The notes beneath the pieces are model-generated. The model ran no database searches. It worked only from the letters and a program-made list of their open reading frames with translations, and was not told where the DNA came from. This document shows, in pieces, positions 1-64,000 of a DNA stretch of 64,000 bases. Location: positions 1,922,001 to 1,986,000 of the forward strand of contig NZ_AP025503.1 of NCBI RefSeq assembly GCF_024347575.1, read 5' to 3'. Made by a program: the position numbers and the translations under genes. Numbering within the stretch: the stretch's first letter is position 1; the number at the start of each line of letters is the position of its first letter. This DNA comes from Vibrio pelagius. GTDB taxonomy: Bacteria; Pseudomonadota; Gammaproteobacteria; Enterobacterales; Vibrionaceae.

Positions 1-2
1 AG

Positions 3-53
3 GACTTTTTTGAAGAGTTTAAAGGCTGGGTCACTTACCCATTTTTGTCTTAG
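3..53 (+). CDS. Possible C-terminal end of a gene entering from the left
   Basis: Frame 3 is open from the window edge and ends at TAG 51-53, reading DFFEEFKGWVTYPFLS. The aromatic, mixed-charge tail looks protein-like, and a weak hairpin (TGGGT/ACCCA, about 28-41) followed by five T lies over its end. Only 16 codons are visible, so this may be chance; no family can be named. Confidence 0.25.
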   Translation, partial: DFFEEFKGWVTYPFLS

Positions 54-117
54 AGAGCTCATAGTTCAGATCCTTTTGTTCACTATTTTTGGTGTGAATT
101 TATGCTTGTTATTGTTC

Positions 118-747
118 TTACTCTTTAGCTGACATGCCTGCCGCTAAATAAGGAATCAAGATATCGACAACAGCTTTCGCATCAACCTCTCTTCCATAAT
201 CATTTTCTGATATTTCCATCAGTGCTTGGCTTGACGCCATAGTGAATACACATGTCCCGAGGGTGAAGTGTAGTCGCCAGAATAACTGTTCTTGAGTGAG
301 GTCTGGGTTTGCCTTCATTATCGAACTGGTAAATAGTCCCAAAACGTCACTATAACGAGTGGTAATAAACCAACGCAGGTGTCCTTGAACATCCGTATAG
401 CCACGTCCAATTAACAGCATGAAACGACTGGTGCCGTCTGGTCTCACATCGTTGAGCGAGCGTAGTGGCGATCTCAAAGATTCAAACACATCACTCATCG
501 TATACGTTTCGTTCAAATTAAGGTTCACTAGTGCATCTTGAAGTGCAGGCATGAAGGCTTCTAAGTACCGATTAATCACTGCACGAACCAAAGTCTTTTT
601 ATCGCCGAAGTGGTAATTTACCGAAGCTAGATTCACATTTGCTTTGCTCGTTATGGTACGTAACGAAGTGTCGTTAAAGCCGTGCTCAGCAAACAATCCC
701 TCTGCTACATCCAGTATCTTCTCTTTGGTCGAACTTCTTGGTGCCAT
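118..747 (-). CDS. TetR/AcrR family transcriptional regulator
   Basis: A 209-aa one-component regulator that should bind DNA as a dimer. The N-terminal TetR helix-turn-helix is clear (residues about 5-50: KEKILDVAEGLF, then VNLASVNYHFGDKKTLVRAV); the C-terminal ligand domain is generic. I start at the ATG at 747 (MAPRSSTKEK) rather than the upstream in-frame codon at 795, because family members begin a few residues before the HTH. The style resembles PsrA-like fatty-acid regulators of Vibrio and Pseudomonas, but no target gene adjoins it, so the ligand is unknown. Transcribed away from the structured non-coding stretch on its right. Confidence 0.85.
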   Translation of the reverse strand: MAPRSSTKEKILDVAEGLFAEHGFNDTSLRTITSKANVNLASVNYHFGDKKTLVRAVINRYLEAFMPALQDALVNLNLNETYTMSDVFESLRSPLRSLNDVRPDGTSRFMLLIGRGYTDVQGHLRWFITTRYSDVLGLFTSSIMKANPDLTQEQLFWRLHFTLGTCVFTMASSQALMEISENDYGREVDAKAVVDILIPYLAAGMSAKE

Positions 748-944
748 TTCAATCACTCGTATTAAACAACTGTTTGAAATATACCCATAGAACATTTATT
801 TAACAAGTAGGCAACATCACATTTTCACTCATTGGTCGTACCAGTTTGACAAATAGCTTGATAACACCCTGAATTGTCTGATTTTTAGAAAATAAGAAAA
901 AAAGAACAATTTTTCTTGGAACTGATTGGAAATTGGCAGGTCAT

Positions 945-1081
945 AAGAAAGGTAACAAGAAGCGCATTTGGAAGTCTTTCTGGCCGTCAGACTTGTTTCA
1001 CTCTCTTGTTACTCACTGCAATTTCCTTTATTAACTCCTAAACTTGTATCCGCCCAAACCGTGTTGGTTTGGGCTTTTTTT
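945..1081 (+). ncRNA. Candidate structured small RNA ending in an intrinsic terminator
   Basis: The 600 bp between the TetR gene and the TolC gene holds no convincing CDS, but its + strand has nested inverted repeats: GTAACAAGA (952-960) pairs with TCTTGTTAC (1004-1012); inside it AAGTCT (972-977) pairs with AGACTT (989-994); a 9-bp GC-rich terminator with a T run follows at 1052-1081. A TTGACA lies at 846-851, with no strong -10 behind it. Nested stems plus a terminator with no gene in front suggest a short stand-alone transcript of about 130 nt. I do not recognise it as Qrr, Spot 42, RyhB, GcvB or a GEMM riboswitch. Confidence 0.4.
1052..1081 (+). terminator. Intrinsic terminator
   Basis: GCCCAAACC (1052-1060), loop GTGTT, GGTTTGGGC (1066-1074), then seven T. 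A perfect 9-bp stem. No coding gene precedes it on this strand, so it probably ends a small RNA. Confidence 0.85.
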
Positions 1082-1402
1082 ATCTTGATGACTTTTGGCA
1101 GTTTGAACGCATTCTTCACCTCTCTTCACTTCTTTTCAAACCCCACCCCAAATTACCCCAGCAAGCTATTGAGATAATTAACAATAAAGAACGGGGATTT
1201 GTGTTCATCAACAAGGTGCAATACGCCGTCTTGAGGGTTGCGACCAAGATCTCTGTACTGCACCCACATTAACGTTATTTTTTTTCCCTAAACTTCTCAT
1301 ATTCCAAGTAAATGTTCTAAGCTTCGAATACAAGGTCGGTTTTTTCTTAACACCTGAACTTGTCACCATAAAGAGACAGTCAAAAGTAGAAGGAGAACTA
1401 CT

Positions 1403-2710
1403 TTGAAATTGTTCAAATTATCTTTGTTGAGTTGCATGATTGTTGCAACTCCTCTTGGGGCACAAACGCTAGAACAAGCAGTCGCTATAACGCTTGCTAC
1501 AAATCCAGAGTTGAAAAGCATCTTTAATGAGTTTTCGAGTGTACGAAGCCAAAACGATGCAGCAGGAGGAGCGTATCTTCCTAGCATCGATTTAGATGCT
1601 GGCATTGGATATGAGGGGATCAATCCAGCACCAAATAACGGCCCGGATACCGATCTAACGCGAAAAGAGGCAACGATTTCATTAACTCAGCTGATTTGGG
1701 ATGGCTCTGCCACACTCAACAACATAGACCGCACAGCTGCAGAAGCTGAATCCGTTCGTTTACAGCTTCTCTCAGATGCGGAAGATAAAGCGCTAGAAGT
1801 TACACAAATTTATCTCGACGCTGTCAAAGCGACGGAGGTTTTAGCGTTGTCGGAAAGCAATCTCTCAGTTCACAAGAAAATATACAAAGACATCAAACGT
1901 AGGGCTGAGTCTGGTATTGGTTCAACGGCAGACGTGTCTCAAGTAGAAGCACGTATCGCAAAAGCGCACGGTAACCTATTGGCGGCACAGAACAACCTGA
2001 TTGATACACACACTCAGTTTAGAAGGATTGTCGGTCAAGAACCTTTAGGTTTGGTATACCCTCGAGCTGATGTATCAAAGATCCCACTATCGCTGCCTGA
2101 CGCCCTAGATTTTGCTTTTGATAACCATCCAGTTATCCAGATTTCGGCGGCTGATGTCGATGCGGCTCATTTTCAATACAAGCAGTCAAAAGGCGTTAAT
2201 TACCCTACTTTCTCAATAGAAGCTTCCCAAACATGGCGAGATGACGCTGGCGGTGATGAAGGCTCAAGCGAAGAAACGCTTGCCATGCTTCGTATGAGGT
2301 ACAACTTGTACAATGGTGGTAGCGACTCTGCTGAGAGTGAAAGTGCAGCCTACCAATTAAACAAAGCCAAAGATCTGCGTGATACTGCCTATAGACAAGT
2401 GGAAGAGGGACTTCGTTTGTCATGGAGTGCTCTAGATTTGACACTTCAACAAAAGAACTTTCTATCCGATCACGTAGACTCTGCCGCTGAAACCGTCATT
2501 GCGTATCAAAAGCAGTATCGAATTGGCCAGCGAACCTTACTTGATGTGCTCAATACAGAAAACGAGTTATTCGAAGCTCGTAAAGATTACCTGGACGCAC
2601 ACTACGCTGAACAATACGCTAAGTACCGTGTATTAAACGCAACGGGAACCTTACTCGACGCTCTGTTGGTTGACGTTCCTGAAGAGTGGACAAGAGGAAT
2701 GGAGTATTAA
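1403..2710 (+). CDS. TolC-family outer membrane channel protein
   Basis: A 435-aa outer-membrane efflux or type I secretion channel. The start is TTG at 1403, 8 nt after AGGAG (1391-1395), and gives a signal peptide (MKLFKLSLLSCMIVATPLGA). Two outer-membrane-efflux repeats follow, with the usual alternating helical pattern. The adjoining OmpA-like lipidless protein, 2 nt downstream, matches the arrangement seen near large RTX adhesin exporters (LapE/AggA type); the adhesin and the inner-membrane ABC partners are not in this window. The substrate is therefore inferred only. The region 1082-1402 upstream contains no gene, and probably the promoter. Confidence 0.88.
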   Translation: MKLFKLSLLSCMIVATPLGAQTLEQAVAITLATNPELKSIFNEFSSVRSQNDAAGGAYLPSIDLDAGIGYEGINPAPNNGPDTDLTRKEATISLTQLIWDGSATLNNIDRTAAEAESVRLQLLSDAEDKALEVTQIYLDAVKATEVLALSESNLSVHKKIYKDIKRRAESGIGSTADVSQVEARIAKAHGNLLAAQNNLIDTHTQFRRIVGQEPLGLVYPRADVSKIPLSLPDALDFAFDNHPVIQISAADVDAAHFQYKQSKGVNYPTFSIEASQTWRDDAGGDEGSSEETLAMLRMRYNLYNGGSDSAESESAAYQLNKAKDLRDTAYRQVEEGLRLSWSALDLTLQQKNFLSDHVDSAAETVIAYQKQYRIGQRTLLDVLNTENELFEARKDYLDAHYAEQYAKYRVLNATGTLLDALLVDVPEEWTRGMEY

Positions 2711-2712
2711 TT

Positions 2713-3318
2713 ATGAAATCTTGGTATCTCATTTTACCCGCTTGTCTTGTTTGCCAGCCAGTCATGGCTTATGAAGAAGAGCCTTACGATGAAACGCCTG
2801 TCGCGGTACAGATCGCCGACCTTCAAGACGATGATCTAGATGGTGTAATTAACGCTCGAGATGAGTGCCCTTCGACACCTAGAGGGGCTCGGGTAGACAA
2901 CGAAGGTTGTGGTGAGAAAGTGCGTGCACAAGAGGTTAAGCAACTGCGAATCCTATTTGCCAATAACTCTTATGACATTAATCCTGTATTTTCAGAACAG
3001 ATTCGCCAGATGGCCCTCTTTTTAGAGACCTACAAATCGGCTTCCATTGAAGTTCAGGGTTACGCAAGCAAAGTCGGTTCTGCGGCACATAACCTTGCCT
3101 TATCGAAGCAGAGAGCACACGCGGTTGAAGATCGACTGATCGCGAACGGGGTTGAACCTGAACGAGTGCGCATTGTGGGTTACGGTGACACAAAACTCGA
3201 AAGTGCTGGTGACGATGCAACGTCTCATGCTCTTAATCGACGCGTAACAGCTACGGTTGTAGGTTTGAATGAAGAGATTGTTGAAGAGTGGACCATCTTC
3301 ACCACACTCGAAAAATAG
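2713..3318 (+). CDS. OmpA-family protein with a calcium-binding type repeat
   Basis: A 201-aa envelope protein. The ATG at 2713 is preferred over an in-frame GTG at 2686 because it follows AGGAATGGAG and gives a clean signal peptide (MKSWYLILPACLVCQPVMA). Residues about 40-66 form a thrombospondin type 3-like repeat (DDDLDGVINARDECP), followed by an OmpA/MotB peptidoglycan-binding domain (residues about 75-190, ending NRRV). The usual GxTDxxG motif reads GYASKVG, so the aspartate that normally contacts diaminopimelate is absent, while the SKQRA arginine is kept. Peptidoglycan binding could be altered. Co-transcribed with the TolC gene (2-nt gap). Confidence 0.85.
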   Translation: MKSWYLILPACLVCQPVMAYEEEPYDETPVAVQIADLQDDDLDGVINARDECPSTPRGARVDNEGCGEKVRAQEVKQLRILFANNSYDINPVFSEQIRQMALFLETYKSASIEVQGYASKVGSAAHNLALSKQRAHAVEDRLIANGVEPERVRIVGYGDTKLESAGDDATSHALNRRVTATVVGLNEEIVEEWTIFTTLEK

Positions 3319-3420
3319 ATCTTAGACTGACGCTGATCGAACAATAGAGAAACACACTGAGTTCACCTTGAAGCAAGTCCAAGCAACGCAGCAGATTAGG
3401 AAAAGAGAGCTTAAATAACA

Positions 3421-3450
3421 AAGCCGTGATGAACAATCATCACGGCTTTT
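3421..3450. terminator. Bidirectional terminator between the OmpA gene and nhaA
   Basis: AAGCCGTGATGA (3421-3432) and TCATCACGGCTT (3437-3448) form a perfect 12-bp stem with a 4-nt loop and T/A runs on the flanks. It lies between convergent genes. Confidence 0.85.
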
Positions 3451-3530
3451 CGTTTCTTTGTCATTATAGTTTTAAAGTGTTGGTAGCTACTGTCCTAACC
3501 AGTCAACTCTTTTAAACATGTTTGTAATGA

Positions 3531-4694
3531 TTACAGCTTAACTTCTTGATGCTTTGTCTTAGGTAGCGAGACACTCAATAGCACGTAACCTAGAATTGCC
3601 GCGGTCGTTGAACCCATCAAGATACCTAATCTAGCCAGCGTATCAAAATCTGCGTTCGTTGAGCCAAATGCCAATGAAGAGATGAAGATAGACATCGTAA
3701 AGCCGATACCACACAGCACAGACACTGCGAAGATGTTCCTGAAGTTAACACCTTCAGGAAGCTTAGCGACGCCTGTTTTCACTGCACCCCAGCTGAATAG
3801 GAAAATACCCAGTGGCTTACCAATCAATAGACCTAAAGCGATACCAAGCGGTAGCATGCCTGTTAGGTTTGAAATTGAGATGCCTTCCAGCGAGATACCT
3901 GCGTTTGCGAATGCAAAAATAGGTAAGATTGCAAAAGCTACGTAAGGATGTAGAGCATGCTCTAGGTGCTTCAATGGTGAATGTTCACCCTTGTTGCCTT
4001 TCAGTGGGATCGCAAAACCGATAACCACACCAGCTAGTGTTGCGTGAACACCAGATTTCAATACTGCAAACCACAAAATTGCACCAACAATCAGGTAAAC
4101 ACTTAACTTAGTTACATGCTTGTTGTTTAGCATGAACAACACACCAGTCGCGATAAAGCCGACTGTCAGTGCAAGCGTAGATAGGTCACCTGAGTAGAAC
4201 AGAGCAATGATAACAACAACACCTAGGTCGTCGATGATTGCTAGTGCAAGCAGGAAGACTTTCAAGCTTACCGGCACACGGTTACCAAGAAGAGCCATGA
4301 TACCCAACGCGAATGCGATATCGGTTGCTGCTGGGATAGCCCAACCTTGAAGCGCTTCAGGGTTACTTGAGTTGAATAGCACATAAATTAGTGCAGGAGC
4401 TAGCATACCGCCTACCGCAGCGATAGCCGGGAAGATTGCCGTCTCTTTAGATTTTAATGCACCTTCTAAAAGCTCGCGCTTTACCTCAAGGCCGATAAGT
4501 AGGAAAAAGACTGCCATCAGGCCGTCGTTAATCCAGTGAGACACGGACATACCAAATACGTATGTGTGCAGCATACCCTGATACATTTCGTTCAGAGGAG
4601 AGTTCGCTACGAACATTGCAACTGCCGCAGCAATTACCAAGATGATGCCGCCAGCAGATTCCATTTTAAAGAAGTCACGGATGACGTCGTTCAT
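3531..4694 (-). CDS. nhaA: Na+/H+ antiporter NhaA
   Basis: A 387-aa inner-membrane electrogenic sodium/proton antiporter for sodium and alkaline-pH tolerance, the size usual for NhaA. The ATG at 4694 ([13 protein letters not shown]) is chosen over an in-frame codon 14 residues upstream, as it matches the family N-terminus. The functional aspartates are visible: the tandem pair in [12 protein letters not shown] (E. coli D163/D164) and the one in [11 protein letters not shown] (E. coli D133). About 12 hydrophobic segments. Monocistronic; no nhaR regulator adjoins it. Confidence 0.96.
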
Positions 4695-4938
4695 GATTTC
4701 GCCCTTATATTTATTATTTAAATAAACGAATAACAAAGAATAGACACGAGTGTAAAGCCAACTTTCGACGATACATAATCACTTCTTTGGATGTTTAACT
4801 TCGGTTTTTCCTACAAATACTAAACAATACGTCGTATATTCCATAATATTGTTGTTCACACTAATTTAAGTATAGATGACCAAAATTATAAGTGTAAGCT
4901 AGACGAACTCTCCATAAAGTGACCTAGAGTGCATAAAA

Positions 4939-4960
4939 AAGGCTATCAAATGATAGCCTT
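4939..4960 (-). terminator. Terminator of the lipocalin/ABC operon
   Basis: AAGGCTATCA (4939-4948) and TGATAGCCTT (4951-4960) are complementary. Read on the minus strand the stem is followed by a run of six T, just after the lipocalin stop codon. Confidence 0.8.
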
Positions 4961-4969
4961 ATATAAAAA

Positions 4970-6079
4970 TCAATACCCTGTCAGTTGCATAAAACCAGAC
5001 GATTCATGGCTTCCACTTGCCTTAATCGGCCCTTCCCAATAAGGAATAACAAACGGCAACCACATATCGCGACGTTGAATCCGAGTTGTGAGATTGATCT
5101 CATATTTGGGTACGTTGATGATCCATTGAAGCGGCATTCGACGACCATTGAGCAAGGTGCTATTGGGTAATGGTTTAATATCGATATCAGCATCAGTCAG
5201 CTGATAGACCTTCCCTGAACTTGTTGCCAGCGTACCAAACACATACGGCACCTGTTTATTACTGCGATAGCGGCTGACACTCAAAGCAGAACCATCATCG
5301 AGATTAAAAACAAACCAGTCCCAACCTTGCTGACCTTCGCCAAGCAGACCGCTGCCCCACTCTTTATGCAGCCAAGCATTACCCGATACTTCGATATCTT
5401 CACCATCAAGCACGAGTGTGCCATTCAGAGCCAAGAACGGCGCACTAAAGTTATAGGAAGCAACAGGCAGCATATCATGTTTCTTTTGATACCCTTTTTC
5501 GCCATTGAGCACGTAAGGTCCCTTAGTCACTGAATCAAGCTCCAAACCAAAGGTATCGGTTTCAATGCTTAAACGCCCAGGAAACGGGGTCACACCAAGC
5601 GCACGCCAGTTCCAGTTGTCAATCCAGAGACGGAATGGACGGTTTGTCATTCCTGCTTGACCAATACCGCCGCGTGCGAGTCTTTGCTCTTTCCACACTT
5701 TAGTCGCAGAGGTCACCACCACATTAGAAATATAGATTTGTGGACTTTGCCAACCACGCGCCTCGCGCTCATCGGTCGCGATTCTAAAGAAGCTCCATTG
5801 GACGGAATAATCTTTACCATTATCATCTTCTAAAGTCGCAAAGTAATGCCACCACTCATGTTGGAACTCAGGGTGGAATTGGAAATCTTTTGGCAATGAC
5901 ACCGTACGGTCAGGTAATACCGGTTCAAACACCTTAAACTGTTCACTCACCAATACAGAATTAACTTCATTGATGCCCTCTTCGCCCACATCCGCGAAAT
6001 AAGAGTAATAAGACCAAATACCGACAAACAAACCAAAGAAGCCGATCAGTAGAGCTGAAGAGAGGACTTTGTTTCTCAT
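4970..6079 (-). CDS. Lipocalin-like (AttH/CrtC-type) membrane-anchored protein
   Basis: A 369-aa protein with an N-terminal membrane or signal helix (LSSALLIGFFGLFVGIWSYY) and a large beta-rich domain of the AttH / carotenoid 1,2-hydratase lipocalin-like family; HPEFQHEWWHYFATL and the HKEWGSGLL region are characteristic. I start at ATG 6079 because AAAGGCGTG lies at ribosome-binding distance; an alternative ATG at 6106 abuts the permease stop. Last gene of an operon with an FtsX permease and a LolD-like ATPase, so it probably hands on or receives a lipophilic substrate at the envelope. The substrate is unknown. Confidence 0.82.
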   Translation of the reverse strand: MRNKVLSSALLIGFFGLFVGIWSYYSYFADVGEEGINEVNSVLVSEQFKVFEPVLPDRTVSLPKDFQFHPEFQHEWWHYFATLEDDNGKDYSVQWSFFRIATDEREARGWQSPQIYISNVVVTSATKVWKEQRLARGGIGQAGMTNRPFRLWIDNWNWRALGVTPFPGRLSIETDTFGLELDSVTKGPYVLNGEKGYQKKHDMLPVASYNFSAPFLALNGTLVLDGEDIEVSGNAWLHKEWGSGLLGEGQQGWDWFVFNLDDGSALSVSRYRSNKQVPYVFGTLATSSGKVYQLTDADIDIKPLPNSTLLNGRRMPLQWIINVPKYEINLTTRIQRRDMWLPFVIPYWEGPIKASGSHESSGFMQLTGY

Positions 6080-6106
6080 CTTTTTCACGCCTTTTCTTCG
6101 CCCCAT

Positions 6107-8560
6107 TTATAGCGCATCCCTAAGTGATTTCATCGGTGTATTACCTATCATACGCAACACTGGCAAGGCTCCTGCAATCATCAGTGCAGCCATCGACCAT
6201 ACAAAGGTTATAAAGTAGTCCCAAGGTATAACTTGTAACTCCAAAGACCAACCAAAAGACTGTTTAATCACGATATCAACAATCAGATTTGCCAAAGCCA
6301 AACCAAGAGGTATCGCTATCAATGACGAGATCAGACCAAAGACGAACAACTGCAAACCACCTGTGAAGATCAGTTCTTTCGCTGAAACGCCTAGGCAACG
6401 CTGCAGTGATATATGACGCTGTCTTGATACCTCACCCGCAACGGTCGCGAAAAAGATACCAAACACAGCAATAACCAAAGTAATGTTGCCCAAGGTATCA
6501 GCAATCGCAAAAGTACGATCGAAGACACGCATTGCTTGGCTATGAATATTGTTGTTGTCAAAGATACGCTCGGAGCTCAACCTAAATACTGATTCTAACC
6601 TGCTACGCAGACCGGTTGGGTTTACGTCTTCTTTGAGTATTACGCCTAGCCCAACGTTGCCCCGTCCCGCAAAGCCGTATAGCCAGTTGCGGTGAGACAT
6701 CATGACTTGATGATAGGGATTTCCATAGTCGTAATAGACACCGACAACTTGCCAACCAGAGCCGAGGCTATCGTACATATCGATATAGTCACCAGGACGA
6801 ATACCTAGCTTGAGCGACATCGACTCACTAATAAGGACGCCCTTGGAGTGATGTAGGTGATACCAGTAATTCGGGATACCCAGTTTAATGGTTAACGCCT
6901 CTAACTCCCCTTCAGAAGGACCAGTACTCACAACTTGGATACTGCCTACTGGAGAAGGAATATCTTTTTCCCAGCGCCACCACACTGAATCAACTTCGGG
7001 TTGACCAGATAGCCAGTTACTCATACGTGCTGCGGAGTTGTTCGTTGGATAGATATACAAATCAGCAGCAAGGCGCTGAGACAACCATTTATCTGTTGTA
7101 TCTCGGAAGCTGCCCACCATAGTCTCAACGCCAATGTTTGCCGTCATCGCTAACATAAACGCCATAGTAGCAACACCGCGGTAACTCATACTTGCAGCGG
7201 CATCCGCGAAAAACCAACGTGCACGAACCCAACGCAGAGTGTATGAAAAGTTGTTAAACAGTTTCCACATCAAGAAAGGCGTAAACAAGGCTACACTCAC
7301 CAGCATCAATGCAATGATGGCAAAGCCAGACTCTTGTGTCTGAGGCGCTTGGTATACCGCCACAGCAGCAACACAGAAACCACAACCAATCAAGGCTTGC
7401 CATGTAAACTCTGTACCCGCAAAACGCATCAGCGACAAACGCGATGAGAGTCGAATTGGCTGCGACTTAAGCAGACGAATAAGCGGCCAAGCACACGCTA
7501 GAAATGCACCAATTAATGCCATAACAAAACTGTAGACACTGGCTTTCCAGCTCCAGTCGATACTCAAGCCGACATTAGCGTCATAAAGGTCACCGAGACT
7601 TGAGGATACGGCTGGCAACAATTGGTTTGCCAACATCACGCCAAAGACGTTGCCGCAGATCCAACTGATAACAACTAATGCAAATAACTCAAAACAGAGT
7701 GCTTTGGTTAACTGCCAACCCGATACACCTGTTTGTCTAAGGCCACCAACCAAAGGCTGTCTCTGTATAAAAGAGAGCGACATGGCTTGGTAGAAGATGA
7801 ATAGGCCGACGACAAAGGAAAGCATTCCCATTGCCGTTAAGTTCAAATGAAATGCACTGGTCAGCGACTCCAACTCTGCTTTAGAGCTACGAGAGATCGT
7901 CAATCCATTGGGCAACATGCTCTTAAGACGCTCAAACTTCGCTTCCGACATATCTGAACAGGCGATAACGGATAGACCAGAGCTGCGCTTCAACATTCTT
8001 AGAAGAGAAATGTCTGCAATCAAACGCGTGCCGTTAATCATCTTATTCTGATCGACAGCCAGAGGGCCAAGTTTAGAGCCGTCCGCAAGTTGAATATAGT
8101 CTCCGTCATGCCACTCCATATGCTTCGCTAGATCATCACTCACCAAAATTGGATATGGCGGTTTCATAAGGTTGAGTGTCGTGAGATCTTGGAGCGCAAC
8201 ACCCAGTTGCAATTGAAGCATCGAGACAGGGTCAAGACCTATCAACATAAAGTTGGAGCCGTTCTCGTCAGTTACGCGATGATTATCAAAAGGGGCGCAC
8301 TGCTGAAAACCTTCACGGCGCAGTTGAATGTAGAAACCTTGAGGGATCTTATTAGCACTGTGTTTAGGGCGAATACGGTAAGGAAGCGGATTGGAAAATA
8401 GCTTTTCGCCATGAGCGTAGCTCTGCTTAGCATGTTGATTGATGGCAGTAACACCAACCAAAAGAGAGACGCCCAGTGTTAGACCGAGCCAAACAAGAAT
8501 GATTTGAAGTGGGTAGCGTCGATAGTGACCGAGTAGCGCTTTAACTACGGGCCATAACAT
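6107..8560 (-). CDS. ABC transporter permease, FtsX/MacB family
   Basis: An 817-aa permease. It has an N-terminal transmembrane helix (residues about 16-38), a periplasmic domain, two FtsX-type blocks each with three to four transmembrane segments, and a final DTLGNITLVIAVFGIFF block. The ATG at 8560 is preceded by GGGGGG at good spacing and overlaps the ATPase gene by 20 nt, so the two are translationally coupled. Proteins of this size with two FtsX domains resemble exporters or lipoprotein extractors rather than importers. The stop is immediately followed by the lipocalin gene. Confidence 0.88.
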   Translation of the reverse strand: MLWPVVKALLGHYRRYPLQIILVWLGLTLGVSLLVGVTAINQHAKQSYAHGEKLFSNPLPYRIRPKHSANKIPQGFYIQLRREGFQQCAPFDNHRVTDENGSNFMLIGLDPVSMLQLQLGVALQDLTTLNLMKPPYPILVSDDLAKHMEWHDGDYIQLADGSKLGPLAVDQNKMINGTRLIADISLLRMLKRSSGLSVIACSDMSEAKFERLKSMLPNGLTISRSSKAELESLTSAFHLNLTAMGMLSFVVGLFIFYQAMSLSFIQRQPLVGGLRQTGVSGWQLTKALCFELFALVVISWICGNVFGVMLANQLLPAVSSSLGDLYDANVGLSIDWSWKASVYSFVMALIGAFLACAWPLIRLLKSQPIRLSSRLSLMRFAGTEFTWQALIGCGFCVAAVAVYQAPQTQESGFAIIALMLVSVALFTPFLMWKLFNNFSYTLRWVRARWFFADAAASMSYRGVATMAFMLAMTANIGVETMVGSFRDTTDKWLSQRLAADLYIYPTNNSAARMSNWLSGQPEVDSVWWRWEKDIPSPVGSIQVVSTGPSEGELEALTIKLGIPNYWYHLHHSKGVLISESMSLKLGIRPGDYIDMYDSLGSGWQVVGVYYDYGNPYHQVMMSHRNWLYGFAGRGNVGLGVILKEDVNPTGLRSRLESVFRLSSERIFDNNNIHSQAMRVFDRTFAIADTLGNITLVIAVFGIFFATVAGEVSRQRHISLQRCLGVSAKELIFTGGLQLFVFGLISSLIAIPLGLALANLIVDIVIKQSFGWSLELQVIPWDYFITFVWSMAALMIAGALPVLRMIGNTPMKSLRDAL

Positions 8561-9212
8561 GAAGCTGCCCCCCTTGTAGACGGATGCAACCATCCATATG
8601 CTGGGCTACCTTTTCGCTGTGCGTTACCAACAATAGCGTGCACTCAAGCTCACGCGCCAAAGACGTCAGCAAGCGCATTACCGCTTCTGCGTTGCGCTCG
8701 TCTAGACTTCCGGTAGGCTCATCGGCAAGCAGGATCTTAGGCTCCATGTAAAGAGCACGAGCAATCGCAGCACGCTGCTGCTGACCACCAGACACCTCTT
8801 CAGGGTAGCGTCCCAATAAAGGCATAAGATCGAGCGCAGACAAAATTTGACGCCATAAGCCTTTGTCTTCAGGTAACCCCTTCAGTTGACGGCAAAAACG
8901 AATGTTGTCGGCGATGTTCAACGTAGGCAGCAGATTGAACTGTTGGAAGATATGTCCGATGTTATTGCGGCGGTAAGCAGTGCGATCACGCTCCTTCGCC
9001 ACATGCATATCAAAGTTAGGGAATAGAATTTCCCCAGAGTCAGCAAGGTCGAGCCCGGCAATGAGGTTAAGCAGTGTACTCTTACCTGAGCCACTTTCTC
9101 CCATTAATGCAAGCTGGTCCCCTTGATTTAACGTTAATTCAGCACCTTGTAAAACGGGATGGAATTCTCCCCCGTCGACATAGCCCTTACATAGGTCTGA
9201 TAGCTTTAACAT
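8541..9212 (-). CDS. ABC transporter ATP-binding protein, LolD/MacB type
   Basis: A 223-aa cytoplasmic ATPase that would energise the FtsX permease. Walker A GESGSGKST, Q-loop FQQFNLLP, signature VSGGQQQRA, Walker B ILLADEPTGSLDE and the H-switch VTHS are all intact. The ATG at 9212 (MLKLSDLCKGY) is chosen over an upstream in-frame start. First gene of the three-gene operon; the 120 bp before it should carry the promoter. Confidence 0.92.
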   Translation of the reverse strand: MLKLSDLCKGYVDGGEFHPVLQGAELTLNQGDQLALMGESGSGKSTLLNLIAGLDLADSGEILFPNFDMHVAKERDRTAYRRNNIGHIFQQFNLLPTLNIADNIRFCRQLKGLPEDKGLWRQILSALDLMPLLGRYPEEVSGGQQQRAAIARALYMEPKILLADEPTGSLDERNAEAVMRLLTSLARELECTLLLVTHSEKVAQHMDGCIRLQGGQLHVMARS

Positions 9213-9334
9213 TAAACAGCTCACATTAGTTAGAATTTGGAATGAGAATCTACACTAAATCTAAGGTTGTAGGAAGTAATTTGAAAGATAGATCACATGC
9301 TAAGTATAAAGTCACACAAATCTTACGCCTGACT

Positions 9335-10708
9335 TCAACTTCCTATAAGATTTTTTATCCATTTCTTACTCTTCATGCGATAGAGCGACCCACCCCATTT
9401 GATCACCTCTTCTGTTAGGAACATCAAATAGATCCATTCAGGTTCGACCCCCAAATAGACAGCTGCGATAGCCGCTAAAGGGATACTAATCATCCATTGA
9501 GCAATCAGATCTTGGTAAAGGCAGAATTTCACATCACCACCCGCTCGTAATACACCAACAATCACCGTCATTGGGATGGAGCGAACCACAATGCCCAAGC
9601 TCAAAATTAAGATGAATTTTTCAGATAGTTCACGCGTTTCTGGAGTCAGTGCGCTGAAGGAATCTAAGATTGGTGCTTGAACAAAATAGAGCACCAATGC
9701 GACCACAATACTTGTGAAAAACGCAATGATGCTGATGCCCAGTGCTTGGTAATAAACCGCTTCATTGTTTTTTGCCCCTAACTGGTTACCCACTAACACC
9801 GCCGCAGCATTAGACATACCAATTAGAAGTGCCAAAGAGATAGATTCAACCGGTGTCATCACCGAGAGCGCAGCCAAACCTTGAACACCTGATTGCCCCA
9901 TGATGGCGTGATAAGCAAATAAGCCACCTGCCCACGCCAAGAAATTGAACGTGGTCGGTAAAGAGAGCTTAAGAAAACGTACCACTTTATCTAACGTTGC
10001 GGCAGCTACGACGTCAGCACGTTTAAATGCTAATAAATGCTGTTTCCAGTAAAGGTATCCATACAGTGTAATCACCTCAATGGCACCGCTCAACACAGTC
10101 GCAATCGCTGCGCCTTTGATGCCCATCGCTGGCATACCGAGGTTCCCAAATATAAGAACCCAGTTAAGGAAGATATTCGAGAGGATCCCTATACCACTAA
10201 AAAAGGTGCTCAGCCCTGGTCGGTGCATCGCACGAAGCCCTACTGCCATACTGCTCACACAAGCAACAGCAAACATGCTGAACGCGGTAATCACAATGTA
10301 TTCGATACCCAAGCCGATCACTTCTTGTGAATCAGTAGTGACACCCATAACTTGCGCTGGGAACGAAACAAAGAACACCACCGTCAAAGCTGCGAACAAC
10401 ATGGAAACAAGCCAAGTCAGCGCGGTACTCTCTCGAACACCTTGTTTATCGCCTGCTCCCCAATACTGAGCCGTCAACAGAGCACCACCTGTCGTAACCC
10501 CAACCAACATAATCGTAGTCACGAACATGGCACGACTTGCCACACCTACAGCGGCAATATCAGCTTCTCCTAACTGCCCCAACATCAAGACGTCAACCAA
10601 ACCTCTACTTGAAAACATGATGCTTTGCAGCGTAATTGGCAACGCAATTGCAATCAGTTGGCGAACAAAATCACCTTTGGTATGACGCATTATTGAAGCA
10701 AGAAGCAT
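9335..10708 (-). CDS. MATE-family multidrug/sodium efflux transporter
   Basis: A 457-aa inner-membrane antiporter with about 12 hydrophobic segments and two MatE domains (RQLIAIALPITLQSIMFSS at the start; second repeat from about residue 240, RFLKLSLPTTFNF). It should export cationic drugs in exchange for Na+ or H+. The ATG at 10708 follows AAGGTGA. Monocistronic. The NorM/VcmA-type substrate range cannot be read from the sequence. Confidence 0.9.
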   Translation of the reverse strand: MLLASIMRHTKGDFVRQLIAIALPITLQSIMFSSRGLVDVLMLGQLGEADIAAVGVASRAMFVTTIMLVGVTTGGALLTAQYWGAGDKQGVRESTALTWLVSMLFAALTVVFFVSFPAQVMGVTTDSQEVIGLGIEYIVITAFSMFAVACVSSMAVGLRAMHRPGLSTFFSGIGILSNIFLNWVLIFGNLGMPAMGIKGAAIATVLSGAIEVITLYGYLYWKQHLLAFKRADVVAAATLDKVVRFLKLSLPTTFNFLAWAGGLFAYHAIMGQSGVQGLAALSVMTPVESISLALLIGMSNAAAVLVGNQLGAKNNEAVYYQALGISIIAFFTSIVVALVLYFVQAPILDSFSALTPETRELSEKFILILSLGIVVRSIPMTVIVGVLRAGGDVKFCLYQDLIAQWMISIPLAAIAAVYLGVEPEWIYLMFLTEEVIKWGGSLYRMKSKKWIKNLIGS

Positions 10709-11237
10709 AAGGTCACCTTAATAGAACAAAATTAAGAAAACAGGGAACATCGAAATAGTATAACAGCGGCGTGTTCTCGCCCGCAGCGACAAGCCGAGGG
10801 TCAGAAACGATAAGAAAAGACTGTTATGAAACCTAGGGAACAACTATTAAAACACAATCGATACAAACAATGAATGAAAAATAAGCACATACAGACAAAA
10901 TATAAGCTACTGAAACTGTTATTAAAAACGACATAAACAAATGAATACCTATTTACAGAAAGTTTGAATATTAAAAACCTTGCAATCTAAAAACTAGATT
11001 AATATCAATTCCTTTTTGCCAATGGATTTCACCCCGCTTGTTCAATTGCTTATACAGATCGCACGCTGATATGCTTGAGAAAGCGAACAATGTATAAACG
11101 CTATCTACCCTGTTTTTGGTAAAGCAAACAGATGTTCGATGGAGCGAGTAGCAAGATACTATTGGCTTTTTTGCATATGACACTGGTAAATTAACAGTTA
11201 GTGACGTCCCTACTTCATATCAACGAATGGAGTCTTT
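10709..11237. other. Gene-free AT-rich intergenic region
   Basis: 529 bp between the divergent MATE and SDR genes. It must hold both promoters. I see no convincing CDS, strong hairpin or repeat; the minus-strand ORF at 10971-11183 has no ribosome-binding site or recognisable content. Confidence 0.5.
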
Positions 11238-12716
11238 ATGAAGAAAGTACTGGTGCTAGGCGCTTCTGGTTATGTTGGCTCTCAGCTATTACCTCAACTC
11301 CTCAATCAAGGCTATCAGGTAACAGCAGCCGCTCGTCATATTGACTATTTGCAAGCGCGAACCGAGCCCCATCCAAACCTCTCACTAGAGTACTTAGATC
11401 TTGCTGATGCCGACGCAACAAAAGAGTTAGTACCTCAGTTTGACCTCATTTTCTTCCTTGTACACGGTATGGCAGAGGGACATGACTTTATTGATTACGA
11501 GCTCACGTTGGCAAGAAACTTTGTCAATGCGCTTGGCCCTCACAATCAACATGTGATCTACCTAAGTTCACTGCAACCACAAACGGCCGATTCGGATCAC
11601 CTTCAAGCACGGAAGAAAACTGGCGATCTATTAAGATCTGGCCCGGTTCCTATCACTGAGTTACAAGCGGGCGTGATCATCGGCCCGGGATCTGCAGCTT
11701 TTGAGATCATGCGAGATTTTGTTTATAACCTGCCAATCATGATCGCGCCAAAGTGGGTCGATTCTAAAGCCAACCCAATCGCCCTAAAGAACCTTAACTA
11801 TTATTTGTTAAAGCTTGCCGAGGAAAATCCAGAGGCTCACCAAACCTTTGAAGTGGGCGGCCCAGATATTGTCAGTTACCGTAATCAATTTGCTCACATC
11901 GCTAAAACCGCAGATAGACCGCTTAGGTTATGGGCAACATCGCTGTTAACTCCAACTATTGCCTCATACTGGCTTGGTGTCGTGACGTCTGTACCTTCGA
12001 ATATAGGACGCGCCCTCCTTGCGGGCTTAAAGCATGACTTTATTGCTAACTCCACTGCAATTCAGGAGCGCTACCCACAACGCCTGATTTCATTCCAAAC
12101 CATGGTCGAGCAAGCCATTCGAGCAGAAGGTGAATTCGTTAAGAGTAACGTTTGGGGCTTCGACAAAACGGCTTTTAAACGCTGGCAAGCAGGTTACGGT
12201 TACTACCCTAAACAGACTGGAGCGACCATCCAATCTACCGTTTCCAAAGAAGAACTCTGGCAGGTGGCTCAACAGATAGGTAGCCCAAAACAAGGCTACT
12301 TTTTTGCTAATGCTCTATGGCGCACTCGTGAATGGCTGGATCTGTTCTTCGGGGGTGGCGTACCCAAAAGGCAAGAACCGGAAGGCCCAACACTAAAAGT
12401 CGGCGATCATATCGATTCATGGAAAGTGATTCGTTGTGAAGAGAACCAGTTCCTTTCTCTACTGTTTGGCATGAAAGGGCCCGGCCTTGGTCGCCTCGAG
12501 ATAACAGTTTCCGACCTTGTAGACAAAGACCAAACAAGCAATCAAAGCGAGCTCAATATTACCGCTTGGTGGCACCCAAAAGGCTTCTTAGGGCTGCTGT
12601 ATTGGTTTGCCATGATGCCAGCGCACCTTTTCATATTTAAAGGTATGGTGAAAGCGATAGAAAGGCAGGCGAAAGAGCAGGTGCGGGATACGAGTCGCGA
12701 GATGAGAAAGGATTAA
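11238..12716 (+). CDS. SDR-family NAD(P)-binding protein with DUF2867 domain
   Basis: A 492-aa protein. The N-terminal half is an atypical short-chain dehydrogenase (YbjT/NmrA-like) with the dinucleotide motif GASGYVGS at residues 8-15. The C-terminal half (from about residue 330) matches DUF2867, found fused to such domains in proteobacteria. ATG at 11238 with GGAG upstream. Activity unknown; a redox or regulatory NAD(P)-sensing role is plausible. The last codons run into the tandem repeat that follows, so its C-terminal residues (RDTSREMRKD) are partly repeat-encoded. Confidence 0.85.
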   Translation: MKKVLVLGASGYVGSQLLPQLLNQGYQVTAAARHIDYLQARTEPHPNLSLEYLDLADADATKELVPQFDLIFFLVHGMAEGHDFIDYELTLARNFVNALGPHNQHVIYLSSLQPQTADSDHLQARKKTGDLLRSGPVPITELQAGVIIGPGSAAFEIMRDFVYNLPIMIAPKWVDSKANPIALKNLNYYLLKLAEENPEAHQTFEVGGPDIVSYRNQFAHIAKTADRPLRLWATSLLTPTIASYWLGVVTSVPSNIGRALLAGLKHDFIANSTAIQERYPQRLISFQTMVEQAIRAEGEFVKSNVWGFDKTAFKRWQAGYGYYPKQTGATIQSTVSKEELWQVAQQIGSPKQGYFFANALWRTREWLDLFFGGGVPKRQEPEGPTLKVGDHIDSWKVIRCEENQFLSLLFGMKGPGLGRLEITVSDLVDKDQTSNQSELNITAWWHPKGFLGLLYWFAMMPAHLFIFKGMVKAIERQAKEQVRDTSREMRKD

Positions 12717-12720
12717 GAGC

Positions 12721-12806
12721 AGATGAGAGATTCGGGTAGCGGGATGAGAAAAGATTTAAGAGCAGATGAGAGATTCGGGTAGCGGGATGAGAAAAGATTT
12801 AAGAGC
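12721..12806 (+). repeat. Two perfect 43-bp tandem repeats, with a third decayed copy inside the gene end
   Basis: 12721-12763 and 12764-12806 are identical 43-bp units beginning AGATGAGAGATTCGGGTAGC. A diverged copy covers about 12682-12720 and includes the stop codon of the SDR gene. The reverse complement of the unit core (TCTCATCTCGTATCCCGTAT) follows at about 12826-12847, so the transcript can fold into a long imperfect hairpin. Confidence 0.9.
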
Positions 12807-12822
12807 GGATAATTCCGCTCTT
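12801..12822. terminator. Hairpin at the apex of the repeat palindrome, possible terminator
   Basis: AAGAGCGGA (12801-12809), loop TAAT, TCCGCTCTT (12814-12822). A perfect 9-bp stem between convergent genes, without a long T run, so termination is inferred from position. Confidence 0.55.
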
Positions 12823-12851
12823 CGTATCTCTCATCTCGTATCCCGTATCTA

Positions 12852-13514
12852 CTACGCAGCAACAAAGCTGATTGGGATCTCGGCTAGCTGATTACCTTGG
12901 TTCGCTGGGTACACGATGTATTCACCGTGATATTTCACTGCGGATTTATAGTCAGTCACTTTATGAAGCATAAAGCCAGACTCCATAGCAGCTTGCACAA
13001 ACTCAGCGTGGTTACCACGAACAAACCAGTTCATCGGTTTAGCCATCAACTCACCATCGAATGAGTCGTCACACTGCTTGCCACAAAGTGCGAATGAGTG
13101 CTCGCCATCGGTGAAAAATTGAATTTTGCCACCTGTGGTCAGTTCGTCTTCGCTTGAAACGCTCCAACCCATGTCGTACATCTTATCCATGAAGGCTTCA
13201 ACGTCACTGTCTTTAAGCGGCTTTGGTTCTTCACCTTGTGGGAAGAACTTTGCGTAAAACGCAGAAATACGGCGGAAGGTGAACGTCAGATCCGAGTTAT
13301 TGCCTTTAGAGCGACCCTGCTTCTGCCAGCGAATCAGATCGGCAGCGACACAGCGGTCATAAGCTTGCGATTTTATCGCCTTAGTTACCCAGCGCACCAA
13401 GTAAAGGTTATTGGCAATCGGCGCGTCTACCGCTTTACCAGATTTGTGTAGAGCTGTTAACTCATCGAGTGCTGTGTTAACCAGCTTTTGAATTTCAATG
13501 TAGTATTTTGACAT
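12852..13514 (-). CDS. DUF2913 family protein
   Basis: A 220-aa cytoplasmic protein of the Vibrio-rich DUF2913 family (N-terminus YYIEIQKLVNTALDELTALH). No catalytic motif is evident. ATG at 13514 overlaps the stop of the upstream transporter (TAATG), so it is translationally coupled to the Bcr-like gene. Function unknown; an upstream in-frame extension to 13565 lies inside the transporter gene and is unlikely. Confidence 0.8.
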   Translation of the reverse strand: MSKYYIEIQKLVNTALDELTALHKSGKAVDAPIANNLYLVRWVTKAIKSQAYDRCVAADLIRWQKQGRSKGNNSDLTFTFRRISAFYAKFFPQGEEPKPLKDSDVEAFMDKMYDMGWSVSSEDELTTGGKIQFFTDGEHSFALCGKQCDDSFDGELMAKPMNWFVRGNHAEFVQAAMESGFMLHKVTDYKSAVKYHGEYIVYPANQGNQLAEIPISFVAA

Positions 13515-14725
13515 TATGCCTTCTTTCCTAATGTCCAATAAAGTAGCGCTGAAAGTACGGCACACACAGCCATCACTATGACCATCGAGCCAGCGCTATC
13601 ACTCGGTAGCATCGCAACAATTGCACCCACTACAGAGCCCGTACCAAAACGTAATGTCCCCGCCAGAGACGAAGCTGTGCCAGCCATGTTTGGGTAACCG
13701 CTGAGCAGCAAGCCCATTGTATTACTGCCGATCGTTGATAGTGTGCCAATAAATAGCATCACAAATGGCACAATACCCCAAAGACCAAGGTCTAAACTCC
13801 AGCCAATAAATAGACCAATACCCGCAAGTAGTTGAATCGCCAGTCCCACTCTCAACATAGTATGAGAGCCTACCTTTTTCACCAAACGACCATTAATGCT
13901 GGTCATCAGAATCATGGCAACAATGTTTAAGCCAAACAGGTAACCGAACAAATCTGGACGTACACCGTAAATATCAATGTAAACAAACGACCCAGCCGTT
14001 AAGAACGCGAACATACCCGAGAATGAAAACGCACCCGAGAAGATAAGTCCCATTGCCGTTTTGTTTTTGCACAGACGGAAGTAGTTACGCATCGTCGTTT
14101 TAAAACGCAACGGTTGACGCTTCTCTACCGGCAAGGTTTCAGGGATCTTAAACGATACTGCCAGAATCACGATTATGGCGAAGATCGCCAATACCCAAAA
14201 AATCGAGCGCCAGCCAAACCACAATGCCAAGTAACCACCAATCATTGGTGCCACCAGCGGCGCAACCGTCATCACCAAAGTAACGAACGACATGGTTCTT
14301 GCAAAATCTTCGCGATCAAACATGTCTCGCACGACAGCTTGAATGATTACGGCTGCCGCTGCGCCCGCAAAACCCTGAGCGGTACGAACATAAGTCAATG
14401 CTTCAATGCCATGCGTGGTTGCGCTGACCATAGACGCTATTGCAAACAGAACCACACCAATCAACAGAACCGGTTTACGACCATAGCTGTCTGCTAATGG
14501 GCCATGAAGCAGCTGTCCTAGCGCAAAACCAGCGGTGTAAGCTGTAAGCGTGATTTGAACTTCACCAGCGGTCACACCAAGGTCTTTGGCGATAGTTGGC
14601 ATCGCAGGCAAATACATGTCGATGGCAAGTGGCGTCAAAGCACCAATTGCACCGAGAATCAAAAACAGCATTAAACCTAGCTGAGGCGTTTCGGGTTGGG
14701 AACTAGGGGTAGTTTGGGTTTGCAT
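13514..14725 (-). CDS. bcr: Bcr/CflA-family MFS drug efflux transporter
   Basis: A 403-aa, 12-helix major facilitator of the drug:H+ antiporter-1 group. Motif A is visible as GPLADSYGRKPVLLIG, and the early VQITLTAYTAGFALGQL helix is typical of Bcr/CflA. The start at 14725 (MQTQTTPSS) follows GGAG. Its position beside rsuA and radD is the same as bcr in E. coli, which supports the name. The DUF2913 gene downstream is coupled by TAATG. Confidence 0.88.
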   Translation of the reverse strand: MQTQTTPSSQPETPQLGLMLFLILGAIGALTPLAIDMYLPAMPTIAKDLGVTAGEVQITLTAYTAGFALGQLLHGPLADSYGRKPVLLIGVVLFAIASMVSATTHGIEALTYVRTAQGFAGAAAAVIIQAVVRDMFDREDFARTMSFVTLVMTVAPLVAPMIGGYLALWFGWRSIFWVLAIFAIIVILAVSFKIPETLPVEKRQPLRFKTTMRNYFRLCKNKTAMGLIFSGAFSFSGMFAFLTAGSFVYIDIYGVRPDLFGYLFGLNIVAMILMTSINGRLVKKVGSHTMLRVGLAIQLLAGIGLFIGWSLDLGLWGIVPFVMLFIGTLSTIGSNTMGLLLSGYPNMAGTASSLAGTLRFGTGSVVGAIVAMLPSDSAGSMVIVMAVCAVLSALLYWTLGKKA

Positions 14726-14809
14726 AAATCTCCGACGAAATACTAAGAGTTGCGCTTGCACGCAAACAGAATATTGGCTGAGACTTTCCTAGTACCAGTC
14801 AAAATGAAT

Positions 14810-14833
14810 CGCCGACGCTATCCTTGGTCGGCG
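14810..14833 (-). terminator. Probable rsuA terminator
   Basis: CGCCGAC (14810-14816) pairs with GTCGGCG (14827-14833), just after the rsuA stop on the minus strand. The trailing T run is interrupted (ATTCATTTT), so strength is uncertain. Confidence 0.5.
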
Positions 14834-14850
14834 TAAAACAGAGAGGAAGA

Positions 14851-15546
14851 TTACTTCCAGATAGAGTCGATCTCTTCTTGAGTCAGGTAACGGTACTCAC
14901 CTAGCTCCAAAGATTCATCCATCTCAATTTCACCAATACGTTCGCGGTGTAACGCTTCTACTTTGTTGCCTAGTGCAGCAAACATACGCTTAACTTGGTG
15001 GTACTTGCCTTCATGGATAGTAAGAAGCACTTCACGCTCCGCACGTACTTCAAGATGTGCAGGAAGAGTAAGGCCATCTTCACTTTTCAGCTGAATACCC
15101 TCTTTGAACTTCTCTACGTAATCGTCCTCAACTGGGTCCACCAGCCAAACGCGATACATTTTTTCACACTTGTGTTTTGGTGAAGTAATACGGTGAGACC
15201 ATTGACCATCATCGGTCACAAGCACTAGGCCCGTGGTATCCACATCTAGGCGACCAGCAAAGTGAAGCTTGTCCATCTTGATCTCATCAAGCAGGTCAAA
15301 AACCGTGCGATTAGAGCTATCTTCATGCGAGCAAACAAAACCTTCAGGCTTGTAAACCATGATGTAACGTGGACCTTGAACACGCAGTTCATTGCCTTGC
15401 CATTCAACAACGCACTCTTCGGTAACCTTGGTGGCACCGCTTTTCTGCATGACATCGTTCACTGTCACTGTTTTTGATTTTAAAATCTGTGTTGCTTCTT
15501 TTCGAGTGACGCCTAATGAGTCACATAGAAATTTATCTAAACGCAT
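14851..15546 (-). CDS. rsuA: 16S rRNA pseudouridine(516) synthase RsuA
   Basis: A 231-aa enzyme that isomerises U516 of 16S rRNA during 30S assembly. An S4 RNA-binding domain begins at residue 1 (RLDKFLCDSLGVTRKEA), then the RsuA/RluB catalytic domain with the active aspartate in GRLDVDTTGLVLVT. Length matches E. coli RsuA. Divergent from radD with 95 bp between, as in E. coli. Confidence 0.95.
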   Translation of the reverse strand: MRLDKFLCDSLGVTRKEATQILKSKTVTVNDVMQKSGATKVTEECVVEWQGNELRVQGPRYIMVYKPEGFVCSHEDSSNRTVFDLLDEIKMDKLHFAGRLDVDTTGLVLVTDDGQWSHRITSPKHKCEKMYRVWLVDPVEDDYVEKFKEGIQLKSEDGLTLPAHLEVRAEREVLLTIHEGKYHQVKRMFAALGNKVEALHRERIGEIEMDESLELGEYRYLTQEEIDSIWK

Positions 15547-15641
15547 GAATACCTCAACTAATCTAAGTCAGGTATTATAGTCACCTTTGCTCAATTAGTT
15601 GAGCGATTTCACACTATTTTTACTACTTTACAAGACGCAGT

Positions 15642-17384
15642 ATGTATACACTCCGCCCATATCAAGCCGACTCCGTAAAATCTGTCATCCATTACTTTCG
15701 CAAACACCAGACTCCAGCAGTTCTGGTGCTCCCTACTGGCGCAGGTAAAAGCTTGGTGATTGCTGAGTTAGCACGCCTAGCAAAAGGGCGAGTTCTTGTG
15801 ATGGCACACGTAAAAGAACTTGTTGAACAAAACCACGAGAAGTACGAAGGCTATGGCTTGAAAGGGTCAATTTTCTCGGCAGGGCTAGGTCGAAAAGAGA
15901 CCGACCAGCAAGTGGTGTTTGCCTCGGTACAGTCAGTAGTACGCAACCTTGATGCCTTTTCCAATCAGTTCTCACTCTTGGTTATCGATGAGTGTCACCG
16001 AGTACCCGACGAGAAAAACAGCAGCTATCAGAAAGTGATTGCTCACCTACGAGAGAATAACCCAGGCATTAAGGTACTTGGCCTAACAGCAACACCCTAT
16101 CGCTTGGGTATGGGTTGGATTTACCAATACCATACTCGCGGCCAAGTGCGATCTGAAGAGCCAAGGTTCTTCCGCGACTGTATCTTTGAATTACCTATTC
16201 GTTATCTTCTCGACGAAGGCTTCTTAACCCCTGCCCGCATGATTGATGCACCGGTACTAAGTTACGACTTCTCACAGTTAAAGCCCGCCAACACAGGCCG
16301 CTACAAAGAGGCCGAGCTAGATATGGTGATCGAACAATCAAAACGCGCAACACCACAAATCGTTGAGCAGATCATTCATCTAGCGAAAGACAAACAAGGC
16401 ATCATGGTGTTTGCCGCCACTGTGCGCCACGCTCAAGAGATCCTTGGTTTACTGCCAGAGGGGGAAGCGGCCATTGTGATTGGCGATACTCCAACCTTAG
16501 AGCGCGATCAGATCATCAACGACTTTAAGCAGCGCAAAACCAAGTACCTCGTAAACGTTTCAGTACTGACCACCGGCTTTGATGCCCCGCACGTGGACTT
16601 GATTGCAATTCTGCGTCCTACTGAGTCAATCAGTCTTTACCAGCAAATCGTTGGTCGTGGTCTTCGTCTGTCTCCGGGCAAAGAAGAGTGTCTGGTGTTG
16701 GACTACGCAGGTAACAGTTACGATCTCTACCAACCAGAAGTCGGCGATCCGAAGCCAGACTCTGACAGCGAAATCATCACCATCCCTTGCCCGGCTTGCG
16801 GTTTCAATAACAACTTCTGGGGCAAGCTCGATAGTAATGGTTTCTTGCTAGAACACTTTGGTCGTAAATGCCAAGGCTATTTCACCGATGAAGAGACTGG
16901 CGAGCGTGAGCATTGTGGTTACCGATTCCGAGCCAAGTATTGCGGAGAATGTGGCGCCGACAATGACATCGCAGCACGAATTTGCCATGAGTGTGACGCA
17001 ACCTTAGTTGATCCAGACAAAAAACTAAAAGATGCACTGAACCTTAAAGATGCATTGGTATTTGAATGTCTAGAAATGGACCTCAACGTCTTCAAGGACG
17101 ACAAAGGTAAATCTCAACTTAAAGTAACGTATCGCGGTGAAAACCAAGCACAAGTTCATGAATTTTGGTCGTTAACAACCAAGAAGCAAAAGCAAACTTT
17201 CAAAGACCAATTCGTTCGTCCGCACTTAGCTGATAGGCATCGCCCTTTTGAGGAAGCGTCTCCAACCAAAGTGGTCGCTCACCAACATCGATTCAGACCA
17301 CCACAGTTTGTTATTGCACGTAAGGTCGGTCGTTTCTGGAAGATGCGTGACAAGATATTTGATGATGAACTCCAGGAGCGTTAG
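15642..17384 (+). CDS. radD: DEAD/DEAH-box helicase RadD
   Basis: A 580-aa superfamily 2 helicase-like ATPase (formerly YejH) involved in double-strand break and postreplication repair. Walker A LPTGAGKSLV, motif II VIDECHR, motif III LTATPYRLG and motif VI QIVGRGLRLSPG are present. A C-terminal zinc region follows, with cysteine pairs CPACGFNN, CGECGADN and CHECD (residues about 385-455). Neighbour rsuA is conserved with E. coli. Confidence 0.94.
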   Translation: MYTLRPYQADSVKSVIHYFRKHQTPAVLVLPTGAGKSLVIAELARLAKGRVLVMAHVKELVEQNHEKYEGYGLKGSIFSAGLGRKETDQQVVFASVQSVVRNLDAFSNQFSLLVIDECHRVPDEKNSSYQKVIAHLRENNPGIKVLGLTATPYRLGMGWIYQYHTRGQVRSEEPRFFRDCIFELPIRYLLDEGFLTPARMIDAPVLSYDFSQLKPANTGRYKEAELDMVIEQSKRATPQIVEQIIHLAKDKQGIMVFAATVRHAQEILGLLPEGEAAIVIGDTPTLERDQIINDFKQRKTKYLVNVSVLTTGFDAPHVDLIAILRPTESISLYQQIVGRGLRLSPGKEECLVLDYAGNSYDLYQPEVGDPKPDSDSEIITIPCPACGFNNNFWGKLDSNGFLLEHFGRKCQGYFTDEETGEREHCGYRFRAKYCGECGADNDIAARICHECDATLVDPDKKLKDALNLKDALVFECLEMDLNVFKDDKGKSQLKVTYRGENQAQVHEFWSLTTKKQKQTFKDQFVRPHLADRHRPFEEASPTKVVAHQHRFRPPQFVIARKVGRFWKMRDKIFDDELQER

Positions 17385-17515
17385 TCCTAGTTTACCGTTC
17401 TTGTGTCATCAACCTCACAACAAAGGCTGCTAAAGTCTCAATATGGGTACGGTTCACTTTCTGTTCATCTTCACTTTTTTATACTACTTACTATCAAGGT
17501 TACCTAGGATTCGCT

Positions 17516-17917
17516 ATGTTTAGTAAAGCAATGATTTCTTTGCTGTCTTTAAGCTTTGGTTTAGTGAGTTCCGGCTCTGCATGGGCGGGATCACAGCCTA
17601 ACGGGCACGACCTCGTTCAAGATGTGCATAAGGAAGGCACCCGCATCGAGTTTGAAGAAGATCAAGACGAAGTTTATGAAGCCGTTCAAGAAGGCTACAT
17701 TCGTCCATTTTCCGAGATGTACGCTGCGGTAGAAAATGATCTACATGGTCGCATCATTAAAGTTGAACTCGAAGAGGACGACGACATCTGGGTCTACGAA
17801 CTAAAAATCAACTACAAGAACAACATCATTAAGGTCGAATACAACGCTGAGACGTTAGAAATGTTGATGATCAAAGGTCGAAACTTTAAAGAAGCGATTA
17901 AAACCGACAGCGAATAA
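17516..17917 (+). CDS. PepSY domain periplasmic protein
   Basis: A 133-aa exported protein: signal peptide (LLSLSFGLVSSGSAWA, cleavage about residue 24), then one acidic PepSY-like domain (GRIIKVELEEDDDIWVYELKI). Small PepSY proteins are often found beside two-component systems, where they are thought to modulate signalling or bind peptides or metals. The response regulator and kinase genes follow in the same direction, so the three probably form one signalling unit. Confidence 0.82.
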   Translation: MFSKAMISLLSLSFGLVSSGSAWAGSQPNGHDLVQDVHKEGTRIEFEEDQDEVYEAVQEGYIRPFSEMYAAVENDLHGRIIKVELEEDDDIWVYELKINYKNNIIKVEYNAETLEMLMIKGRNFKEAIKTDSE

Positions 17918-18023
17918 GTCGCCACAATAACGATGATAAATCGCTGCAATAGCAATATTGCCCGCTGCGAATAACGAACAACAACACACAATAACGAATA
18001 ACAACAAGCAAGAAGAGCCAATC

Positions 18024-18683
18024 ATGAAAATTCTCGTCGTTGAAGATGAACCGCGTTTAGGCGAACAGATTATTGAAACTCTCGAAGGAGCCGATTGGGT
18101 GCCTGAACTGTCACAAGATGGTATTGATGCACTTTATCGCGCAACGTCAGAAGAGTGGGATGCGATTGTTCTAGACCTCGGCTTGCCAAAACTCGACGGG
18201 TTAACGGTATTGAAAGGCATTCGAGACGAGAATATCAACACACCAGTGCTCATTCTAAGTGCACGTGACACCTTAACTCAGCGTGTAGAAGGCTTGAATG
18301 CAGGTGCCGATGACTACCTCACCAAACCTTTTGAAATGGTTGAATTGATCGCCCGTATTCGTGCCCAACTGCGCCGAGCATCCGGTTCGGCATCACCAAT
18401 CCAACAAATCGGTGATTTAAGCCTAGACACGCGTAGCTCGAAAGTGCTTTGGCAAGGGCAAGCAGTAAGCTTAACCGCGCTTGAATACAAAGTGGTTGCT
18501 TACTTCATGCATAATAAAGACAAGGTTATCTCGCGTACAGAATTGGTTGAGCACATTTACAAGCAAGACTTCGACCGTGATTCTAATACGGTAGAGGTAT
18601 TCATTGGCCGCATTCGCAAAAAAATCGCACCTAAGATCATTAAGACCGTGCGTGGTTTAGGCTATCAGCTTAACGCTGACTGA
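18024..18683 (+). CDS. OmpR-family response regulator
   Basis: A 219-aa two-component regulator. The receiver domain has the acidic pocket (VVEDEPR), phospho-acceptor aspartate in IVLDLGLPK (about residue 51) and the switch lysine in DDYLTKPFE. The C-terminal winged helix ends IIKTVRGLGYQL. The ATG at 18024 follows AAGAAGAG; an upstream frame extension to 17958 has no support. The PhoP/QseB-type cognate kinase lies 60 bp downstream. Confidence 0.93.
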   Translation: MKILVVEDEPRLGEQIIETLEGADWVPELSQDGIDALYRATSEEWDAIVLDLGLPKLDGLTVLKGIRDENINTPVLILSARDTLTQRVEGLNAGADDYLTKPFEMVELIARIRAQLRRASGSASPIQQIGDLSLDTRSSKVLWQGQAVSLTALEYKVVAYFMHNKDKVISRTELVEHIYKQDFDRDSNTVEVFIGRIRKKIAPKIIKTVRGLGYQLNAD

Positions 18684-18743
18684 TCCCTCTTCTCTCTGTG
18701 AGTGGTTCACTTTGACCCTAGACAAAAGTGAACCAAAATAGTG

Positions 18744-20090
18744 ATGAATCTAAATAAAAAAACCTTCAAAAATATCAGTTTAAAAAGCCGCTTGCTCCTT
18801 GCTGCGGCTTTTTGGTTAGGCGCCATGATTCTTGCCGCTGGCATTGGTATTCCAAAGCTGGTTAATGACTATTTGGTTGATGATCAAAAACAGCAGCTAA
18901 GCTTAACTATGGACGAACTCACTGCCAATATCGAAACCAACGACTCGGGCATGCTGATGATGTTAGAGCGACTGTCTGATCCAAGATTTAATCAACCTTA
19001 CAGTGGCGTTTATTGGCGAGCAGAAAGCCAAGGACAAGTGATTCGTTCACGTTCACTGTGGGATAAAGATATGGATATCAAGCGATCCCCTATCCATACC
19101 TCGATTAAAGGCCCAAACAAAGAGCAGCTGATTTATATCGAGCAACTGATCTACCTACCTGAGTTAAGTGACCCTGTCACCATAACCATAGGTATCGATG
19201 AAGATCCGCTTGAATCGACCCTCCATGATTTAACTGGTCAGGTTTGGATTATTTTAGGATTGTTGTTTGTTGGCGTTCTGCTTTTGATTGGTATTCAAGT
19301 GAGTTGGTCGCTCCTTCCTCTCAACAAAATGCAGCGCGAACTGGCGATGCTACGTAAAGGGGAACAGCAAGGTCTCAGCGATAGCTATCCCAAAGAGGTT
19401 TCCCCACTAGTCTCTGACTTGAACGCCCTACTTTTTCATTATCAAGAGTTGTTAGAGCGTGCTCGACACCATGCTGGTAACCTATCTCACGCCTTAAAAA
19501 CGCCACTGTCAGTACTTAAAAATGAAGTGAACTCACTGCCTGAAGAGAACCAACACCTACTGAAGCAACCGATTGACCAAATCCAGAGCCAGATTGAATA
19601 TCATTTAGGTCGCGCTCGTATGGCGGGTGCGATGAACATCCTATCGGTGAAGTCCTCGCCTTGTGAACGCGTCGAAGCGATTTCAATGGCGTTTGATAAA
19701 GTTTATGCGGCCAATGAAATCACTATGATCAACGAGTTAGATTCAGAGATTGAGGTCGCCGTCGAGAAAACCGATCTTGATGAAATGATCGGTAACCTAC
19801 TAGAAAATAGCTATAAATGGGCTGCCAGCATTATCAGAGTTCACTCCAACGAGCTGAGCGAAGGTCGAATTGAGCTGATTATCGAGGATGATGGACCGGG
19901 TATCCCGGAAGAGAAAATGAGCCAAGCGGTTAAACGTGGCGTGCGCCTAGACGAAACAACGCCGGGGACAGGTTTAGGACTCAATATCGTAAACGAGATG
20001 GCCCATAGCTATCGCGGGCAACTCAATTTAGAAAAAAGCTCGATGGGCGGTTTAAAAGCTACGCTTATTCTGCAGTTGTCTCAAAGTTAA
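18744..20090 (+). CDS. Sensor histidine kinase
   Basis: A 448-aa inner-membrane kinase. Two transmembrane helices (about residues 17-37 and 165-185) flank a periplasmic sensor of about 125 residues. HAMP-like linker, then DHp box with phospho-histidine in NLSHALKTPLS, N box NLLENSYKW, G1 EDDGPGIPE and G2 GTGLGLNIV. The HALKTPLS form is that of PhoQ-type kinases. GTG at 18741 immediately precedes ATG 18744. Partner of the response regulator; signal unknown, with the PepSY protein a candidate accessory. Confidence 0.92.
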   Translation: MNLNKKTFKNISLKSRLLLAAAFWLGAMILAAGIGIPKLVNDYLVDDQKQQLSLTMDELTANIETNDSGMLMMLERLSDPRFNQPYSGVYWRAESQGQVIRSRSLWDKDMDIKRSPIHTSIKGPNKEQLIYIEQLIYLPELSDPVTITIGIDEDPLESTLHDLTGQVWIILGLLFVGVLLLIGIQVSWSLLPLNKMQRELAMLRKGEQQGLSDSYPKEVSPLVSDLNALLFHYQELLERARHHAGNLSHALKTPLSVLKNEVNSLPEENQHLLKQPIDQIQSQIEYHLGRARMAGAMNILSVKSSPCERVEAISMAFDKVYAANEITMINELDSEIEVAVEKTDLDEMIGNLLENSYKWAASIIRVHSNELSEGRIELIIEDDGPGIPEEKMSQAVKRGVRLDETTPGTGLGLNIVNEMAHSYRGQLNLEKSSMGGLKATLILQLSQS

Positions 20091-20091
20091 A

Positions 20092-20127
20092 ATGAAAAAA
20101 GGTACACAACTCAATACCTCTTTTCAT
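20092..20127. terminator. Terminator between kinase and DedA genes
   Basis: ATGAAAAAAGGTA (20092-20104) pairs with TACCTCTTTTCAT (20115-20127) with one mismatch, between convergent genes. Confidence 0.6.
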
Positions 20128-20149
20128 GTAATCGCTTTTCTTAATTCCC

Positions 20150-21406
20150 TTACCCTCCTATCACCAAGATATTGCCATCGGTAAAGTAATCATGGTCATC
20201 GTTTAGAACCTCGGCTCTCGCTAAGGGCTGTTGTTCTATCGATAACTGAGGAAGGTTTTGTCTCACTTGCAGTTCTAAGTTGTCACGCTCTGCATCAACA
20301 TTCGGATCAATGTTATGCAAAATCGTCACAATGCCTGAGTATGGCGTTAGCTTTAATCCGTTGTCATAGCTGATCGCACCTAGCCACTTCGTCTGTTGGG
20401 TCACTGGGTCTACTCCTGCTCGCCACCATCGAATATGACTGCGTTTCATCAGATTACCAGGTAACTGAAATGCCATATCTTGTGGCTCACCTCGCCAATA
20501 CAGATCGGAAACGGGCGGCGTATTTTCTTTTAGCAGTGTTAAGTAACCCGCCCATTCAATCTCGTTACGAGAAAAGGTTTGATTCTCGAGCCAACCAAGC
20601 TCACCCATCAGTTCTCGCGGGCTCTCACCTATATACACAACGTTAATTGCTTGTGCGTCATAAAAAGAAGACTTCCCCGGAAACGCCTTGTATGTAACCG
20701 CATCTAAATGTATCGCCAACCTCGCCAACTCTGAAGGTTGCGTGTTAAAGTCGTCGGCTTTCCAAAAGAAGTGAGCATAGTTTGCGTATAGCAGCCAAGC
20801 CACCAGCAGTGCACTCGATTTAAGCATCACTTTTCGCCACCTAAGTCGACGAGCAAGAGTGGCAAACACACCTACTAAAAACAGACCAATCAACAAGCTC
20901 TGATGCTCTAAGATCAAGGTTTGAACCCCTTGCAACATCGGGAAATGCTCTAGGCCATGAGCCAGTAGTGCTCCCCAAAAGATAAACTGACCACCACCCA
21001 GTATCAGACCAATGGTCGACAGCAGTGAAAACTTATGCCAAGAGACCCGGTGCGATCCAGCGATAACCGGCACAACCCAAGCAATAGGGCCAAGCAAGCG
21101 TGCAAACAGAATTATGTAGGTTCCCTTTCTGGCGACAAGGTATCGACAGCGCGCTATCAATCGCCTAGTTTTCGGTCGATGAGCCATCAACTTTCTCTGT
21201 GCCTGAAAACCCCATTTCGAACCAATAAAGTAGCTAAGTTGATCACCGATAAAGCCACCCAACATTACCCATACCAAGGCCGACCATACACCAGAATAAG
21301 CTTGATACCCTGCAGCAATGAAAAACGGCTCACCCGGTACAAAAAGATTGGGGCCGATCAGCGCATCACCTAATGCGCCTAAAAACAGTCCTAGTCCCTC
21401 AAACAT
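20150..21406 (-). CDS. DedA-family membrane protein fused to an LssY-like domain
   Basis: A 418-aa two-part protein. The N-terminal half (about residues 1-180) is a DedA/SNARE-associated domain with the typical GGFIGDQLSYFIGSKWG and FARLLGPIAWVVPVIAG segments; DedA proteins act in lipid carrier (undecaprenyl phosphate or phospholipid) transport. After a further membrane segment comes a soluble LssY-type domain (ESPRELMGELGW, RRSHIRWWRA-like region). It ends 16 bp before the glycosyltransferase gene in the same direction, suggesting envelope-glycan work. Confidence 0.82.
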   Translation of the reverse strand: MFEGLGLFLGALGDALIGPNLFVPGEPFFIAAGYQAYSGVWSALVWVMLGGFIGDQLSYFIGSKWGFQAQRKLMAHRPKTRRLIARCRYLVARKGTYIILFARLLGPIAWVVPVIAGSHRVSWHKFSLLSTIGLILGGGQFIFWGALLAHGLEHFPMLQGVQTLILEHQSLLIGLFLVGVFATLARRLRWRKVMLKSSALLVAWLLYANYAHFFWKADDFNTQPSELARLAIHLDAVTYKAFPGKSSFYDAQAINVVYIGESPRELMGELGWLENQTFSRNEIEWAGYLTLLKENTPPVSDLYWRGEPQDMAFQLPGNLMKRSHIRWWRAGVDPVTQQTKWLGAISYDNGLKLTPYSGIVTILHNIDPNVDAERDNLELQVRQNLPQLSIEQQPLARAEVLNDDHDYFTDGNILVIGG

Positions 21407-21422
21407 AGCGATACCTTTCTGA

Positions 21423-22151
21423 TTATTGCTCTCTGTAGTGGCCGAACTGGTAGTTCATTTCGTTGTTGCGCATTTCGCCTTTGAAGAATCGACGTACGTT
21501 TGCCTTAAGGTAAGTCATACCAGTTTCAACAACGCCATCTTGGTCTAAACGTCTTGGGTCAAAACCAAATGTCATATTGAGGAAACGGAAACGCCATGTT
21601 TTGCTGGCTCTCTTCACGTAGTCACAGTCTTCGCACAGTACAATCTCTTCATCGAAGCCACCTATCTCCTGATGAACACGCTTAGTCGAGAAAATGCAGG
21701 CACCAATAGCCGTTGGGAAAAAGAACTGGGTTGCGAATAAGCCAATGTTAAACAAGCCGTATCCAAACTTATGTACTAAAGGTAAACCTTTCGAGCTCAT
21801 GTAAACGCCTGCCACTTCAAGCTTACGCTCATCGAGTTCGTACAAAGCTTTAGCTAAGAAGTTTCTTGGCAGTGCCACATCGGCATCTAAGAAAAGAATA
21901 CGGTTGTATTTCGCGAGCGAAGCGCCTGTATTACGACCTAAACTCACACCTCGCTCTTGCATATGATGAACAGTAAGGGAAGGTAACGCACTCTCATACG
22001 CTTGAGCGACCTCTCTGGTTTTGTCGTCGCTATTTGAATCAACTACGATAACTTCAAACTCTTGATGCGTCTGAACACTCAGTTCTTCCATTAGACGCCC
22101 AATGCGCTTCTCTTCGTTTAACGTGATAACTACAATGCTGATCGGTTCCAT
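21423..22151 (-). CDS. Family 2 glycosyltransferase
   Basis: A 242-aa GT-A fold transferase. Typical opening ISIVVITLNEEKRIGRLMEEL, nucleotide-binding VVDSNSDDKT, metal-binding FLDADVAL. The ATG at 22151 follows GGTGG; the longer frame to 22187 lacks a site. It is upstream of, and likely co-transcribed with, the DedA-LssY gene. Donor and acceptor unknown; a dolichol- or polyprenyl-linked product would fit the neighbour. Confidence 0.87.
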   Translation of the reverse strand: MEPISIVVITLNEEKRIGRLMEELSVQTHQEFEVIVVDSNSDDKTREVAQAYESALPSLTVHHMQERGVSLGRNTGASLAKYNRILFLDADVALPRNFLAKALYELDERKLEVAGVYMSSKGLPLVHKFGYGLFNIGLFATQFFFPTAIGACIFSTKRVHQEIGGFDEEIVLCEDCDYVKRASKTWRFRFLNMTFGFDPRRLDQDGVVETGMTYLKANVRRFFKGEMRNNEMNYQFGHYREQ

Positions 22152-22426
22152 AAATCCACCTATTACGTTCTGCTGTTTAAGTAGCAATAAGATTAACTAG
22201 GTACGCCTTAACCAACCCTTAGTTTGGCATTCATATTCCGTTCATTAACGTGATGATTTGATGAAGGTTAAAATGGATTTGGTGACAGTGCTGAAAACAG
22301 ATAAAATAGCAAAAACGAGCACTTCCGGTGGTTTTCTCTACAAACACACCAATTTGCTCGTTTATTTTATTTCCAAGTGGGGATCTTGCTTGCTCAATCA
22401 TGAATTGAGTGTTAGTATCCGCGCTC

Positions 22427-22488
22427 GCTCAAACATGAACTTGTTTATGTTGAGCATTACCACACACTCAAGGTCGCATTGAGGTGTG
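22427..22488 (+). promoter_or_regulatory. Structured rplY 5' leader
   Basis: Two hairpins precede rplY: GCTCAAACATGAAC pairing with GTTTATGTTGAGC (22427-22455, with bulges), and CACACTCAA pairing with TTGAGGTGTG (22463-22488). A third palindrome, CTCAAT/ATTGAG, lies at 22393-22409. L25 is reported to control its own synthesis through its 5' UTR in E. coli and relatives, so these stems may be the L25 target. Confidence 0.5.
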
Positions 22489-22520
22489 AACTTAATTTTT
22501 ACTAATTTGAGAGTAAAACT

Positions 22521-22799
22521 ATGAAATTCGAAGCAGTAGTACGTACTGAACTAGGTAAAGGTGCGAGCCGCCGCCTACGTCACGCTGGTCAATTCCCAGC
22601 AGTTGTTTACGGTGGTGAAGCAGCGCCAGTTTCTATCGCGCTAGTACACGACGACGTGATCAACCAAATGGATAAGCCTGAATTCTACGAAGCAATCACT
22701 CTAGTGATCGACGGCGCAGAAGTTAAGGTTAAGCCACAAGACGTTCAACGTCACGCTTACAAGCCAAAAGTTGAGCACATGGACTTCATCCGCATCTAA
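22521..22799 (+). CDS. rplY: 50S ribosomal protein L25
   Basis: A 92-aa single-domain L25 (E. coli type, no CTC extension), which binds 5S rRNA in the large subunit. Opening [19 protein letters not shown] and ending [10 protein letters not shown] are characteristic. ATG with GAGAG upstream. It is the last core gene before the integron. Confidence 0.97.
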
Positions 22800-22885
22800 T
22801 TCCCTACCAAGGAATTAGTTGGATAAATCCAACCTTTTGCATAAAAGATAAATCGACCTTACCAATCGATAAATCTAAAAATTCG

Positions 22886-22914
22886 AAACCCCGATGCTAC
22901 CAACATCGGGGTTT
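22886..22914 (+). terminator. rplY terminator
   Basis: AAACCCCGATG (22886-22896), 7-nt loop, CATCGGGGTTT (22904-22914). An 11-bp stem with A and T tracts; it also insulates rplY from the array. Confidence 0.88.
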
Positions 22915-22951
22915 CACCGTTTTTGAAGGGTACAAAAGCCCTATTGCCTTC

Positions 22952-23085
22952 ATCTAACAAGACCAGCTCCCAGAGCCTTGCCCTTCAACCATTTCCACAC
23001 CCCGTGCTCAAGCGTAACTAAAACAAACACACTGCAAACCGAAAATGCCAAGTGTTGTGAATCCATCTTGAACGCTTTGCTAGGC
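22952..23085 (-). other. attC of cassette 11 (glyoxalase), outer end of the array
   Basis: R' core reads ATCTAAC on the + strand (22952-22958); R'' is GCTAGGC (23079-23085), one mismatch from the expected GTTAGGC. The middle matches the other sites on one arm (AATGCCAAGTGTTGTGAATC) but the left arm is strongly diverged, so activity is doubtful. Confidence 0.7.
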
Positions 23086-23450
23086 TACTGATTCTCAGCT
23101 ATACGCCACAGCACACCACTTGGATCGGTAAGGCAAAATTCGAGCATTCCCCAAGGCTGCTCAATAAGTTCTGTGACCTTTACACCAAACTCATTGTCTA
23201 GATTGAGTTTTAAAACATGCGCATACCAACTTTGCGCACCTTCAACTAAGAGGTGCATCATAAAGTTGTTGCTGTGAGCAGGTTCGTAAAAATCTTGAAG
23301 CAAGAAAGAACAAGAGCCTGATTTGAAATATGCAATTCCGTCAAACTCAGATGCCATTTCAAAGCCAATAATCTGATAAAAGCGCTTGGAGCATTCAAAG
23401 TCTTTAGCGGGAACAAAAGACTTTATTTCTACGGTGTTCAAGTTTTCCAT
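23085..23450 (-). CDS. Glyoxalase/VOC-fold protein (integron cassette)
   Basis: A 121-aa small VOC-superfamily protein: two beta-alpha-beta-beta-beta modules, IKSFVPAKDFECSKRFYQIIGFE, then WGMLEFCLTDPSGVLWRI. This group includes dioxygenases, isomerases and antibiotic-binding resistance proteins; metal ligands cannot be assigned. The third ATG (23450) is preferred because GGAG precedes it by 6 nt. The TAG stop lies in the R'' of its attC. Promoterless in appearance. Confidence 0.8.
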   Translation of the reverse strand: MENLNTVEIKSFVPAKDFECSKRFYQIIGFEMASEFDGIAYFKSGSCSFLLQDFYEPAHSNNFMMHLLVEGAQSWYAHVLKLNLDNEFGVKVTELIEQPWGMLEFCLTDPSGVLWRIAENQ

Positions 23451-23481
23451 TTCCATCTCCATTATGTAGCAACTGCTTGTA

Positions 23482-23607
23482 GCCTAACGCAGCGTTTAGG
23501 GGTGAGCAACACAATGCCGAAGTTCCTGCATTGCACCTTAAACACCAAAACCAGCGTAAACCACAATTGCCAAGCGTTACGAATCAATCTTAAACGCTTG
23601 GTTATAC
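23482..23607 (-). other. attC of cassette 10 (DJ-1)
   Basis: R' GCCTAAC (23482-23488) and R'' GTTATAC (23601-23607) on the + strand; 126 bp. The arms carry the repeated attC consensus with moderate divergence. Confidence 0.85.
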
Positions 23608-24215
23608 GAATTTTTTAACTCTGCTGACTGAATAGTTGTGGTAATGAGCTCTTCAAAAAGCTCTAACTGCCCAGCTGGGATTAATTGATTCTGAATAGCT
23701 TTTCGTTTACCTGAGTCAAAAAGCCGCTCTGCCAACCAACCAATGAGATACATCAGTGAAAGGCAGCCTCCGGCAGTGGCTATGTTACCTTCTACCACTA
23801 AAGGCAGATCCTGAACGTCTCCTCCCATCTTTTGTAGAACACTTTTAGCGTCTGGATTCGTGGTTAATGACTTACCTTTCAGTAGACCGAGTTCATTAAG
23901 GATGAATGACCCAGCACAAATCGAACCAATTAGCTGTTTCTTTGGGTCAAGGTTCAATGCTGACATAAATTCAGCTTCTTTCATCACTGCTGGAATACCA
24001 CGTTTACCACTAGTGATAAGAACGACATCTTGGTTAGTCACCTCTGAAATATGTCCGTCAGTTCTAACTTTCATGCCAAGCTGGGATTGGTGTTCTGGTT
24101 TAGTTCCTAGTATGCTGACCGTCCAACTATCGGTTGTCCTCCCAAGCAAATCATACATAAGAAAAAAGTCTACATCTGTGAAGTCATCAAATATAACAAC
24201 GCCAACTTTGTACAT
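23577..24215 (-). CDS. DJ-1/PfpI family protein (integron cassette)
   Basis: A 212-aa class I glutamine amidotransferase-like protein. The nucleophile elbow GSICAGSFIL carries the conserved cysteine, and AGGCLSLMYL follows. Relatives include glyoxalase III/deglycase enzymes and ligand-sensing proteins; the exact reaction is open. The reading frame runs 24 bp into its own attC, so the last residues (YNQAFKIDS) are encoded by the recombination site. ATG at 24215 with AGGAATAG upstream. Confidence 0.85.
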   Translation of the reverse strand: MYKVGVVIFDDFTDVDFFLMYDLLGRTTDSWTVSILGTKPEHQSQLGMKVRTDGHISEVTNQDVVLITSGKRGIPAVMKEAEFMSALNLDPKKQLIGSICAGSFILNELGLLKGKSLTTNPDAKSVLQKMGGDVQDLPLVVEGNIATAGGCLSLMYLIGWLAERLFDSGKRKAIQNQLIPAGQLELFEELITTTIQSAELKNSYNQAFKIDS

Positions 24216-24248
24216 AAATTTCTATTCCTTTCGCTGACCTCATGAATC

Positions 24249-24344
24249 GCATAATGCCACATTAAAGTGTGAACGAAGCTTGGCTATACTTGAGTGCAGC
24301 GAAACTGCCAAGCGCTGCGAATCCCTCAGAAATGCTTGTTAGTT
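24249..24344 (-). other. attC of cassette 9 (APH-fold kinase), short type with degenerate R'
   Basis: A 96-bp site of the shorter class that contains CTTGGCTATACTTGAG, shared with the attC at 31062-31158. R'' is GTTAGTT (24338-24344). The R' core reads GCATAAT (24249-24255) instead of GCATAAC; the mutated base is next to the crossover, so recombination here may be impaired. Confidence 0.78.
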
Positions 24345-25112
24345 GCACAACGTGCACTGAATTTTTTGTTTATTTTCAGTGATGTATTTTATGTCATTTA
24401 GATAGGCTTGAAGATGACCTTGCTCTATGTTTTCAGCAAAGGTTTCATTACCACTTTCAGCTTCACTGCGCATGAACAAAACTAAAGTCTGTAATCGCTC
24501 AATCATTGCGTCCGCTAGTTGATTTCTTTCGGACTTAGTTGCACCGTAACTATCACAGAACAACTTAGCTCTAGTTAACTGCTCAGAAGTTGTGCCTAAC
24601 TTATCATTGCTGTCAGTTTTGAAAGGCGACCAACAATATACTGAATATGCTAAATCCCATATTCTTGGCGCAGGATGCGCAGTATCAAAGTCAAATACAC
24701 CTACAACTGTGTTCTCGGAGAGAGCAACATTGTATGGGGTAAAGTCACCATGACAGATAACCTCGAATGGCTCTCTCGGTTCTAACATCCATCGATGTGC
24801 ATTAACATCAGTTTGCTCCAAGAGTGAAACTGTTGAGTCATGTATTTTACGTAATAATTTACCCGCAGACATGAGTGCATCATTTGTTGCGATTGCGCCA
24901 ACTAGTGGATAATTGTAGGTATTACCTGCGACAAAACTTAAGATTTCTTGGTTTTGATTGACACCTAAAAACTTTGGAGCCTCATCTACTTTTGCTCGTT
25001 TAAGATGTTTCAAAATAAGGTGAATTGTAGAACTCCATGGCTGAAGAGGTCGGTAGACAACTTCACCATCTCGATATATTGCAGATTCTCTTCCGCCTAA
25101 TAATTCTTCCAC
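24339..25112 (-). CDS. Aminoglycoside-phosphotransferase-fold kinase (integron cassette)
   Basis: A 257-aa kinase-like protein of the APH/choline kinase fold. The Brenner-type motif CHGDFTPYNVA and the metal-binding VFDFDTAHPAPR are intact, so catalysis is likely. It could phosphorylate an antibiotic or a small metabolite; resistance is not shown by the sequence. I choose GTG at 25112 (VEELLGGRESAIYRDGEVV) because GGGAGG lies just upstream; a longer frame to ATG 25160 would run through the neighbouring attC. TAA falls in R'' of its attC. Confidence 0.82.
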   Translation of the reverse strand: MEELLGGRESAIYRDGEVVYRPLQPWSSTIHLILKHLKRAKVDEAPKFLGVNQNQEILSFVAGNTYNYPLVGAIATNDALMSAGKLLRKIHDSTVSLLEQTDVNAHRWMLEPREPFEVICHGDFTPYNVALSENTVVGVFDFDTAHPAPRIWDLAYSVYCWSPFKTDSNDKLGTTSEQLTRAKLFCDSYGATKSERNQLADAMIERLQTLVLFMRSEAESGNETFAENIEQGHLQAYLNDIKYITENKQKIQCTLCN

Positions 25113-25127
25113 GATACCTCCCTGTGC

Positions 25128-25253
25128 AACCAACGCCATGCTAAAGGGTGAGCAACGCAATACCGAAGCCCCTGCATACCACCTTAAACACTAAAACCAA
25201 CGCATAGTAAAAATGCCACGCGTTGCGAATCTGTCTTGAGCAGTTTGTTATGT
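25128..25253 (-). other. attC of cassette 8 (PD-(D/E)XK)
   Basis: R' AACCAAC (25128-25134, unusual, matching the GTTAGTT-type R'' of the next cassette leftward) and R'' GTTATGT (25247-25253). 126 bp of VCR-like consensus. Confidence 0.87.
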
Positions 25254-25757
25254 GCGTTCTATAGCGAACTCCGCCAGATACGTACCAATATCTTCATGGC
25301 TTATATAGCAATCAAACAACCTAGCTTTCTCTATGTTGTTATTATAAAAGTATTTAGGAGCAATTAGGATGGTTTGGAAGTCTGTATAGCTCTTGAACTT
25401 ATCTTTGTTCATCCACTGTTTAGCTCTTTGCGAATACATTTCCGCTTGATATTCCGTAAAGTGCCCGTCGGATAATTTGTTCTCTATGTGGAAAGCAACC
25501 CTACCACCATCTTGCCCCTCAAGCACCACCAGAATATCTGTTTCAGATTGACGCCTTTCGGTCACCTTACCATTAGTTGCAGGATCAAGCCTTTCGAAGT
25601 CAATTGTTCCCCAAGGATGGTCTGAACGAGACCACAGGTACTTGTATCCACCACTTCTAAATTTTGTCTGATGAACGAACCATCTCAGAAAATCAGGATT
25701 ATTTTCAAATGCATTATTCAACACAGCATCTAACTCTTTTTCTGTGAACGTCACCAT
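25248..25757 (-). CDS. PD-(D/E)XK nuclease-like protein (integron cassette)
   Basis: A 169-aa protein. The core SETDILVVLEG...RVAFHIENKLSDG has the D-(X)n-ExK signature of PD-(D/E)XK nucleases (D74, E92, K94). It is followed by TEYQAEMYSQRAKQW, whose QxxxYxxR spacing is common in these folds. The ATG at 25757 has GGAGG at ideal spacing. Such stand-alone nucleases in integrons are candidates for phage or plasmid defence, but neither target nor partner is visible. An IS10-like remnant separates it from the HigBA2 cassette. Confidence 0.75.
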   Translation of the reverse strand: MVTFTEKELDAVLNNAFENNPDFLRWFVHQTKFRSGGYKYLWSRSDHPWGTIDFERLDPATNGKVTERRQSETDILVVLEGQDGGRVAFHIENKLSDGHFTEYQAEMYSQRAKQWMNKDKFKSYTDFQTILIAPKYFYNNNIEKARLFDCYISHEDIGTYLAEFAIERT

Positions 25758-25770
25758 TTAACCTCCAAGC

Positions 25771-26312
25771 GCATAACGCCCAATTCTTACGAACAACCTC
25801 ATAATTTTCTTATAAAACAATGAGTAAACGCGCACCGCTCATTCTAATCTAATGAGTTTCGCCAAAAAGCCACCTGATTAAATGGATTTAAGAGGGAACC
25901 CTAACGATGCGCGACGTTCAAATTCTACAGCAAACTATTGAAGAGCAATGCCCTAACACTTACAAAAAACGACTGAGATCTCTAATACTTGCTACTAACG
26001 CCTTCATCAACGGCTCTGATCTAACTCTCACCAAAATGGGACGAGCTCTCAACACATCGTCGAGTACTCTCCATACCTAGGCTTGGTAAGAAAGTACGTT
26101 GTCACCGGATATATCGAATACAAGAGTCCTAATATCATTGGGCAATGGTGGAATATCAGTGCCTCACGCACACTTGTGGGTTAGGTGAATTGTGAGGGGA
26201 TCCGCCAGTGCCTCGTTAAGGGGCAGCAACGCGCTGTCACCAAACTTCAATTTACCACCCTAAACATCAAGTCACCACACGTTGACTATCCTTCCTGAAC
26301 GCTTTGTTATAG
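25771..26312 (-). other. attC of cassette 7 (HigBA2), split by an IS10-like remnant
   Basis: R' GCATAAC (25771-25777) and R'' GTTATAG (26306-26312) are separated by the 423-bp remnant at 25786-26208. Removing it and one copy of the decayed 9-bp duplication leaves a site of usual length, though its right part is rather diverged. Confidence 0.75.
25786..26208 (+). mobile_element. Internally deleted IS10-like (IS4 family) remnant in an attC
   Basis: Both ends match the full element at 32076-33409: left end CTTACGAACAACCTCAT, right end GGATCCGCCAG. About 0.9 kb is missing from the middle: sequence jumps at about 26054 from the 5' transposase region to the 3' region. A broken transposase reading frame begins at ATG 25907 (MRDVQILQQTIEEQCPN) and the original stop is TGA 26193-26195. 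Flanks CGCCCAATT and TGCCTCGTT are a decayed 9-bp target duplication. Many substitutions show it is old. Confidence 0.88.
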
Positions 26313-26621
26313 CTCAGCGATATGCGACAGAGTTTCTGGATGACGCTGAACCAGTTTTAAAAGGGTTACAGCTTGCCCATTTGGTGCGCTACGCCCTTGT
26401 TCCCAGTTCTCTAGTGTACGAGATGAAGTATGCAACAAACGAGCAAAAACACCACGAGACATATTAAACTGCTCTCGAATGCTCACGATTTCATCAGGTG
26501 AGATATTTAACTCACTGATGTCGTTAACTTGATAAGTTTTAAGGGTAAGCTTGCCCTCTGAATGCTCTTTAGCCTCAACAAGTGCTGAGCTTAACTCTGC
26601 AAATAAATCACGATTGCTCAT
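26307..26621 (-). CDS. higA2: Antitoxin HigA2 (XRE-type HTH)
   Basis: A 104-aa antitoxin, very close to what I recall of V. cholerae HigA2. The disordered N-terminal part (FAELSSALVEAKEHSEGKL) should wrap the toxin, and the C-terminal HTH (SRGVFARLLHTSSRTLENWE) binds the operator. The order toxin-then-antitoxin with a 14-bp overlap is that of higBA. TAA is inside R''. Confidence 0.92.
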   Translation of the reverse strand: MSNRDLFAELSSALVEAKEHSEGKLTLKTYQVNDISELNISPDEIVSIREQFNMSRGVFARLLHTSSRTLENWEQGRSAPNGQAVTLLKLVQRHPETLSHIAEL

Positions 26622-26940
26622 TACGCCACGCCTCCATAAAAGCCTTTAGTTGTTTCTTTTGGTCTGCGGTTAAGTCCGACATTTCATTCTTGCCGTAAAT
26701 CGTCAGCAAGTAGAAACGACGCTTTTCATCGAGGAAGTAATAGATAACGCGAGAGCCACCACGCTTGCCTTTACCTTTACTTGCAAATCGAACCTTTCGC
26801 AAACCACCTGTACCTTGAATTACGTCCCCCTGTTTCGGGTTGGACATTAACTCAGCTTGGAAAAGTCTAAACTCTTCATCACTGAGGTATTCACTACGGT
26901 ACTTTTCAAATATAGTTGATTCGACGAATACACTTTTCAT
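26608..26940 (-). CDS. higB2: Toxin HigB2 (RelE superfamily mRNA interferase)
   Basis: A 110-aa ribosome-dependent RNase toxin. The sequence MKSVFVESTIFEKYRSEYLS and KGKGKRGGSRVIYYFLDEKR match HigB2 as I recall it. ATG at 26940 is correct: the longer frame to 27072 runs through promoter and attC. Unlike most cassettes, this pair has its own promoter and operators directly upstream. Expected to stabilise the array. Confidence 0.93.
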   Translation of the reverse strand: MKSVFVESTIFEKYRSEYLSDEEFRLFQAELMSNPKQGDVIQGTGGLRKVRFASKGKGKRGGSRVIYYFLDEKRRFYLLTIYGKNEMSDLTADQKKQLKAFMEAWRNEQS

Positions 26941-26946
26941 GCGCAA

Positions 26947-26995
26947 AGTATACGCAAGTGGCGTACAGATAGCAAAACTATACGTGATTAACGTA
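26947..26995 (-). promoter_or_regulatory. higBA2 promoter with two palindromic operators
   Basis: On the minus strand TTGCTA (26970-26975) and TATACT (26947-26952) are spaced by 17 bp. TACGC-N5-GCGTA (26951-26965) overlaps the -10, and TACGT-N5-ACGTA (26981-26995) lies upstream of the -35; centres are 30 bp apart. This suits autorepression by HigA2 dimers. Confidence 0.75.
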
Positions 26996-27029
26996 GTTAT
27001 TGTCATTTGAGGTGCAGATCTGTAGTGAA

Positions 27030-27143
27030 CTATATATGTGAGCAACGCAATACCGAAGCCGCCGCAAACCACCTAAAACACTAAAATCAACGCATATTAA
27101 AAATGCCACGTGTTGCGAATCACTCCTAAACAGTTTGTTAGCA
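27030..27143 (-). other. attC of cassette 6 (Phd/ParE), with lost R' core
   Basis: R'' GTTAGCA (27137-27143) and the internal consensus (GTGAGCAACGC, AAATGCCACGTGTTGCGAATC) are good. The left end reads AGTGAACTATATATGTGAGC where other sites read TAACGCCCTGTTAAGGTGTGAGC, so no proper R' is left. The border between this cassette and HigBA2 probably arose by a deletion or is mutated. Confidence 0.72.
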
Positions 27144-27157
27144 CTCATTACCAAAGG

Positions 27158-27460
27158 CTATTGCTTACCCAACAAGAATTTACGCAAATCTCTCTCTACA
27201 CGCATAACGAACAGAACAAACACTTTGTCACCGTCTTGTTTATAGAAAACACGACATGGATTAACGACAACTTCACGATAACTTAAATGTTCTAGCTCGG
27301 GTGGAATACGACCTGACTCTGGGAAAGTTTGTAGGCGTTCGACTTTGGAAAAGATCGTTTGTACTAACTGCTTTGCAGCTACGATATTTTCAAGTGCGAT
27401 GTATTCAGCGATATCATTGAGGTCAGATAACGCTGGTTCAGTCCAGATTACTTCAGCCAT
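27158..27460 (-). CDS. ParE/RelE superfamily toxin
   Basis: A 100-aa toxin, opening MAEVIWTEPALSDLNDIAEYIA, ending RVERDLRKFLLGKQ, with the R-x-Y-like core YREVVVNPCRVFYK. ParE-type members poison gyrase and RelE-type ones cleave mRNA; sequence alone does not decide. It overlaps the antitoxin gene by 13 bp. Second gene of the cassette. Confidence 0.88.
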   Translation of the reverse strand: MAEVIWTEPALSDLNDIAEYIALENIVAAKQLVQTIFSKVERLQTFPESGRIPPELEHLSYREVVVNPCRVFYKQDGDKVFVLFVMRVERDLRKFLLGKQ

Positions 27461-27705
27461 TTCGACATTTTGTCCTTGGCTTCATCATGACTTACCACTT
27501 TACCATCAACTATTGCACGCTCACCTCGTGCAATACCCTCAAGAATAGCTAAACGATTTTGCATAAATTCGTAATCATCAACATCAACTAGATAAGCAGA
27601 TGGCTTACCATGCTCAGTAATTAACACTGGTTCTTTGGTGTCATGGAGATCGGCGAGGATCTTAGTTGCTTGACGTTTGAGTGATGTAACTAGTTCTACT
27701 TTCAT
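27448..27705 (-). CDS. Phd/YefM-family antitoxin
   Basis: An 85-aa antitoxin: the N-terminal Phd fold (LKRQATKILADLHDTKEPVLITEHGKPSAYLVDVDDYE) binds DNA and the C-terminal tail neutralises the toxin. GGAG precedes ATG 27705, inside the short palindrome GGAGCAGCTCC that could mask it. It is transcribed from its own promoter within the cassette. Confidence 0.9.
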   Translation of the reverse strand: MKVELVTSLKRQATKILADLHDTKEPVLITEHGKPSAYLVDVDDYEFMQNRLAILEGIARGERAIVDGKVVSHDEAKDKMSKWLK

Positions 27706-27723
27706 GGGAGCTGCTCCAAAGGA

Positions 27724-27757
27724 ATACTAAAGTGATACTATTCTATCACTTTAGTAT
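27724..27757 (-). promoter_or_regulatory. Operator palindrome over the phd promoter
   Basis: ATACTAAAGTGATA (27724-27737) and TATCACTTTAGTAT (27744-27757) are perfect 14-bp inverted repeats with a 6-bp spacer. On the minus strand TTGCTA (27757-27762) and TAGTAT (27735-27740) are spaced by 16 bp, so the palindrome spans the -10. Typical of autoregulated toxin-antitoxin loci. Confidence 0.8.
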
Positions 27758-27772
27758 AGCAAGCTCCATGAC

Positions 27773-28129
<357 letters not shown>

Positions 28130-28135
<6 letters not shown>

Positions 28136-28456
28136 TCGTCTTCCAATTAGCTCCAAAATGTCTTGTTTGATTTCATCAGAAAGGCGTTCAAATTGTTCTT
28201 GTGTTACCAAGTTTTCTTCACACATAAGCATGAGTTGCATAAATGCCTTACTTCTAGAGTGACCATCAAAGATAAGCTTCATTTGCTTTTCAGATGCTTT
28301 GGAAAACTGGCACATGAAATGAAATCTTTCCCCTGCTAACTCTGACTCGTCAGTAATAGTATTAATAACTTCCGTCAGTTGCCTTGTGCAATACAACTGA
28401 ATAGCTTCCTTTTTGATCTCGCAAAAGACTTTCCAATCAGACTCTTTGATATTCAT
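28130..28456 (-). CDS. Hypothetical integron cassette protein
   Basis: A 108-aa, largely helical, soluble protein (MNIKESDWKVFCEIKKEAIQ ... QDILELIGRRA). I do not recognise a family. The second ATG (28456) is preferred, since GGAGG lies 6 nt upstream. The stop overlaps R'' of its attC. The cassette start (GCATA) is joined to IS110 copy 1. Confidence 0.65.
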
Positions 28457-28517
28457 TTCAGCCTCCATAAAGTTCCATTTTCAGCATAGAGCATAGACAT
28501 AATGACCCCCATGAGGT

Positions 28518-28595
28518 GCTAGCCTCCAATATCGTGGGTTAGCTAAAAGCCAGAGCCATAATTAGTGCGTCAAACAACTAAATTTGGAGGCTAGC
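28518..28595 (+). promoter_or_regulatory. Hairpin hiding the transposase ribosome-binding site (copy 1)
   Basis: GCTAGCCTCCAA (28518-28529) is perfectly complementary to TTGGAGGCTAGC (28584-28595), which contains the GGAGG of the transposase and ends directly at its ATG. A transcript coming from outside would fold and block translation, while one starting between the arms would not. Confidence 0.75.
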
Positions 28596-29749
28596 ATGAG
28601 TAAAGATAGCATAATTTTCATTGGCTTAGATACGCATAAGTCATTTATTCAAGTCGCTGTTTTACAAGAACATCGAGGGGCAAACCCACAACAGTTAGGC
28701 CGCATTAAATCCAATAAGTCCGCACTAATTAAATTGGCCAAACAACTGCAATCCAAGTATCCCAAAGCGACTCTGCACTTTGTCTATGAAGCGGGGCCAT
28801 GTGGTTACTGGACTTATCGCTTGATTACGAGCCTTGGACACTGCTGTTATGTCGTCGCTCCATCGTTGATACCTAAGAAGCCTGGTGATCGAGTTAAAAC
28901 TGACAAGCGAGATGCAGTGAAGCTCGCGAAGTTGTTAAAAGCCGAAGAGCTTACACCCATCTATGTACCGGAAGCCGAGGATGAAGCCATTCGAGACCTC
29001 TCACGTGCCAGAGAAACGGCCATGAAAGATCTCAAAGACGCAAAGTTCCAACTCAAAGGCTTTCTTCTTCGCAATAATATCCAAGCTACGGTGAATGATA
29101 ACTGGTCTAAAAAGCATCTACGGTGGCTGACCGACCTCATTCTTCCTCACCATAGTCAACAAATCGTCTTACAAGAGATGATCATCACTATCAATGAACG
29201 CATACAACGCCTTCAACGACTCGACAACGAACTGCTCCATCAGGTTAAAAACTGGCGATATTATCCTGTAGTGAAAGCCATACAAGCTATGCGTGGAGTG
29301 AGGTTACTCGTAGCTCTCGGCACAATAGCTGAACTGGGTGACCTACGACGGTTCGACCATCCAAGAAAACTTATGGCTTACCTTGGACTTGTACCAACAG
29401 AAAACTCTAGTGGAGGTAAACTCGCCGCGGCAGTCTGACAAAGTGTGGTAACAGTCGGGCTAGACGGTTGCTCGTTGAAGGCGCACATACCTATAAGCAC
29501 AAAGCGAACATCTCTGTAGAGCTTCAACTAAGGCAAGAAGGACTGCCTAAAGAGATCATCGATATCGCTTGGCAAGCCCAGCAAAGGTTATGTCGTCGTT
29601 ACCAACGACTGCTGCAAAAAGGTAAACACCGAAATGTCGTTGTTGTCGCCATTGCAAGAGAGATGATCGCCTACATCTGGGCGATTGCGCGTGAAGTTGT
29701 CATCAGCGACGTAGATCCTAAAACACGAATCGCTCGTTTACCGGCATGA
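28596..29749 (+). pseudogene. IS110-family transposase, frameshifted copy
   Basis: Identical in kind to the intact copy at 34009-35163 except for one missing A near 29419 (GGTAAAC instead of GGTAAAAC). The frame therefore ends at 29438 after GGKLAAAV and the C-terminal serine region continues in another frame to 29749. The N-terminal DEDD part is intact. The element might be moved in trans by copy 2. Confidence 0.9.
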
Positions 29750-30056
29750 AGAAAGAATTAGTGTTATCGCATTGGATAAAGCATCGGGAGTGGCACAAAC
29801 ACCGACGGCGTTAGGACGGCAATATAGCTTCGGCTATATTGAACCACGAGCATAGACTGAAGACAGGTGCTACGACGGAACAAGTAAGGTAGGCTCTACT
29901 CATCAAACGATGAGCAATCCACGTATATCAGCATGAGAACCGACGACATTACTTGCTTCATCTATGTGATAACACTATCCCCTAAATAACAAGAAAGGCT
30001 CTATAAATGCGGGAGCAGAAACTTCTACGCTCTTATTGACAGTGGGGGTCATATCA
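29750..30056 (+). ncRNA. Candidate bridge/seek RNA region of IS110 copy 1
   Basis: The 3' non-coding region of an IS1111-like element, where this group is known to encode the guide RNA. A 9-bp stem with UUCG loop lies at 29820-29841. GGCGTTA (29807-29813) is the reverse complement of TAACGCC on the target, and GAGCATA (29848-29854) equals the left target flank. Possible donor guides are GACAT (29945-29949, same as the left end) and TGATA (29967-29971, reverse complement of the TATCA right end). The RNA ends are not determined. Confidence 0.65.
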
Positions 30057-30178
30057 ACGCCCTGTTAAGGTGTGAGCAACGCAATACTGATGCCGCCGCA
30101 TAATACCTGAAACACTAAACGCAACGCATAGTAAAAATGCCACGCGTTGCGAATCACTCTTAAACAGTTTGTTAGGGC
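30057..30178 (-). other. attC of cassette 4, R' core split by IS110 copy 1
   Basis: ACGCCCTGTTAAGGTGTGAG onward gives a full VCR-like site to R'' GTTAGGG (30171-30177). Its R' core was GCATAAC, of which GCATA now lies at 28491-28495 beyond the IS. Confidence 0.85.
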
Positions 30179-30990
30179 TTTTTAACAGGCTGCTCGATCT
30201 TAGACACTTCACTATCTTGCGAAGTACTATATTTTGCGTAGGCTAGCTGCCCTGCTTGTGCAAGCGTAAAAATAACAGCCAAAAAACTCAAAAGTTTCAC
30301 CACTGGCTTCTCCATATGGTTGTTAAGCTTTTGAGACAAGTTATAGTTAGATACTTTTACCTTACCTCTCTGTAGTAAGAAATACATCGATTGAAACCAG
30401 TAAACCTTTGACATTGTTGACTTATGGAGCCTTACAAACTCTTTGTCTTCAAAAGCTTTAACCTCTTCTTCACCACTTAGGTTATCTCGATGGTTGCCAT
30501 CGTTTAAGTTTTGAAGAGTTTTCATCCTTGGGTGAGCAATACTGTCTTTGCCATACTTTTCAATAATCAGGCTAGACAAATTGTGCTTGCTTGCATCTTG
30601 GATTCTGACACCTCTTTCACCTGATAGAACTTCATATCGGTGTGACAGCGCCTCAAAACCATAATTGATATTGGACATATTCCAATGTAACCACAATGCT
30701 CCATTGTTATCACGCACAAAAGAGTAAAAATCAGCCAACATTTGCTTTTCTAATTCATTGTAGTTGTCTGCAATTTCATCTCTACCAATGTGCTTTTTTT
30801 CAGCCACTAAATGGATTGAAAAACTATGCATGGTATGGCTTTGAAGATGCAACACCGCGATTGAGGTTACACGAGGGGAGATGTTTTCATTGTTGTCGTT
30901 GAGGTTTTCGCACGAATAATGAATTACGTAGATATTGTGCTCATTCGATTTGAGGAACTTGAGCTTTTCTTTAATACTCAATGATGTCAC
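30172..30990 (-). CDS. Possible nuclease-like protein with C-terminal membrane helix (integron cassette)
   Basis: A 272-aa protein I cannot assign firmly. Residues about 20-130 (VTSIAVLHLQSHTMHSFSIH, then GALWLHWNMSNINYGFEALS) have the strand-helix pattern and conserved-looking acidic, Trp and His positions of an RNase H-like fold; this is an impression only. Residues about 234-252 (KLLSFLAVIFTLAQAGQLAY) form one membrane helix, leaving a short polar tail. A soluble effector tied to the membrane would suit abortive defence. It starts with GTG at 30990, or TTG at 30981 behind GGGTGA. Confidence 0.6.
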   Translation of the reverse strand: MTSLSIKEKLKFLKSNEHNIYVIHYSCENLNDNNENISPRVTSIAVLHLQSHTMHSFSIHLVAEKKHIGRDEIADNYNELEKQMLADFYSFVRDNNGALWLHWNMSNINYGFEALSHRYEVLSGERGVRIQDASKHNLSSLIIEKYGKDSIAHPRMKTLQNLNDGNHRDNLSGEEEVKAFEDKEFVRLHKSTMSKVYWFQSMYFLLQRGKVKVSNYNLSQKLNNHMEKPVVKLLSFLAVIFTLAQAGQLAYAKYSTSQDSEVSKIEQPVKKP

Positions 30991-31061
30991 CCGTATAAAC
31001 TGTTTAGCGGAAAACCATAATTATATCATTACTTTCCATCTGTTGAATATGATGACGAGAG

Positions 31062-31158
31062 CCCTAACGCCGTATTAAGGTGTGAGCGGCGCTTGGCTAT
31101 ACTTGAGCGAAGCGAAACTGCCAAGCGTTGCGAATCACTCTTAAATGCTTTGTTAAGT
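31062..31158 (-). other. attC of cassette 3 (AbiC-like), short type
   Basis: R' CCCTAAC (31062-31068) and R'' GTTAAGT (31152-31158); 97 bp, intact, sharing CTTGGCTATACTTGAGCGAA with the short attC at 24249. Confidence 0.85.
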
Positions 31159-31161
31159 GTT

Positions 31162-32034
31162 TCATTCGTATGCAGATTGCTTGTACAAGTTTAAATGTTC
31201 TTTTCTCAAAAGCATTGTTTGCGGTAAGTTGTCAAAAAGTGCATATCGTTCAGCTAGAGGTTTGAACTTCTCTCGACCATGCTCGGAAAGACAATTGTAA
31301 AATAGCAAAGCTAGTTCTTGATCTGATAGTTGTGAGCGAACAATTCTAATGTAAGTAGTTTTCTCCACATTAGCGTCGTCAATAAACCTAATAATATTGT
31401 AGAGGAATCTAAAGTAATGCCCTAACTCACTCTTGTGTGCCCCCCAAAAACTGCCCCACGCTCTATCAAGCCTATAAGTTTCAGAAGTTTCGTCTGTATA
31501 TTGATAACCTCTTCCTACTCCTACATTCTCAGCTACTTTCTTGTACCTTTCGAAAAATACGTTAATACAATCTCGACCAAGTGTGGTTTGTTTGGACTCT
31601 TTGTTATAAATATCAATAGCCCCTAGTATCTGTTGATGAAATGATAACATATTGAATAGAGTTTGTTCGAATGACTGTTTATCAGTTACTTTATTCTGCC
31701 TGACTAGCGCATCAGCTGTCCTTTTGGCTTCTGCACGAGTTTCTCTAAGCTCTCGATTCTGCAAAACTATCGTTAATAGCAACCCCATAAACGTAAGAAA
31801 CGTCAATATTGGATTAAGCACTCCCCCAAAAAAGTCACCCCATTCACCAAATGAACTTTTACCTATAGCGAAGAGATTGACCAAGAAAACCGTTAGAACG
31901 GCATAACATGCAAAAACAAATAGTTTAAATAAGCTTTTAGTAACTCCACCGCCTGAAATCCCGACAAATTCCACAAATCTTCGGTAAGCTAGCAATGTAA
32001 ACTTAGCGTGAGCTTTTTTTATACTTTCAAACAT
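31162..32034 (-). CDS. Putative phage abortive-infection protein, AbiC-like (integron cassette)
   Basis: A 290-aa protein. Two transmembrane helices (about residues 36-58 and 68-92: FKLFVFACYAVLTVFLVNLF, GGVLNPILTFLTFMGLLLTI) and a short coiled coil precede the soluble domain. Its motifs, QTLFNMLSFHQQI, HYFRFLYNIIRFID and IRIVRSQLSDQELALLFYNC, are those of the putative phage abortive-infection (putAbiC) family. Proteins of this type are thought to stop infected cells before phage release. No partner gene in the cassette. Its border with the WYL cassette carries the full IS10-like element. Confidence 0.8.
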   Translation of the reverse strand: MFESIKKAHAKFTLLAYRRFVEFVGISGGGVTKSLFKLFVFACYAVLTVFLVNLFAIGKSSFGEWGDFFGGVLNPILTFLTFMGLLLTIVLQNRELRETRAEAKRTADALVRQNKVTDKQSFEQTLFNMLSFHQQILGAIDIYNKESKQTTLGRDCINVFFERYKKVAENVGVGRGYQYTDETSETYRLDRAWGSFWGAHKSELGHYFRFLYNIIRFIDDANVEKTTYIRIVRSQLSDQELALLFYNCLSEHGREKFKPLAERYALFDNLPQTMLLRKEHLNLYKQSAYE

Positions 32035-32075
32035 ATTTCAATCTCTAAAAATCAAGAAACACTTAACGCCCTGTT

Positions 32076-33409
32076 CTTACGAATCCCCTCATAATTTCTA
32101 TATAAAACAATGAGTAGACGCACATCGCTCATTCTGATCTAATGAATTTCGCCAAAAACACACCTGAACAAATGGATTTAATAGGGAGCCCTAACGATGC
32201 GCGACATTCAAATTCTACAGCAAACGATTGAGAATCAATGCCCCGAAATTCACAAAAAACGACTTAGTTCTCTGATACTTGCAACCAAAACGGTTCTTGA
32301 TGGCTCTGAACTAACACTCACCAAAATTGGAAGAGCTCTCGACACTGATACCACAGTGAAACATGCTATCAAACGTATCGACCGATTACTTGGTAATAGC
32401 AATCTACACCGTGAAAAAGAGTCCATATATAAATGGCATGCCTCCTTCATTACCCGTGCCAATCCTTTTCCCGTGGTTCTGGTTGATTGGTCGGATGTTC
32501 GAGAGCAACTGCGCTATATGACATTACGCGCTTCAGTGTCTGTTAAAGGTCGTGCCGTCACGCTTTATGAGCAGGCATTTGAGTACAAAAACTATAACTC
32601 ACCCAATAGCCACCAACACTTTCTCGATAAGCTGCAGTCTTTACTCCCAGAAGGTTGCACACCTATCATTGTTTCCGACGCAGGCTTTAGAAATACTTGG
32701 TTTCGACAAGTCACCAACAAAGGTTGGTTCTGGGTTGGACGTGTACGTGGTGAAGTCTCGATTAAGTGTGGCGAAGACTCATGGCAATGGAATAAAACGT
32801 TTTACCCTCAAGCAACAGATAAGCCGCAGTTTTTAGGGGAAAGCCAACTGGCTAAACGCTCACCGCTTAAGTGCTTTGCTTACTTATATAAGAGTCATCC
32901 CAAAGGCAGAAAGGCCCATCGGCACAGCCGAACGTGCCAAAAACACTCGGCAGGAAAAGTGTTCCATAAAGGAACAAAAGAGCCCTGGCTTCTGGTCACT
33001 AATATCCCCAACCATGTGCTTAACGGCATTAAAGTAACCCGTTTATACGCCAAAAGAATGCAAATTGAAGAGTCATTCCGAGATCTAAAAAGCCCAGCCT
33101 ACGGATTGGCGCTCCGCCATAATCGAACACGTTGCACCAAGCGCATTGATATCTTATTGCTTATGGCATTGATGGCCGAAATCATCATGTGGTGGAATGG
33201 CTTAATCGCCATGCAAGCGAAATGGCATTATGACTTTCAAGCCAACACCATCAAGCATCGTCGGGTACTCTCCATTCCAAGGCTTGGTAAGGAAGTTCGT
33301 TGTCATAGAAGATACCGAATACAAGAGTCCCAATATCAATGGGCAATGGTGGAATATCAGCGCCTAACGCATACTTGTGGGTTGGGAGAATTATGAGGGG
33401 ATCCGCCAG
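32076..33409 (+). mobile_element. IS10-like insertion sequence (IS4 family), complete
   Basis: 1334 bp, close to the 1329 bp of IS10. Imperfect terminal inverted repeats CTTACGAATCCCCTCATAAT (left) and CTGGCGGATCCCCTCATAAT (right, reverse complement). A perfect 9-bp duplication CGCCCTGTT flanks it (32067-32075 and 33410-33418), which is the IS10 duplication length. It carries one intact transposase gene. Confidence 0.94.
32197..33396 (+). CDS. IS4-family (IS10-like) transposase
   Basis: A 399-aa DDE transposase that aligns by eye along its length with IS10/Tn10 transposase: KRIDRLLGN, FPVVLVDWSDVREQ (first D), TPIIVSDAGFRNTW (second D), KRMQIEESFRDLKSPAYGL (YREK-type E). No internal stop, so it could be active. 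The ATG at 32197 matches the IS10 start region. Confidence 0.93.
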   Translation: MRDIQILQQTIENQCPEIHKKRLSSLILATKTVLDGSELTLTKIGRALDTDTTVKHAIKRIDRLLGNSNLHREKESIYKWHASFITRANPFPVVLVDWSDVREQLRYMTLRASVSVKGRAVTLYEQAFEYKNYNSPNSHQHFLDKLQSLLPEGCTPIIVSDAGFRNTWFRQVTNKGWFWVGRVRGEVSIKCGEDSWQWNKTFYPQATDKPQFLGESQLAKRSPLKCFAYLYKSHPKGRKAHRHSRTCQKHSAGKVFHKGTKEPWLLVTNIPNHVLNGIKVTRLYAKRMQIEESFRDLKSPAYGLALRHNRTRCTKRIDILLLMALMAEIIMWWNGLIAMQAKWHYDFQANTIKHRRVLSIPRLGKEVRCHRRYRIQESQYQWAMVEYQRLTHTCGLGEL

Positions 33410-33539
33410 CGCCCTGTTAAGGTGTGAGCAACGCTATACCTATGCTTCCGCATACCACCTTAAACAATAAACGCAACGCATAGTAAAAATGCCATGCGTT
33501 GCGAATCACTCTTAAACAGTTTGTTATGCGCAAACGAGC

Positions 33540-33830
33540 CTACAACTCAGCATATATCTCACGCATATGTTTATCACCTTTCTTGTACCCCGGCGGATTA
33601 TCTTCAAACACATCATTAGTAACAGTTAAGCTAGATATGTCATCCACGATACATAAATCCCATTCATGACCTGGGGTAACATGACCGCCTTCTGTTTGAT
33701 AGCAACGCAAAACTACATTGCCTTTTCTTGATTCCCCAATTGCAGCAGGCTGTGCAACTCGGTCGTAACCGCTGTAGGTAAAACGAATTTCAAGACGCTC
33801 ATCAATAGCATCCATTAACGTTTGGATCAT
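33540..33830 (-). CDS. Small WYL-domain-like protein (integron cassette)
   Basis: A 96-aa protein resembling a lone WYL-like domain: LEIRFTYSGYDRVAQPAAIG, GNVVLRCYQTEGG, WDLCIVDDISSLTV. WYL domains sense nucleic-acid or nucleotide ligands and regulate phage-defence loci, but usually with an HTH, absent here. Start ATG 33830 follows GAGGAAAGGAC; the longer frame to 33899 lacks support. The cassette start is interrupted by IS110 copy 2. Confidence 0.7.
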   Translation of the reverse strand: MIQTLMDAIDERLEIRFTYSGYDRVAQPAAIGESRKGNVVLRCYQTEGGHVTPGHEWDLCIVDDISSLTVTNDVFEDNPPGYKKGDKHMREIYAEL

Positions 33831-33930
33831 GTCCTTTCCTCTTTGTGTAATAAACCAAAGAAGAGAATAAACTAAAGAACTAGATACGTATGAGATCAAT
33901 TGCGCATAGACATAATGACCCCCACGAGGT

Positions 33931-34008
33931 GCTAGCCTCCAATATCGTGGGTTAGCTAAAAGCCAGAGCCATAATTAGTGCGTCAAACAACTAAATTTGG
34001 AGGCTAGC
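33931..34008 (+). promoter_or_regulatory. Hairpin hiding the transposase ribosome-binding site (copy 2)
   Basis: Same 12-bp inverted repeat as in copy 1: GCTAGCCTCCAA (33931-33942) with TTGGAGGCTAGC (33997-34008), next to the ATG at 34009. Confidence 0.75.
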
Positions 34009-35163
34009 ATGAGTAAAGATAGCATAATTTTCATTGGCTTAGATACGCATAAGTCATTTATTCAAGTCGCTGTTTTACAAGAACATCGAGGGGCAAACCC
34101 ACAACAGTTAGGCCGCATTAAATCCAATAAGTCTGCACTAATTAAATTGGCCAAACAACTGCAATCCAAGTATCCCAAAGCGACTCTGCACTTTGTCTAT
34201 GAAGCGGGGCCATGTGGTTACTGGACTTATCGCTTGATTACGAGCCTTGGACACTGCTGCTATGTCGTCGCTCCATCGTTGATACCTAAGAAGCCTGGTG
34301 ATCGAGTTAAAACTGACAAGCGAGATGCAGTGAAGCTCACGAAGTTGTTAAAAGCCGAAGAGCTTACACCCATCTATGTACCGGAAGCCGAGGATGAAGC
34401 CATTCGAGACCTCTCACGTGCCAGAGAAACGGCCATGAAAGATCTCAAAGACGCAAAGTTCCAACTCAAAGGCTTTCTTCTTCGCAATAATATCCAAGCT
34501 ACGGTGAATGATAACTGGTCTAAAAAGCATCTACGGTGGCTGACCGACCTCATTCTTCCTCACCATAGTCAACAAATCGTCTTACAAGAGATGATCATCA
34601 CTATCAATGAACGCATACAACGCCTTCAACGACTCGACAACGAACTGCTCCATCAGGTTAAAAACTGGCGATATTATCCTGTAGTGAAAGCCATACAAGC
34701 TATGCGTGGAGTGAGGTTACTCGTAGCTCTCGGCACAATAGCTGAACTGGGTGACCTACGACGGTTCGACCATCCAAGAAAACTTATGGCTTACCTTGGA
34801 CTTGTACCAACAGAAAACTCTAGTGGAGGTAAAACTCGCCGCGGCAGTCTGACAAAGTGTGGTAACAGTCGGGCTAGACGGTTGCTCGTTGAAGGCGCAC
34901 ATACCTATAAACACAAAGCGAACATCTCCGTAGAGCTTCAACTAAGGCAAGAAGGACTACCTAAAGAGATCGTCGATATTGCTTGGCAAGCCCAGCAAAG
35001 GTTATGTCGTCGTTACCAACGGCTACTGCAAAAAGGTAAACACCGAAATGTCGTTGTTGTCGCCATTGCAAGAGAGATGATCGCCTACATCTGGGCGATT
35101 GCTCGTGAAGTTGTCATCAGCGACGTAGATCCTAAAACACGAATCGCTCGTTTACCGGCATGA
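34009..35163 (+). CDS. IS110-family transposase (bridge-RNA-guided recombinase)
   Basis: A 384-aa serine-type DEDD recombinase. The N-terminal RuvC-like domain has FIGLDTHKS (D), YEAGPCGYW (E) and KTDKRDAVKL (DxxD). The C-terminal Tnp domain carries the nucleophile region SLTKCGNSRARRLLVEGAH after LMAYLGLVPTENSSGG. All four acidic residues and the serine are kept. The ATG at 34009 follows GGAGG. Family members insert site-specifically under direction of an RNA made by the element. Confidence 0.95.
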   Translation: MSKDSIIFIGLDTHKSFIQVAVLQEHRGANPQQLGRIKSNKSALIKLAKQLQSKYPKATLHFVYEAGPCGYWTYRLITSLGHCCYVVAPSLIPKKPGDRVKTDKRDAVKLTKLLKAEELTPIYVPEAEDEAIRDLSRARETAMKDLKDAKFQLKGFLLRNNIQATVNDNWSKKHLRWLTDLILPHHSQQIVLQEMIITINERIQRLQRLDNELLHQVKNWRYYPVVKAIQAMRGVRLLVALGTIAELGDLRRFDHPRKLMAYLGLVPTENSSGGKTRRGSLTKCGNSRARRLLVEGAHTYKHKANISVELQLRQEGLPKEIVDIAWQAQQRLCRRYQRLLQKGKHRNVVVVAIAREMIAYIWAIAREVVISDVDPKTRIARLPA

Positions 35164-35470
35164 AGAAAGAATTAGTGTTATCGCATTGGATAAAGCATCG
35201 GGAGTGGCACAAACACCGACGGCGTTAGGACGGCAATATAGCTTCGGCTATATTGAACCACGAGCATAGACTGAAGACAGGTGCTACGACGGAACAAGTA
35301 AGGTAGGCTCTACTCATCAAACGATGAGCAATCCACGTATATCAGCATGAGAACCGACGACATTACTTGCTTCATCTATGTGATAACACTATCCCCTAAA
35401 TAACAAGAAAGGCTCTATAAATGCGGGAGCAGAAACTTCTACGCTCTTATTGACAGTGGGGGTCATATCA
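35164..35470 (+). ncRNA. Candidate bridge/seek RNA region of IS110 copy 2
   Basis: As in copy 1: GGCGTTA (35221-35227) and GAGCATA (35262-35268) on either side of the UUCG hairpin. At this copy's own site the left match is GCATA and the right match TAACGCC. The region has no ORF, yet matches copy 1 closely. Confidence 0.65.
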
Positions 35471-35593
35471 ACGCCGCGTTAAGTGGTGAACAACGCCAAC
35501 CACCAAACTTAACCCATTGTACCTTATACACTTAAGCTGACATGAACCAAAATCGCCAAGCGTTGTGAATCCGCCTTAAACGCCTTGTTATGT
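35471..35593 (-). other. attC of cassette 1, R' core split by IS110 copy 2
   Basis: ACGCCGCGTTAAGTGGTGAA onward to R'' GTTATGT (35587-35593). Sequence is more diverged than other long sites, but keeps CGCCAAGCGTTGTGAATCC. Confidence 0.83.
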
Positions 35594-35602
35594 TCACATT
35601 AC

Positions 35603-35932
35603 TCAAATAGTATGCCCACATTTTTGGCATTCGATTTTTCTATCTTTTAATGATTGCCCAAAGTTTGATTTCCCACAGTTGTCGCAAAACTTAGCGCCAC
35701 GTATATTCATAAAAGTTATTAGAGATACAATGGGAACAATTACAATCCAGAATTGATGATTAACAAAGCCCTGCAAGTGTACAATGAACAAAAATAAAGC
35801 CCCTGTCACGACAGAGAATAATGGATAGTATTTCCTCTTAAACTGTGCATTTTTATTTATATAGAACAACACAAAACCGAGGAGTGAAACACCTCCCCAA
35901 ACACCAAAAGCTATTAGTACTTTCTCATCCAT
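35603..35932 (-). CDS. Membrane protein with C-terminal zinc ribbon (first integron cassette)
   Basis: A 109-aa protein with three hydrophobic segments (from VLIAFGVWGGVSLLGFVLFY) and a cytosolic C-terminus with CDNC and CQKC, a likely zinc ribbon. Start ATG 35932 (MDEKVLIAF) is preferred over one eight codons upstream. It lies closest to attI, so it should be the latest cassette gained and the best expressed if an attI-side promoter exists. Family not recognised. Confidence 0.68.
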   Translation of the reverse strand: MDEKVLIAFGVWGGVSLLGFVLFYINKNAQFKRKYYPLFSVVTGALFLFIVHLQGFVNHQFWIVIVPIVSLITFMNIRGAKFCDNCGKSNFGQSLKDRKIECQKCGHTI

Positions 35933-35952
35933 TTTCACTATCCATATTGTGT

Positions 35953-36170
35953 ACATAACAGCTATATTAGACAGAATAATTCTGCACTTAAATACAGAAT
36001 TATTCTGTCTAGTATCTTAATGCCATAAACGATACCCCGTTTTTATGCAAACTAACAGTAACTTAAGACCTACAACCCCCTCCCCACATCCCAAAATGCA
36101 GAATTTTTCTATATAGCATGAATTGATGTGCCAAACTGAAGAACATGTATGTATAACCAGTTATAGCTTA
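35953..36170. other. attI site and integrase promoter region
   Basis: The junction core ACATAAC (35953-35959; GTTATGT on the array strand) equals the R'' of cassette 1, so cassette 1 is joined here to attI. The stretch up to the intI start is AT-rich, has no CDS, and must carry attI binding sites and the intI promoter. Confidence 0.75.
35969..36010. promoter_or_regulatory. 16-bp inverted repeat in attI with a LexA-like box
   Basis: AGACAGAATAATTCTG (35969-35984) and CAGAATTATTCTGTCT (35995-36010) are perfect complements around 10 nt. Across the loop lies CTG-N10-CAG (35982-35997), the LexA half-site spacing, with an AT-rich centre. Vibrio integrases are known to be SOS-controlled, so LexA binding is plausible, though the box departs from the CTGT half-site and is 160 bp from the start codon. 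Confidence 0.5.
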
Positions 36171-37145
36171 ATGAAAAAATCACCATTTTTATCGTATATA
36201 CAAGAATATATGCTTGGACGACACTATGCCCTTCGCACAACGGAGGCTTACATTTATTGGATTCACCAATACATTCTTTATCATGATAAAAAGCACCCTA
36301 AAAACTTGAATTCCAGGCATGTAGAAGATTTCCTAACGCACCTCGTTGTCAACAAAAAGTCAGCGAGGAAAACACAAAGTCTGGCCCTCAATGCATTAGT
36401 TTTTTTATACAAAGAAATTATTCAAAAACCCGTAGAACTTGATATGCAATTTCGGCGTTCAGATAAATCAAGAAAATTGCCAACAGTCATGACTCCAGAA
36501 GAAACTGGAAGGCTATTCAATCACTGTTCACCTAACTACAAATTACCTTATCAACTAATGTATGGATCAGGGCTGCGTTTAATGGAATGTCTGCGCTTAC
36601 GTATACAAGATATTGATTATGAATATAACTTAGTGCGAGTATGGCAAGGGAAAGGAGGCAAAAACCGCATAGTTACAATAGCACCAGAGCTATTTCCCGC
36701 TATCAAACAACAGCAACAAAAATCCGCAAGTTACTATCATCAAGATATGAATGATCCGGTTTTTTCTGGCGTATATATTCCTGAAGCTCTCGCTAGAAAA
36801 TACCCAAACGCAGAAAGGAGCCTAAATTGGCAATTTCTCTTTCCCTCTAATCGTTTGTCACCAGATTTACAAACAGGCGAGCTACGTAGGCACCATATTC
36901 ACCCCACAGCGCTTCAAAAGCACATTAAGATAGCAGGCCAAAAAGCCAACATTGAGAAAAATATCTCGTGTCATACTTTAAGGCACTCATTCGCTACGCA
37001 CCTTCTTCAAAGCGGAGCGGATATCAGAACCGTTCAAGAACAACTAGGGCACACAGATTTGAAGACAACGCAAATCTATACTCACATCATTGATAGAGGC
37101 GCCAATGGCGTTGTTAGCCCACTATCAAGAATATTTGTAAAATAA
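36171..37145 (+). CDS. intI: Integron integrase IntI (Vibrio IntIA/IntI4 type)
   Basis: A 324-aa tyrosine recombinase that joins cassettes at attI and shuffles attC sites as folded single strands. Catalytic residues are visible: R in YGSGLRLMECLRLR, H/R in CHTLRHSFATHLL, H in LGHTDLKTT and Y in QIYTH. The integron-specific insert (EALARKYPNAERSLNWQFLFPS) separates it from XerCD. The ATG at 36171 (MKKSPFLSYIQEYM) matches the V. cholerae IntIA N-terminus; a longer frame from 36123 is unlikely. No frameshift, so it should be active. Confidence 0.96.
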   Translation: MKKSPFLSYIQEYMLGRHYALRTTEAYIYWIHQYILYHDKKHPKNLNSRHVEDFLTHLVVNKKSARKTQSLALNALVFLYKEIIQKPVELDMQFRRSDKSRKLPTVMTPEETGRLFNHCSPNYKLPYQLMYGSGLRLMECLRLRIQDIDYEYNLVRVWQGKGGKNRIVTIAPELFPAIKQQQQKSASYYHQDMNDPVFSGVYIPEALARKYPNAERSLNWQFLFPSNRLSPDLQTGELRRHHIHPTALQKHIKIAGQKANIEKNISCHTLRHSFATHLLQSGADIRTVQEQLGHTDLKTTQIYTHIIDRGANGVVSPLSRIFVK

Positions 37146-37412
37146 CAACAGATGAAATTCGGATTCCGAATTCTAAAATGACTTCATAATTACGAAACAA
37201 GGCACGATCGCCTGCTCCGTGGCTGAGATGTTTAGTCATACTCAAAACTCAATAACTGGATATCTAACAAACACATATTTAAAACAGTGGATTGCAGACT
37301 TACTACTCTCTACTTCGAGCTTTCTAAAAGAGTACACTTTGCGTGACCATGCAAGTTGTTAGTATCTAGGTTGGATTACATTCCCTAAACCCATCATATC
37401 AACATCACTTTA

Positions 37413-37745
37413 CTAAACATCTCTTGGCGCGAACATAATAATCGCCATACCTAACATAGCTACGCATGCGCCGACAACATCCCATAACGTCGGACGAATC
37501 CCATCCACAGCCCACAACCATAAAATTGCGACAAATATATAGACACCACCGTAAGCCGCATAAACTCTGCCTGCAGCCGTTGGGTGTAAAGATAGCAACC
37601 AAGCAAAGAGAGCGAGAGACATAGCGGCCGGCACCAAGAGCCATATCGATTTGTCTTCTTTTAACCATAAATAAGGTAGGTAACACCCCAATATCTCGGC
37701 AATAGCTGTGACAAAGAAAAGCCCTATCGTCTTCGATTCTAACAA
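37413..37745 (-). CDS. YnfA/UPF0060 family membrane protein
   Basis: A 110-aa protein with four transmembrane helices, similar to small multidrug resistance proteins. Characteristic segments are [19 protein letters not shown] and [20 protein letters not shown]. Start is TTG at 37745 behind AGGAAATTAAC. First core gene right of the integron; 267 bp without a gene separate it from intI. Confidence 0.9.
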
Positions 37746-37913
37746 GTTAATTTCCTATTTCTTCTGTAGGCACTATTGTACGCTTCACCCAATTTCCACT
37801 ATCGCTTTTATCCGAACCGACTTGGTTCAAGCATCTTTATAAAGAGTAAACTCTACTTATTCTCAGTAACTGGTAAATTAAAACAACTAATAAAATAGCA
37901 TCTGAAAACAAAA

Positions 37914-37946
37914 ATGCACTGGTTTGCGTTTGCATTACCAGTGCAT
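37914..37946 (-). terminator. Terminator of the PTPS-like gene
   Basis: ATGCACTGGT (37914-37923) and ACCAGTGCAT (37937-37946); on the minus strand a T run follows directly. Confidence 0.8.
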
Positions 37947-37965
37947 CGAAAGTTTTTAAAGTAGT

Positions 37966-38844
37966 TTAGCGAGAGGCCATTGCGCCTTTGCCTACACCTT
38001 CGTAAGCGACAATCTGAAGAGACTGACTATCGTTGAGACTTGGCTTTACTTGGTCAGCAATATAGCCCGCCAGTAACTCAACCGTTGTGTCCGTTGGTAA
38101 GATTTCAGTTTCGCTCTTAGCAATGGCTAGCTCGAACTCACCTTGCGGAGCTGTGTAACGGAAAGCATAGTGGCTTTCATCTGTTACAGCTTGTGCATGC
38201 TCACTCAGGTTAAGCGCGTCTAGCGTTGTCACATCTTCTTGTGAACCGAGGTAGATATCTTCCCAGCGTTTTGCAAAAGCCTTTTCTCGCTCTGCATCTC
38301 TTGCACCGTCAACCAGAATTTCAACAGGTGAACGGTGACCATGAGCAATACGTTGGCAGTTGCCGTCATGTTTCTTAAGGCCGTGAGTGTAGTGGTAAAA
38401 CGCACCGTCAATCTTCTCGTGGCGAAGGGTGATTTCTAGACCAGAAACATTACTCGGTAGATTATCACGCAGAATATCGTAGACATGTGCTGTGATACTT
38501 TCGATGGTGATCGCTTCAGCATCAATCAAGCAGTACGCTTCATCTGGGCATTGCAGGTGAATGCTCTTATCACCACGCATTACGTCAAGCGTTGAGTAGC
38601 CCGGTTTGGTCGCGTTGTGAATGATGGATGGATTTTTCATTGGCACCAGCAAGCGATGGTCAACATACTCATCAACAAGGTGTTTGATCTGCTTTTTTAC
38701 CCTGCCGAAATCTAGCACCATGCTCATTTCATTGAGCTCGCCAGACATGATCACATCTAAAATCCAACTATCTCCCACGACTCCTCTGCGTTCACAGATG
38801 TATGAAGAATCGATAACGGTAAGATCTCTTACAAATAGGTTCAA
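37966..38844 (-). CDS. 6-pyruvoyl-tetrahydropterin synthase / QueD-like protein, duplicated domain
   Basis: A 292-aa protein about twice the length of QueD. The second half keeps the PTPS active-site block HYTHGLKKHDGNCQRIAHGHRS with its Cys and metal-binding His residues; the first half (FVRDLTVIDSSYICERRGV, VLDFGRVKKQIKHLVDEYVDH) is a degenerate copy without the His cluster. TTG at 38844 follows AAGGAG, giving a start MNLFVRDL; the frame further upstream has no site. It may act in pterin or deazapurine synthesis, but the reaction is not certain. Confidence 0.83.
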   Translation of the reverse strand: MNLFVRDLTVIDSSYICERRGVVGDSWILDVIMSGELNEMSMVLDFGRVKKQIKHLVDEYVDHRLLVPMKNPSIIHNATKPGYSTLDVMRGDKSIHLQCPDEAYCLIDAEAITIESITAHVYDILRDNLPSNVSGLEITLRHEKIDGAFYHYTHGLKKHDGNCQRIAHGHRSPVEILVDGARDAEREKAFAKRWEDIYLGSQEDVTTLDALNLSEHAQAVTDESHYAFRYTAPQGEFELAIAKSETEILPTDTTVELLAGYIADQVKPSLNDSQSLQIVAYEGVGKGAMASR

Positions 38845-39121
38845 GTTGAACTCCTTACTATTAATGAGATACGGGAGGCTGATTAACTTTTCAGCAGACA
38901 CTTCGTCTCATTGCTTAGGTTGAATGAAATTGGAGACGCAGGATGGTACAACCGCTTGGTAAAGTCCACCTTTTTAACGCGCCTCTCATTAGAAAAGGCC
39001 AATCTCTGTACGATTTTCAACAATGTGTCGATTGAAGCCTAGTCCAGCGTCTGCAAATGAGCACAATCTCGCATTTTATCGCTACTTTCAGTGAGGATTT
39101 ACAGCATTGACGCGATAATAG

Positions 39122-39922
39122 TTAAACGCTCATTGCGCCTTTGATCACCGTCTTCGCGCTCCCTTTAAGCTTAATGCGATGATTAGATAGCACTTCTACG
39201 CTAACATCACCGCCTCGCTTGGATGCTTGATAAGCCCTCAATGAATTTTTACCCAACTTCTCGCTCCAGAATTGACCTGAGGCACAGTGGGCTGAACCTG
39301 TTACTGGATCTTCATTTACCCCAACCCAAGGGGCAAAGTAACGCGAGATAAAATCTAAGTTCTCGTCATTTGATAGCGCTGTAACTACAACTCCTCGCCC
39401 TTGAAGTTGCTTCATTGCGTCGAAATTAGGTGTTAGATCGAGCACTGCCCTTTCACTTGGGAGTCGGATAAAGACCTTAGAATCAAACTCGCCATAAGCT
39501 TCAATGTCTTGAACTTTAATGCCTAGTGCTGCGGCTAACGGTTCGTTGATCTCTAAGTCGAGCTGAAGTTGAGTTTGCGGGAAGTCCAGCTCTATACCAT
39601 CTTCCAGCACAGCTGCTGTCAATGGGCCTGATAAGGTGTCAAAAGTGACTTGTTCTCCTACACGCAAATCTCCACGCTCAACTAAAACATGGGTCATAGC
39701 GAGTGTGCCGTGACCGCACAACTTCACTTCAATCTCAGGCGTAAACCAACGCAGGTTCATATCATGTAATGTAAGAAATGCCGTTTCTGATACCGCCATT
39801 TCTTGCGCGATAGCAAACATCAAATCTTCACTTAATGGCTGTTCGGTAATACAAACACCGGCAGGGTTACCTTTAAAAGGTGCCGAGGTAAAAGCATCGA
39901 CTTGGTAAATATCTAGATTCAT
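39122..39922 (-). CDS. PhzF-family isomerase/epimerase
   Basis: A 266-aa protein of the phenazine biosynthesis PhzF / diaminopimelate epimerase fold: YQVDAFTSAPFKGNPAGVC, the catalytic glutamate in AVSETAFLT, and EDPVTGSAHCASGQFW. Outside phenazine clusters these proteins have unknown substrates. ATG at 39922 with AAGGAAAAGAAGG upstream. It lies 53 bp after a GNAT gene in the same direction. Confidence 0.9.
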   Translation of the reverse strand: MNLDIYQVDAFTSAPFKGNPAGVCITEQPLSEDLMFAIAQEMAVSETAFLTLHDMNLRWFTPEIEVKLCGHGTLAMTHVLVERGDLRVGEQVTFDTLSGPLTAAVLEDGIELDFPQTQLQLDLEINEPLAAALGIKVQDIEAYGEFDSKVFIRLPSERAVLDLTPNFDAMKQLQGRGVVVTALSNDENLDFISRYFAPWVGVNEDPVTGSAHCASGQFWSEKLGKNSLRAYQASKRGGDVSVEVLSNHRIKLKGSAKTVIKGAMSV

Positions 39923-39975
39923 GTAACCTTCTTTTCCTTGAAACGGTTTACTTCTATTTTTGGCAATGACGAGAC

Positions 39976-40476
39976 TTACAAGAACTTCTCTATCAAGACC
40001 TCATCAATGTAAACATCGCCTACTTTTGCGTGTTTTTTGGCTGTGCCCACCACTTCAAAGCCTTGGCGTATATATGCGGCTAATGCACGTTCGTTGTCAG
40101 CACGCACATAAGCAAACAGCTTTTCATAGCCTTTTTGCTTCGCCACTTCGAAAGTCGATTGGAATAGTTGCTTTGAAACACCTTTACCACGGCTTTCGCT
40201 ATCCACGAAGGTTCCAATAATACCCACATGATCAAAGGCTTTGGTGTATGAGGCAAAAGGTTCAATATTCTGAAAGGCGATAACTTTATCGCTATCCTTG
40301 TCTACCGCAACCGTAAACACGCCTTGTTTGGGGAAATTTACGATAAAGCTCTTCTCTTCTTCGACAGAAAAAGTGGTATCGAGAATGGTATACAGACCTT
40401 CTTCGATAATCGGATTGAGCACTTCAGTAATGCCTTGCGCATCTTCAACGTTGACTTGTCTAACTACTAGGGTCAT
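39976..40476 (-). CDS. GNAT-family N-acetyltransferase
   Basis: A 166-aa acetyl-CoA-dependent acyltransferase. Motif A is GTFVDSESRGKGVSKQLF, followed by ADNERALAAYIRQGFEVVG. It resembles the phosphinothricin-acetyltransferase group in its opening (VNVEDAQGITEVLNPIIE). Probably co-transcribed with the PhzF gene. Substrate unknown. Confidence 0.88.
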   Translation of the reverse strand: MTLVVRQVNVEDAQGITEVLNPIIEEGLYTILDTTFSVEEEKSFIVNFPKQGVFTVAVDKDSDKVIAFQNIEPFASYTKAFDHVGIIGTFVDSESRGKGVSKQLFQSTFEVAKQKGYEKLFAYVRADNERALAAYIRQGFEVVGTAKKHAKVGDVYIDEVLIEKFL

Positions 40477-40590
40477 GCAATTACTCTCTTATTATTATCA
40501 AGAGGCTTGTTGTACATCAGTTACATGGCTACAGCAATCTAATGAATTGAATATGCGATATTTTTTCTCGCGAACAGACTCAACTGATCA

Positions 40591-41187
40591 CTATCTAGAC
40601 GGTGCTGATTTAATACCTATTACCGTTGTAGACTCACCGACACCATCACTGTAAATGCTGGCACACAGGTATGCAGTATCAGGAAATCGATCTAGAAGCT
40701 GATTGGTCGCATTTTCGTATTGTGATAACTCGGTAACTCTATGAGCGAGGTGAACGCCACCAACTACTTTTCCTAGGTTCTGTACATCGAGAAAGTCACA
40801 CGCTGAACTGTGGCTATCAAAAGCAAAAAGAAAATCACTGCTTTCGGACAAGCTGCGTAGGTCGACAACATCGAGGTTATTCGGCATTTCATGTGATTGC
40901 AGCTTTGCGATTAAGTTCTCAATAACCCGAGACACAGCACTCATATCATTAGAGGGGTTATCAAACACCAACAACAAAGTATCTGAGATCTGGCATAGCT
41001 CAATCAGGTGTTTGGACTGGTTAAGGTCATTAGAAGAAACAAATAACGCGTCCAGTTTTTTACTGTTCAACACAGGTTCTGTTAGTTCGGATTCCGACAA
41101 GAGATTAACATCTGTAGAGAATTGATTGTTTGGCGCGTATATCGCAATGTTGAGTTCGTCTAATTCCATCTCAATGGGGTCAAACAT
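40591..41187 (-). CDS. Hypothetical protein
   Basis: A 198-aa soluble acidic protein (starts MFDPIEMELDELNIAIYAPN). The alternating pattern KLDALFVSSNDLN, SDTLLLVFDNPSND suggests a Rossmann-like alpha/beta fold; the end DTAYLCASIYSDGVGESTTV resembles the last strands of FtsZ/tubulin-like proteins, a weak impression. No nucleotide-binding motif is evident. It lies 93 bp downstream of the MscK-like gene. Confidence 0.7.
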   Translation of the reverse strand: MFDPIEMELDELNIAIYAPNNQFSTDVNLLSESELTEPVLNSKKLDALFVSSNDLNQSKHLIELCQISDTLLLVFDNPSNDMSAVSRVIENLIAKLQSHEMPNNLDVVDLRSLSESSDFLFAFDSHSSACDFLDVQNLGKVVGGVHLAHRVTELSQYENATNQLLDRFPDTAYLCASIYSDGVGESTTVIGIKSAPSR

Positions 41188-41280
41188 GGGCTGATTAATC
41201 TCCTTTTATAAGCAATGCACAATAAAGAAGATTGCCACCTCATTAGAGCCAGCAACCTTCACCTTCAAAACACAGTTAGA

Positions 41281-44200
41281 TTAATTCGGCTTTTCCGGCC
41301 AATCACGAACATGAATATCCATTTGAGGGAAAGCAATCTCGATGTTGTTTTCTTTAAATAGCTTATCAATGTTCTTGTTAATCAAGTGAATCGTCCTCAA
41401 ACGGTGTTCAATCGCAGGGATGTGTACACGCAGTTCAAAGTCTAGACTGCTGGCACCAAAGGCAAGGAACACCACATATGGGGATGGTTCTTCAAGAACC
41501 AGTGGATTGTCACTTGCGATTTGATATAGCAGTGATTCCACTTTTTCGACATCCGTACCATACGCGACACCAATTGGGATCACGACACGGGTGACTGGAT
41601 CGGTCAACGACCAGTTGATCAACTTCTCGGTAATGAACACTTTATTCGGGACAACTATCTCTTTGTTATCCCAATCGATGATCGTCGTTGCACGGGTCTG
41701 TATCTTACTGACTGTTCCTGACAATTCATTGATCGTCACAATATCACCAATCCGAATTGGCCGCTCGAACAGAAGGATCAAACCAGAGATAAAGTTGGCA
41801 AAAATTTCTTGTAAACCAAAACCTAAACCGACACCGAAAGCGGCAACTAACCACTGCAAACGAGACCATTGGAAGCCTAGCATCGCAAACACGGTAAGCA
41901 CACCTCCGACCAAAATCAAATATCTAAGCAGTGTAGTGATGGCATAACCGGAGCCCGGTGCAAGACTTAAGCGCCTTAAAATAAGCAGTTCTAACACACC
42001 AGGTAAATTGCGAACCCCAACCATAGTCACCAATAGCGTAATCACCGCATAAATCAGAGATTGAATGGTAATGTCTACTAACCTTGAACCCGAATCGGTG
42101 GCTTCGCTCACCTGCCAAACCACAACATTGTCAAGTTGACTTGTCATCTCTAAGGCGCTCGCCCACAAGGTTAATAATGCAATCACGAGTCCAATTAATG
42201 ACAGCCCTCTAAGCAAGGTAATCGACTGTTCACTAACTTGTTCACTGCCTAAAGCTTGCTCTTCAACATCCGGTATTGACTCTCGCAGCTCAGCTAATTC
42301 TGGCGGTTCGTCTGCTTGCTCTTGCTGCTGAGCAATTAACTCTTCTCGGCGCTCTAACAATCGCTGATAGGTCAGTTGGCGATGTTCAAGTTTAAGGAAA
42401 CGCTCAGCAAGTTGATAGGCGAACAAACCACCCAAAATCACGAAAATAGTCAACTGCTGATAGATAAACAGCACCCACGACGCGACATACAAGCCCACAA
42501 TCGCCATTGCGAGCACTCCGACAAACGAACCTAATACCACAGCACGAATCACGAACAGAGATAGGCCTTGATTAAAGGGCGACGGGAATGTCGAAGGAAG
42601 GTGCTGTTTCTTGAGTAAAGAGCTGTATACCGCCAACATTGACGCTATGAGTACCAAGAACAGAACGCGAGAAACCTCCGCCTCTTTTGCACCAGCAGCC
42701 AGTTCCGCGACGTAAATTGCAACTAACAACAGAGTTAATGGCCAGCGGACACGCTTAGCCCCCAAGTGTAAATACTCGCAAATATAGCTCGGCCAACTGA
42801 GGTGCAGATCGAGCACGCCTTTAGGAGAGCTCAGTGAAAATATCACCTCAACCACAAACAGCCCGGTCATCGCGGCAACAGTCGTGGTTTTAATCTCTTC
42901 TGAGCTCGAAATCGGCCACAGCCAATGCACGATATACGCCGTGATTCCAAACCACAGCGGCAAAGCTATTGCCCGTAGCGCGGCCATTAAAAACAAGATA
43001 AGAGTAAACCGGAATTTATCTTTGAGTGGATGCCCAAATATTTTCTGATACGCCAATCTGCGATCAACCGCTCGTTTGGAGAAACGGCTATACAGAACAA
43101 ACAATGTTGCACTATACAACGCGACTAAAGCTCCGATACTAATCAGCTGTTCTTTAGTGAGTTGATTAAGCCTCTCGATAAACGGACGTTGGTCTCCAAA
43201 CCACACGTCACGATCAAGGCTGGTGAGGTGTTGCCACAACGGAACATTACTACGACTCCAAAGTTGCTGCTGTTGTAAAAAAGTGCGCGCACCATTCACT
43301 TCTATTACATATTGGCTTTTAGACGTTTGAAGCTTGCTAAGGGCGACGATCAGTTTGTCGTAACTATCCGTAAGCTGTTTTAAGACTAATTGTGTCAGTT
43401 GTCCTAACTCGTCAACAGGCTCTGTCGTTTGCTGAATTTTGACCACTGAACTCGTCACAGCAAAGTCACTTATGGTCTGCCCTATCTCATATTTTCTGAT
43501 ATGGGCATGAGCAATACTATTCGGGATCTCACTGCTATCGTCCACAGTAGGCAAGCGTTGCAATTGCGCTCGAATAGAGTCACCAAAAGCGGTGCTATCG
43601 CGTAGCCAATTTAGATTATCTTTAATTAACCGTAGCTCGCTGGTTAGGCTTCTACGCTGCGAATCGATCTCATGTACCGTGACTCTCGCTTGATCTATCT
43701 CAACCAGAACTTGCTCCAACTCTGCAGCGAAAGCCGTCAATCGATCCAACCTTTCCTGATCAGGCAGAGTTAAGCTGTCTCTTTGCTCTCTCAATTTATT
43801 AGTTTGATCAATAAGCTCACGTACTGAGGCTTGCTCGACTTGAGTCAGCCGCTCTTGAAGATTAATAACGAGAGGGGTTGCTAGTTTGATCTTACGATCG
43901 AGTAGCTGGCGCTCTAGACGAACAATTTCCGTGCGTTCATCTAAACTTTGTAACTGAGCCGCAAGCACTTCACGATCCAACTTTAAACTGGTCAAATTGC
44001 TCAACTCCAGCCATTGAGCCATCGCCTCTCCATTATCGCTCTTATCTAAAGTCGCTTTTTCGATCTGCCTATCTAGCTGAGCCAAATCGCGCGGCAACTC
44101 CGTTCGAGCAGTACCAAGTTGTTTCAGCTGCTCAGATTTCGTTTGATATGAGGTTCGCCACTCCACGAGAGCCGCTTGTAGCGATGCTATGGATTGAGAA

Positions 44201-44556
44201 AGATCACTGAACTTAACGAGCCGATCCGTTTTGAAGATATCCAGCGATTCAACATCATTGATACTTTTGATCAGTCGCTCACGTTGAACAGGAAACTGAG
44301 TGATGGCTTTGAGATATTCGTCGCGCTCGTCACGCTTTTCATCAAAACTCTCCAGCCTCGCTTTCAGAGTCTCATATTGACCAATGAGCACTTCATTAGT
44401 GGGATTTTCAGCACTCAGTTTAGTCATTTCACTGTCGATGAAATCCAGTTCAGGCAGTGCCTGTGCAAGTACATTTAAAGATGCCACGGCAATACACAAA
44501 GTCAGTATCCACAGCATCAAGAGGTTTGATAGTCGAGTTAGCCTCCAATTGAACAC
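41281..44556 (-). CDS. MscK/KefA-like mechanosensitive channel
   Basis: A 1091-aa MscS-superfamily channel that would release solutes on hypo-osmotic shock. GTG start at 44556 behind GGGAGAAAGAC. Signal segment (LLMLWILTLCIAVASLNVLA), a periplasmic coiled-coil region of about 440 residues, some ten membrane helices from residue 470, and the MscS core with pore helix GLGFGLQEIFANFISGLILL and beta domain RIGDIVTINELSGTVSKI near the C-terminus. Size and order match MscK/MscM. Confidence 0.92.
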   Translation of the reverse strand: MFNWRLTRLSNLLMLWILTLCIAVASLNVLAQALPELDFIDSEMTKLSAENPTNEVLIGQYETLKARLESFDEKRDERDEYLKAITQFPVQRERLIKSINDVESLDIFKTDRLVKFSDLSQSIASLQAALVEWRTSYQTKSEQLKQLGTARTELPRDLAQLDRQIEKATLDKSDNGEAMAQWLELSNLTSLKLDREVLAAQLQSLDERTEIVRLERQLLDRKIKLATPLVINLQERLTQVEQASVRELIDQTNKLREQRDSLTLPDQERLDRLTAFAAELEQVLVEIDQARVTVHEIDSQRRSLTSELRLIKDNLNWLRDSTAFGDSIRAQLQRLPTVDDSSEIPNSIAHAHIRKYEIGQTISDFAVTSSVVKIQQTTEPVDELGQLTQLVLKQLTDSYDKLIVALSKLQTSKSQYVIEVNGARTFLQQQQLWSRSNVPLWQHLTSLDRDVWFGDQRPFIERLNQLTKEQLISIGALVALYSATLFVLYSRFSKRAVDRRLAYQKIFGHPLKDKFRFTLILFLMAALRAIALPLWFGITAYIVHWLWPISSSEEIKTTTVAAMTGLFVVEVIFSLSSPKGVLDLHLSWPSYICEYLHLGAKRVRWPLTLLLVAIYVAELAAGAKEAEVSRVLFLVLIASMLAVYSSLLKKQHLPSTFPSPFNQGLSLFVIRAVVLGSFVGVLAMAIVGLYVASWVLFIYQQLTIFVILGGLFAYQLAERFLKLEHRQLTYQRLLERREELIAQQQEQADEPPELAELRESIPDVEEQALGSEQVSEQSITLLRGLSLIGLVIALLTLWASALEMTSQLDNVVVWQVSEATDSGSRLVDITIQSLIYAVITLLVTMVGVRNLPGVLELLILRRLSLAPGSGYAITTLLRYLILVGGVLTVFAMLGFQWSRLQWLVAAFGVGLGFGLQEIFANFISGLILLFERPIRIGDIVTINELSGTVSKIQTRATTIIDWDNKEIVVPNKVFITEKLINWSLTDPVTRVVIPIGVAYGTDVEKVESLLYQIASDNPLVLEEPSPYVVFLAFGASSLDFELRVHIPAIEHRLRTIHLINKNIDKLFKENNIEIAFPQMDIHVRDWPEKPN

Positions 44557-44652
44557 GTCTTTCTCCCTATATTAGGCAAACGAAACTTACCTAAGTGTAG
44601 GAAAAATTTTTAAATTCTGCTTTGTAATTCAATTAATTACCTAAAAACAGAA

Positions 44653-44679
44653 CAGCCCGCACATTTTCAGTGCAGGCTG
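44653..44679 (-). terminator. Likely terminator after the small periplasmic gene
   Basis: CAGCCCGCAC (44653-44662) and GTGCAGGCTG (44670-44679) pair with one mismatch. On the minus strand the following TTCTGTTTTTAGG is T-rich. Confidence 0.6.
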
Positions 44680-44744
44680 CTAGGTAAAACGATGAATTGA
44701 CAAACAGATCGACGTTTCAATCAACCAGATCACGCATCAAGTAA

Positions 44745-44981
44745 CTAGTCACGACGACCATTTAACACAGGCTCATGTTGATCTGCGTGCGATACAAAAC
44801 GTACTCCGCCATCAGACGCGTCGTTGCGACCTTGCAGTTTTGGCTCTGGTGCGATGCGTTCAGATTGAACTTGGTTGTGTGAAGCAGGCGTCATATCGAT
44901 AGTGCCTGTGAAGTTACCGTCAGCTGCAAAAGCCGTGTTCATTGAAATTGCCATTAGGCCTAGTGCGATTAGCTTTTTCAT
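44745..44981 (-). CDS. Small exported protein
   Basis: A 78-aa protein with a clear signal peptide (MKKLIALGLMAISMNTAFA, cleaved before ADGNF), leaving about 58 polar residues with no cysteine. ATG at 44981 follows GAGGTG. Divergent from a LysR gene 266 bp away, which may regulate it. Family not recognised. Confidence 0.78.
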   Translation of the reverse strand: MKKLIALGLMAISMNTAFAADGNFTGTIDMTPASHNQVQSERIAPEPKLQGRNDASDGGVRFVSHADQHEPVLNGRRD

Positions 44982-45247
44982 ACATCACCTCGTTGTTCTT
45001 ATCTATTGTTCGTTGTATCGACATCAATGGTTGTTTCCATTGTGACTCTCATCTCGATGCCTTTCGTTTCGATAAGAAGACTTTAGCGCTAAGCCTTTGC
45101 TGTCACGAGGAAAACCAAGATTTCCAAATAAGAAACCCGTGACCCCGTGTGTAATGATATTGCCAAATTAGATTTTGACCTTCCCTTGTCTTTCCGACTA
45201 ATACTTATGATTAATATGAGCAGGTGGATGCGTATTCGGAGAAGGAC

Positions 45248-46132
45248 ATGAACACCAACCTTGATATTCAAAACATCTTAGTCTTGAAGAAAATGTATGA
45301 ACTTCGACACGTTGGCTTGGTTGCCGACACTCTAGGTAAAACGTCGAGCGCTATTAGCAAAAACCTCTCGAAGCTCAAAAACCAGCTCGACGACCCGCTG
45401 TTTATTCAGACTAAGCAAGGGTTCGAACCGACCTCGTTTGTTGAAGCGAATATTCAGCACTTTGAGAGCATCATTAGCAGCATGAGTTTGATTAAGCCGG
45501 AAGGGTTTACTCCTGAAACCTATCAGGGTTCAGTTAAGATCTATGCCAACAACCATTTCTGGCAGCAGTTGGGTGACAAGTTGTACCTGAAGCTATTAAA
45601 AGAAGCGCCCAAGGCTACCGCATCCTTTCTCCCCTGGGATACCAATGCTAGAAATCGAATCATTGATGGTGAAGATGCGGTTGCGGCACACTACTTTGAT
45701 GAAACTCTTCCGCAGTCTATTGCTCAAACTGAGTTTGGGCGCGGCTCTGTGGTCTTTTTCGTTCGTAACGACCACCCCGCGACTGATGTTTACAATCTAA
45801 CAGACTACCCTGTGGTTCTGCACAAGACCGCAGGTTGGAACGATAATAAATACCCACTCATCGAGCGCCTAAGTAATGTTGGGTTTCGATTTAAACCCAA
45901 GGCAGAAGTCACGCACCCACAAAACGTCCATGATATCGTTCTGCAGACAGATCACTTTGGCGTCACAACTAACGGCAGCGTTCCAGAAGGTTGTCGAAGT
46001 ATTCATTTGCCTCAAACACTGAACATCGAGATCCATTACGTCATGAGTTGTCGTCGCTCTCAACAACAATCTCCATTAAATCAATGGTTATTTAGAGTGC
46101 TCAAAGAGACCCTTTCCGAGAACCGTGGATAA
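45248..46132 (+). CDS. LysR-family transcriptional regulator
   Basis: A 294-aa regulator. The N-terminal winged HTH (LRHVGLVADTLGKTSSAISKNLSKLKNQLDDPLFIQ) is followed by a substrate-binding domain. The ATG at 45248 is 5 nt after GAAGG; the frame from 45224 is longer without support. The tightly packed HTH with AISK instead of AVSR resembles ToxR-regulon-type LeuO/NhaR relatives, without an exact match. Faces the small exported protein gene. Confidence 0.9.
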   Translation: MNTNLDIQNILVLKKMYELRHVGLVADTLGKTSSAISKNLSKLKNQLDDPLFIQTKQGFEPTSFVEANIQHFESIISSMSLIKPEGFTPETYQGSVKIYANNHFWQQLGDKLYLKLLKEAPKATASFLPWDTNARNRIIDGEDAVAAHYFDETLPQSIAQTEFGRGSVVFFVRNDHPATDVYNLTDYPVVLHKTAGWNDNKYPLIERLSNVGFRFKPKAEVTHPQNVHDIVLQTDHFGVTTNGSVPEGCRSIHLPQTLNIEIHYVMSCRRSQQQSPLNQWLFRVLKETLSENRG

Positions 46133-46198
46133 CCATTCGAGCTAAATGGGGTTGAGTCATTAACAGCCCGACCTGGTCAACAGACCAACATTAAAAAT

Positions 46199-46228
46199 AA
46201 AAGGTGATGACACACATCATCACCTTTT
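46199..46228. terminator. Bidirectional terminator
   Basis: AAAAGGTGATGA (46199-46210), loop CACACA, TCATCACCTTTT (46217-46228), between the convergent LysR and alginate lyase genes. Confidence 0.88.
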
Positions 46229-46250
46229 AGTTACACTCCTTTAGCGACGA

Positions 46251-47600
46251 TTAGTTATGACTATTATCGATCTGATAGAAGGTCACTTGGGCATAGTCAC
46301 TGTCATTACTGGTGTTATCTTGTAGGTAGATGCCCGCCTTAAAATACATGTAGTTGTCGGCGTCATCGTATCCACTATTATTCATGTCGACTTCTTTTGC
46401 AGCAAGCTCAGTTCCATTTTGACTGATGGTTGTGATCAGTTTGTCACCCTCCACCACAATCGAGTATGAGAAAGTCTCATCCAAGGCGATGCCGTCACTC
46501 GGGTTACTTAGACTATTCAGATCACCATCAGACGTTACCATGTTACCCAGTAAGTTGTACCAAGTTTCATCGCCTCCAGTAGACTGCGACGTCTCATGAG
46601 CAAAATAGATTGCTCCCTTATCGTTATTAGGCAGCTTATGGTAGTACAGACGAATTGGCTCATTTTTCTCCGCGTGGATTTGACCGATCACGATTCGACC
46701 CACTTGCTCAGTATTTGAGGTGGTTGTTGTCACATGGTTAACTGCCAATGTAGCATTCAGAGTGCCATCAATACCGCCAAAGGCTGCTTGCTCGCTTGAA
46801 GGAATTGAAGAGAACGCCCAGTTATTATCCTTGCCAGATGTAGAGTAAGACGTGTCACCGCGACGTAGCATTTCACGCAGCTCAGTTCGCACATACTTAG
46901 TACCGCTCGATGTGGTGACCCCTTCAACTGGCGTATAGAACACCAAACCACCATCGCTACCAGTGTAGAAAAACTCATCTTCATAGCCCGCAGCCAAAGT
47001 ATTCTCTTTGATTGACGTTGCGTAACCATCGCCTTCATCCACTGGAATACTCACATACCAATCCAGAAGGTCAAAGTTGCCCGAAGGTGGCGCATTCGGG
47101 TCTAACCCAAAATCTTGCCCCTCGTTACCATGAATCTGTACTTCAGTAATGTTAGTCCATACACTCTCAGCACTGTTTGAAAACACCTTAATTCGAACCC
47201 AACGCGCTTGAACGTCTTGTACATCGTAGCTTTCAAAATCGGATGTATTACCTCCGCTTTCACCATAGTAGACCTTATCCCAAGTACTAGAGCTTTCATC
47301 AGCTAACGCACGAATCTCAAATTTGTAGGTTTGCTCTTCGCCTTTACCCCAATCGATCTTGACGTCTTGAACGTTCTGAACAGAACCAAGATCGAGTACG
47401 AGGTTAACCGGAGCGTTTTGCGCAGCCCAGCGTGACGACCAGTTGGTGTCACCATCAATTGCCTTCGACGCAGGATAAGAAGAGTGCGAACCACCCCAAT
47501 CCGATGCCGATTGAATATTTAGCTGTTCTGCCGCAACAGAACCAGAAAACAGCGCAAACATGACAGCACAAGATAGTGGTTTGCAAGGTTTAAAAATCAT
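46251..47600 (-). CDS. Secreted alginate lyase, PL7 with N-terminal CBM32-like domain
   Basis: A 449-aa exported enzyme that cleaves alginate by beta-elimination. ATG 47600 follows GGAGAC and gives a signal peptide (CAVMFALFSGSVAAEQ). Residues about 25-155 form an F5/8 type C (CBM32) carbohydrate-binding domain (PASKAIDGDTNWSSRWAA). The PL7 domain has all three motifs: RTELREML, GQIHAEK and YFKAGIYLQD. Suggests life on brown algae. 386 bp upstream form its control region. Confidence 0.92.
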   Translation of the reverse strand: MIFKPCKPLSCAVMFALFSGSVAAEQLNIQSASDWGGSHSSYPASKAIDGDTNWSSRWAAQNAPVNLVLDLGSVQNVQDVKIDWGKGEEQTYKFEIRALADESSSTWDKVYYGESGGNTSDFESYDVQDVQARWVRIKVFSNSAESVWTNITEVQIHGNEGQDFGLDPNAPPSGNFDLLDWYVSIPVDEGDGYATSIKENTLAAGYEDEFFYTGSDGGLVFYTPVEGVTTSSGTKYVRTELREMLRRGDTSYSTSGKDNNWAFSSIPSSEQAAFGGIDGTLNATLAVNHVTTTTSNTEQVGRIVIGQIHAEKNEPIRLYYHKLPNNDKGAIYFAHETSQSTGGDETWYNLLGNMVTSDGDLNSLSNPSDGIALDETFSYSIVVEGDKLITTISQNGTELAAKEVDMNNSGYDDADNYMYFKAGIYLQDNTSNDSDYAQVTFYQIDNSHN

Positions 47601-47987
47601 ACAAGTCTCCATGATTTGTTTCACGTTTATTATTTTATTCCATAGGTTGCACAGCTTCCTCTGCACAACGGAAGATAATATAGATGAAGATTTGTACGAC
47701 AAGCTGGCAAAACATCACACAAATAAATTATTATATTACAAATATCACAATGTGTGATATCACTCATCTTTATACCGATAATCGCATGTATGTTTGCATG
47801 TAGACTTTGAAACACATCTGTTGTCCATTGCTTATTGCGACTCTTGCAAGCAATTCTCCTACCGAGTGTGACACTCGCGGGCAAACTGATCTTTTTACTC
47901 TAAAGTGACGTAGCCTGACCTTGTTATTCGTAACTTAGTAAGCCAACCTTAGCTAATAGGAAAGCAAATTTTAACGGAGAGAAAACA
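47601..47987. other. Divergent control region, no gene
   Basis: 387 bp between the divergent alginate lyase and HAD genes. It contains the alginate lyase promoter and AT-rich palindromic stretches near 47730-47760 (ATATCACAATGTGTGATAT is a near palindrome that could be a regulator site). No convincing CDS seen. Confidence 0.5.
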
Positions 47988-48719
47988 ATGATTAAGATGC
48001 TAGTGTGTGATTTTGACGGCACCTTGGACGGTGGTTCATCTGACGGGGTCAATCAATTGTTTGACTACTTGAGCGATCAGCCTAGTATTCGATTTGTTAT
48101 TGCCACAGGGCGTACGTTACCTTCCATTAAAGTTGGCTTAGCCTCGGATAACTACCCAACACCACACAGCATTATCAGCGACGTTGGAACCCAGATTCAC
48201 CATCATCAACCAATCCAGCAACCTGATATGCACTGGCACCAAAAACTAAAAGCAACGTGGGATAAACGTAAAGTTGAACAAGCGTTAGCGGGCTTCGACT
48301 TCATGGGCAAGTTGGATCCTAACCACCAAGGCGACTATAAAATCACATTTGAAGGATCATTAACTGACCATCAAAGACAGCTTGTTGAGAGTGCGCTCGT
48401 AGCACATGGTGCACAGGTTGACTTAACCTACTCTCACGATTGGTACTTGGACGTTACCCCGAAAAACGTCAACAAAGCTTCTGCTATTCACTACCTTTTG
48501 AAACAACACGACTTAACTATCGATGAAGTGTGTGTGGCCGGTGATTCCGCTAACGATACCTCAATGCTGACCATCAATGGCGTTAACTCAATTCTGGTAG
48601 CCAACCACTACCCAGAAGTCGCTCACCTTTCAAAAAGGGACAATGTCTACACCAGCAAGGCAACGCATGCTGCAGGTGTATTAGAAGGGCTTCAGTACTG
48701 GCAAAGCCAGCCTAGATAA
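47988..48719 (+). CDS. HAD-family sugar-phosphatase, sucrose-phosphatase-like
   Basis: A 243-aa HAD phosphatase with a C2-type cap. Motif I VCDFDGTLDGG (nucleophile and acid Asp), motif II ATGRT, motif III lysine in the NVNKASAIHYL segment, and motif IV AGDSANDTSML. The nearest named group is sucrose-6F-phosphate phosphohydrolase/Cof-like enzymes. ATG with GGAG upstream. The substrate is probably a sugar phosphate. Confidence 0.87.
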   Translation: MIKMLVCDFDGTLDGGSSDGVNQLFDYLSDQPSIRFVIATGRTLPSIKVGLASDNYPTPHSIISDVGTQIHHHQPIQQPDMHWHQKLKATWDKRKVEQALAGFDFMGKLDPNHQGDYKITFEGSLTDHQRQLVESALVAHGAQVDLTYSHDWYLDVTPKNVNKASAIHYLLKQHDLTIDEVCVAGDSANDTSMLTINGVNSILVANHYPEVAHLSKRDNVYTSKATHAAGVLEGLQYWQSQPR

Positions 48720-48754
48720 TGCTCATAAGTGTAAAGCTAGACTGAGGCAATGGT

Positions 48755-48967
48755 TTACTTCCAGCCCATTTTCCACAAACTATTGTTGGTAAGGTCATGC
48801 CAATCGATATCACGCGCTCGCTTTGTCATCACCGCTTCAAGAACACACCTTACAACCACATCTTCTTCAAATTCCATCTCAGTGATCATGAAGTGCTTTT
48901 CACGATTGACGGGGGTCACAGCAGTCCACTTACTGTGCAGTAACTTCCTAGGATTGATTCTGTTCAT
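48755..48967 (-). CDS. Small Trp-rich conserved protein (TIGR02450-like)
   Basis: A 70-aa protein with spaced tryptophans (LLHSKWTAV, DIDWHDL, LWKMGWK), matching the Trp-rich TIGR02450/DUF2389 family of marine proteobacteria. ATG at 48967 follows AAAGGAGAG; the frame to 49051 is not used. Function unknown. Confidence 0.83.
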   Translation of the reverse strand: MNRINPRKLLHSKWTAVTPVNREKHFMITEMEFEEDVVVRCVLEAVMTKRARDIDWHDLTNNSLWKMGWK

Positions 48968-49035
48968 AAAACTCTCCTTTCTTTTAGTTTTATCTATAAG
49001 CTTCAAAGAATTATTCGGATCACTTAGAAATAAAA

Positions 49036-49066
49036 AAAGCATGGTGGCCAATCATCACCATGCTTT
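49036..49066 (-). terminator. Terminator of the TonB receptor gene
   Basis: AAAGCATGGTG (49036-49046) and CACCATGCTTT (49056-49066); read on the minus strand a run of seven T follows, 27 bp after the receptor stop codon. Confidence 0.85.
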
Positions 49067-49092
49067 ATTACCTGCTAGATTTTAAGCCCAAA

Positions 49093-51318
49093 TTACCAAT
49101 CGTAAGTTAAGCTCGCGATAACGTTGCGACGGTCGCCGTAGTAACAGTAATAGTTACAGGTAGCGACGTACTCTTTATCAAACAGGTTTTTCGCCGCGAC
49201 TTGCAGTTTGTAATCCGCAAATCGGTAGCTTACCGTTGCGTCGTAGAGGGTATAAGACGAAACCTTATTTTGCTCGAGGTTATCGCCATAAGTTTCGCCA
49301 ATGTATCGAACACCACCACCGATACTCAACCCATCTAACGCGTCATCAAAGAACTGGTACTTCGCCCAAACAGAACCAATCATGTCTGCCACTTGTGCTG
49401 GCGTTTTACCCACTTGATTCTGATCTTGGTCTTTGGTGATCTCAGAATCTAAGAACGCTAAGTTACCAATTAGAGTAAGTGACTCGGTTACATTAGCCAC
49501 AGCACCCAATTCCACGCCTCGGTTACGAATTTCACCAATCTGGTTGACCTGGTTACTACCAGTGATTACATCCACCACATCTTTCTTCGTCGCTTCATAC
49601 ACCGCAACATTGAACTGACCCTCAAAACTCTTCGGCAGGTATTTCACACCCGCTTCGTAACTTTCACCACGTTCTGGCTTCGCCGCTTGATTAGCAACAG
49701 AGGTTTTAATGATAGGCTCAAAAGATTGTGCATAACTAAAGTAAGGTGTGAACCCTGCCGACGTCACATACGCGACACCTAAGTTGGTTGTCCATTCCTC
49801 GTAATCCGCTTTGCGAATACTACCTGTTGTCTTATTGGACTGTTCATTAGAGGTATCGTCGTAGCGAAGCCCTGCTTGGACAATCAAATCATCGAATCGA
49901 ATTTGGTCTTGAATATAAAAGCCAAGTTGGCGATTTTTAGTGACTGAATTTTGCAGGTCTGCATCAGACACAGGAGATAAAGTCGGTGAACTTGGATCAA
50001 GCAAGATAATGTTGTTAGTGTAGCTTGGGTTATAAACATTGAAGGTCGGATCGTAAACACCTAGCCCAGTTAGTACATTGCCATCAGCAACAATCGGATC
50101 AGCAGCGTAATCATTGCTGTCAATGTCGATCATTTGGTAATCAACACCAGTTAGTAAGATGTGCTCGATATCACCAGTTTTGAAGTTAAACACCAATCGA
50201 TTATCGATATTAAAGGCATCTGAATGCCCCTCTTCTGTAGATGCCTGACGAAGAACCGTTTGTCTTGACCCTGTAGGATCTAAAGCGGCACCAAATGTCG
50301 GATGATCCGCTGCGTACATCAATGAATAAATCTGCTTTAAGTTGATATCCATACGGCTATAACGTGCCGACTGGCCGAAGCTCAGTGCTGAATTAAACTC
50401 ATGGTTAAATTCATACCCTAACGAGAGTTGCTGACGTTCAAAGGTTTCCCAATCTGGATTACCTACCGCGGTGCTATCTGAGATTTTGCCATTTGGGTTG
50501 TCTGTTAGCGTGCCTTCCATCGGTAAGAACTGCAAGTAGGGGTCGGAATCATCTTCTTGATAACTTGCTAAGAGCGTAATGTCTGTTTTATCGCTCACCT
50601 TCCACATTAGTGATGGCGCAACCATAAAGCGTTCAGCCTCAACATCATCGACCTTGGTTCCATTCTTTCTACCAAGTGCGACTATGCGGAAAGCCACATC
50701 ATCATTCACCTCGGTGTTCACATCGAGAGTCACTTGGGTGCGGTCAAATGAACCAACGTCAATGCCTACTTGACCTGACCCCCCATCAAATTGTGGACGT
50801 TTGCTAACAACATTAATCAGACCACCTGGTGGGTTTTGCCCATATAGCACAGACGCAGGGCCGCGGAGTACTTCTACACGCTCCAAACCAAATGGGTCAA
50901 TTTGCCAACTGTAAAAGCCTGCGGAATAGAGTCGCGTACCATCTTGATACAAGCCTGTCCCTGCTTGTTGGAAGCCACGTACGACAAACCAGTCTTGTTT
51001 GTTATCTTCACCGTAATAGTTGGTCTGAATACCCGGTGTATACTGAAGTGCATCGGAGATACTGATAGAGGCACGGTCATCCATCTGCTCACGTGTCACC
51101 ACAGAAACTGCTCTAGGGGTTTCATGCAGGGCAAGTGTCGTTTTGGTTGCGGTTTGACTTTTCTCGCCAACATAACTGAAGTCCGGTCCTACCGCATTGT
51201 CATCGACCTGCTGACCAACCACGACAACCGTTTCATCCTCTTCTGCATGAACTGCTCCTCCACCAAGTAATGCAGTCACTGCAATTGAAAGTGGGGTGAG
51301 CTTAAACTGCCACTTCAT
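49093..51318 (-). CDS. TonB-dependent siderophore receptor
   Basis: A 741-aa outer-membrane receptor for a ferric siderophore, probably hydroxamate type. Signal peptide (LSIAVTALLGGGAVHA), TonB box-like DETVVVVG, plug domain with RAVSVVTREQMDDR and RVEVLRGPASVLYGQNPPGGLINVVSKRP, then a 22-strand barrel ending in aromatic YDW. The plug style is that of FhuA/FhuE/FoxA. ATG 51318 follows GGAG; a second ATG is adjacent at 51321. A Fur box lies in the promoter. No esterase or ABC genes adjoin. Confidence 0.92.
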   Translation of the reverse strand: MKWQFKLTPLSIAVTALLGGGAVHAEEDETVVVVGQQVDDNAVGPDFSYVGEKSQTATKTTLALHETPRAVSVVTREQMDDRASISISDALQYTPGIQTNYYGEDNKQDWFVVRGFQQAGTGLYQDGTRLYSAGFYSWQIDPFGLERVEVLRGPASVLYGQNPPGGLINVVSKRPQFDGGSGQVGIDVGSFDRTQVTLDVNTEVNDDVAFRIVALGRKNGTKVDDVEAERFMVAPSLMWKVSDKTDITLLASYQEDDSDPYLQFLPMEGTLTDNPNGKISDSTAVGNPDWETFERQQLSLGYEFNHEFNSALSFGQSARYSRMDINLKQIYSLMYAADHPTFGAALDPTGSRQTVLRQASTEEGHSDAFNIDNRLVFNFKTGDIEHILLTGVDYQMIDIDSNDYAADPIVADGNVLTGLGVYDPTFNVYNPSYTNNIILLDPSSPTLSPVSDADLQNSVTKNRQLGFYIQDQIRFDDLIVQAGLRYDDTSNEQSNKTTGSIRKADYEEWTTNLGVAYVTSAGFTPYFSYAQSFEPIIKTSVANQAAKPERGESYEAGVKYLPKSFEGQFNVAVYEATKKDVVDVITGSNQVNQIGEIRNRGVELGAVANVTESLTLIGNLAFLDSEITKDQDQNQVGKTPAQVADMIGSVWAKYQFFDDALDGLSIGGGVRYIGETYGDNLEQNKVSSYTLYDATVSYRFADYKLQVAAKNLFDKEYVATCNYYCYYGDRRNVIASLTYDW

Positions 51319-51348
51319 CATTCTCTCCTTAACTAAATCCATATAAAT

Positions 51349-51367
51349 ACAAATTATTATCATTAAC
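51349..51367 (-). promoter_or_regulatory. Fur box
   Basis: On the minus strand GTTAATGATAATAATTTGT matches the GATAATGATAATCATTATC consensus at most positions; 30 bp upstream of the receptor start. Implies iron repression. Confidence 0.72.
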
Positions 51368-51629
51368 ATTCACACTAAGAATTGTAACAGGAGAAAAGTT
51401 AATGTGAATTTATAAATCAAGATGATATGAAACAAGTGATCAGTAGCACGTATAATGAGTTGACTATGTTGTTAAAAGTTACACTTGGTTAAGCTTGGGG
51501 AGCAGAGAAGTTGAGAAAGATAGATAAGGGTTAGAGAAGCAAGGCATATACAACGAATTGAGCCATGATGACTCAATTCGTCCAAAAGATGCGGTTATTA
51601 AATAGAAATACCGCTACATCAAATGTCGA

Positions 51630-52094
51630 TTACATAGAAGTACAGGTACCTTGGATAGCAAGATCGGTCTTAGTGACTTCAACTTTACCAGTTTGCTCTT
51701 CTACTTGCTCTAAGGCTGCACCGCCAACAAACACACCCATTTTGATGTATTGCTGAACGAAATAGTTACGACCTTCTTCTGTATACAAAGTTAGGTCGTT
51801 GGCTGAGAACTCGGATTCAGTACTGATCGTATGTTCTTGGTTCCCTGAAACTTGCTGGTAAAAGAAAACACCAGGTGCAGTCTCACCAACGCAATCGCCA
51901 TTAATGTAGACATCTTTTTTCAATGCAGCGCCGACTGTCGAGTTATCACGATATACATATACACCCGCCATACCCTCTGCTGGCTCAGCGAATTGCTTCA
52001 ATTTAGTTGACTCAGCTTTATCTGCGGTTGGAACCGTTGCACAACCTGATAATACTGACAGTGCTACTGCACTAAAAATTAGCTTAGTTTTCAT
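51630..52094 (-). CDS. DUF2846-like lipoprotein
   Basis: A 154-aa lipoprotein: signal peptide with lipobox LSGC (Cys18), then a beta-rich domain (GVYVYRDNSTVGAALKKDVYINGDCVG) of the DUF2846 type. Envelope-located, function unknown. ATG at 52094 with AAAGGTAAAC upstream. Confidence 0.83.
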   Translation of the reverse strand: MKTKLIFSAVALSVLSGCATVPTADKAESTKLKQFAEPAEGMAGVYVYRDNSTVGAALKKDVYINGDCVGETAPGVFFYQQVSGNQEHTISTESEFSANDLTLYTEEGRNYFVQQYIKMGVFVGGAALEQVEEQTGKVEVTKTDLAIQGTCTSM

Positions 52095-52532
52095 TTGTTT
52101 ACCTTTTGCTAAATAACGATCGTTTATAATTCAGCAAGATGATATACGCCCAAATTTATGAATCATGCTCCATTTATAAAAATCGCGACAAAGCTAACAC
52201 AATGCGAGAACTTCTCATTTTTTATTTGTAAATCCGTCACATTGTTACGATTTAACACATACTTAACCTGCTGTTTTTAATATAAAAAGCCAGCATCATG
52301 AAGCTAGCGTAGATTCAACAGATTGAGTTGTTTCAACTAACCGTTTTTAGGTGGAACAAATGCTGTGAGCTCAAGAGCCGGTCCTGTGTACTTCTCCTCT
52401 TCACATGTGCAGAATTCGCTGCACAGCTGTTTGCGGAGTTTTTAAATAACTTTGCAGACCATTGACTACATCAATAAAAAAAATCGTTAAATGAGCTAGA
52501 GTTCACGGCCAATGAAATAGTATGGGAAGACA
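52095..52532. other. Long intergenic region with a hairpin
   Basis: 438 bp without a CDS. A GTGCAG/CTGCAC stem with a 6-nt loop is at 52407-52424, followed by AGCTGTTTGCGGAGTTTTT, which looks like a weak terminator on the + strand. Could be the end of a small RNA. Confidence 0.35.
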
Positions 52533-52808
52533 ATGAGCCACCCTGAACTTTTGCAGAAAATTGCAAGCTTTGAACGTATTGAGCAGGCGCTTGAGTACTT
52601 TGAGATCGGATTTGACAGTCGATTCATCGAAGAGAACCGAACAGAGTTGATGAAACGTTTTAATGGCTATCTAATTTTGACCAAGCCGGATGATTGGTTT
52701 GCAGGGCGACGAGCACTCAAAAATGCCTATTGTAAGGTTCAACGCAGTAAACTAGACAAACATACACGTTCTGCTTGCCGCGGTTGTACATCTTGCCAAC
52801 GGCGCTGA
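52533..52808 (+). CDS. NifW-family small protein
   Basis: A 91-aa helical protein: IEQALEYFEIGFDSRFIEENRTELMKRFNGYL is the pattern of the NifW (nitrogenase-stabilising/protective) family, present in Vibrio without nitrogen fixation. The basic C-terminus carries three cysteines (CRGCTSC), perhaps metal-binding. ATG with GGGAAG upstream. Real role here unknown. Confidence 0.78.
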   Translation: MSHPELLQKIASFERIEQALEYFEIGFDSRFIEENRTELMKRFNGYLILTKPDDWFAGRRALKNAYCKVQRSKLDKHTRSACRGCTSCQRR

Positions 52809-52881
52809 AGTTTTCAGAGTAGTTTGCTTCAAATGAAGTGTGCTAACCTTAGTGCAACTCAACTACGAGATAACAACTACA

Positions 52882-54006
52882 ATGAAAATTTTCAGTAATT
52901 TCGAAAGCGGCAATATCAATGTCGTTAATGCAGATGCTCCACAAAACATCCAACTGACTATCCCAGCGGATAAGCACACTGACATTGCACAGTGGTTTCA
53001 CTTCCGTTTAGAGAGTGAAGCGCAAGTTCCACACCATTTTGAAATCCAAGGCTTAGCAAAGTCCGCCTACCCAGAGGGTTGGAAAGAGTACGACGTCGTT
53101 GCTTCTTACGATCGCGAAGAGTGGTTCCGTATTCCAGCAACGTTTGATGGTGATACGCTACAGTTCGATATCATTCCTGAGCATGAATCTATGTTCTTTG
53201 CTTACTTCGCTCCTTACTCCTATGACCGCCACCAAGATTTACTTCACAGTGCTCAAACGCACCCTGCTTGTAAGCTTGAAACACTAGGTGTGACTAACGA
53301 CAACAACGACATTAGCCTGCTTACCATTGGCGAACCGAGCCCGAAGAAAAAGAATATCTGGATCATTGGCCGTCAACACCCTGGTGAGACGATGGCAGAA
53401 TGGTTCATTGAGGGCTTCTTACAACGCCTTCTTGATGAGACAGACACAGTTGGCCGTGCCCTACTCGACAAGGTTGTGATTCGCGCAGTACCAAACATGA
53501 ACCCAGACGGCAGTATCCGTGGTCACTTACGTACTAATGGCTTGGGCGTAAACCTAAACCGCGAATGGCAAACACCCTCAATGGAGCGCAGCCCAGAGGT
53601 TTACCTCGTTCGTGAACGCATGTTAGAAACTGGCGTTGATATGTTCTTGGATATTCACGGTGACGAAGCTATCCCTTACAACTTTGTCGCGGGTAGCGAA
53701 GGTATTCCTTCTTATGATGCGCGTTTACAAGCCTTAGAAGAGCACTTCAAACAAGCACTCTTCACTATCACACCAGAATTCCAAGACGAAATCGGTTACG
53801 ATAAAGATGAGCCGGGCAAAGCAAACTTAACTGTAGGCTCAAACTGGGTCGCAGAGCAATTCAAGTGCCTGTCTTACACCGTTGAAATGCCATTTAAAGA
53901 TCATATTAGCCACGCAGATGAGCTTTACGGCTGGTCACCAGACCGCAGTGTTGCATTTGGTCACGATATGCTGGCGGCAGTATGGGCAACCGTACCAAAA
54001 CTGTAA
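52882..54006 (+). CDS. M14-family zinc carboxypeptidase
   Basis: A 374-aa cytosolic carboxypeptidase of the CCP-like M14 group. An N-terminal beta domain (SGNINVVNADAPQNIQLTIP) precedes the catalytic domain with zinc ligands in RQHPGETMAEWF and DIHGDEAIPY and the catalytic glutamate in YTVEMPFKD. ATG 52882 (MKIFSNFESGNI) matches the family start. Peptide substrate not known. Confidence 0.88.
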   Translation: MKIFSNFESGNINVVNADAPQNIQLTIPADKHTDIAQWFHFRLESEAQVPHHFEIQGLAKSAYPEGWKEYDVVASYDREEWFRIPATFDGDTLQFDIIPEHESMFFAYFAPYSYDRHQDLLHSAQTHPACKLETLGVTNDNNDISLLTIGEPSPKKKNIWIIGRQHPGETMAEWFIEGFLQRLLDETDTVGRALLDKVVIRAVPNMNPDGSIRGHLRTNGLGVNLNREWQTPSMERSPEVYLVRERMLETGVDMFLDIHGDEAIPYNFVAGSEGIPSYDARLQALEEHFKQALFTITPEFQDEIGYDKDEPGKANLTVGSNWVAEQFKCLSYTVEMPFKDHISHADELYGWSPDRSVAFGHDMLAAVWATVPKL

Positions 54007-54059
54007 TCCGTCCATACTATATGCAGGCAACTCTGTAGAGTTATCAGACCGATAGAGAC

Positions 54060-54095
54060 AAGAAGCCCGAGAGTTATTTCACTCTCGGGCTTCTT
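54060..54095. terminator. Strong bidirectional terminator
   Basis: AAGAAGCCCGAGAGT (54060-54074), 6-nt loop, ACTCTCGGGCTTCTT (54081-54095); 15-bp perfect stem between convergent genes. Confidence 0.9.
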
Positions 54096-54124
54096 AATGT
54101 TCTCAACTACTTTAGTCAATTCAA

Positions 54125-54481
54125 CTACGCCGCTCTTAAACTTGCGAAAAATGCAGGGTAGCGTTGGCGGATGTGCCTCTGTTCAGACACCATGTCTTTA
54201 AAGCTCGGACCACGAGACAGTTGAATGATCACTTCATCCCCATCAAAGCGTAAAACCGCACCCGATATATCAACGCGTTTTTCATCATGTAGGTCGAGTG
54301 TGCCCGCCATCGAAAGTCCACGATAAAAGTGACTGACATTTCGTGTCATAACGCGCACGCCTTTCTCCGATACTTCACTCACTTGAAAGAGCTCATCTTT
54401 GATACGCATGATCGGCCTAGCCCCTTTGGGGTATTTTAGGCGATAGTACTGGCGTTTTTGGGTAAACGACCCGTCACTCAT
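54125..54481 (-). CDS. PilZ-domain protein
   Basis: A 118-aa protein that probably binds cyclic di-GMP. The N-terminal QKRQYYRLKYPKGARPIM has an RxxxR-like run and the beta barrel continues with VSEKGVRV and GTLDLHDEKRVDISGAVLRF. The canonical D/NxSxxG is VSEKGV, so binding affinity is uncertain. Monocistronic. Confidence 0.8.
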   Translation of the reverse strand: MSDGSFTQKRQYYRLKYPKGARPIMRIKDELFQVSEVSEKGVRVMTRNVSHFYRGLSMAGTLDLHDEKRVDISGAVLRFDGDEVIIQLSRGPSFKDMVSEQRHIRQRYPAFFASLRAA

Positions 54482-54733
54482 TTATCTGTCTCCCTACACA
54501 TGGTGCAGCTTAAGCTTAGCACCCAAATCAATATCCACTCACAAGATGAACATAGCACAAATCATCATTAGAATTAATTATCGGCTATGCTTGTCAGACC
54601 TTTAGCGAAAATATCGACACGTGACGTCCGATTTTGCTAGAGGCAAAGTCCAAACGGTTCTGATTAGCTAAAAAGGTTCACTCAACCATTGCGCGCTGTT
54701 AGACTCCTCATCCATTTTCAATCGGTTCACATC

Positions 54734-55975
54734 ATGACATTCAAATCATTAAACCTGTGTTCTGAGCTTATCGAGGCTCTGCCGCAAACGCTGCAACAAC
54801 CAACAGAAATTCAAACGAAAACGATCCCAGCGATCATTGAGAAAAGGGATTTACTGGCATTGGCTCAGACTGGCAGCGGCAAAACACTTGCATTTGGTCT
54901 GGGTGGACTACACAACCTTGAACATGGCATCGATGCGGTTCAAAGTCTCATAGTGGTACCAACACGTGAACTCGCCAACCAAGTAGCCTCTTCAATAGAG
55001 CCTTTTGCGCGTGCACTCTCCATTCGTATTGCAACCTTTATAGGTGGAATGAGCGAAGAGAGTATTAGCGATATGTTGAGTCAGGAACCGCAGATGATTG
55101 TAGCGACACCTGGTCGTTTAGTGTCTCTGATCGAACATGGCTCACTATCACTCTCACAGTGCAAATCATTTGTGCTTGATGAAGCCGACCGTCTATTAGA
55201 CATGGGATTTTGGCCTGACATTCAGGCGATCAAGAAATCTCTACCAGCCAAACATCAGACTCTGCTTTTCTCGGCAACACTACCGACGGAGTTAGAGCAA
55301 CAAGCTGAAACCCTGCTGTTCAAGCCATTGAAAGTGAGCGTACACCCAAAAAACAGTGTGGTCGAGAACATCCAAGAGACCTTGTATTTGGTCAACAAAG
55401 GCAGTAAACCTCAAGCTCTTATCAGTCTATTGAAGCAGCATCAAAACACTCAATCTTTGGTTTTCATCGGCGCAAAAGATAACGCAGATGCTCTCACTAA
55501 GAAGCTTAAGAAAGCCAAGCTCAATGTTGAAGCACTGCACGGTAATAAGACTCAAGACGAACGCAGCCAACTCCTCGAAGCGTTTAAAGAAAGGAATATT
55601 GAAACGCTTGTTGCAACCGATGTGATGGCTCGTGGTATTCATATTGACGACCTACCTCTGGTCATCAACTTTGAGTTACCTGCTCATTCCGCAAGCTATG
55701 TCCATCGTGTCGGGCGCACCGCTCGTGCTGGCGCCAATGGTCATGCCATTTCATTGGTGAGTCACAGTGAAATGGATACCTTGAATGCAATACGTCAATT
55801 AACCAAGCGAGCATTACCAGTTCAATCGCTAGACGGCTTCCCTGTGACCGACAAGCCAGCAACCGAAGGCACACAACGCAAACGTCCTCCGAAAGACAAA
55901 CAGGCCAATCGTCGAACAGCCAAGAAAAAGAGCATTAAGCAATTTAAAAGTAAGAACTCACGTCAAGCAAATTGA
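54734..55975 (+). CDS. DEAD-box RNA helicase
   Basis: A 413-aa ATP-dependent RNA helicase of the RhlE/SrmB style. Motifs: AQTGSGKT, PTRELA, DEADRLLDMGF, FSATLP, ARGIHIDDLPLV and HRVGRTARAG. The C-terminal tail is short and lysine-rich. ATG 54734 (MTFKSLNLCSELIEAL) is preferred over 54689. Confidence 0.93.
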   Translation: MTFKSLNLCSELIEALPQTLQQPTEIQTKTIPAIIEKRDLLALAQTGSGKTLAFGLGGLHNLEHGIDAVQSLIVVPTRELANQVASSIEPFARALSIRIATFIGGMSEESISDMLSQEPQMIVATPGRLVSLIEHGSLSLSQCKSFVLDEADRLLDMGFWPDIQAIKKSLPAKHQTLLFSATLPTELEQQAETLLFKPLKVSVHPKNSVVENIQETLYLVNKGSKPQALISLLKQHQNTQSLVFIGAKDNADALTKKLKKAKLNVEALHGNKTQDERSQLLEAFKERNIETLVATDVMARGIHIDDLPLVINFELPAHSASYVHRVGRTARAGANGHAISLVSHSEMDTLNAIRQLTKRALPVQSLDGFPVTDKPATEGTQRKRPPKDKQANRRTAKKKSIKQFKSKNSRQAN

Positions 55976-56031
55976 TCGTCAGTGTCGCATCCGACAACAC
56001 CCTGTTTTGAACAAAAACGGATGTTTCATCC

Positions 56032-56059
56032 AAAGCCCGGTTTTGAACTGGGCTTTTTT
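56032..56059 (+). terminator. Terminator of the helicase gene
   Basis: AAAGCCCGGTT (56032-56042) with AACTGGGCTTT (56046-56056), one wobble pair, then six T. Confidence 0.85.
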
Positions 56060-56272
56060 ACATCTAAACCTGACGAAATAGTCATCTTTACTCATATAAA
56101 ACCTCTTATTTCAACACTAGGCTCCAAGCTGTTTTGATGACATTTTTATGAATATCGCACTCAACTGATTGATTCCTCGTTGGTCAAAAAAAATACTTCA
56201 AAATCGCGTTGACGGTCACAAAACCACCAACTAGATTTTTCTATTAGTGTCTATAAACAGGAGGTCATTGAA

Positions 56273-56494
56273 ATGAAACGTGCTAGCTCTGCATACCGAT
56301 TACAACTGATTAAAGAAGTGGCAACCCGACGCGACCGTCAACGTTCCAATGACCCGATGGCTAACTACATTCAAACACTATTAGACAATAAAGATGAGAG
56401 TGATAGCTCTGTTGAACGTAACCACCGATTCAGTGGTAATCATTTTGATGAGCATATTGGTGGATGGGTAAGCGATCATTGGGGTTCCAAGTAG
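56273..56494 (+). CDS. Small conserved-type hypothetical protein
   Basis: A 73-aa soluble basic-then-acidic protein (MKRASSAYRLQLIKEVATRR ... GGWVSDHWGSK). AGGAGG is at ideal distance before the ATG, and a strong terminator follows, so it is very likely a real monocistronic gene. No family recognised. Confidence 0.75.
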   Translation: MKRASSAYRLQLIKEVATRRDRQRSNDPMANYIQTLLDNKDESDSSVERNHRFSGNHFDEHIGGWVSDHWGSK

Positions 56495-56533
56495 ATTTGC
56501 CCCAAAAGTAATACTTTCGAGCCCATAATGCAT

Positions 56534-56558
56534 AAAAGCCACTGTTTAGTGGCTTTTT
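56534..56558 (+). terminator. Intrinsic terminator
   Basis: AAAAGCCACT (56534-56543), loop GTTT, AGTGGCTTTT (56548-56557), then T; ends the small gene at 56273. Confidence 0.87.
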
Positions 56559-56600
56559 AGTATTCTGTTATCACCTTGGTATCAATTTACTGTTCGTGCA

Positions 56601-56768
56601 CTATTGGAAAGGCATATCAGAGAGGTGGGACAACACTTCCATTTGCTCTTCTTCAGTCATAGTGTGCCAATCGCGTGCGACTCTTTCTGGGTCATCTTTA
56701 TCTTCTATGCGTTCTTTGTCTAACGACTTTATTGGCTTTTTCTTAATTTTTCTCTCTTTCTTACTCAT
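56601..56768 (-). CDS. Small highly charged protein
   Basis: A 55-aa ORF: lysine-rich opening MSKKERKIKKKPIKSLDKER, then acidic helical HTMTEEEQMEVLSHLSDMPF. AAGGATGATG lies upstream of ATG 56768. The biased, non-random composition and position between terminated genes support a real gene. Function unknown. Confidence 0.55.
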   Translation of the reverse strand: MSKKERKIKKKPIKSLDKERIEDKDDPERVARDWHTMTEEEQMEVLSHLSDMPFQ

Positions 56769-56863
56769 ACCAACATCATCCTTTCTGGCATCGTAGTCCT
56801 AGTAGTATTACACCTGCCGACCAATGTAAATAATTTGTTAAAATTAGACTATGTGAACCGCGA

Positions 56864-57127
56864 TTATCCAAAAAGATCTTGTTGTGGATTCACAGACTCT
56901 TCTGATGGCTGTTGTGGTTTAGCGCCACTATTCAACTGAGCAAGACGCTTTCTTCTATATCTTTGTCGGCATAATTTAATGACATGCAACTGCTGAGATG
57001 GTGTCATCGACATCCAATTAAAGCGCTCTTCCCGCTTTCGCATACAACCATTGCAATAGCCTTTCTCATCGGTTGAACATACTCCGACACAAGGGCTTGG
57101 AACTTGGAAAAACTCTAACTGCTCCAC
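56864..57127 (-). CDS. DUF1289 family cysteine-rich protein
   Basis: An 87-aa protein with the DUF1289 signature PSPCVGVCSTDEKGYCNGCMRKREE (four Cys, probable metal site) followed by a basic helix. GTG at 57127 behind AGGAGGA is the likely start; the longer frame to 57253 encodes an unlikely aromatic N-terminus. Function unknown. Confidence 0.82.
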   Translation of the reverse strand: MEQLEFFQVPSPCVGVCSTDEKGYCNGCMRKREERFNWMSMTPSQQLHVIKLCRQRYRRKRLAQLNSGAKPQQPSEESVNPQQDLFG

Positions 57128-57304
57128 GACTCCTCCTGAGTACTTTATATGCCTGCTACTATGATGACTAAACCATCGAGCCCAATGAATCCATACTAAA
57201 CTATGACCGTATACTGACATATATAGTGCTTTGTTAACTATACTTTTCATCAATCAAGTTACGTAACTTTGGTAACTTTGTTTATTCCTTTGGAGCCATA
57301 TTAT

Positions 57305-57751
57305 ATGAAGTTTAGTTCAAAAAAATTACTAGCAGTAGCCGCTTTACCAATCATGCTTGCTGCATGCACGACAACAGGTAGTGACGCAACGCAAGTAACA
57401 GCTACCGACTTACAGCACCATAATTGGGAACTGGCACAAATCGACGGCAAAAACATTGAGAAAAGCGTGCATCGTGAAGCACCCCGCCTTGAGATCGGTG
57501 AAAAGCTAACAGCTAATGGCGTTGCAGGTTGTAATAATTTCTTTGGTCAGGGTGAATTAAAAGATGGTCAATTCCGCATCAAACAGATGGGTATGACAAT
57601 GAAGATGTGTCACGGTACAGCAATGGATATTGAACAGTCTGTATCTGCGACTCTTGTAGAGTGGAGCGACGTAACGCTAACCAACGACATATTAATACTG
57701 AAGAACGATGTACACACTCTGACGTACACACTAAATGATTGGAAAAACTAA
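57305..57751 (+). CDS. META-domain lipoprotein (HslJ-like)
   Basis: A 148-aa lipoprotein: signal peptide with lipobox LAAC (Cys20), then a META domain (LQHHNWELAQIDGKNI, GVAGCNNFFGQ, MKMCHGTAMDIEQ). E. coli HslJ of this family is linked to novobiocin tolerance. ATG 57305 chosen because it begins the signal peptide. Confidence 0.87.
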   Translation: MKFSSKKLLAVAALPIMLAACTTTGSDATQVTATDLQHHNWELAQIDGKNIEKSVHREAPRLEIGEKLTANGVAGCNNFFGQGELKDGQFRIKQMGMTMKMCHGTAMDIEQSVSATLVEWSDVTLTNDILILKNDVHTLTYTLNDWKN

Positions 57752-57781
57752 TCATCTCAACAACGTGAAAATCAAGTTTTC

Positions 57782-57806
57782 AAAAGGAGCCATTTGGCTC
57801 CTTTTT
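57782..57806 (+). terminator. Terminator of the META-domain gene
   Basis: AAAAGGAGCC (57782-57791), loop ATTT, GGCTCCTTTT (57796-57805), then T. Confidence 0.9.
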
Positions 57807-58021
57807 TCGTATCTGGAGAGTATTTCCAACTTATTAAAAAATTTCTCATTGGTTCTGTAATTATTTAGCCAAAAACACGGTCATAGATAAGGTCACATAA
57901 TTCGACAAGTAATTCTTTGAATTTACTATTGAATTAGAAATTATTTCAGAACCAGATAGAATAACTTTAGGAAGTACCAAATGCACAGCCCTCGCCGGTT
58001 CACAAAGATATGGAAAAGTTT

Positions 58022-59185
58022 ATGAACAAATTAGTTAGTACTATTGGATTACTTGCCACAACGGCCTATAGCGCAACACTTTATGCAGACAGCACAAACA
58101 CTCAAGAGTGGAGCAAAATAGAGCGCGAAGCCGAAGGACAAACTGTCTACTTCCATGCTTGGGGCGGCAACCAAGAGATCAATCGCTATATCCAATGGGC
58201 TGGCAAGCAATTGCAACAAAATCACGGCGTGACACTTAAGCACGTTAAGGTCACTGACATAGCCGAAACAACAACTCGTCTGATCGCAGAAAAAGCCGCT
58301 GGTAAAAACAGTGGTGGTAGTGTCGATATGGTCTGGATTAACGGTGAAAACTTCCGTTCTATGAAGGACAATGCGCTACTGTTTGGCCCATTTACTGAAA
58401 CACTACCTAACTGGCAGTATGTCGATAAGTCGCTACCCATCGATGTTGATTTTTCAGAACCTACGGAGGGCTTAGAAGCGCCTTGGGGTGTTGGACAACT
58501 GGTCTTTATTCACGACCAAGAAACACTCAACAACCCTCCGCACTCTTTCTCTGAAATGTTGAGCTACGCACAAGCGTATCCAAATCGCTTAAGCTACCCT
58601 CGTCCACCAGAATTTCACGGCACCAGCTTTGTGAAGTCGCTCCTTATTGAGCTCACCAATAACGATCCAGCCCTGTCTAAACCTGTTGATGAGAAGACCT
58701 TCCAGACGATTACTCAACCACTATGGGCATACCTTGATGAATTCCATAAGGTTGCGTGGCGTGGCGGCAAACAATTCCCTGCTGGTACATCCGAAAGCAT
58801 CCAGCTGCTTGATGATGGTCAGTTGGACTTAGCGATCACCTTCAACCCGAATGCGGTTTTCTCTGCTCAAGCCAATGGTACACTGGCAGAAACCACCAAA
58901 GCGTTTGCCTTCGAAAGTGGTGCACTATCTAACATTCACTTTTTAGCCATCCCTTGGAATGCCAACGCATCGGCGGGCGCGCAAGTGGCAATCAACTACC
59001 TACTAAGCCCAGAAGCACAATCACGCAAAGGCGACCTTAACATCTGGGGCGACCCATCTGTATTGAGCAGCAAATACCTAACAGGAAGCGCGCGTAATAC
59101 TCAGCAGTTCAAGTCGGTAGATGAGCCGCACCCAAGCTGGCAAACCGCACTCGAATCTGAGTGGTTAAAGCGCTACGGTAACTAA
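58022..59185 (+). CDS. ynjB: ABC transporter substrate-binding protein, YnjB-like
   Basis: A 387-aa periplasmic binding protein: signal peptide (LVSTIGLLATTAYSATLYA), then a two-lobe type II fold (VYFHAWGGNQEINRYIQW, VDMVWINGENFRSM). The order binding protein, double permease, ATPase, CDP-alcohol transferase is that of E. coli ynjBCD-F. Ligand unknown; thiamine and iron-type transporters are distant relatives. ATG 58022 chosen over 58010. Confidence 0.87.
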   Translation: MNKLVSTIGLLATTAYSATLYADSTNTQEWSKIEREAEGQTVYFHAWGGNQEINRYIQWAGKQLQQNHGVTLKHVKVTDIAETTTRLIAEKAAGKNSGGSVDMVWINGENFRSMKDNALLFGPFTETLPNWQYVDKSLPIDVDFSEPTEGLEAPWGVGQLVFIHDQETLNNPPHSFSEMLSYAQAYPNRLSYPRPPEFHGTSFVKSLLIELTNNDPALSKPVDEKTFQTITQPLWAYLDEFHKVAWRGGKQFPAGTSESIQLLDDGQLDLAITFNPNAVFSAQANGTLAETTKAFAFESGALSNIHFLAIPWNANASAGAQVAINYLLSPEAQSRKGDLNIWGDPSVLSSKYLTGSARNTQQFKSVDEPHPSWQTALESEWLKRYGN

Positions 59186-59187
59186 GT

Positions 59188-60891
59188 TTGATTCTTCACG
59201 CTCTATATTTTGTTGTTATAGCGGTGTGCATCATCCCAACTATCCCAGGGGTAGTTGGGGTTATTGCTTCATCCCTCAGTTATATACCTCCACTGGGTTT
59301 AGAACAGTTTTCAATCGTTGGTTTCGAGCAAGTTTTCGCGTGGGAAGGCGTCTACCACTCTATCGGTCTTACACTGAGCTCAGCCGTGATCAGCAGCTAC
59401 CTGGCCTGTTTTCTCACCTTCTGTATTCTCCAAGCCACGTGGGACAAACCATTCTGGCGTAAAATCGAGCTTACTCTGTCTCCGATGCTAGCGATTCCTC
59501 ATGTTGCCTTTGCTATCGGGTTCGCCTTTCTGTTTAGCCCAAGCGGTCTTGGCATGCGTGTCCTGCAAGGTTTCTTTGGTGAACCTTCGACGAATACTGA
59601 GCTAGCGTTACTGGTGAAAGACCCGTATGCACTTGGATTAATCGTGATGTTGGCGTTGAAGGAGATTCCATTCTTATTGTTAATGAGTATCTCTATTCTG
59701 CAACAATTAGATATTCCTAAAATAACCAAAGTGAGTGCTTCGCTAGGCTACAATCGTTCACAAATTTGGTGGAAATGTGTTTTCCCACAATGGTTCAACA
59801 AATTACGCTTCCCTATGTTGGCGGTACTCGCTTACAGTTTGTCTGTGGTTGATATCGCGCTCATTATCGGTCCAACAAACCCACCCACTTTTGCTGTATT
59901 AGTGTGGCAATGGTTTAACGACCCAGACCTCAGCTTATTACCAAGAGCTGCAGCCGGGGCCATTGTTCTATTTGGTTTAGCAAGCCTACTTATAGCGTTT
60001 GCTCGATTGGTTGAGTGGACCGTTCTTAAGTATTTTCGCGGTTGGCAGGTGTCAGGTCGCCGTGGTGTCGCTCTACCTGGACGTAGCCTGTTCTCTTTCT
60101 TGGCATTGCTAACAGCAGCCATGTTCCCATTGATGTTGATATGGAGTGTCGCTCAACGCTGGCGCTTTCCTGACCTATTACCAAGCCGTTATAGCACTCG
60201 CTTTTGGGAATACGAGTGGAACGCGATCACCGGTACCATTAGCACCAGCCTCTGGATTGCGGTTATTTCTGCGACCATCGCGTTAGTACTTGCCCTCATT
60301 GCTCATGAATACCGTATTAAGCATCGTTGGCAGGTTCCGGGATACATTATCGCGATTCCGATGCTTATTCCTCAGCTATCTGTTCTGTTTGGTTTGCAGG
60401 TTACCACTCTCTACCTCAATAGTACCGCTTATGAGTTTTGGGTGATTTGGTCGCATGTATTTTTTGCTTTTCCATTCGTCTATCTGTCATTGGACGGCCC
60501 TTGGCGCAGTTTTGAACCTGGCTTGATCAAAGCCGCTCTCAGCCTCGGGAAGTCGCCGCTTCGAAGCTGGCTCACGGTTAAATTACCTATTCTGTTACCA
60601 ACGATGGTTTTTGCTTGGGCTGTGGGCATTAGTGTCAGCCTTGCTCAATATCTGCCAACCTTGATGTTGGGTGCAGGTAGAATCAGCACCATCACCACAG
60701 AAGCGGTTGCCTTGACGAGTGGATTCGACCGCAGGGTCACCGCGATTTACGCTATTTGGCAAGCCTTACTGCCACTATTCTTTTTCTCTTTTGCGATTCT
60801 TATCAGCCGTTTACAAATGAAGTATCGCCGTCTTTCATATAAAGGTTTATTACCTAATGAGTCTATCTCTCAACGACCTCGCCATCCATAA
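59188..60891 (+). CDS. ynjC: ABC transporter fused permease, YnjC-like
   Basis: A 567-aa inner-membrane protein with two MetI-like permease halves joined head to tail, each with an EAA-type loop (SASLGYNRSQIWWKCVFPQW; ALSLGKSPLRSWLTVKLPIL). The double-length form is like ThiP/FbpB. Starts with TTG 2 nt after the ynjB stop, so it is translationally coupled. Confidence 0.88.
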   Translation: MILHALYFVVIAVCIIPTIPGVVGVIASSLSYIPPLGLEQFSIVGFEQVFAWEGVYHSIGLTLSSAVISSYLACFLTFCILQATWDKPFWRKIELTLSPMLAIPHVAFAIGFAFLFSPSGLGMRVLQGFFGEPSTNTELALLVKDPYALGLIVMLALKEIPFLLLMSISILQQLDIPKITKVSASLGYNRSQIWWKCVFPQWFNKLRFPMLAVLAYSLSVVDIALIIGPTNPPTFAVLVWQWFNDPDLSLLPRAAAGAIVLFGLASLLIAFARLVEWTVLKYFRGWQVSGRRGVALPGRSLFSFLALLTAAMFPLMLIWSVAQRWRFPDLLPSRYSTRFWEYEWNAITGTISTSLWIAVISATIALVLALIAHEYRIKHRWQVPGYIIAIPMLIPQLSVLFGLQVTTLYLNSTAYEFWVIWSHVFFAFPFVYLSLDGPWRSFEPGLIKAALSLGKSPLRSWLTVKLPILLPTMVFAWAVGISVSLAQYLPTLMLGAGRISTITTEAVALTSGFDRRVTAIYAIWQALLPLFFFSFAILISRLQMKYRRLSYKGLLPNESISQRPRHP

Positions 60892-61507
60892 GCTCGATGG
60901 AAGCGAGTTATTCTCATCGCTCAATCTTCATTTAAAATCCGGCGAAGTGCTGGCTCTGATGGGACCAAGTGGCTGTGGTAAGTCGACTCTGCTCGACGTG
61001 ATCGCTGGTCACCTTAGCAACGAGTTTGAATACACAGGGCAAGTTCACGTCAACGACGCGCGAATTGATCAAGTCGCGCCTCATCAACGTGAGGTTGGGA
61101 TCCTGTTTCAAGACGATCTGCTCTTCCCTCACCTAAAAGTTTGGGAAAACCTGGCCTTTGCACTACCAAACAGTATCAAAGGAAAAGAGCGCCAACAGCG
61201 AGCGTTAGATGCGCTAAAAGACATCGAACTGACACGACTTGCCGACTCATTCCCAGACCAGATTTCTGGAGGGCAACGAGCACGAGTCAGTTTGACCAGA
61301 ATGTTGCTCGCCAAACCGAAAGTTGCGTTGTTAGACGAGCCCTTCAGCAAACTCGACCCTGAATTGCGTGTTCAATTTCGCGATTGGGTATTTGAGCAAC
61401 TCAGCAAAGCCAACATACCTACATTGATGGTGACCCACGATAAAGCGGATATTCCACCAGCAGCACGAGTACTGAATTGGCCATGGAGTACAGAGAATGC
61501 TAGATAA
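60857..61507 (+). CDS. ynjD: ABC transporter ATP-binding protein, YnjD-like
   Basis: A 216-aa ATPase with Walker A GPSGCGKSTLLD, signature ISGGQRARVSLTR, Walker B VALLDEPFSKLD and H-loop MVTHDKAD. It overlaps the permease gene by 35 nt. Energises the importer. Confidence 0.92.
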   Translation: MSLSLNDLAIHKLDGSELFSSLNLHLKSGEVLALMGPSGCGKSTLLDVIAGHLSNEFEYTGQVHVNDARIDQVAPHQREVGILFQDDLLFPHLKVWENLAFALPNSIKGKERQQRALDALKDIELTRLADSFPDQISGGQRARVSLTRMLLAKPKVALLDEPFSKLDPELRVQFRDWVFEQLSKANIPTLMVTHDKADIPPAARVLNWPWSTENAR

Positions 61508-62114
61508 ATATTCCATCAGGGTTATTCGTTGGCCGTTAACTCAGTCCGCTAAAGTTCTAAACCGCGCTGGCGTCACTGCGAATCAAACTACGTTTTTCGG
61601 CTTTTTGATCGGCTGTTTAGCCTTCCCGTCGCTTGCGTTTCAACAGTATGATTTAGCACTGCTATTTGTGGTGCTAAATCGTATCTGTGATGGACTTGAT
61701 GGCGCGCTTGCTCGTATCCAGGGAATTACCGATGCCGGTGGGTTTCTCGATATAAGCCTCGATTTCTTGTTCTACTCCTTGATACCGTTTGGCTTTGTGA
61801 TTGCTAACCCGGACGCGAATGCCGTTGCAGGCGCCTTTCTGATTTTCTCTTTCATCGGTACAGGCAGCAGTTTCTTAGCCTTCGCAGTTATGGCGGGCAA
61901 GCAAGGAATAGAGAACCCTGTTTATAAGCATAAATCTCTGTACTACATGTCTGGATTGACTGAGGGAACAGAAACCATCGCTTGTTTCATTGCGTTCTGT
62001 ATTTGGCCACAACACTTTGCCGTCATTGCTTATGCGTTTGGCGCAGCGTGTTGGCTCACCACATTTATGCGAATCTACTTCGGCTTTCAGACGCTTAAAA
62101 ACGTCAAATCCTAA
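61497..62114 (+). CDS. ynjF: CDP-alcohol phosphatidyltransferase, YnjF-like
   Basis: A 205-aa integral membrane enzyme. The signature D-G-x2-A-R-x8-G-x3-D-x3-D is present in DGLDGALARIQGITDAGGFL and continues to DISLD. It should transfer a phosphatidyl group from CDP-diacylglycerol to an alcohol; the acceptor is unknown. An 11-nt overlap with the ATPase gene ties it to the transporter, which may supply that alcohol. Confidence 0.9.
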   Translation: MLDKYSIRVIRWPLTQSAKVLNRAGVTANQTTFFGFLIGCLAFPSLAFQQYDLALLFVVLNRICDGLDGALARIQGITDAGGFLDISLDFLFYSLIPFGFVIANPDANAVAGAFLIFSFIGTGSSFLAFAVMAGKQGIENPVYKHKSLYYMSGLTEGTETIACFIAFCIWPQHFAVIAYAFGAACWLTTFMRIYFGFQTLKNVKS

Positions 62115-62148
62115 AGCACTTCAATGCGACGAACACGGAATCCATAAA

Positions 62149-62184
62149 AAAGCGCCGCGTTACTATGAAGTAATGCGGCGCTTT
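62149..62184. terminator. Bidirectional terminator
   Basis: AAAGCGCCGCGTTAC (62149-62163) with GTAATGCGGCGCTTT (62170-62184), one wobble; between convergent genes. Confidence 0.9.
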
Positions 62185-62210
62185 CAATATGGTTTGTTCG
62201 TTTTTAGAAA

Positions 62211-63158
62211 CTACTCTGCGGATTCTAATTTGAAGCGAAGTACTTTTAGGCTTGAATCAGCATCAACATCCACAAACTCAGGCGGGTTTGGGATACGTTC
62301 TAGATACTTAACACTCGGCGCTTCTTCCGCCATGGTATCAATCAGGAAGTTTGGTGAAACCATTGGAGAATTCACGCAAGCAATCACTTCACCGCCCTCT
62401 TTAAGAAGCTCAGGCAGACGACGCAAAATTCTCTTATAGTCTTTCGTCAGTGCAAAACTGCCTTTTTGGAAAGATGGCGGATCAATAATCACTAATTCGT
62501 ATGGACCACCTTTCTTGATTTTTCCCCAACATTTAAAGATGTCGTAACCGAGAAAGTTAACTGAGCGCATGTCATGTTCATTGAGACGGTGGTTGTCGCG
62601 ACCTTTGCTCAACGAACCGCGAGACATATCTACGTTGAGACACTGACGCGCACCACCCGCTAGAGCAGCCACAGAGAAGCCACAGGTGTAAGCAAACAGG
62701 TTTAATACGTTCTTGTCTTTAGCGTTCTCTTGGACCCACTGACGACCGTTACGCATGTCTAAGAACAGACCGAAGTTCTGGTTGCGACCGATGTTCAACT
62801 GATACTTAAGACCGTGCTCAACCACCACTGGTGATGAGTCTAGTTCGCCCCAAATCACTTCTGATGGGCTACCTTCAGCATAACGATGTTGCAGCACAAC
62901 ACTTGTGCCTTGTTTTTGTTGCCAAATCGGTTGCTCAGTCAGTTTAAAAAGCCCCTCTTTCAAACTTAATAGGAACTCTTCATCAACCTGTTTGAAAATG
63001 TTCACTAGCAGCTGACCATCCACCCAATCACAAGTTAGCTGCTCTAGGCCTGGCCAAAATTTGCCTCGACCATGAAAAATACGACGCAACTCATTAGGCA
63101 CTTCGTTTAACTGTTGTTCGATATGTTCAAAAAATACCGGTAAAGCAGATGCTTCCAT
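62211..63158 (-). CDS. Class I SAM-dependent methyltransferase, RlmI/RlmK-like
   Basis: A 315-aa methyltransferase. SAM-binding motif LNLFAYTCGFSVAALAGGA, acidic loop LNVDMSRGSL, and catalytic VIIDPPSFQKGSF resemble RlmI/RlmKL-type 23S rRNA enzymes (PF10672), although no PUA domain is seen. ATG 63158 follows GTGAGAG. It lies 8 bp after the pseudouridine synthase gene, so both probably act on RNA in one operon. Confidence 0.85.
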   Translation of the reverse strand: MEASALPVFFEHIEQQLNEVPNELRRIFHGRGKFWPGLEQLTCDWVDGQLLVNIFKQVDEEFLLSLKEGLFKLTEQPIWQQKQGTSVVLQHRYAEGSPSEVIWGELDSSPVVVEHGLKYQLNIGRNQNFGLFLDMRNGRQWVQENAKDKNVLNLFAYTCGFSVAALAGGARQCLNVDMSRGSLSKGRDNHRLNEHDMRSVNFLGYDIFKCWGKIKKGGPYELVIIDPPSFQKGSFALTKDYKRILRRLPELLKEGGEVIACVNSPMVSPNFLIDTMAEEAPSVKYLERIPNPPEFVDVDADSSLKVLRFKLESAE

Positions 63159-63166
63159 TATATCTC

Positions 63167-63865
63167 TCACTTAATGTTTAGCTTTGGCCACGCCAGTGAC
63201 CAAGGTTCAAGCCAAGTATCCAAACCTGTCGATACCGTCTCTTGCGACCATTTTTGACCAAGAGATTGGTGCGTTCTCGGGTCACATACATATTGATATG
63301 CTTGGGATTGATAGGTAAATCGGATCGCAAACGCATGCAGGTAACCGCGATCAGATTGACTTGAAGAATTGTAAATTGGGTCGCCAACGATTGCCGAACC
63401 TATCGACTTCATCGCCACACGAATTTGATGAGTGCGCCCTGTATATGGTTTACAAAGCAGGAGTCTTTCCCCAGGTTCAGCCGCTGCCGATAAAAACTGA
63501 GTCACTGCTGGATTTTGTTTGCTGTTAATCAACTTCCAGCTTGAACGTCGAGAACGCTCCATATCACCCACGATCAGGCCTTGCTTCTTTTTAGGCTTCT
63601 TTGAACCGATCGCAAGGTAGTACTTTTCAACCTCTCGGTTAGCAAACAACTGAGACAACTCACTCGCCGCCGCAGCATTTTTTGCTAATAACAATATGCC
63701 AGAGGTCATTTTGTCTAGGCGGTGAACCAGATAAAGCTTCTCGATATCCAGTGATGTCGCGACTTCTTGAAGAAGCATGGTATCACCATCATCTTTATGA
63801 ACGCTGATACCTGGGTGTTTATTGATAAGTAAAAAATCTGAGTGGTTTACAAGAATGTCGAACAT
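63167..63865 (-). CDS. RluA-family pseudouridine synthase
   Basis: A 232-aa RNA pseudouridine synthase. The catalytic aspartate is in LVHRLDKMTSGILLLAK, with GRTHQIRVAM and GDPIYNSS following. No S4 domain; the length suits the TIGR01621-type subgroup seen in Vibrio. Target RNA unknown. Begins the two-gene operon with the methyltransferase. Confidence 0.9.
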   Translation of the reverse strand: MFDILVNHSDFLLINKHPGISVHKDDGDTMLLQEVATSLDIEKLYLVHRLDKMTSGILLLAKNAAAASELSQLFANREVEKYYLAIGSKKPKKKQGLIVGDMERSRRSSWKLINSKQNPAVTQFLSAAAEPGERLLLCKPYTGRTHQIRVAMKSIGSAIVGDPIYNSSSQSDRGYLHAFAIRFTYQSQAYQYVCDPRTHQSLGQKWSQETVSTGLDTWLEPWSLAWPKLNIK

Positions 63866-63930
63866 GAAAAGGCTTACTCCGTAATCGAGCTAGAAGTATA
63901 CCTTGTCCAACACCAGATACCAGCAATGAA

Positions 63931-63958
63931 AAAGCGAGAGCACTAAGGCACTCGCTTT
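63931..63958. terminator. Possible terminator near the right edge
   Basis: AAAGCGAG (63931-63938) and CTCGCTTT (63951-63958), with A and T runs outside. Probably ends a minus-strand gene beyond the window. Confidence 0.6.
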
Positions 63959-64000
63959 CTATTCATCTTAACATTGAAAGTCTTGATTACAGTTTGATTA

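Follow-up and report, generated by a model that had tools for sequence, protein, structure and literature searches.

The window analysed here, a stretch of 64,000 nucleotides from the Vibrio pelagius contig NZ_AP025503.1, carries two copies of an insertion sequence (IS) within the cassette array of an integron. Coordinates of both copies, of their parts and of their flanks are given on the plus strand of the window. The gene at 36123-37145 is presumably an integron-integrase-like gene, as named by inspection of its protein, and the cassette frames next to the IS copies lie on the minus strand, with the IS transposase genes opposed to them. IS copy 1 (28495-30055, 1561 bp), delimited by its flanks, its ends and the empty sites L181 and L183 described below, consists of a 7-nt left extension (AGACATA), a subterminal inverted repeat, the transposase gene, a 3′ non-coding region, the second repeat and a 3-nt right extension (ATC). 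IS copy 2 (33908-35469, 1562 bp) has an intact transposase frame and the same left extension AGACATA, and its right end ATC closes 306 nt of non-coding DNA that follow the transposase stop. The subterminal inverted repeats measure 10 bp in copy 1 (ATGACCCCCA at 28502-28511 and TGGGGGTCAT at 30043-30052) and 11 bp in copy 2 (ATGACCCCCAC at 33915-33925 and GTGGGGGTCAT at 35456-35466). A third copy, reported as 100% identical to copy 2, is located on the second replicon of the same genome (G000:C2:410171-411746).

Other features of the window and genome were noted in passing. An intact transposase-like frame, IS4-like by inspection, lies between the two IS copies in the cassette array (32197-33396, 399 aa), and small RelE/HigB-like and antitoxin-like frames, also named by inspection and typical of cassette arrays, are found on the minus strand at 26307-27460. 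The genome additionally holds a remnant of this IS in which a deletion has removed the guide region (G000:C2:456209-456341; L004 and L005), and the right end of this remnant adjoins AACCCCTTGTTAACG, a different right flank. A search of the whole window against Rfam at the gathering threshold returned VrrA alone (952-1082), with no match to a bridge RNA family.

Transposase and family placement

The transposase gene of copy 2 (34009-35163) encodes 384 aa with matches to DEDD_Tnp_IS110 (PF01548, E 2.6e-14), Transposase_20 (PF02371, E 1.2e-19) and the NCBIfam model transpos_IS110 (NF033542, 277 bits versus a cut-off of 140). In copy 1 (28596-29749) a frameshift near 29424 divides the gene into two open reading frames, 28584-29438 and 29468-29749. 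The E-SSG residues are invariant among 12 aligned transposase proteins, and by its DEDD transposase domains and SG motif the window element is assigned to the IS110/IS1111 superfamily. It displays traits of the IS1111 family, namely subterminal inverted repeats of 10 to 11 bp with 7- and 3-nt extensions and the longer non-coding region downstream of tnp (306 nt); a 3-bp right extension is itself an IS1111 family trait.

At 384 aa, the copy-2 transposase stands against 330-350 aa in the IS1111 family, and its identity over approximately 300 aligned residues is 23% with IS5708 and 24% with ISPa21 (for the 347-aa ISPa21 protein, 24% over 289 aa). A tree was built from 65 of the 76 elements retained below and four IS1111-group references; it carried a long-branch warning and was rooted for drawing only. 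Among these 69 proteins, ISPa21, IS5708, IS4321 and ISKpn2 are split from all 65 relatives by a 100/100 branch. Vibrio relatives with 41-42% transposase identity (L028, L029, L031 and L042-L045, four of the listed copies being in one genome, G231) sit at sites that resemble one another, (G or T)CC|AGATGGT...AAG|A, and may be located within the genes of another transposon.

Insertion site in attC

Copy 1 is flanked as ...AGAGCAT|IS|AACGCCCTG, with the left target half AGAGCAT at 28488-28494, and copy 2 as ...TGCGCAT|IS|AACGCCGCG; the third copy reads TTTCAT|IS|AACGCC. The remainder of each interrupted attC follows directly on the right, at 30056-30178 for copy 1 (AACGCC...TTTGTTAGGGC) and at 35470-35593 for copy 2 (AACGCC...CTTGTTATGT). 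Read in cassette orientation, on the minus strand, the insertion point is GGCGTT^ATGC, which, from the attC box names and the core rule, we take to fall within GTTRRRY, the 7-bp core of the R′ end of attC.

Natural empty sites were sought among 19 homologues of the copy-1 cassette from other Vibrio genomes. Two of them, L181 and L183 (approximately 84-85% identical), contain ...AGCATAGAGCAT|AACGCC without the IS, L196 reads GTCT|AACGCC, also without it, and the remaining homologues differ at that place. Since the two empty sites run uninterrupted through GAGCAT|AACGCC, no base was gained or lost on insertion, bar a one-base ambiguity (A). The empty sites concern the copy-1 cassette only, and the left-flank cassette of copy 2 had no match outside its own genome among the 227 genomes searched.

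The same site recurs among relatives. The right flank was readable in 128 loci, a number that counts repeat fetches, and begins with AACGCC in 69 of them; a TTGTTA-like second attC arm is present 25-200 bp further on in 51 of 57 unique AACGCC flanks versus 7 of 40 unique non-AAC flanks. Judged by these flanks, insertion into attC, a trait of the IS1111-attC group, is shared by the window elements. A sequence-only reading of the window had rightly tied the target guides to attC; its proposal that such an element could enter any integron with a 'GCATAACGCC-type border' was too specific on the left.

Homologues and covariation analysis

Homologues with 40-100% transposase identity were drawn from plasmids, viral contigs, whole genomes and named contigs, the last of these contributing the best 80 of 454 confirmed relatives. 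After prior removal of L164, 171 loci were scanned, with element ends located by inverted repeats: 2 fell below the transposase threshold, 20 were partial, one had no ends and 148 were parsed, a number that includes repeat fetches of the same place. Fifteen loci with unreliable or altered ends were dropped (L012, L039, L067, L104, L106, L111, L112, L114, L116, L124, L128, L130, L141, L144 and L171), a choice made after some of the non-coding regions had been inspected by eye. Removal of 14 further loci lacking a flank left 119 elements, and thinning by similarity of the non-coding region left 76. L110 and L113 were counted for the right flank and right end only, and counts for the left side are thus out of 74.

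The non-coding regions were aligned blind to the flanks and scanned across offsets and on both strands for pairing with four DNA segments, G-U pairs being allowed: the left and right flanks (LF, RF) and the left and right element ends (LE, RE). Runner-up z values of 4 to 6 were taken as the background due to relatedness. Thinning to single representatives of 75% transposase clusters (30 elements) left the same four RNA partners in first place, at z 7.8 for RF, 6.8 for LF, 9.1 for RE and 5.9 for LE, with runners-up at or below 3.6. With one per 60% cluster (18 elements) they again came first, at 6.1, 5.6, 7.0 and 5.3 in the same order, with runners-up at or below 2.9. An alignment-free comparison of words in an element's own versus swapped combinations was significant for RF (p<=0.0005) and RE (p<=0.0005), and lacked significance for LF (p 0.55) and LE (p 0.52 for the same strand, 0.10 for the complement), so the left target guide and the right donor guide rest on the aligned scan.

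Putative target guides

The sequence-only reading had pointed to GGCGTTA and GAGCATA on either side of a 9-bp UUCG hairpin, and both motifs and the hairpin are indeed present in each copy. The right target guide, GGCGUUA (29807-29813 in copy 1; 35221-35227, identical, in copy 2), can pair with T|AACGCC on its top strand. In the scan, RF+2 to +7 paired with 29806-29811 on the top strand in 387 of 453 cells, where 274 were expected (z 11.3; the next of 510 offset and strand tests reached 4.0). The left target guide region, GAGCATA, lies at 29848-29854 in copy 1 and 35262-35268 in copy 2, and LF-4 to -1 paired on the bottom strand with its GCAT at 29850-29853 in 231 of 296 cells, with 144 expected (z 10.6; next 4.4 of 522 tests). 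Two target guides on opposite strands, in the order proposed from the sequence, are therefore backed by covariation across the 76 elements. For the left guide this backing extends to about 4 nt (GCAT), and the 7-nt length claimed for it was overstated; lengthening it from 4 to 6 nt at LF lowered z from 10.6 to 8.2. The rest of the left flank varies.

Full pairing at RF+1 to +6 was found in 59 of the 76 elements, versus 9.6% of swapped combinations, and at LF-4 to -1 in 29 of 74, versus 7.4%. The window element itself pairs at 6/6 positions for RF, 4/4 for LF, 5/5 for RE and 3/5 for LE. In the alignment, right-target pairing is incomplete in 17 of the 76 elements; some of these are alignment slips (L030, L126), and L103 and L108 match poorly. 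Homologues that keep GGCGTTA and GAGCATA unchanged at unrelated targets, which the sequence-only reading had named as evidence against guiding, were looked for, and the guides were found to covary with the target instead. In four distant relatives at non-attC targets (L110, L113, L118 and L160), the guides match their sites at 8/8 bases.

Related Alteromonas elements, five of which fall in one 100/100 clade of the tree while L089 and L092 lie outside the tree, appear to show natural retargeting. The right guide is AGGGCGTT in L074 and L095 at AACGCCC, AGGGTGTT in L076 at AACACCC, AGGAAGTT in L087 at AACTTCC and AAAAAGTT in L092 at AACTTTT. The exceptions, with an imperfect right-guide match, are L086 (AGGGTGTT at AACTTCC) and L089 (AGGGCGTT at AACGCTA). 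In this group, guide changes mostly follow the sites.

Candidate donor guides

The scan also returned a partner for each element end. LE+4 to +7 paired with 29881-29884 on the top strand in 206 of 294 cells, against 136 expected (z 10.0; next 6.1 of 522 tests), and this partner kept its lead in the set of 18 elements thinned to 60% clusters (z 5.3; runner-up 2.5). The corresponding candidate right donor guide (29881-29885 in copy 1; 35295-35299, identical in sequence, in copy 2) would pair with LE+7 to +3 on the top strand, at the left end of the element, with only 3/5 pairs in the window element, and four or five pairs at LE+3 to +7 were counted in 42 of 74 elements versus 13.8% of swapped combinations. 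RE-3 to -1 paired with 29927-29929 on the bottom strand in 226 of 228 cells, with 137 expected (z 12.4; next 6.0 of 528 tests). The candidate left donor guide, AUAUCAG (29925-29931; 35339-35345, identical, in copy 2), comprises, in the same sense, the right end ATATC and then AG, the dinucleotide with which the left end begins. GACAT (29945) and TGATA (29967), offered as donor guides by the sequence-only reading, were not the top partner of either end in the offset scan, and 29881-29885 for the left end and 29925-29931 for the right end plus core take their place.

Pairing at RE-5 to -1 is complete in 74 of the 76 elements, versus 23.1% of swapped combinations. The right-end trinucleotides seen are ATC, ACC, AAG, GAG, CAG, AGG, CGG, AGC and GCC. 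The trinucleotide of the right end equals that of the guide in 63 of the 76, a figure that covers eight different trinucleotides. In 11 of the 76, many of them interrelated, ACC in the DNA faces AUC in the RNA through a U-G wobble, the reverse combination occurring in 0/76, and in the other two the right end and guide are unpaired at one base each. An initial regular-expression search for the right-end guide gave a site in 68 of the 76 elements, several of them misplaced, and was superseded by the alignment. Around the presumptive crossover, RF+1 is A in 75 of 76 elements, LE+1 and +2 are AG in 73 of 74, and RNA positions 29930-29931 are AG in 76 of 76.

Three elements with 98-99% identical transposases, L008, L049 and L100, have a right end (GGGAGTCATACC) of the kind seen in the ATACC lineage and a left end resembling the one in the ATATC lineage, and their ends are possibly recombinant; in L008 and L049, the mixed-type ends are still wobble-paired in the left donor guide. 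In ISPa21 (L177:2440-3830), the non-coding region contains GGATATACG, which resembles the right end of that element, CATATA, in this one sequence compared by eye, and a right-end donor guide may thus occur in the IS1111 group proper.

Predicted RNA structure

Two hairpins are conserved, one between each pair of guides. Hairpin 1 (29820-29841), between the two target guides, has 9 bp and a UUCG loop (CAATATAGC-UUCG-GCTATATTG), and hairpin 2 (29899-29914) lies between the two donor guides. RNAalifold was applied to 33 attC-type sequences of 43 listed, 10 being excluded for length, distance or a non-attC target. Both-sided changes in some of these 33 homologues preserve 4 of 7 consensus pairs of hairpin 1 and 6 of 6 pairs of hairpin 2.

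The fold of the single window sequence gave z -2.6 versus shuffles. The RNAalifold consensus pairs the right-guide columns 15-18 with columns 160-163, and the minimum-energy fold has the left target guide region, 29850-29863, paired to a downstream segment, 29955-29967, that contains CUAUGU. Because of this pairing, open loops at the target guides are not evident from the predicted folds alone; the predicted pairing with 29955-29967 could mask the left target guide in a longer RNA.

Discussion

From the comparisons above, we consider it highly probable that the 3′ non-coding region encodes a four-guide bridge/seek RNA aimed at the attC integrase core. Along this putative RNA, the guides would follow the order right-target, left-target, right-donor, left-donor, with one hairpin for each guide pair. 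The transposase would hold the joined element ends, ATATC|AGACATA, via the donor guides, while the target guides would hold the attC R′ core, GCAT|AACGCC, and recombination at the shared A would insert the element into the integrase core, GGCGTT^ATGC, in a single orientation. We infer that the RNA is transcribed, is bound by the transposase and causally guides it, and that the joined ends exist as an intermediate.

In an alternative reading, the two target guides of the RNA are the only ones that act: the transposase would read the element ends through protein-DNA contacts at their inverted repeats, which are present in most parsed elements, and the matches at 29881 and 29925 would be structural or repeated protein-binding motifs. 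This would agree with the ISEc11 system, where an 82-nt seekRNA sufficed for movement according to the accessible part of PMC11187229. We nevertheless regard it as unlikely, because the RNA tracks the variable right-end trinucleotide in 74 of 76 elements (one wobble type counted), the left end is tracked too and on the opposite strand, and the wobble departures, many of them interrelated, run one way, with DNA ACC facing RNA AUC 11 times and the reverse 0/76 times. A transposase that recognises the fold of single-stranded attC, with guide matches arising as a by-product of shared descent, has in its favour the single-stranded, folded form in which integron integrases recognise attC sites. It seems very improbable here, as non-attC targets are matched at 8/8 bases in L110, L113, L118 and L160, guides follow attC variants in the related Alteromonas elements (with exceptions), and the covariation signal persists at 18 clusters.

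It may also be asked whether the window element is, in every respect, an ordinary member of the documented IS1111-attC group. Elements of this group were reportedly described in 2008-2009, Tetu and Holmes 2008 being among the founding papers. Subterminal repeats, the downstream non-coding region, attC targeting, the guide-hairpin-guide layout and a transposase gene opposed to the cassettes all speak for membership. We hold it to be rather doubtful, given a transposase that is 24% identical to that of ISPa21 and separated by the 100/100 branch from four IS1111-group references, and an insertion at the opposite end of attC from ISPa21 (one copy compared). We lean slightly towards a separate, mostly marine lineage of the IS110 superfamily that would have reached attC independently of IS1111-attC, with a four-guide bridge RNA directed to the R′ crossover core, and that would drift among attC subtypes by guide mutation while its donor guide tracks its own changing ends.

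ISPa21 and, by report, ISKpn4, ISPst6 and ISPa25 share with the window element the use of one attC position, subterminal repeats and a downstream non-coding region. The layout of right-target guide, hairpin and left-target guide is common to the window element, ISPa21 (by eye) and ISKpn4 and ISPst6 (available text of PMC11187229). However, the ISPa21 copy on pC45-VIM4 has entered the smr attC between L″ and R″ and has left the R′ end of that attC (GGGCGTTAGATGC) intact, whereas the window elements lie in R′, so the window elements occupy the opposite attC end in this comparison with one ISPa21 copy. The pC45-VIM4 record says 'IS110 family transposase', and the name ISPa21 comes via the accessible text of PMC7232449, which describes an identical integron ending in ISPa21.

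RNA guiding in the IS110/IS1111 superfamily is already known, and the present case differs in transposase lineage and in the R′ target position. SeekRNA guiding, including that of the attC-targeting ISKpn4 and ISPst6, was shown in 2024, and the right-before-left order of target guides was reported for IS1111 elements (both from the portion of PMC11187229 available). The ISEc11 seekRNA and its relatives (Siddiquee 2024, in part) resemble the window RNA in being a 3′ non-coding RNA with a top-strand match 5′ of a bottom-strand match, in the overlap of these matches in the target and in natural redirection. For ISEc11, the accessible text of PMC11187229 describes target matches alone and an 82-nt form that suffices, whereas the window RNA would have two donor guides besides; donor guides may therefore be dispensable in parts of the family.

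In IS621, the bottom strand is the partner of the left target guide and the top strand that of the right target guide, the donor guides acting 'in a similar manner' (PMC11208158, available part). The IS621 bridge RNA (Durrant 2024; Hiraizumi 2024; both in part) has, like the candidate RNA of the window, four guides with the same strand assignments and separate target and donor parts. It precedes the recombinase gene and its core is CT, whereas the window RNA follows the gene, places the right target guide ahead of the left and has as its core a single shared A, as far as the boundaries tell. According to the accessible text of PMC11208160, donor-reading bridge RNAs have been demonstrated in the case of IS621, and six ISfinder elements, including three IS1111-group members, are predicted to have one. 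Those six predictions (ISCARN28, ISAzs32, ISPa11 and three others; Durrant 2024, Extended Data Fig. 10, as available) include LTG, RTG, LDG and RDG, as does the window element, and came from inspection of single elements; the guides proposed here were derived from covariation across an attC-targeting clade that is mostly marine. By that scan, two features of a bridge RNA, opposite-strand target guides and donor guides for both ends (RE z 12.4, LE z 10.0), are found together.

The two accounts published in 2024 diverge: one describes a short, target-only seekRNA, the other a bridge RNA by which the element ends are read as well. The clade described here offers dozens of natural variants in which bases of the end and of the RNA change together, which makes the use of donor guides by IS1111-type elements directly testable. 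The clade also illustrates how integrons may be exploited by an RNA-guided element that is directed at a short sequence required by integron integrases. A literature search, conducted largely without full texts or subscription papers, returned no report of such an element in attC R′, and the accessible text of a survey of Shewanella integrons reports no insertion sequence interrupting attC (PMC9229058). Among our homologues, L068 and L091, from Shewanella and Parashewanella records, have AACGCC flanks.
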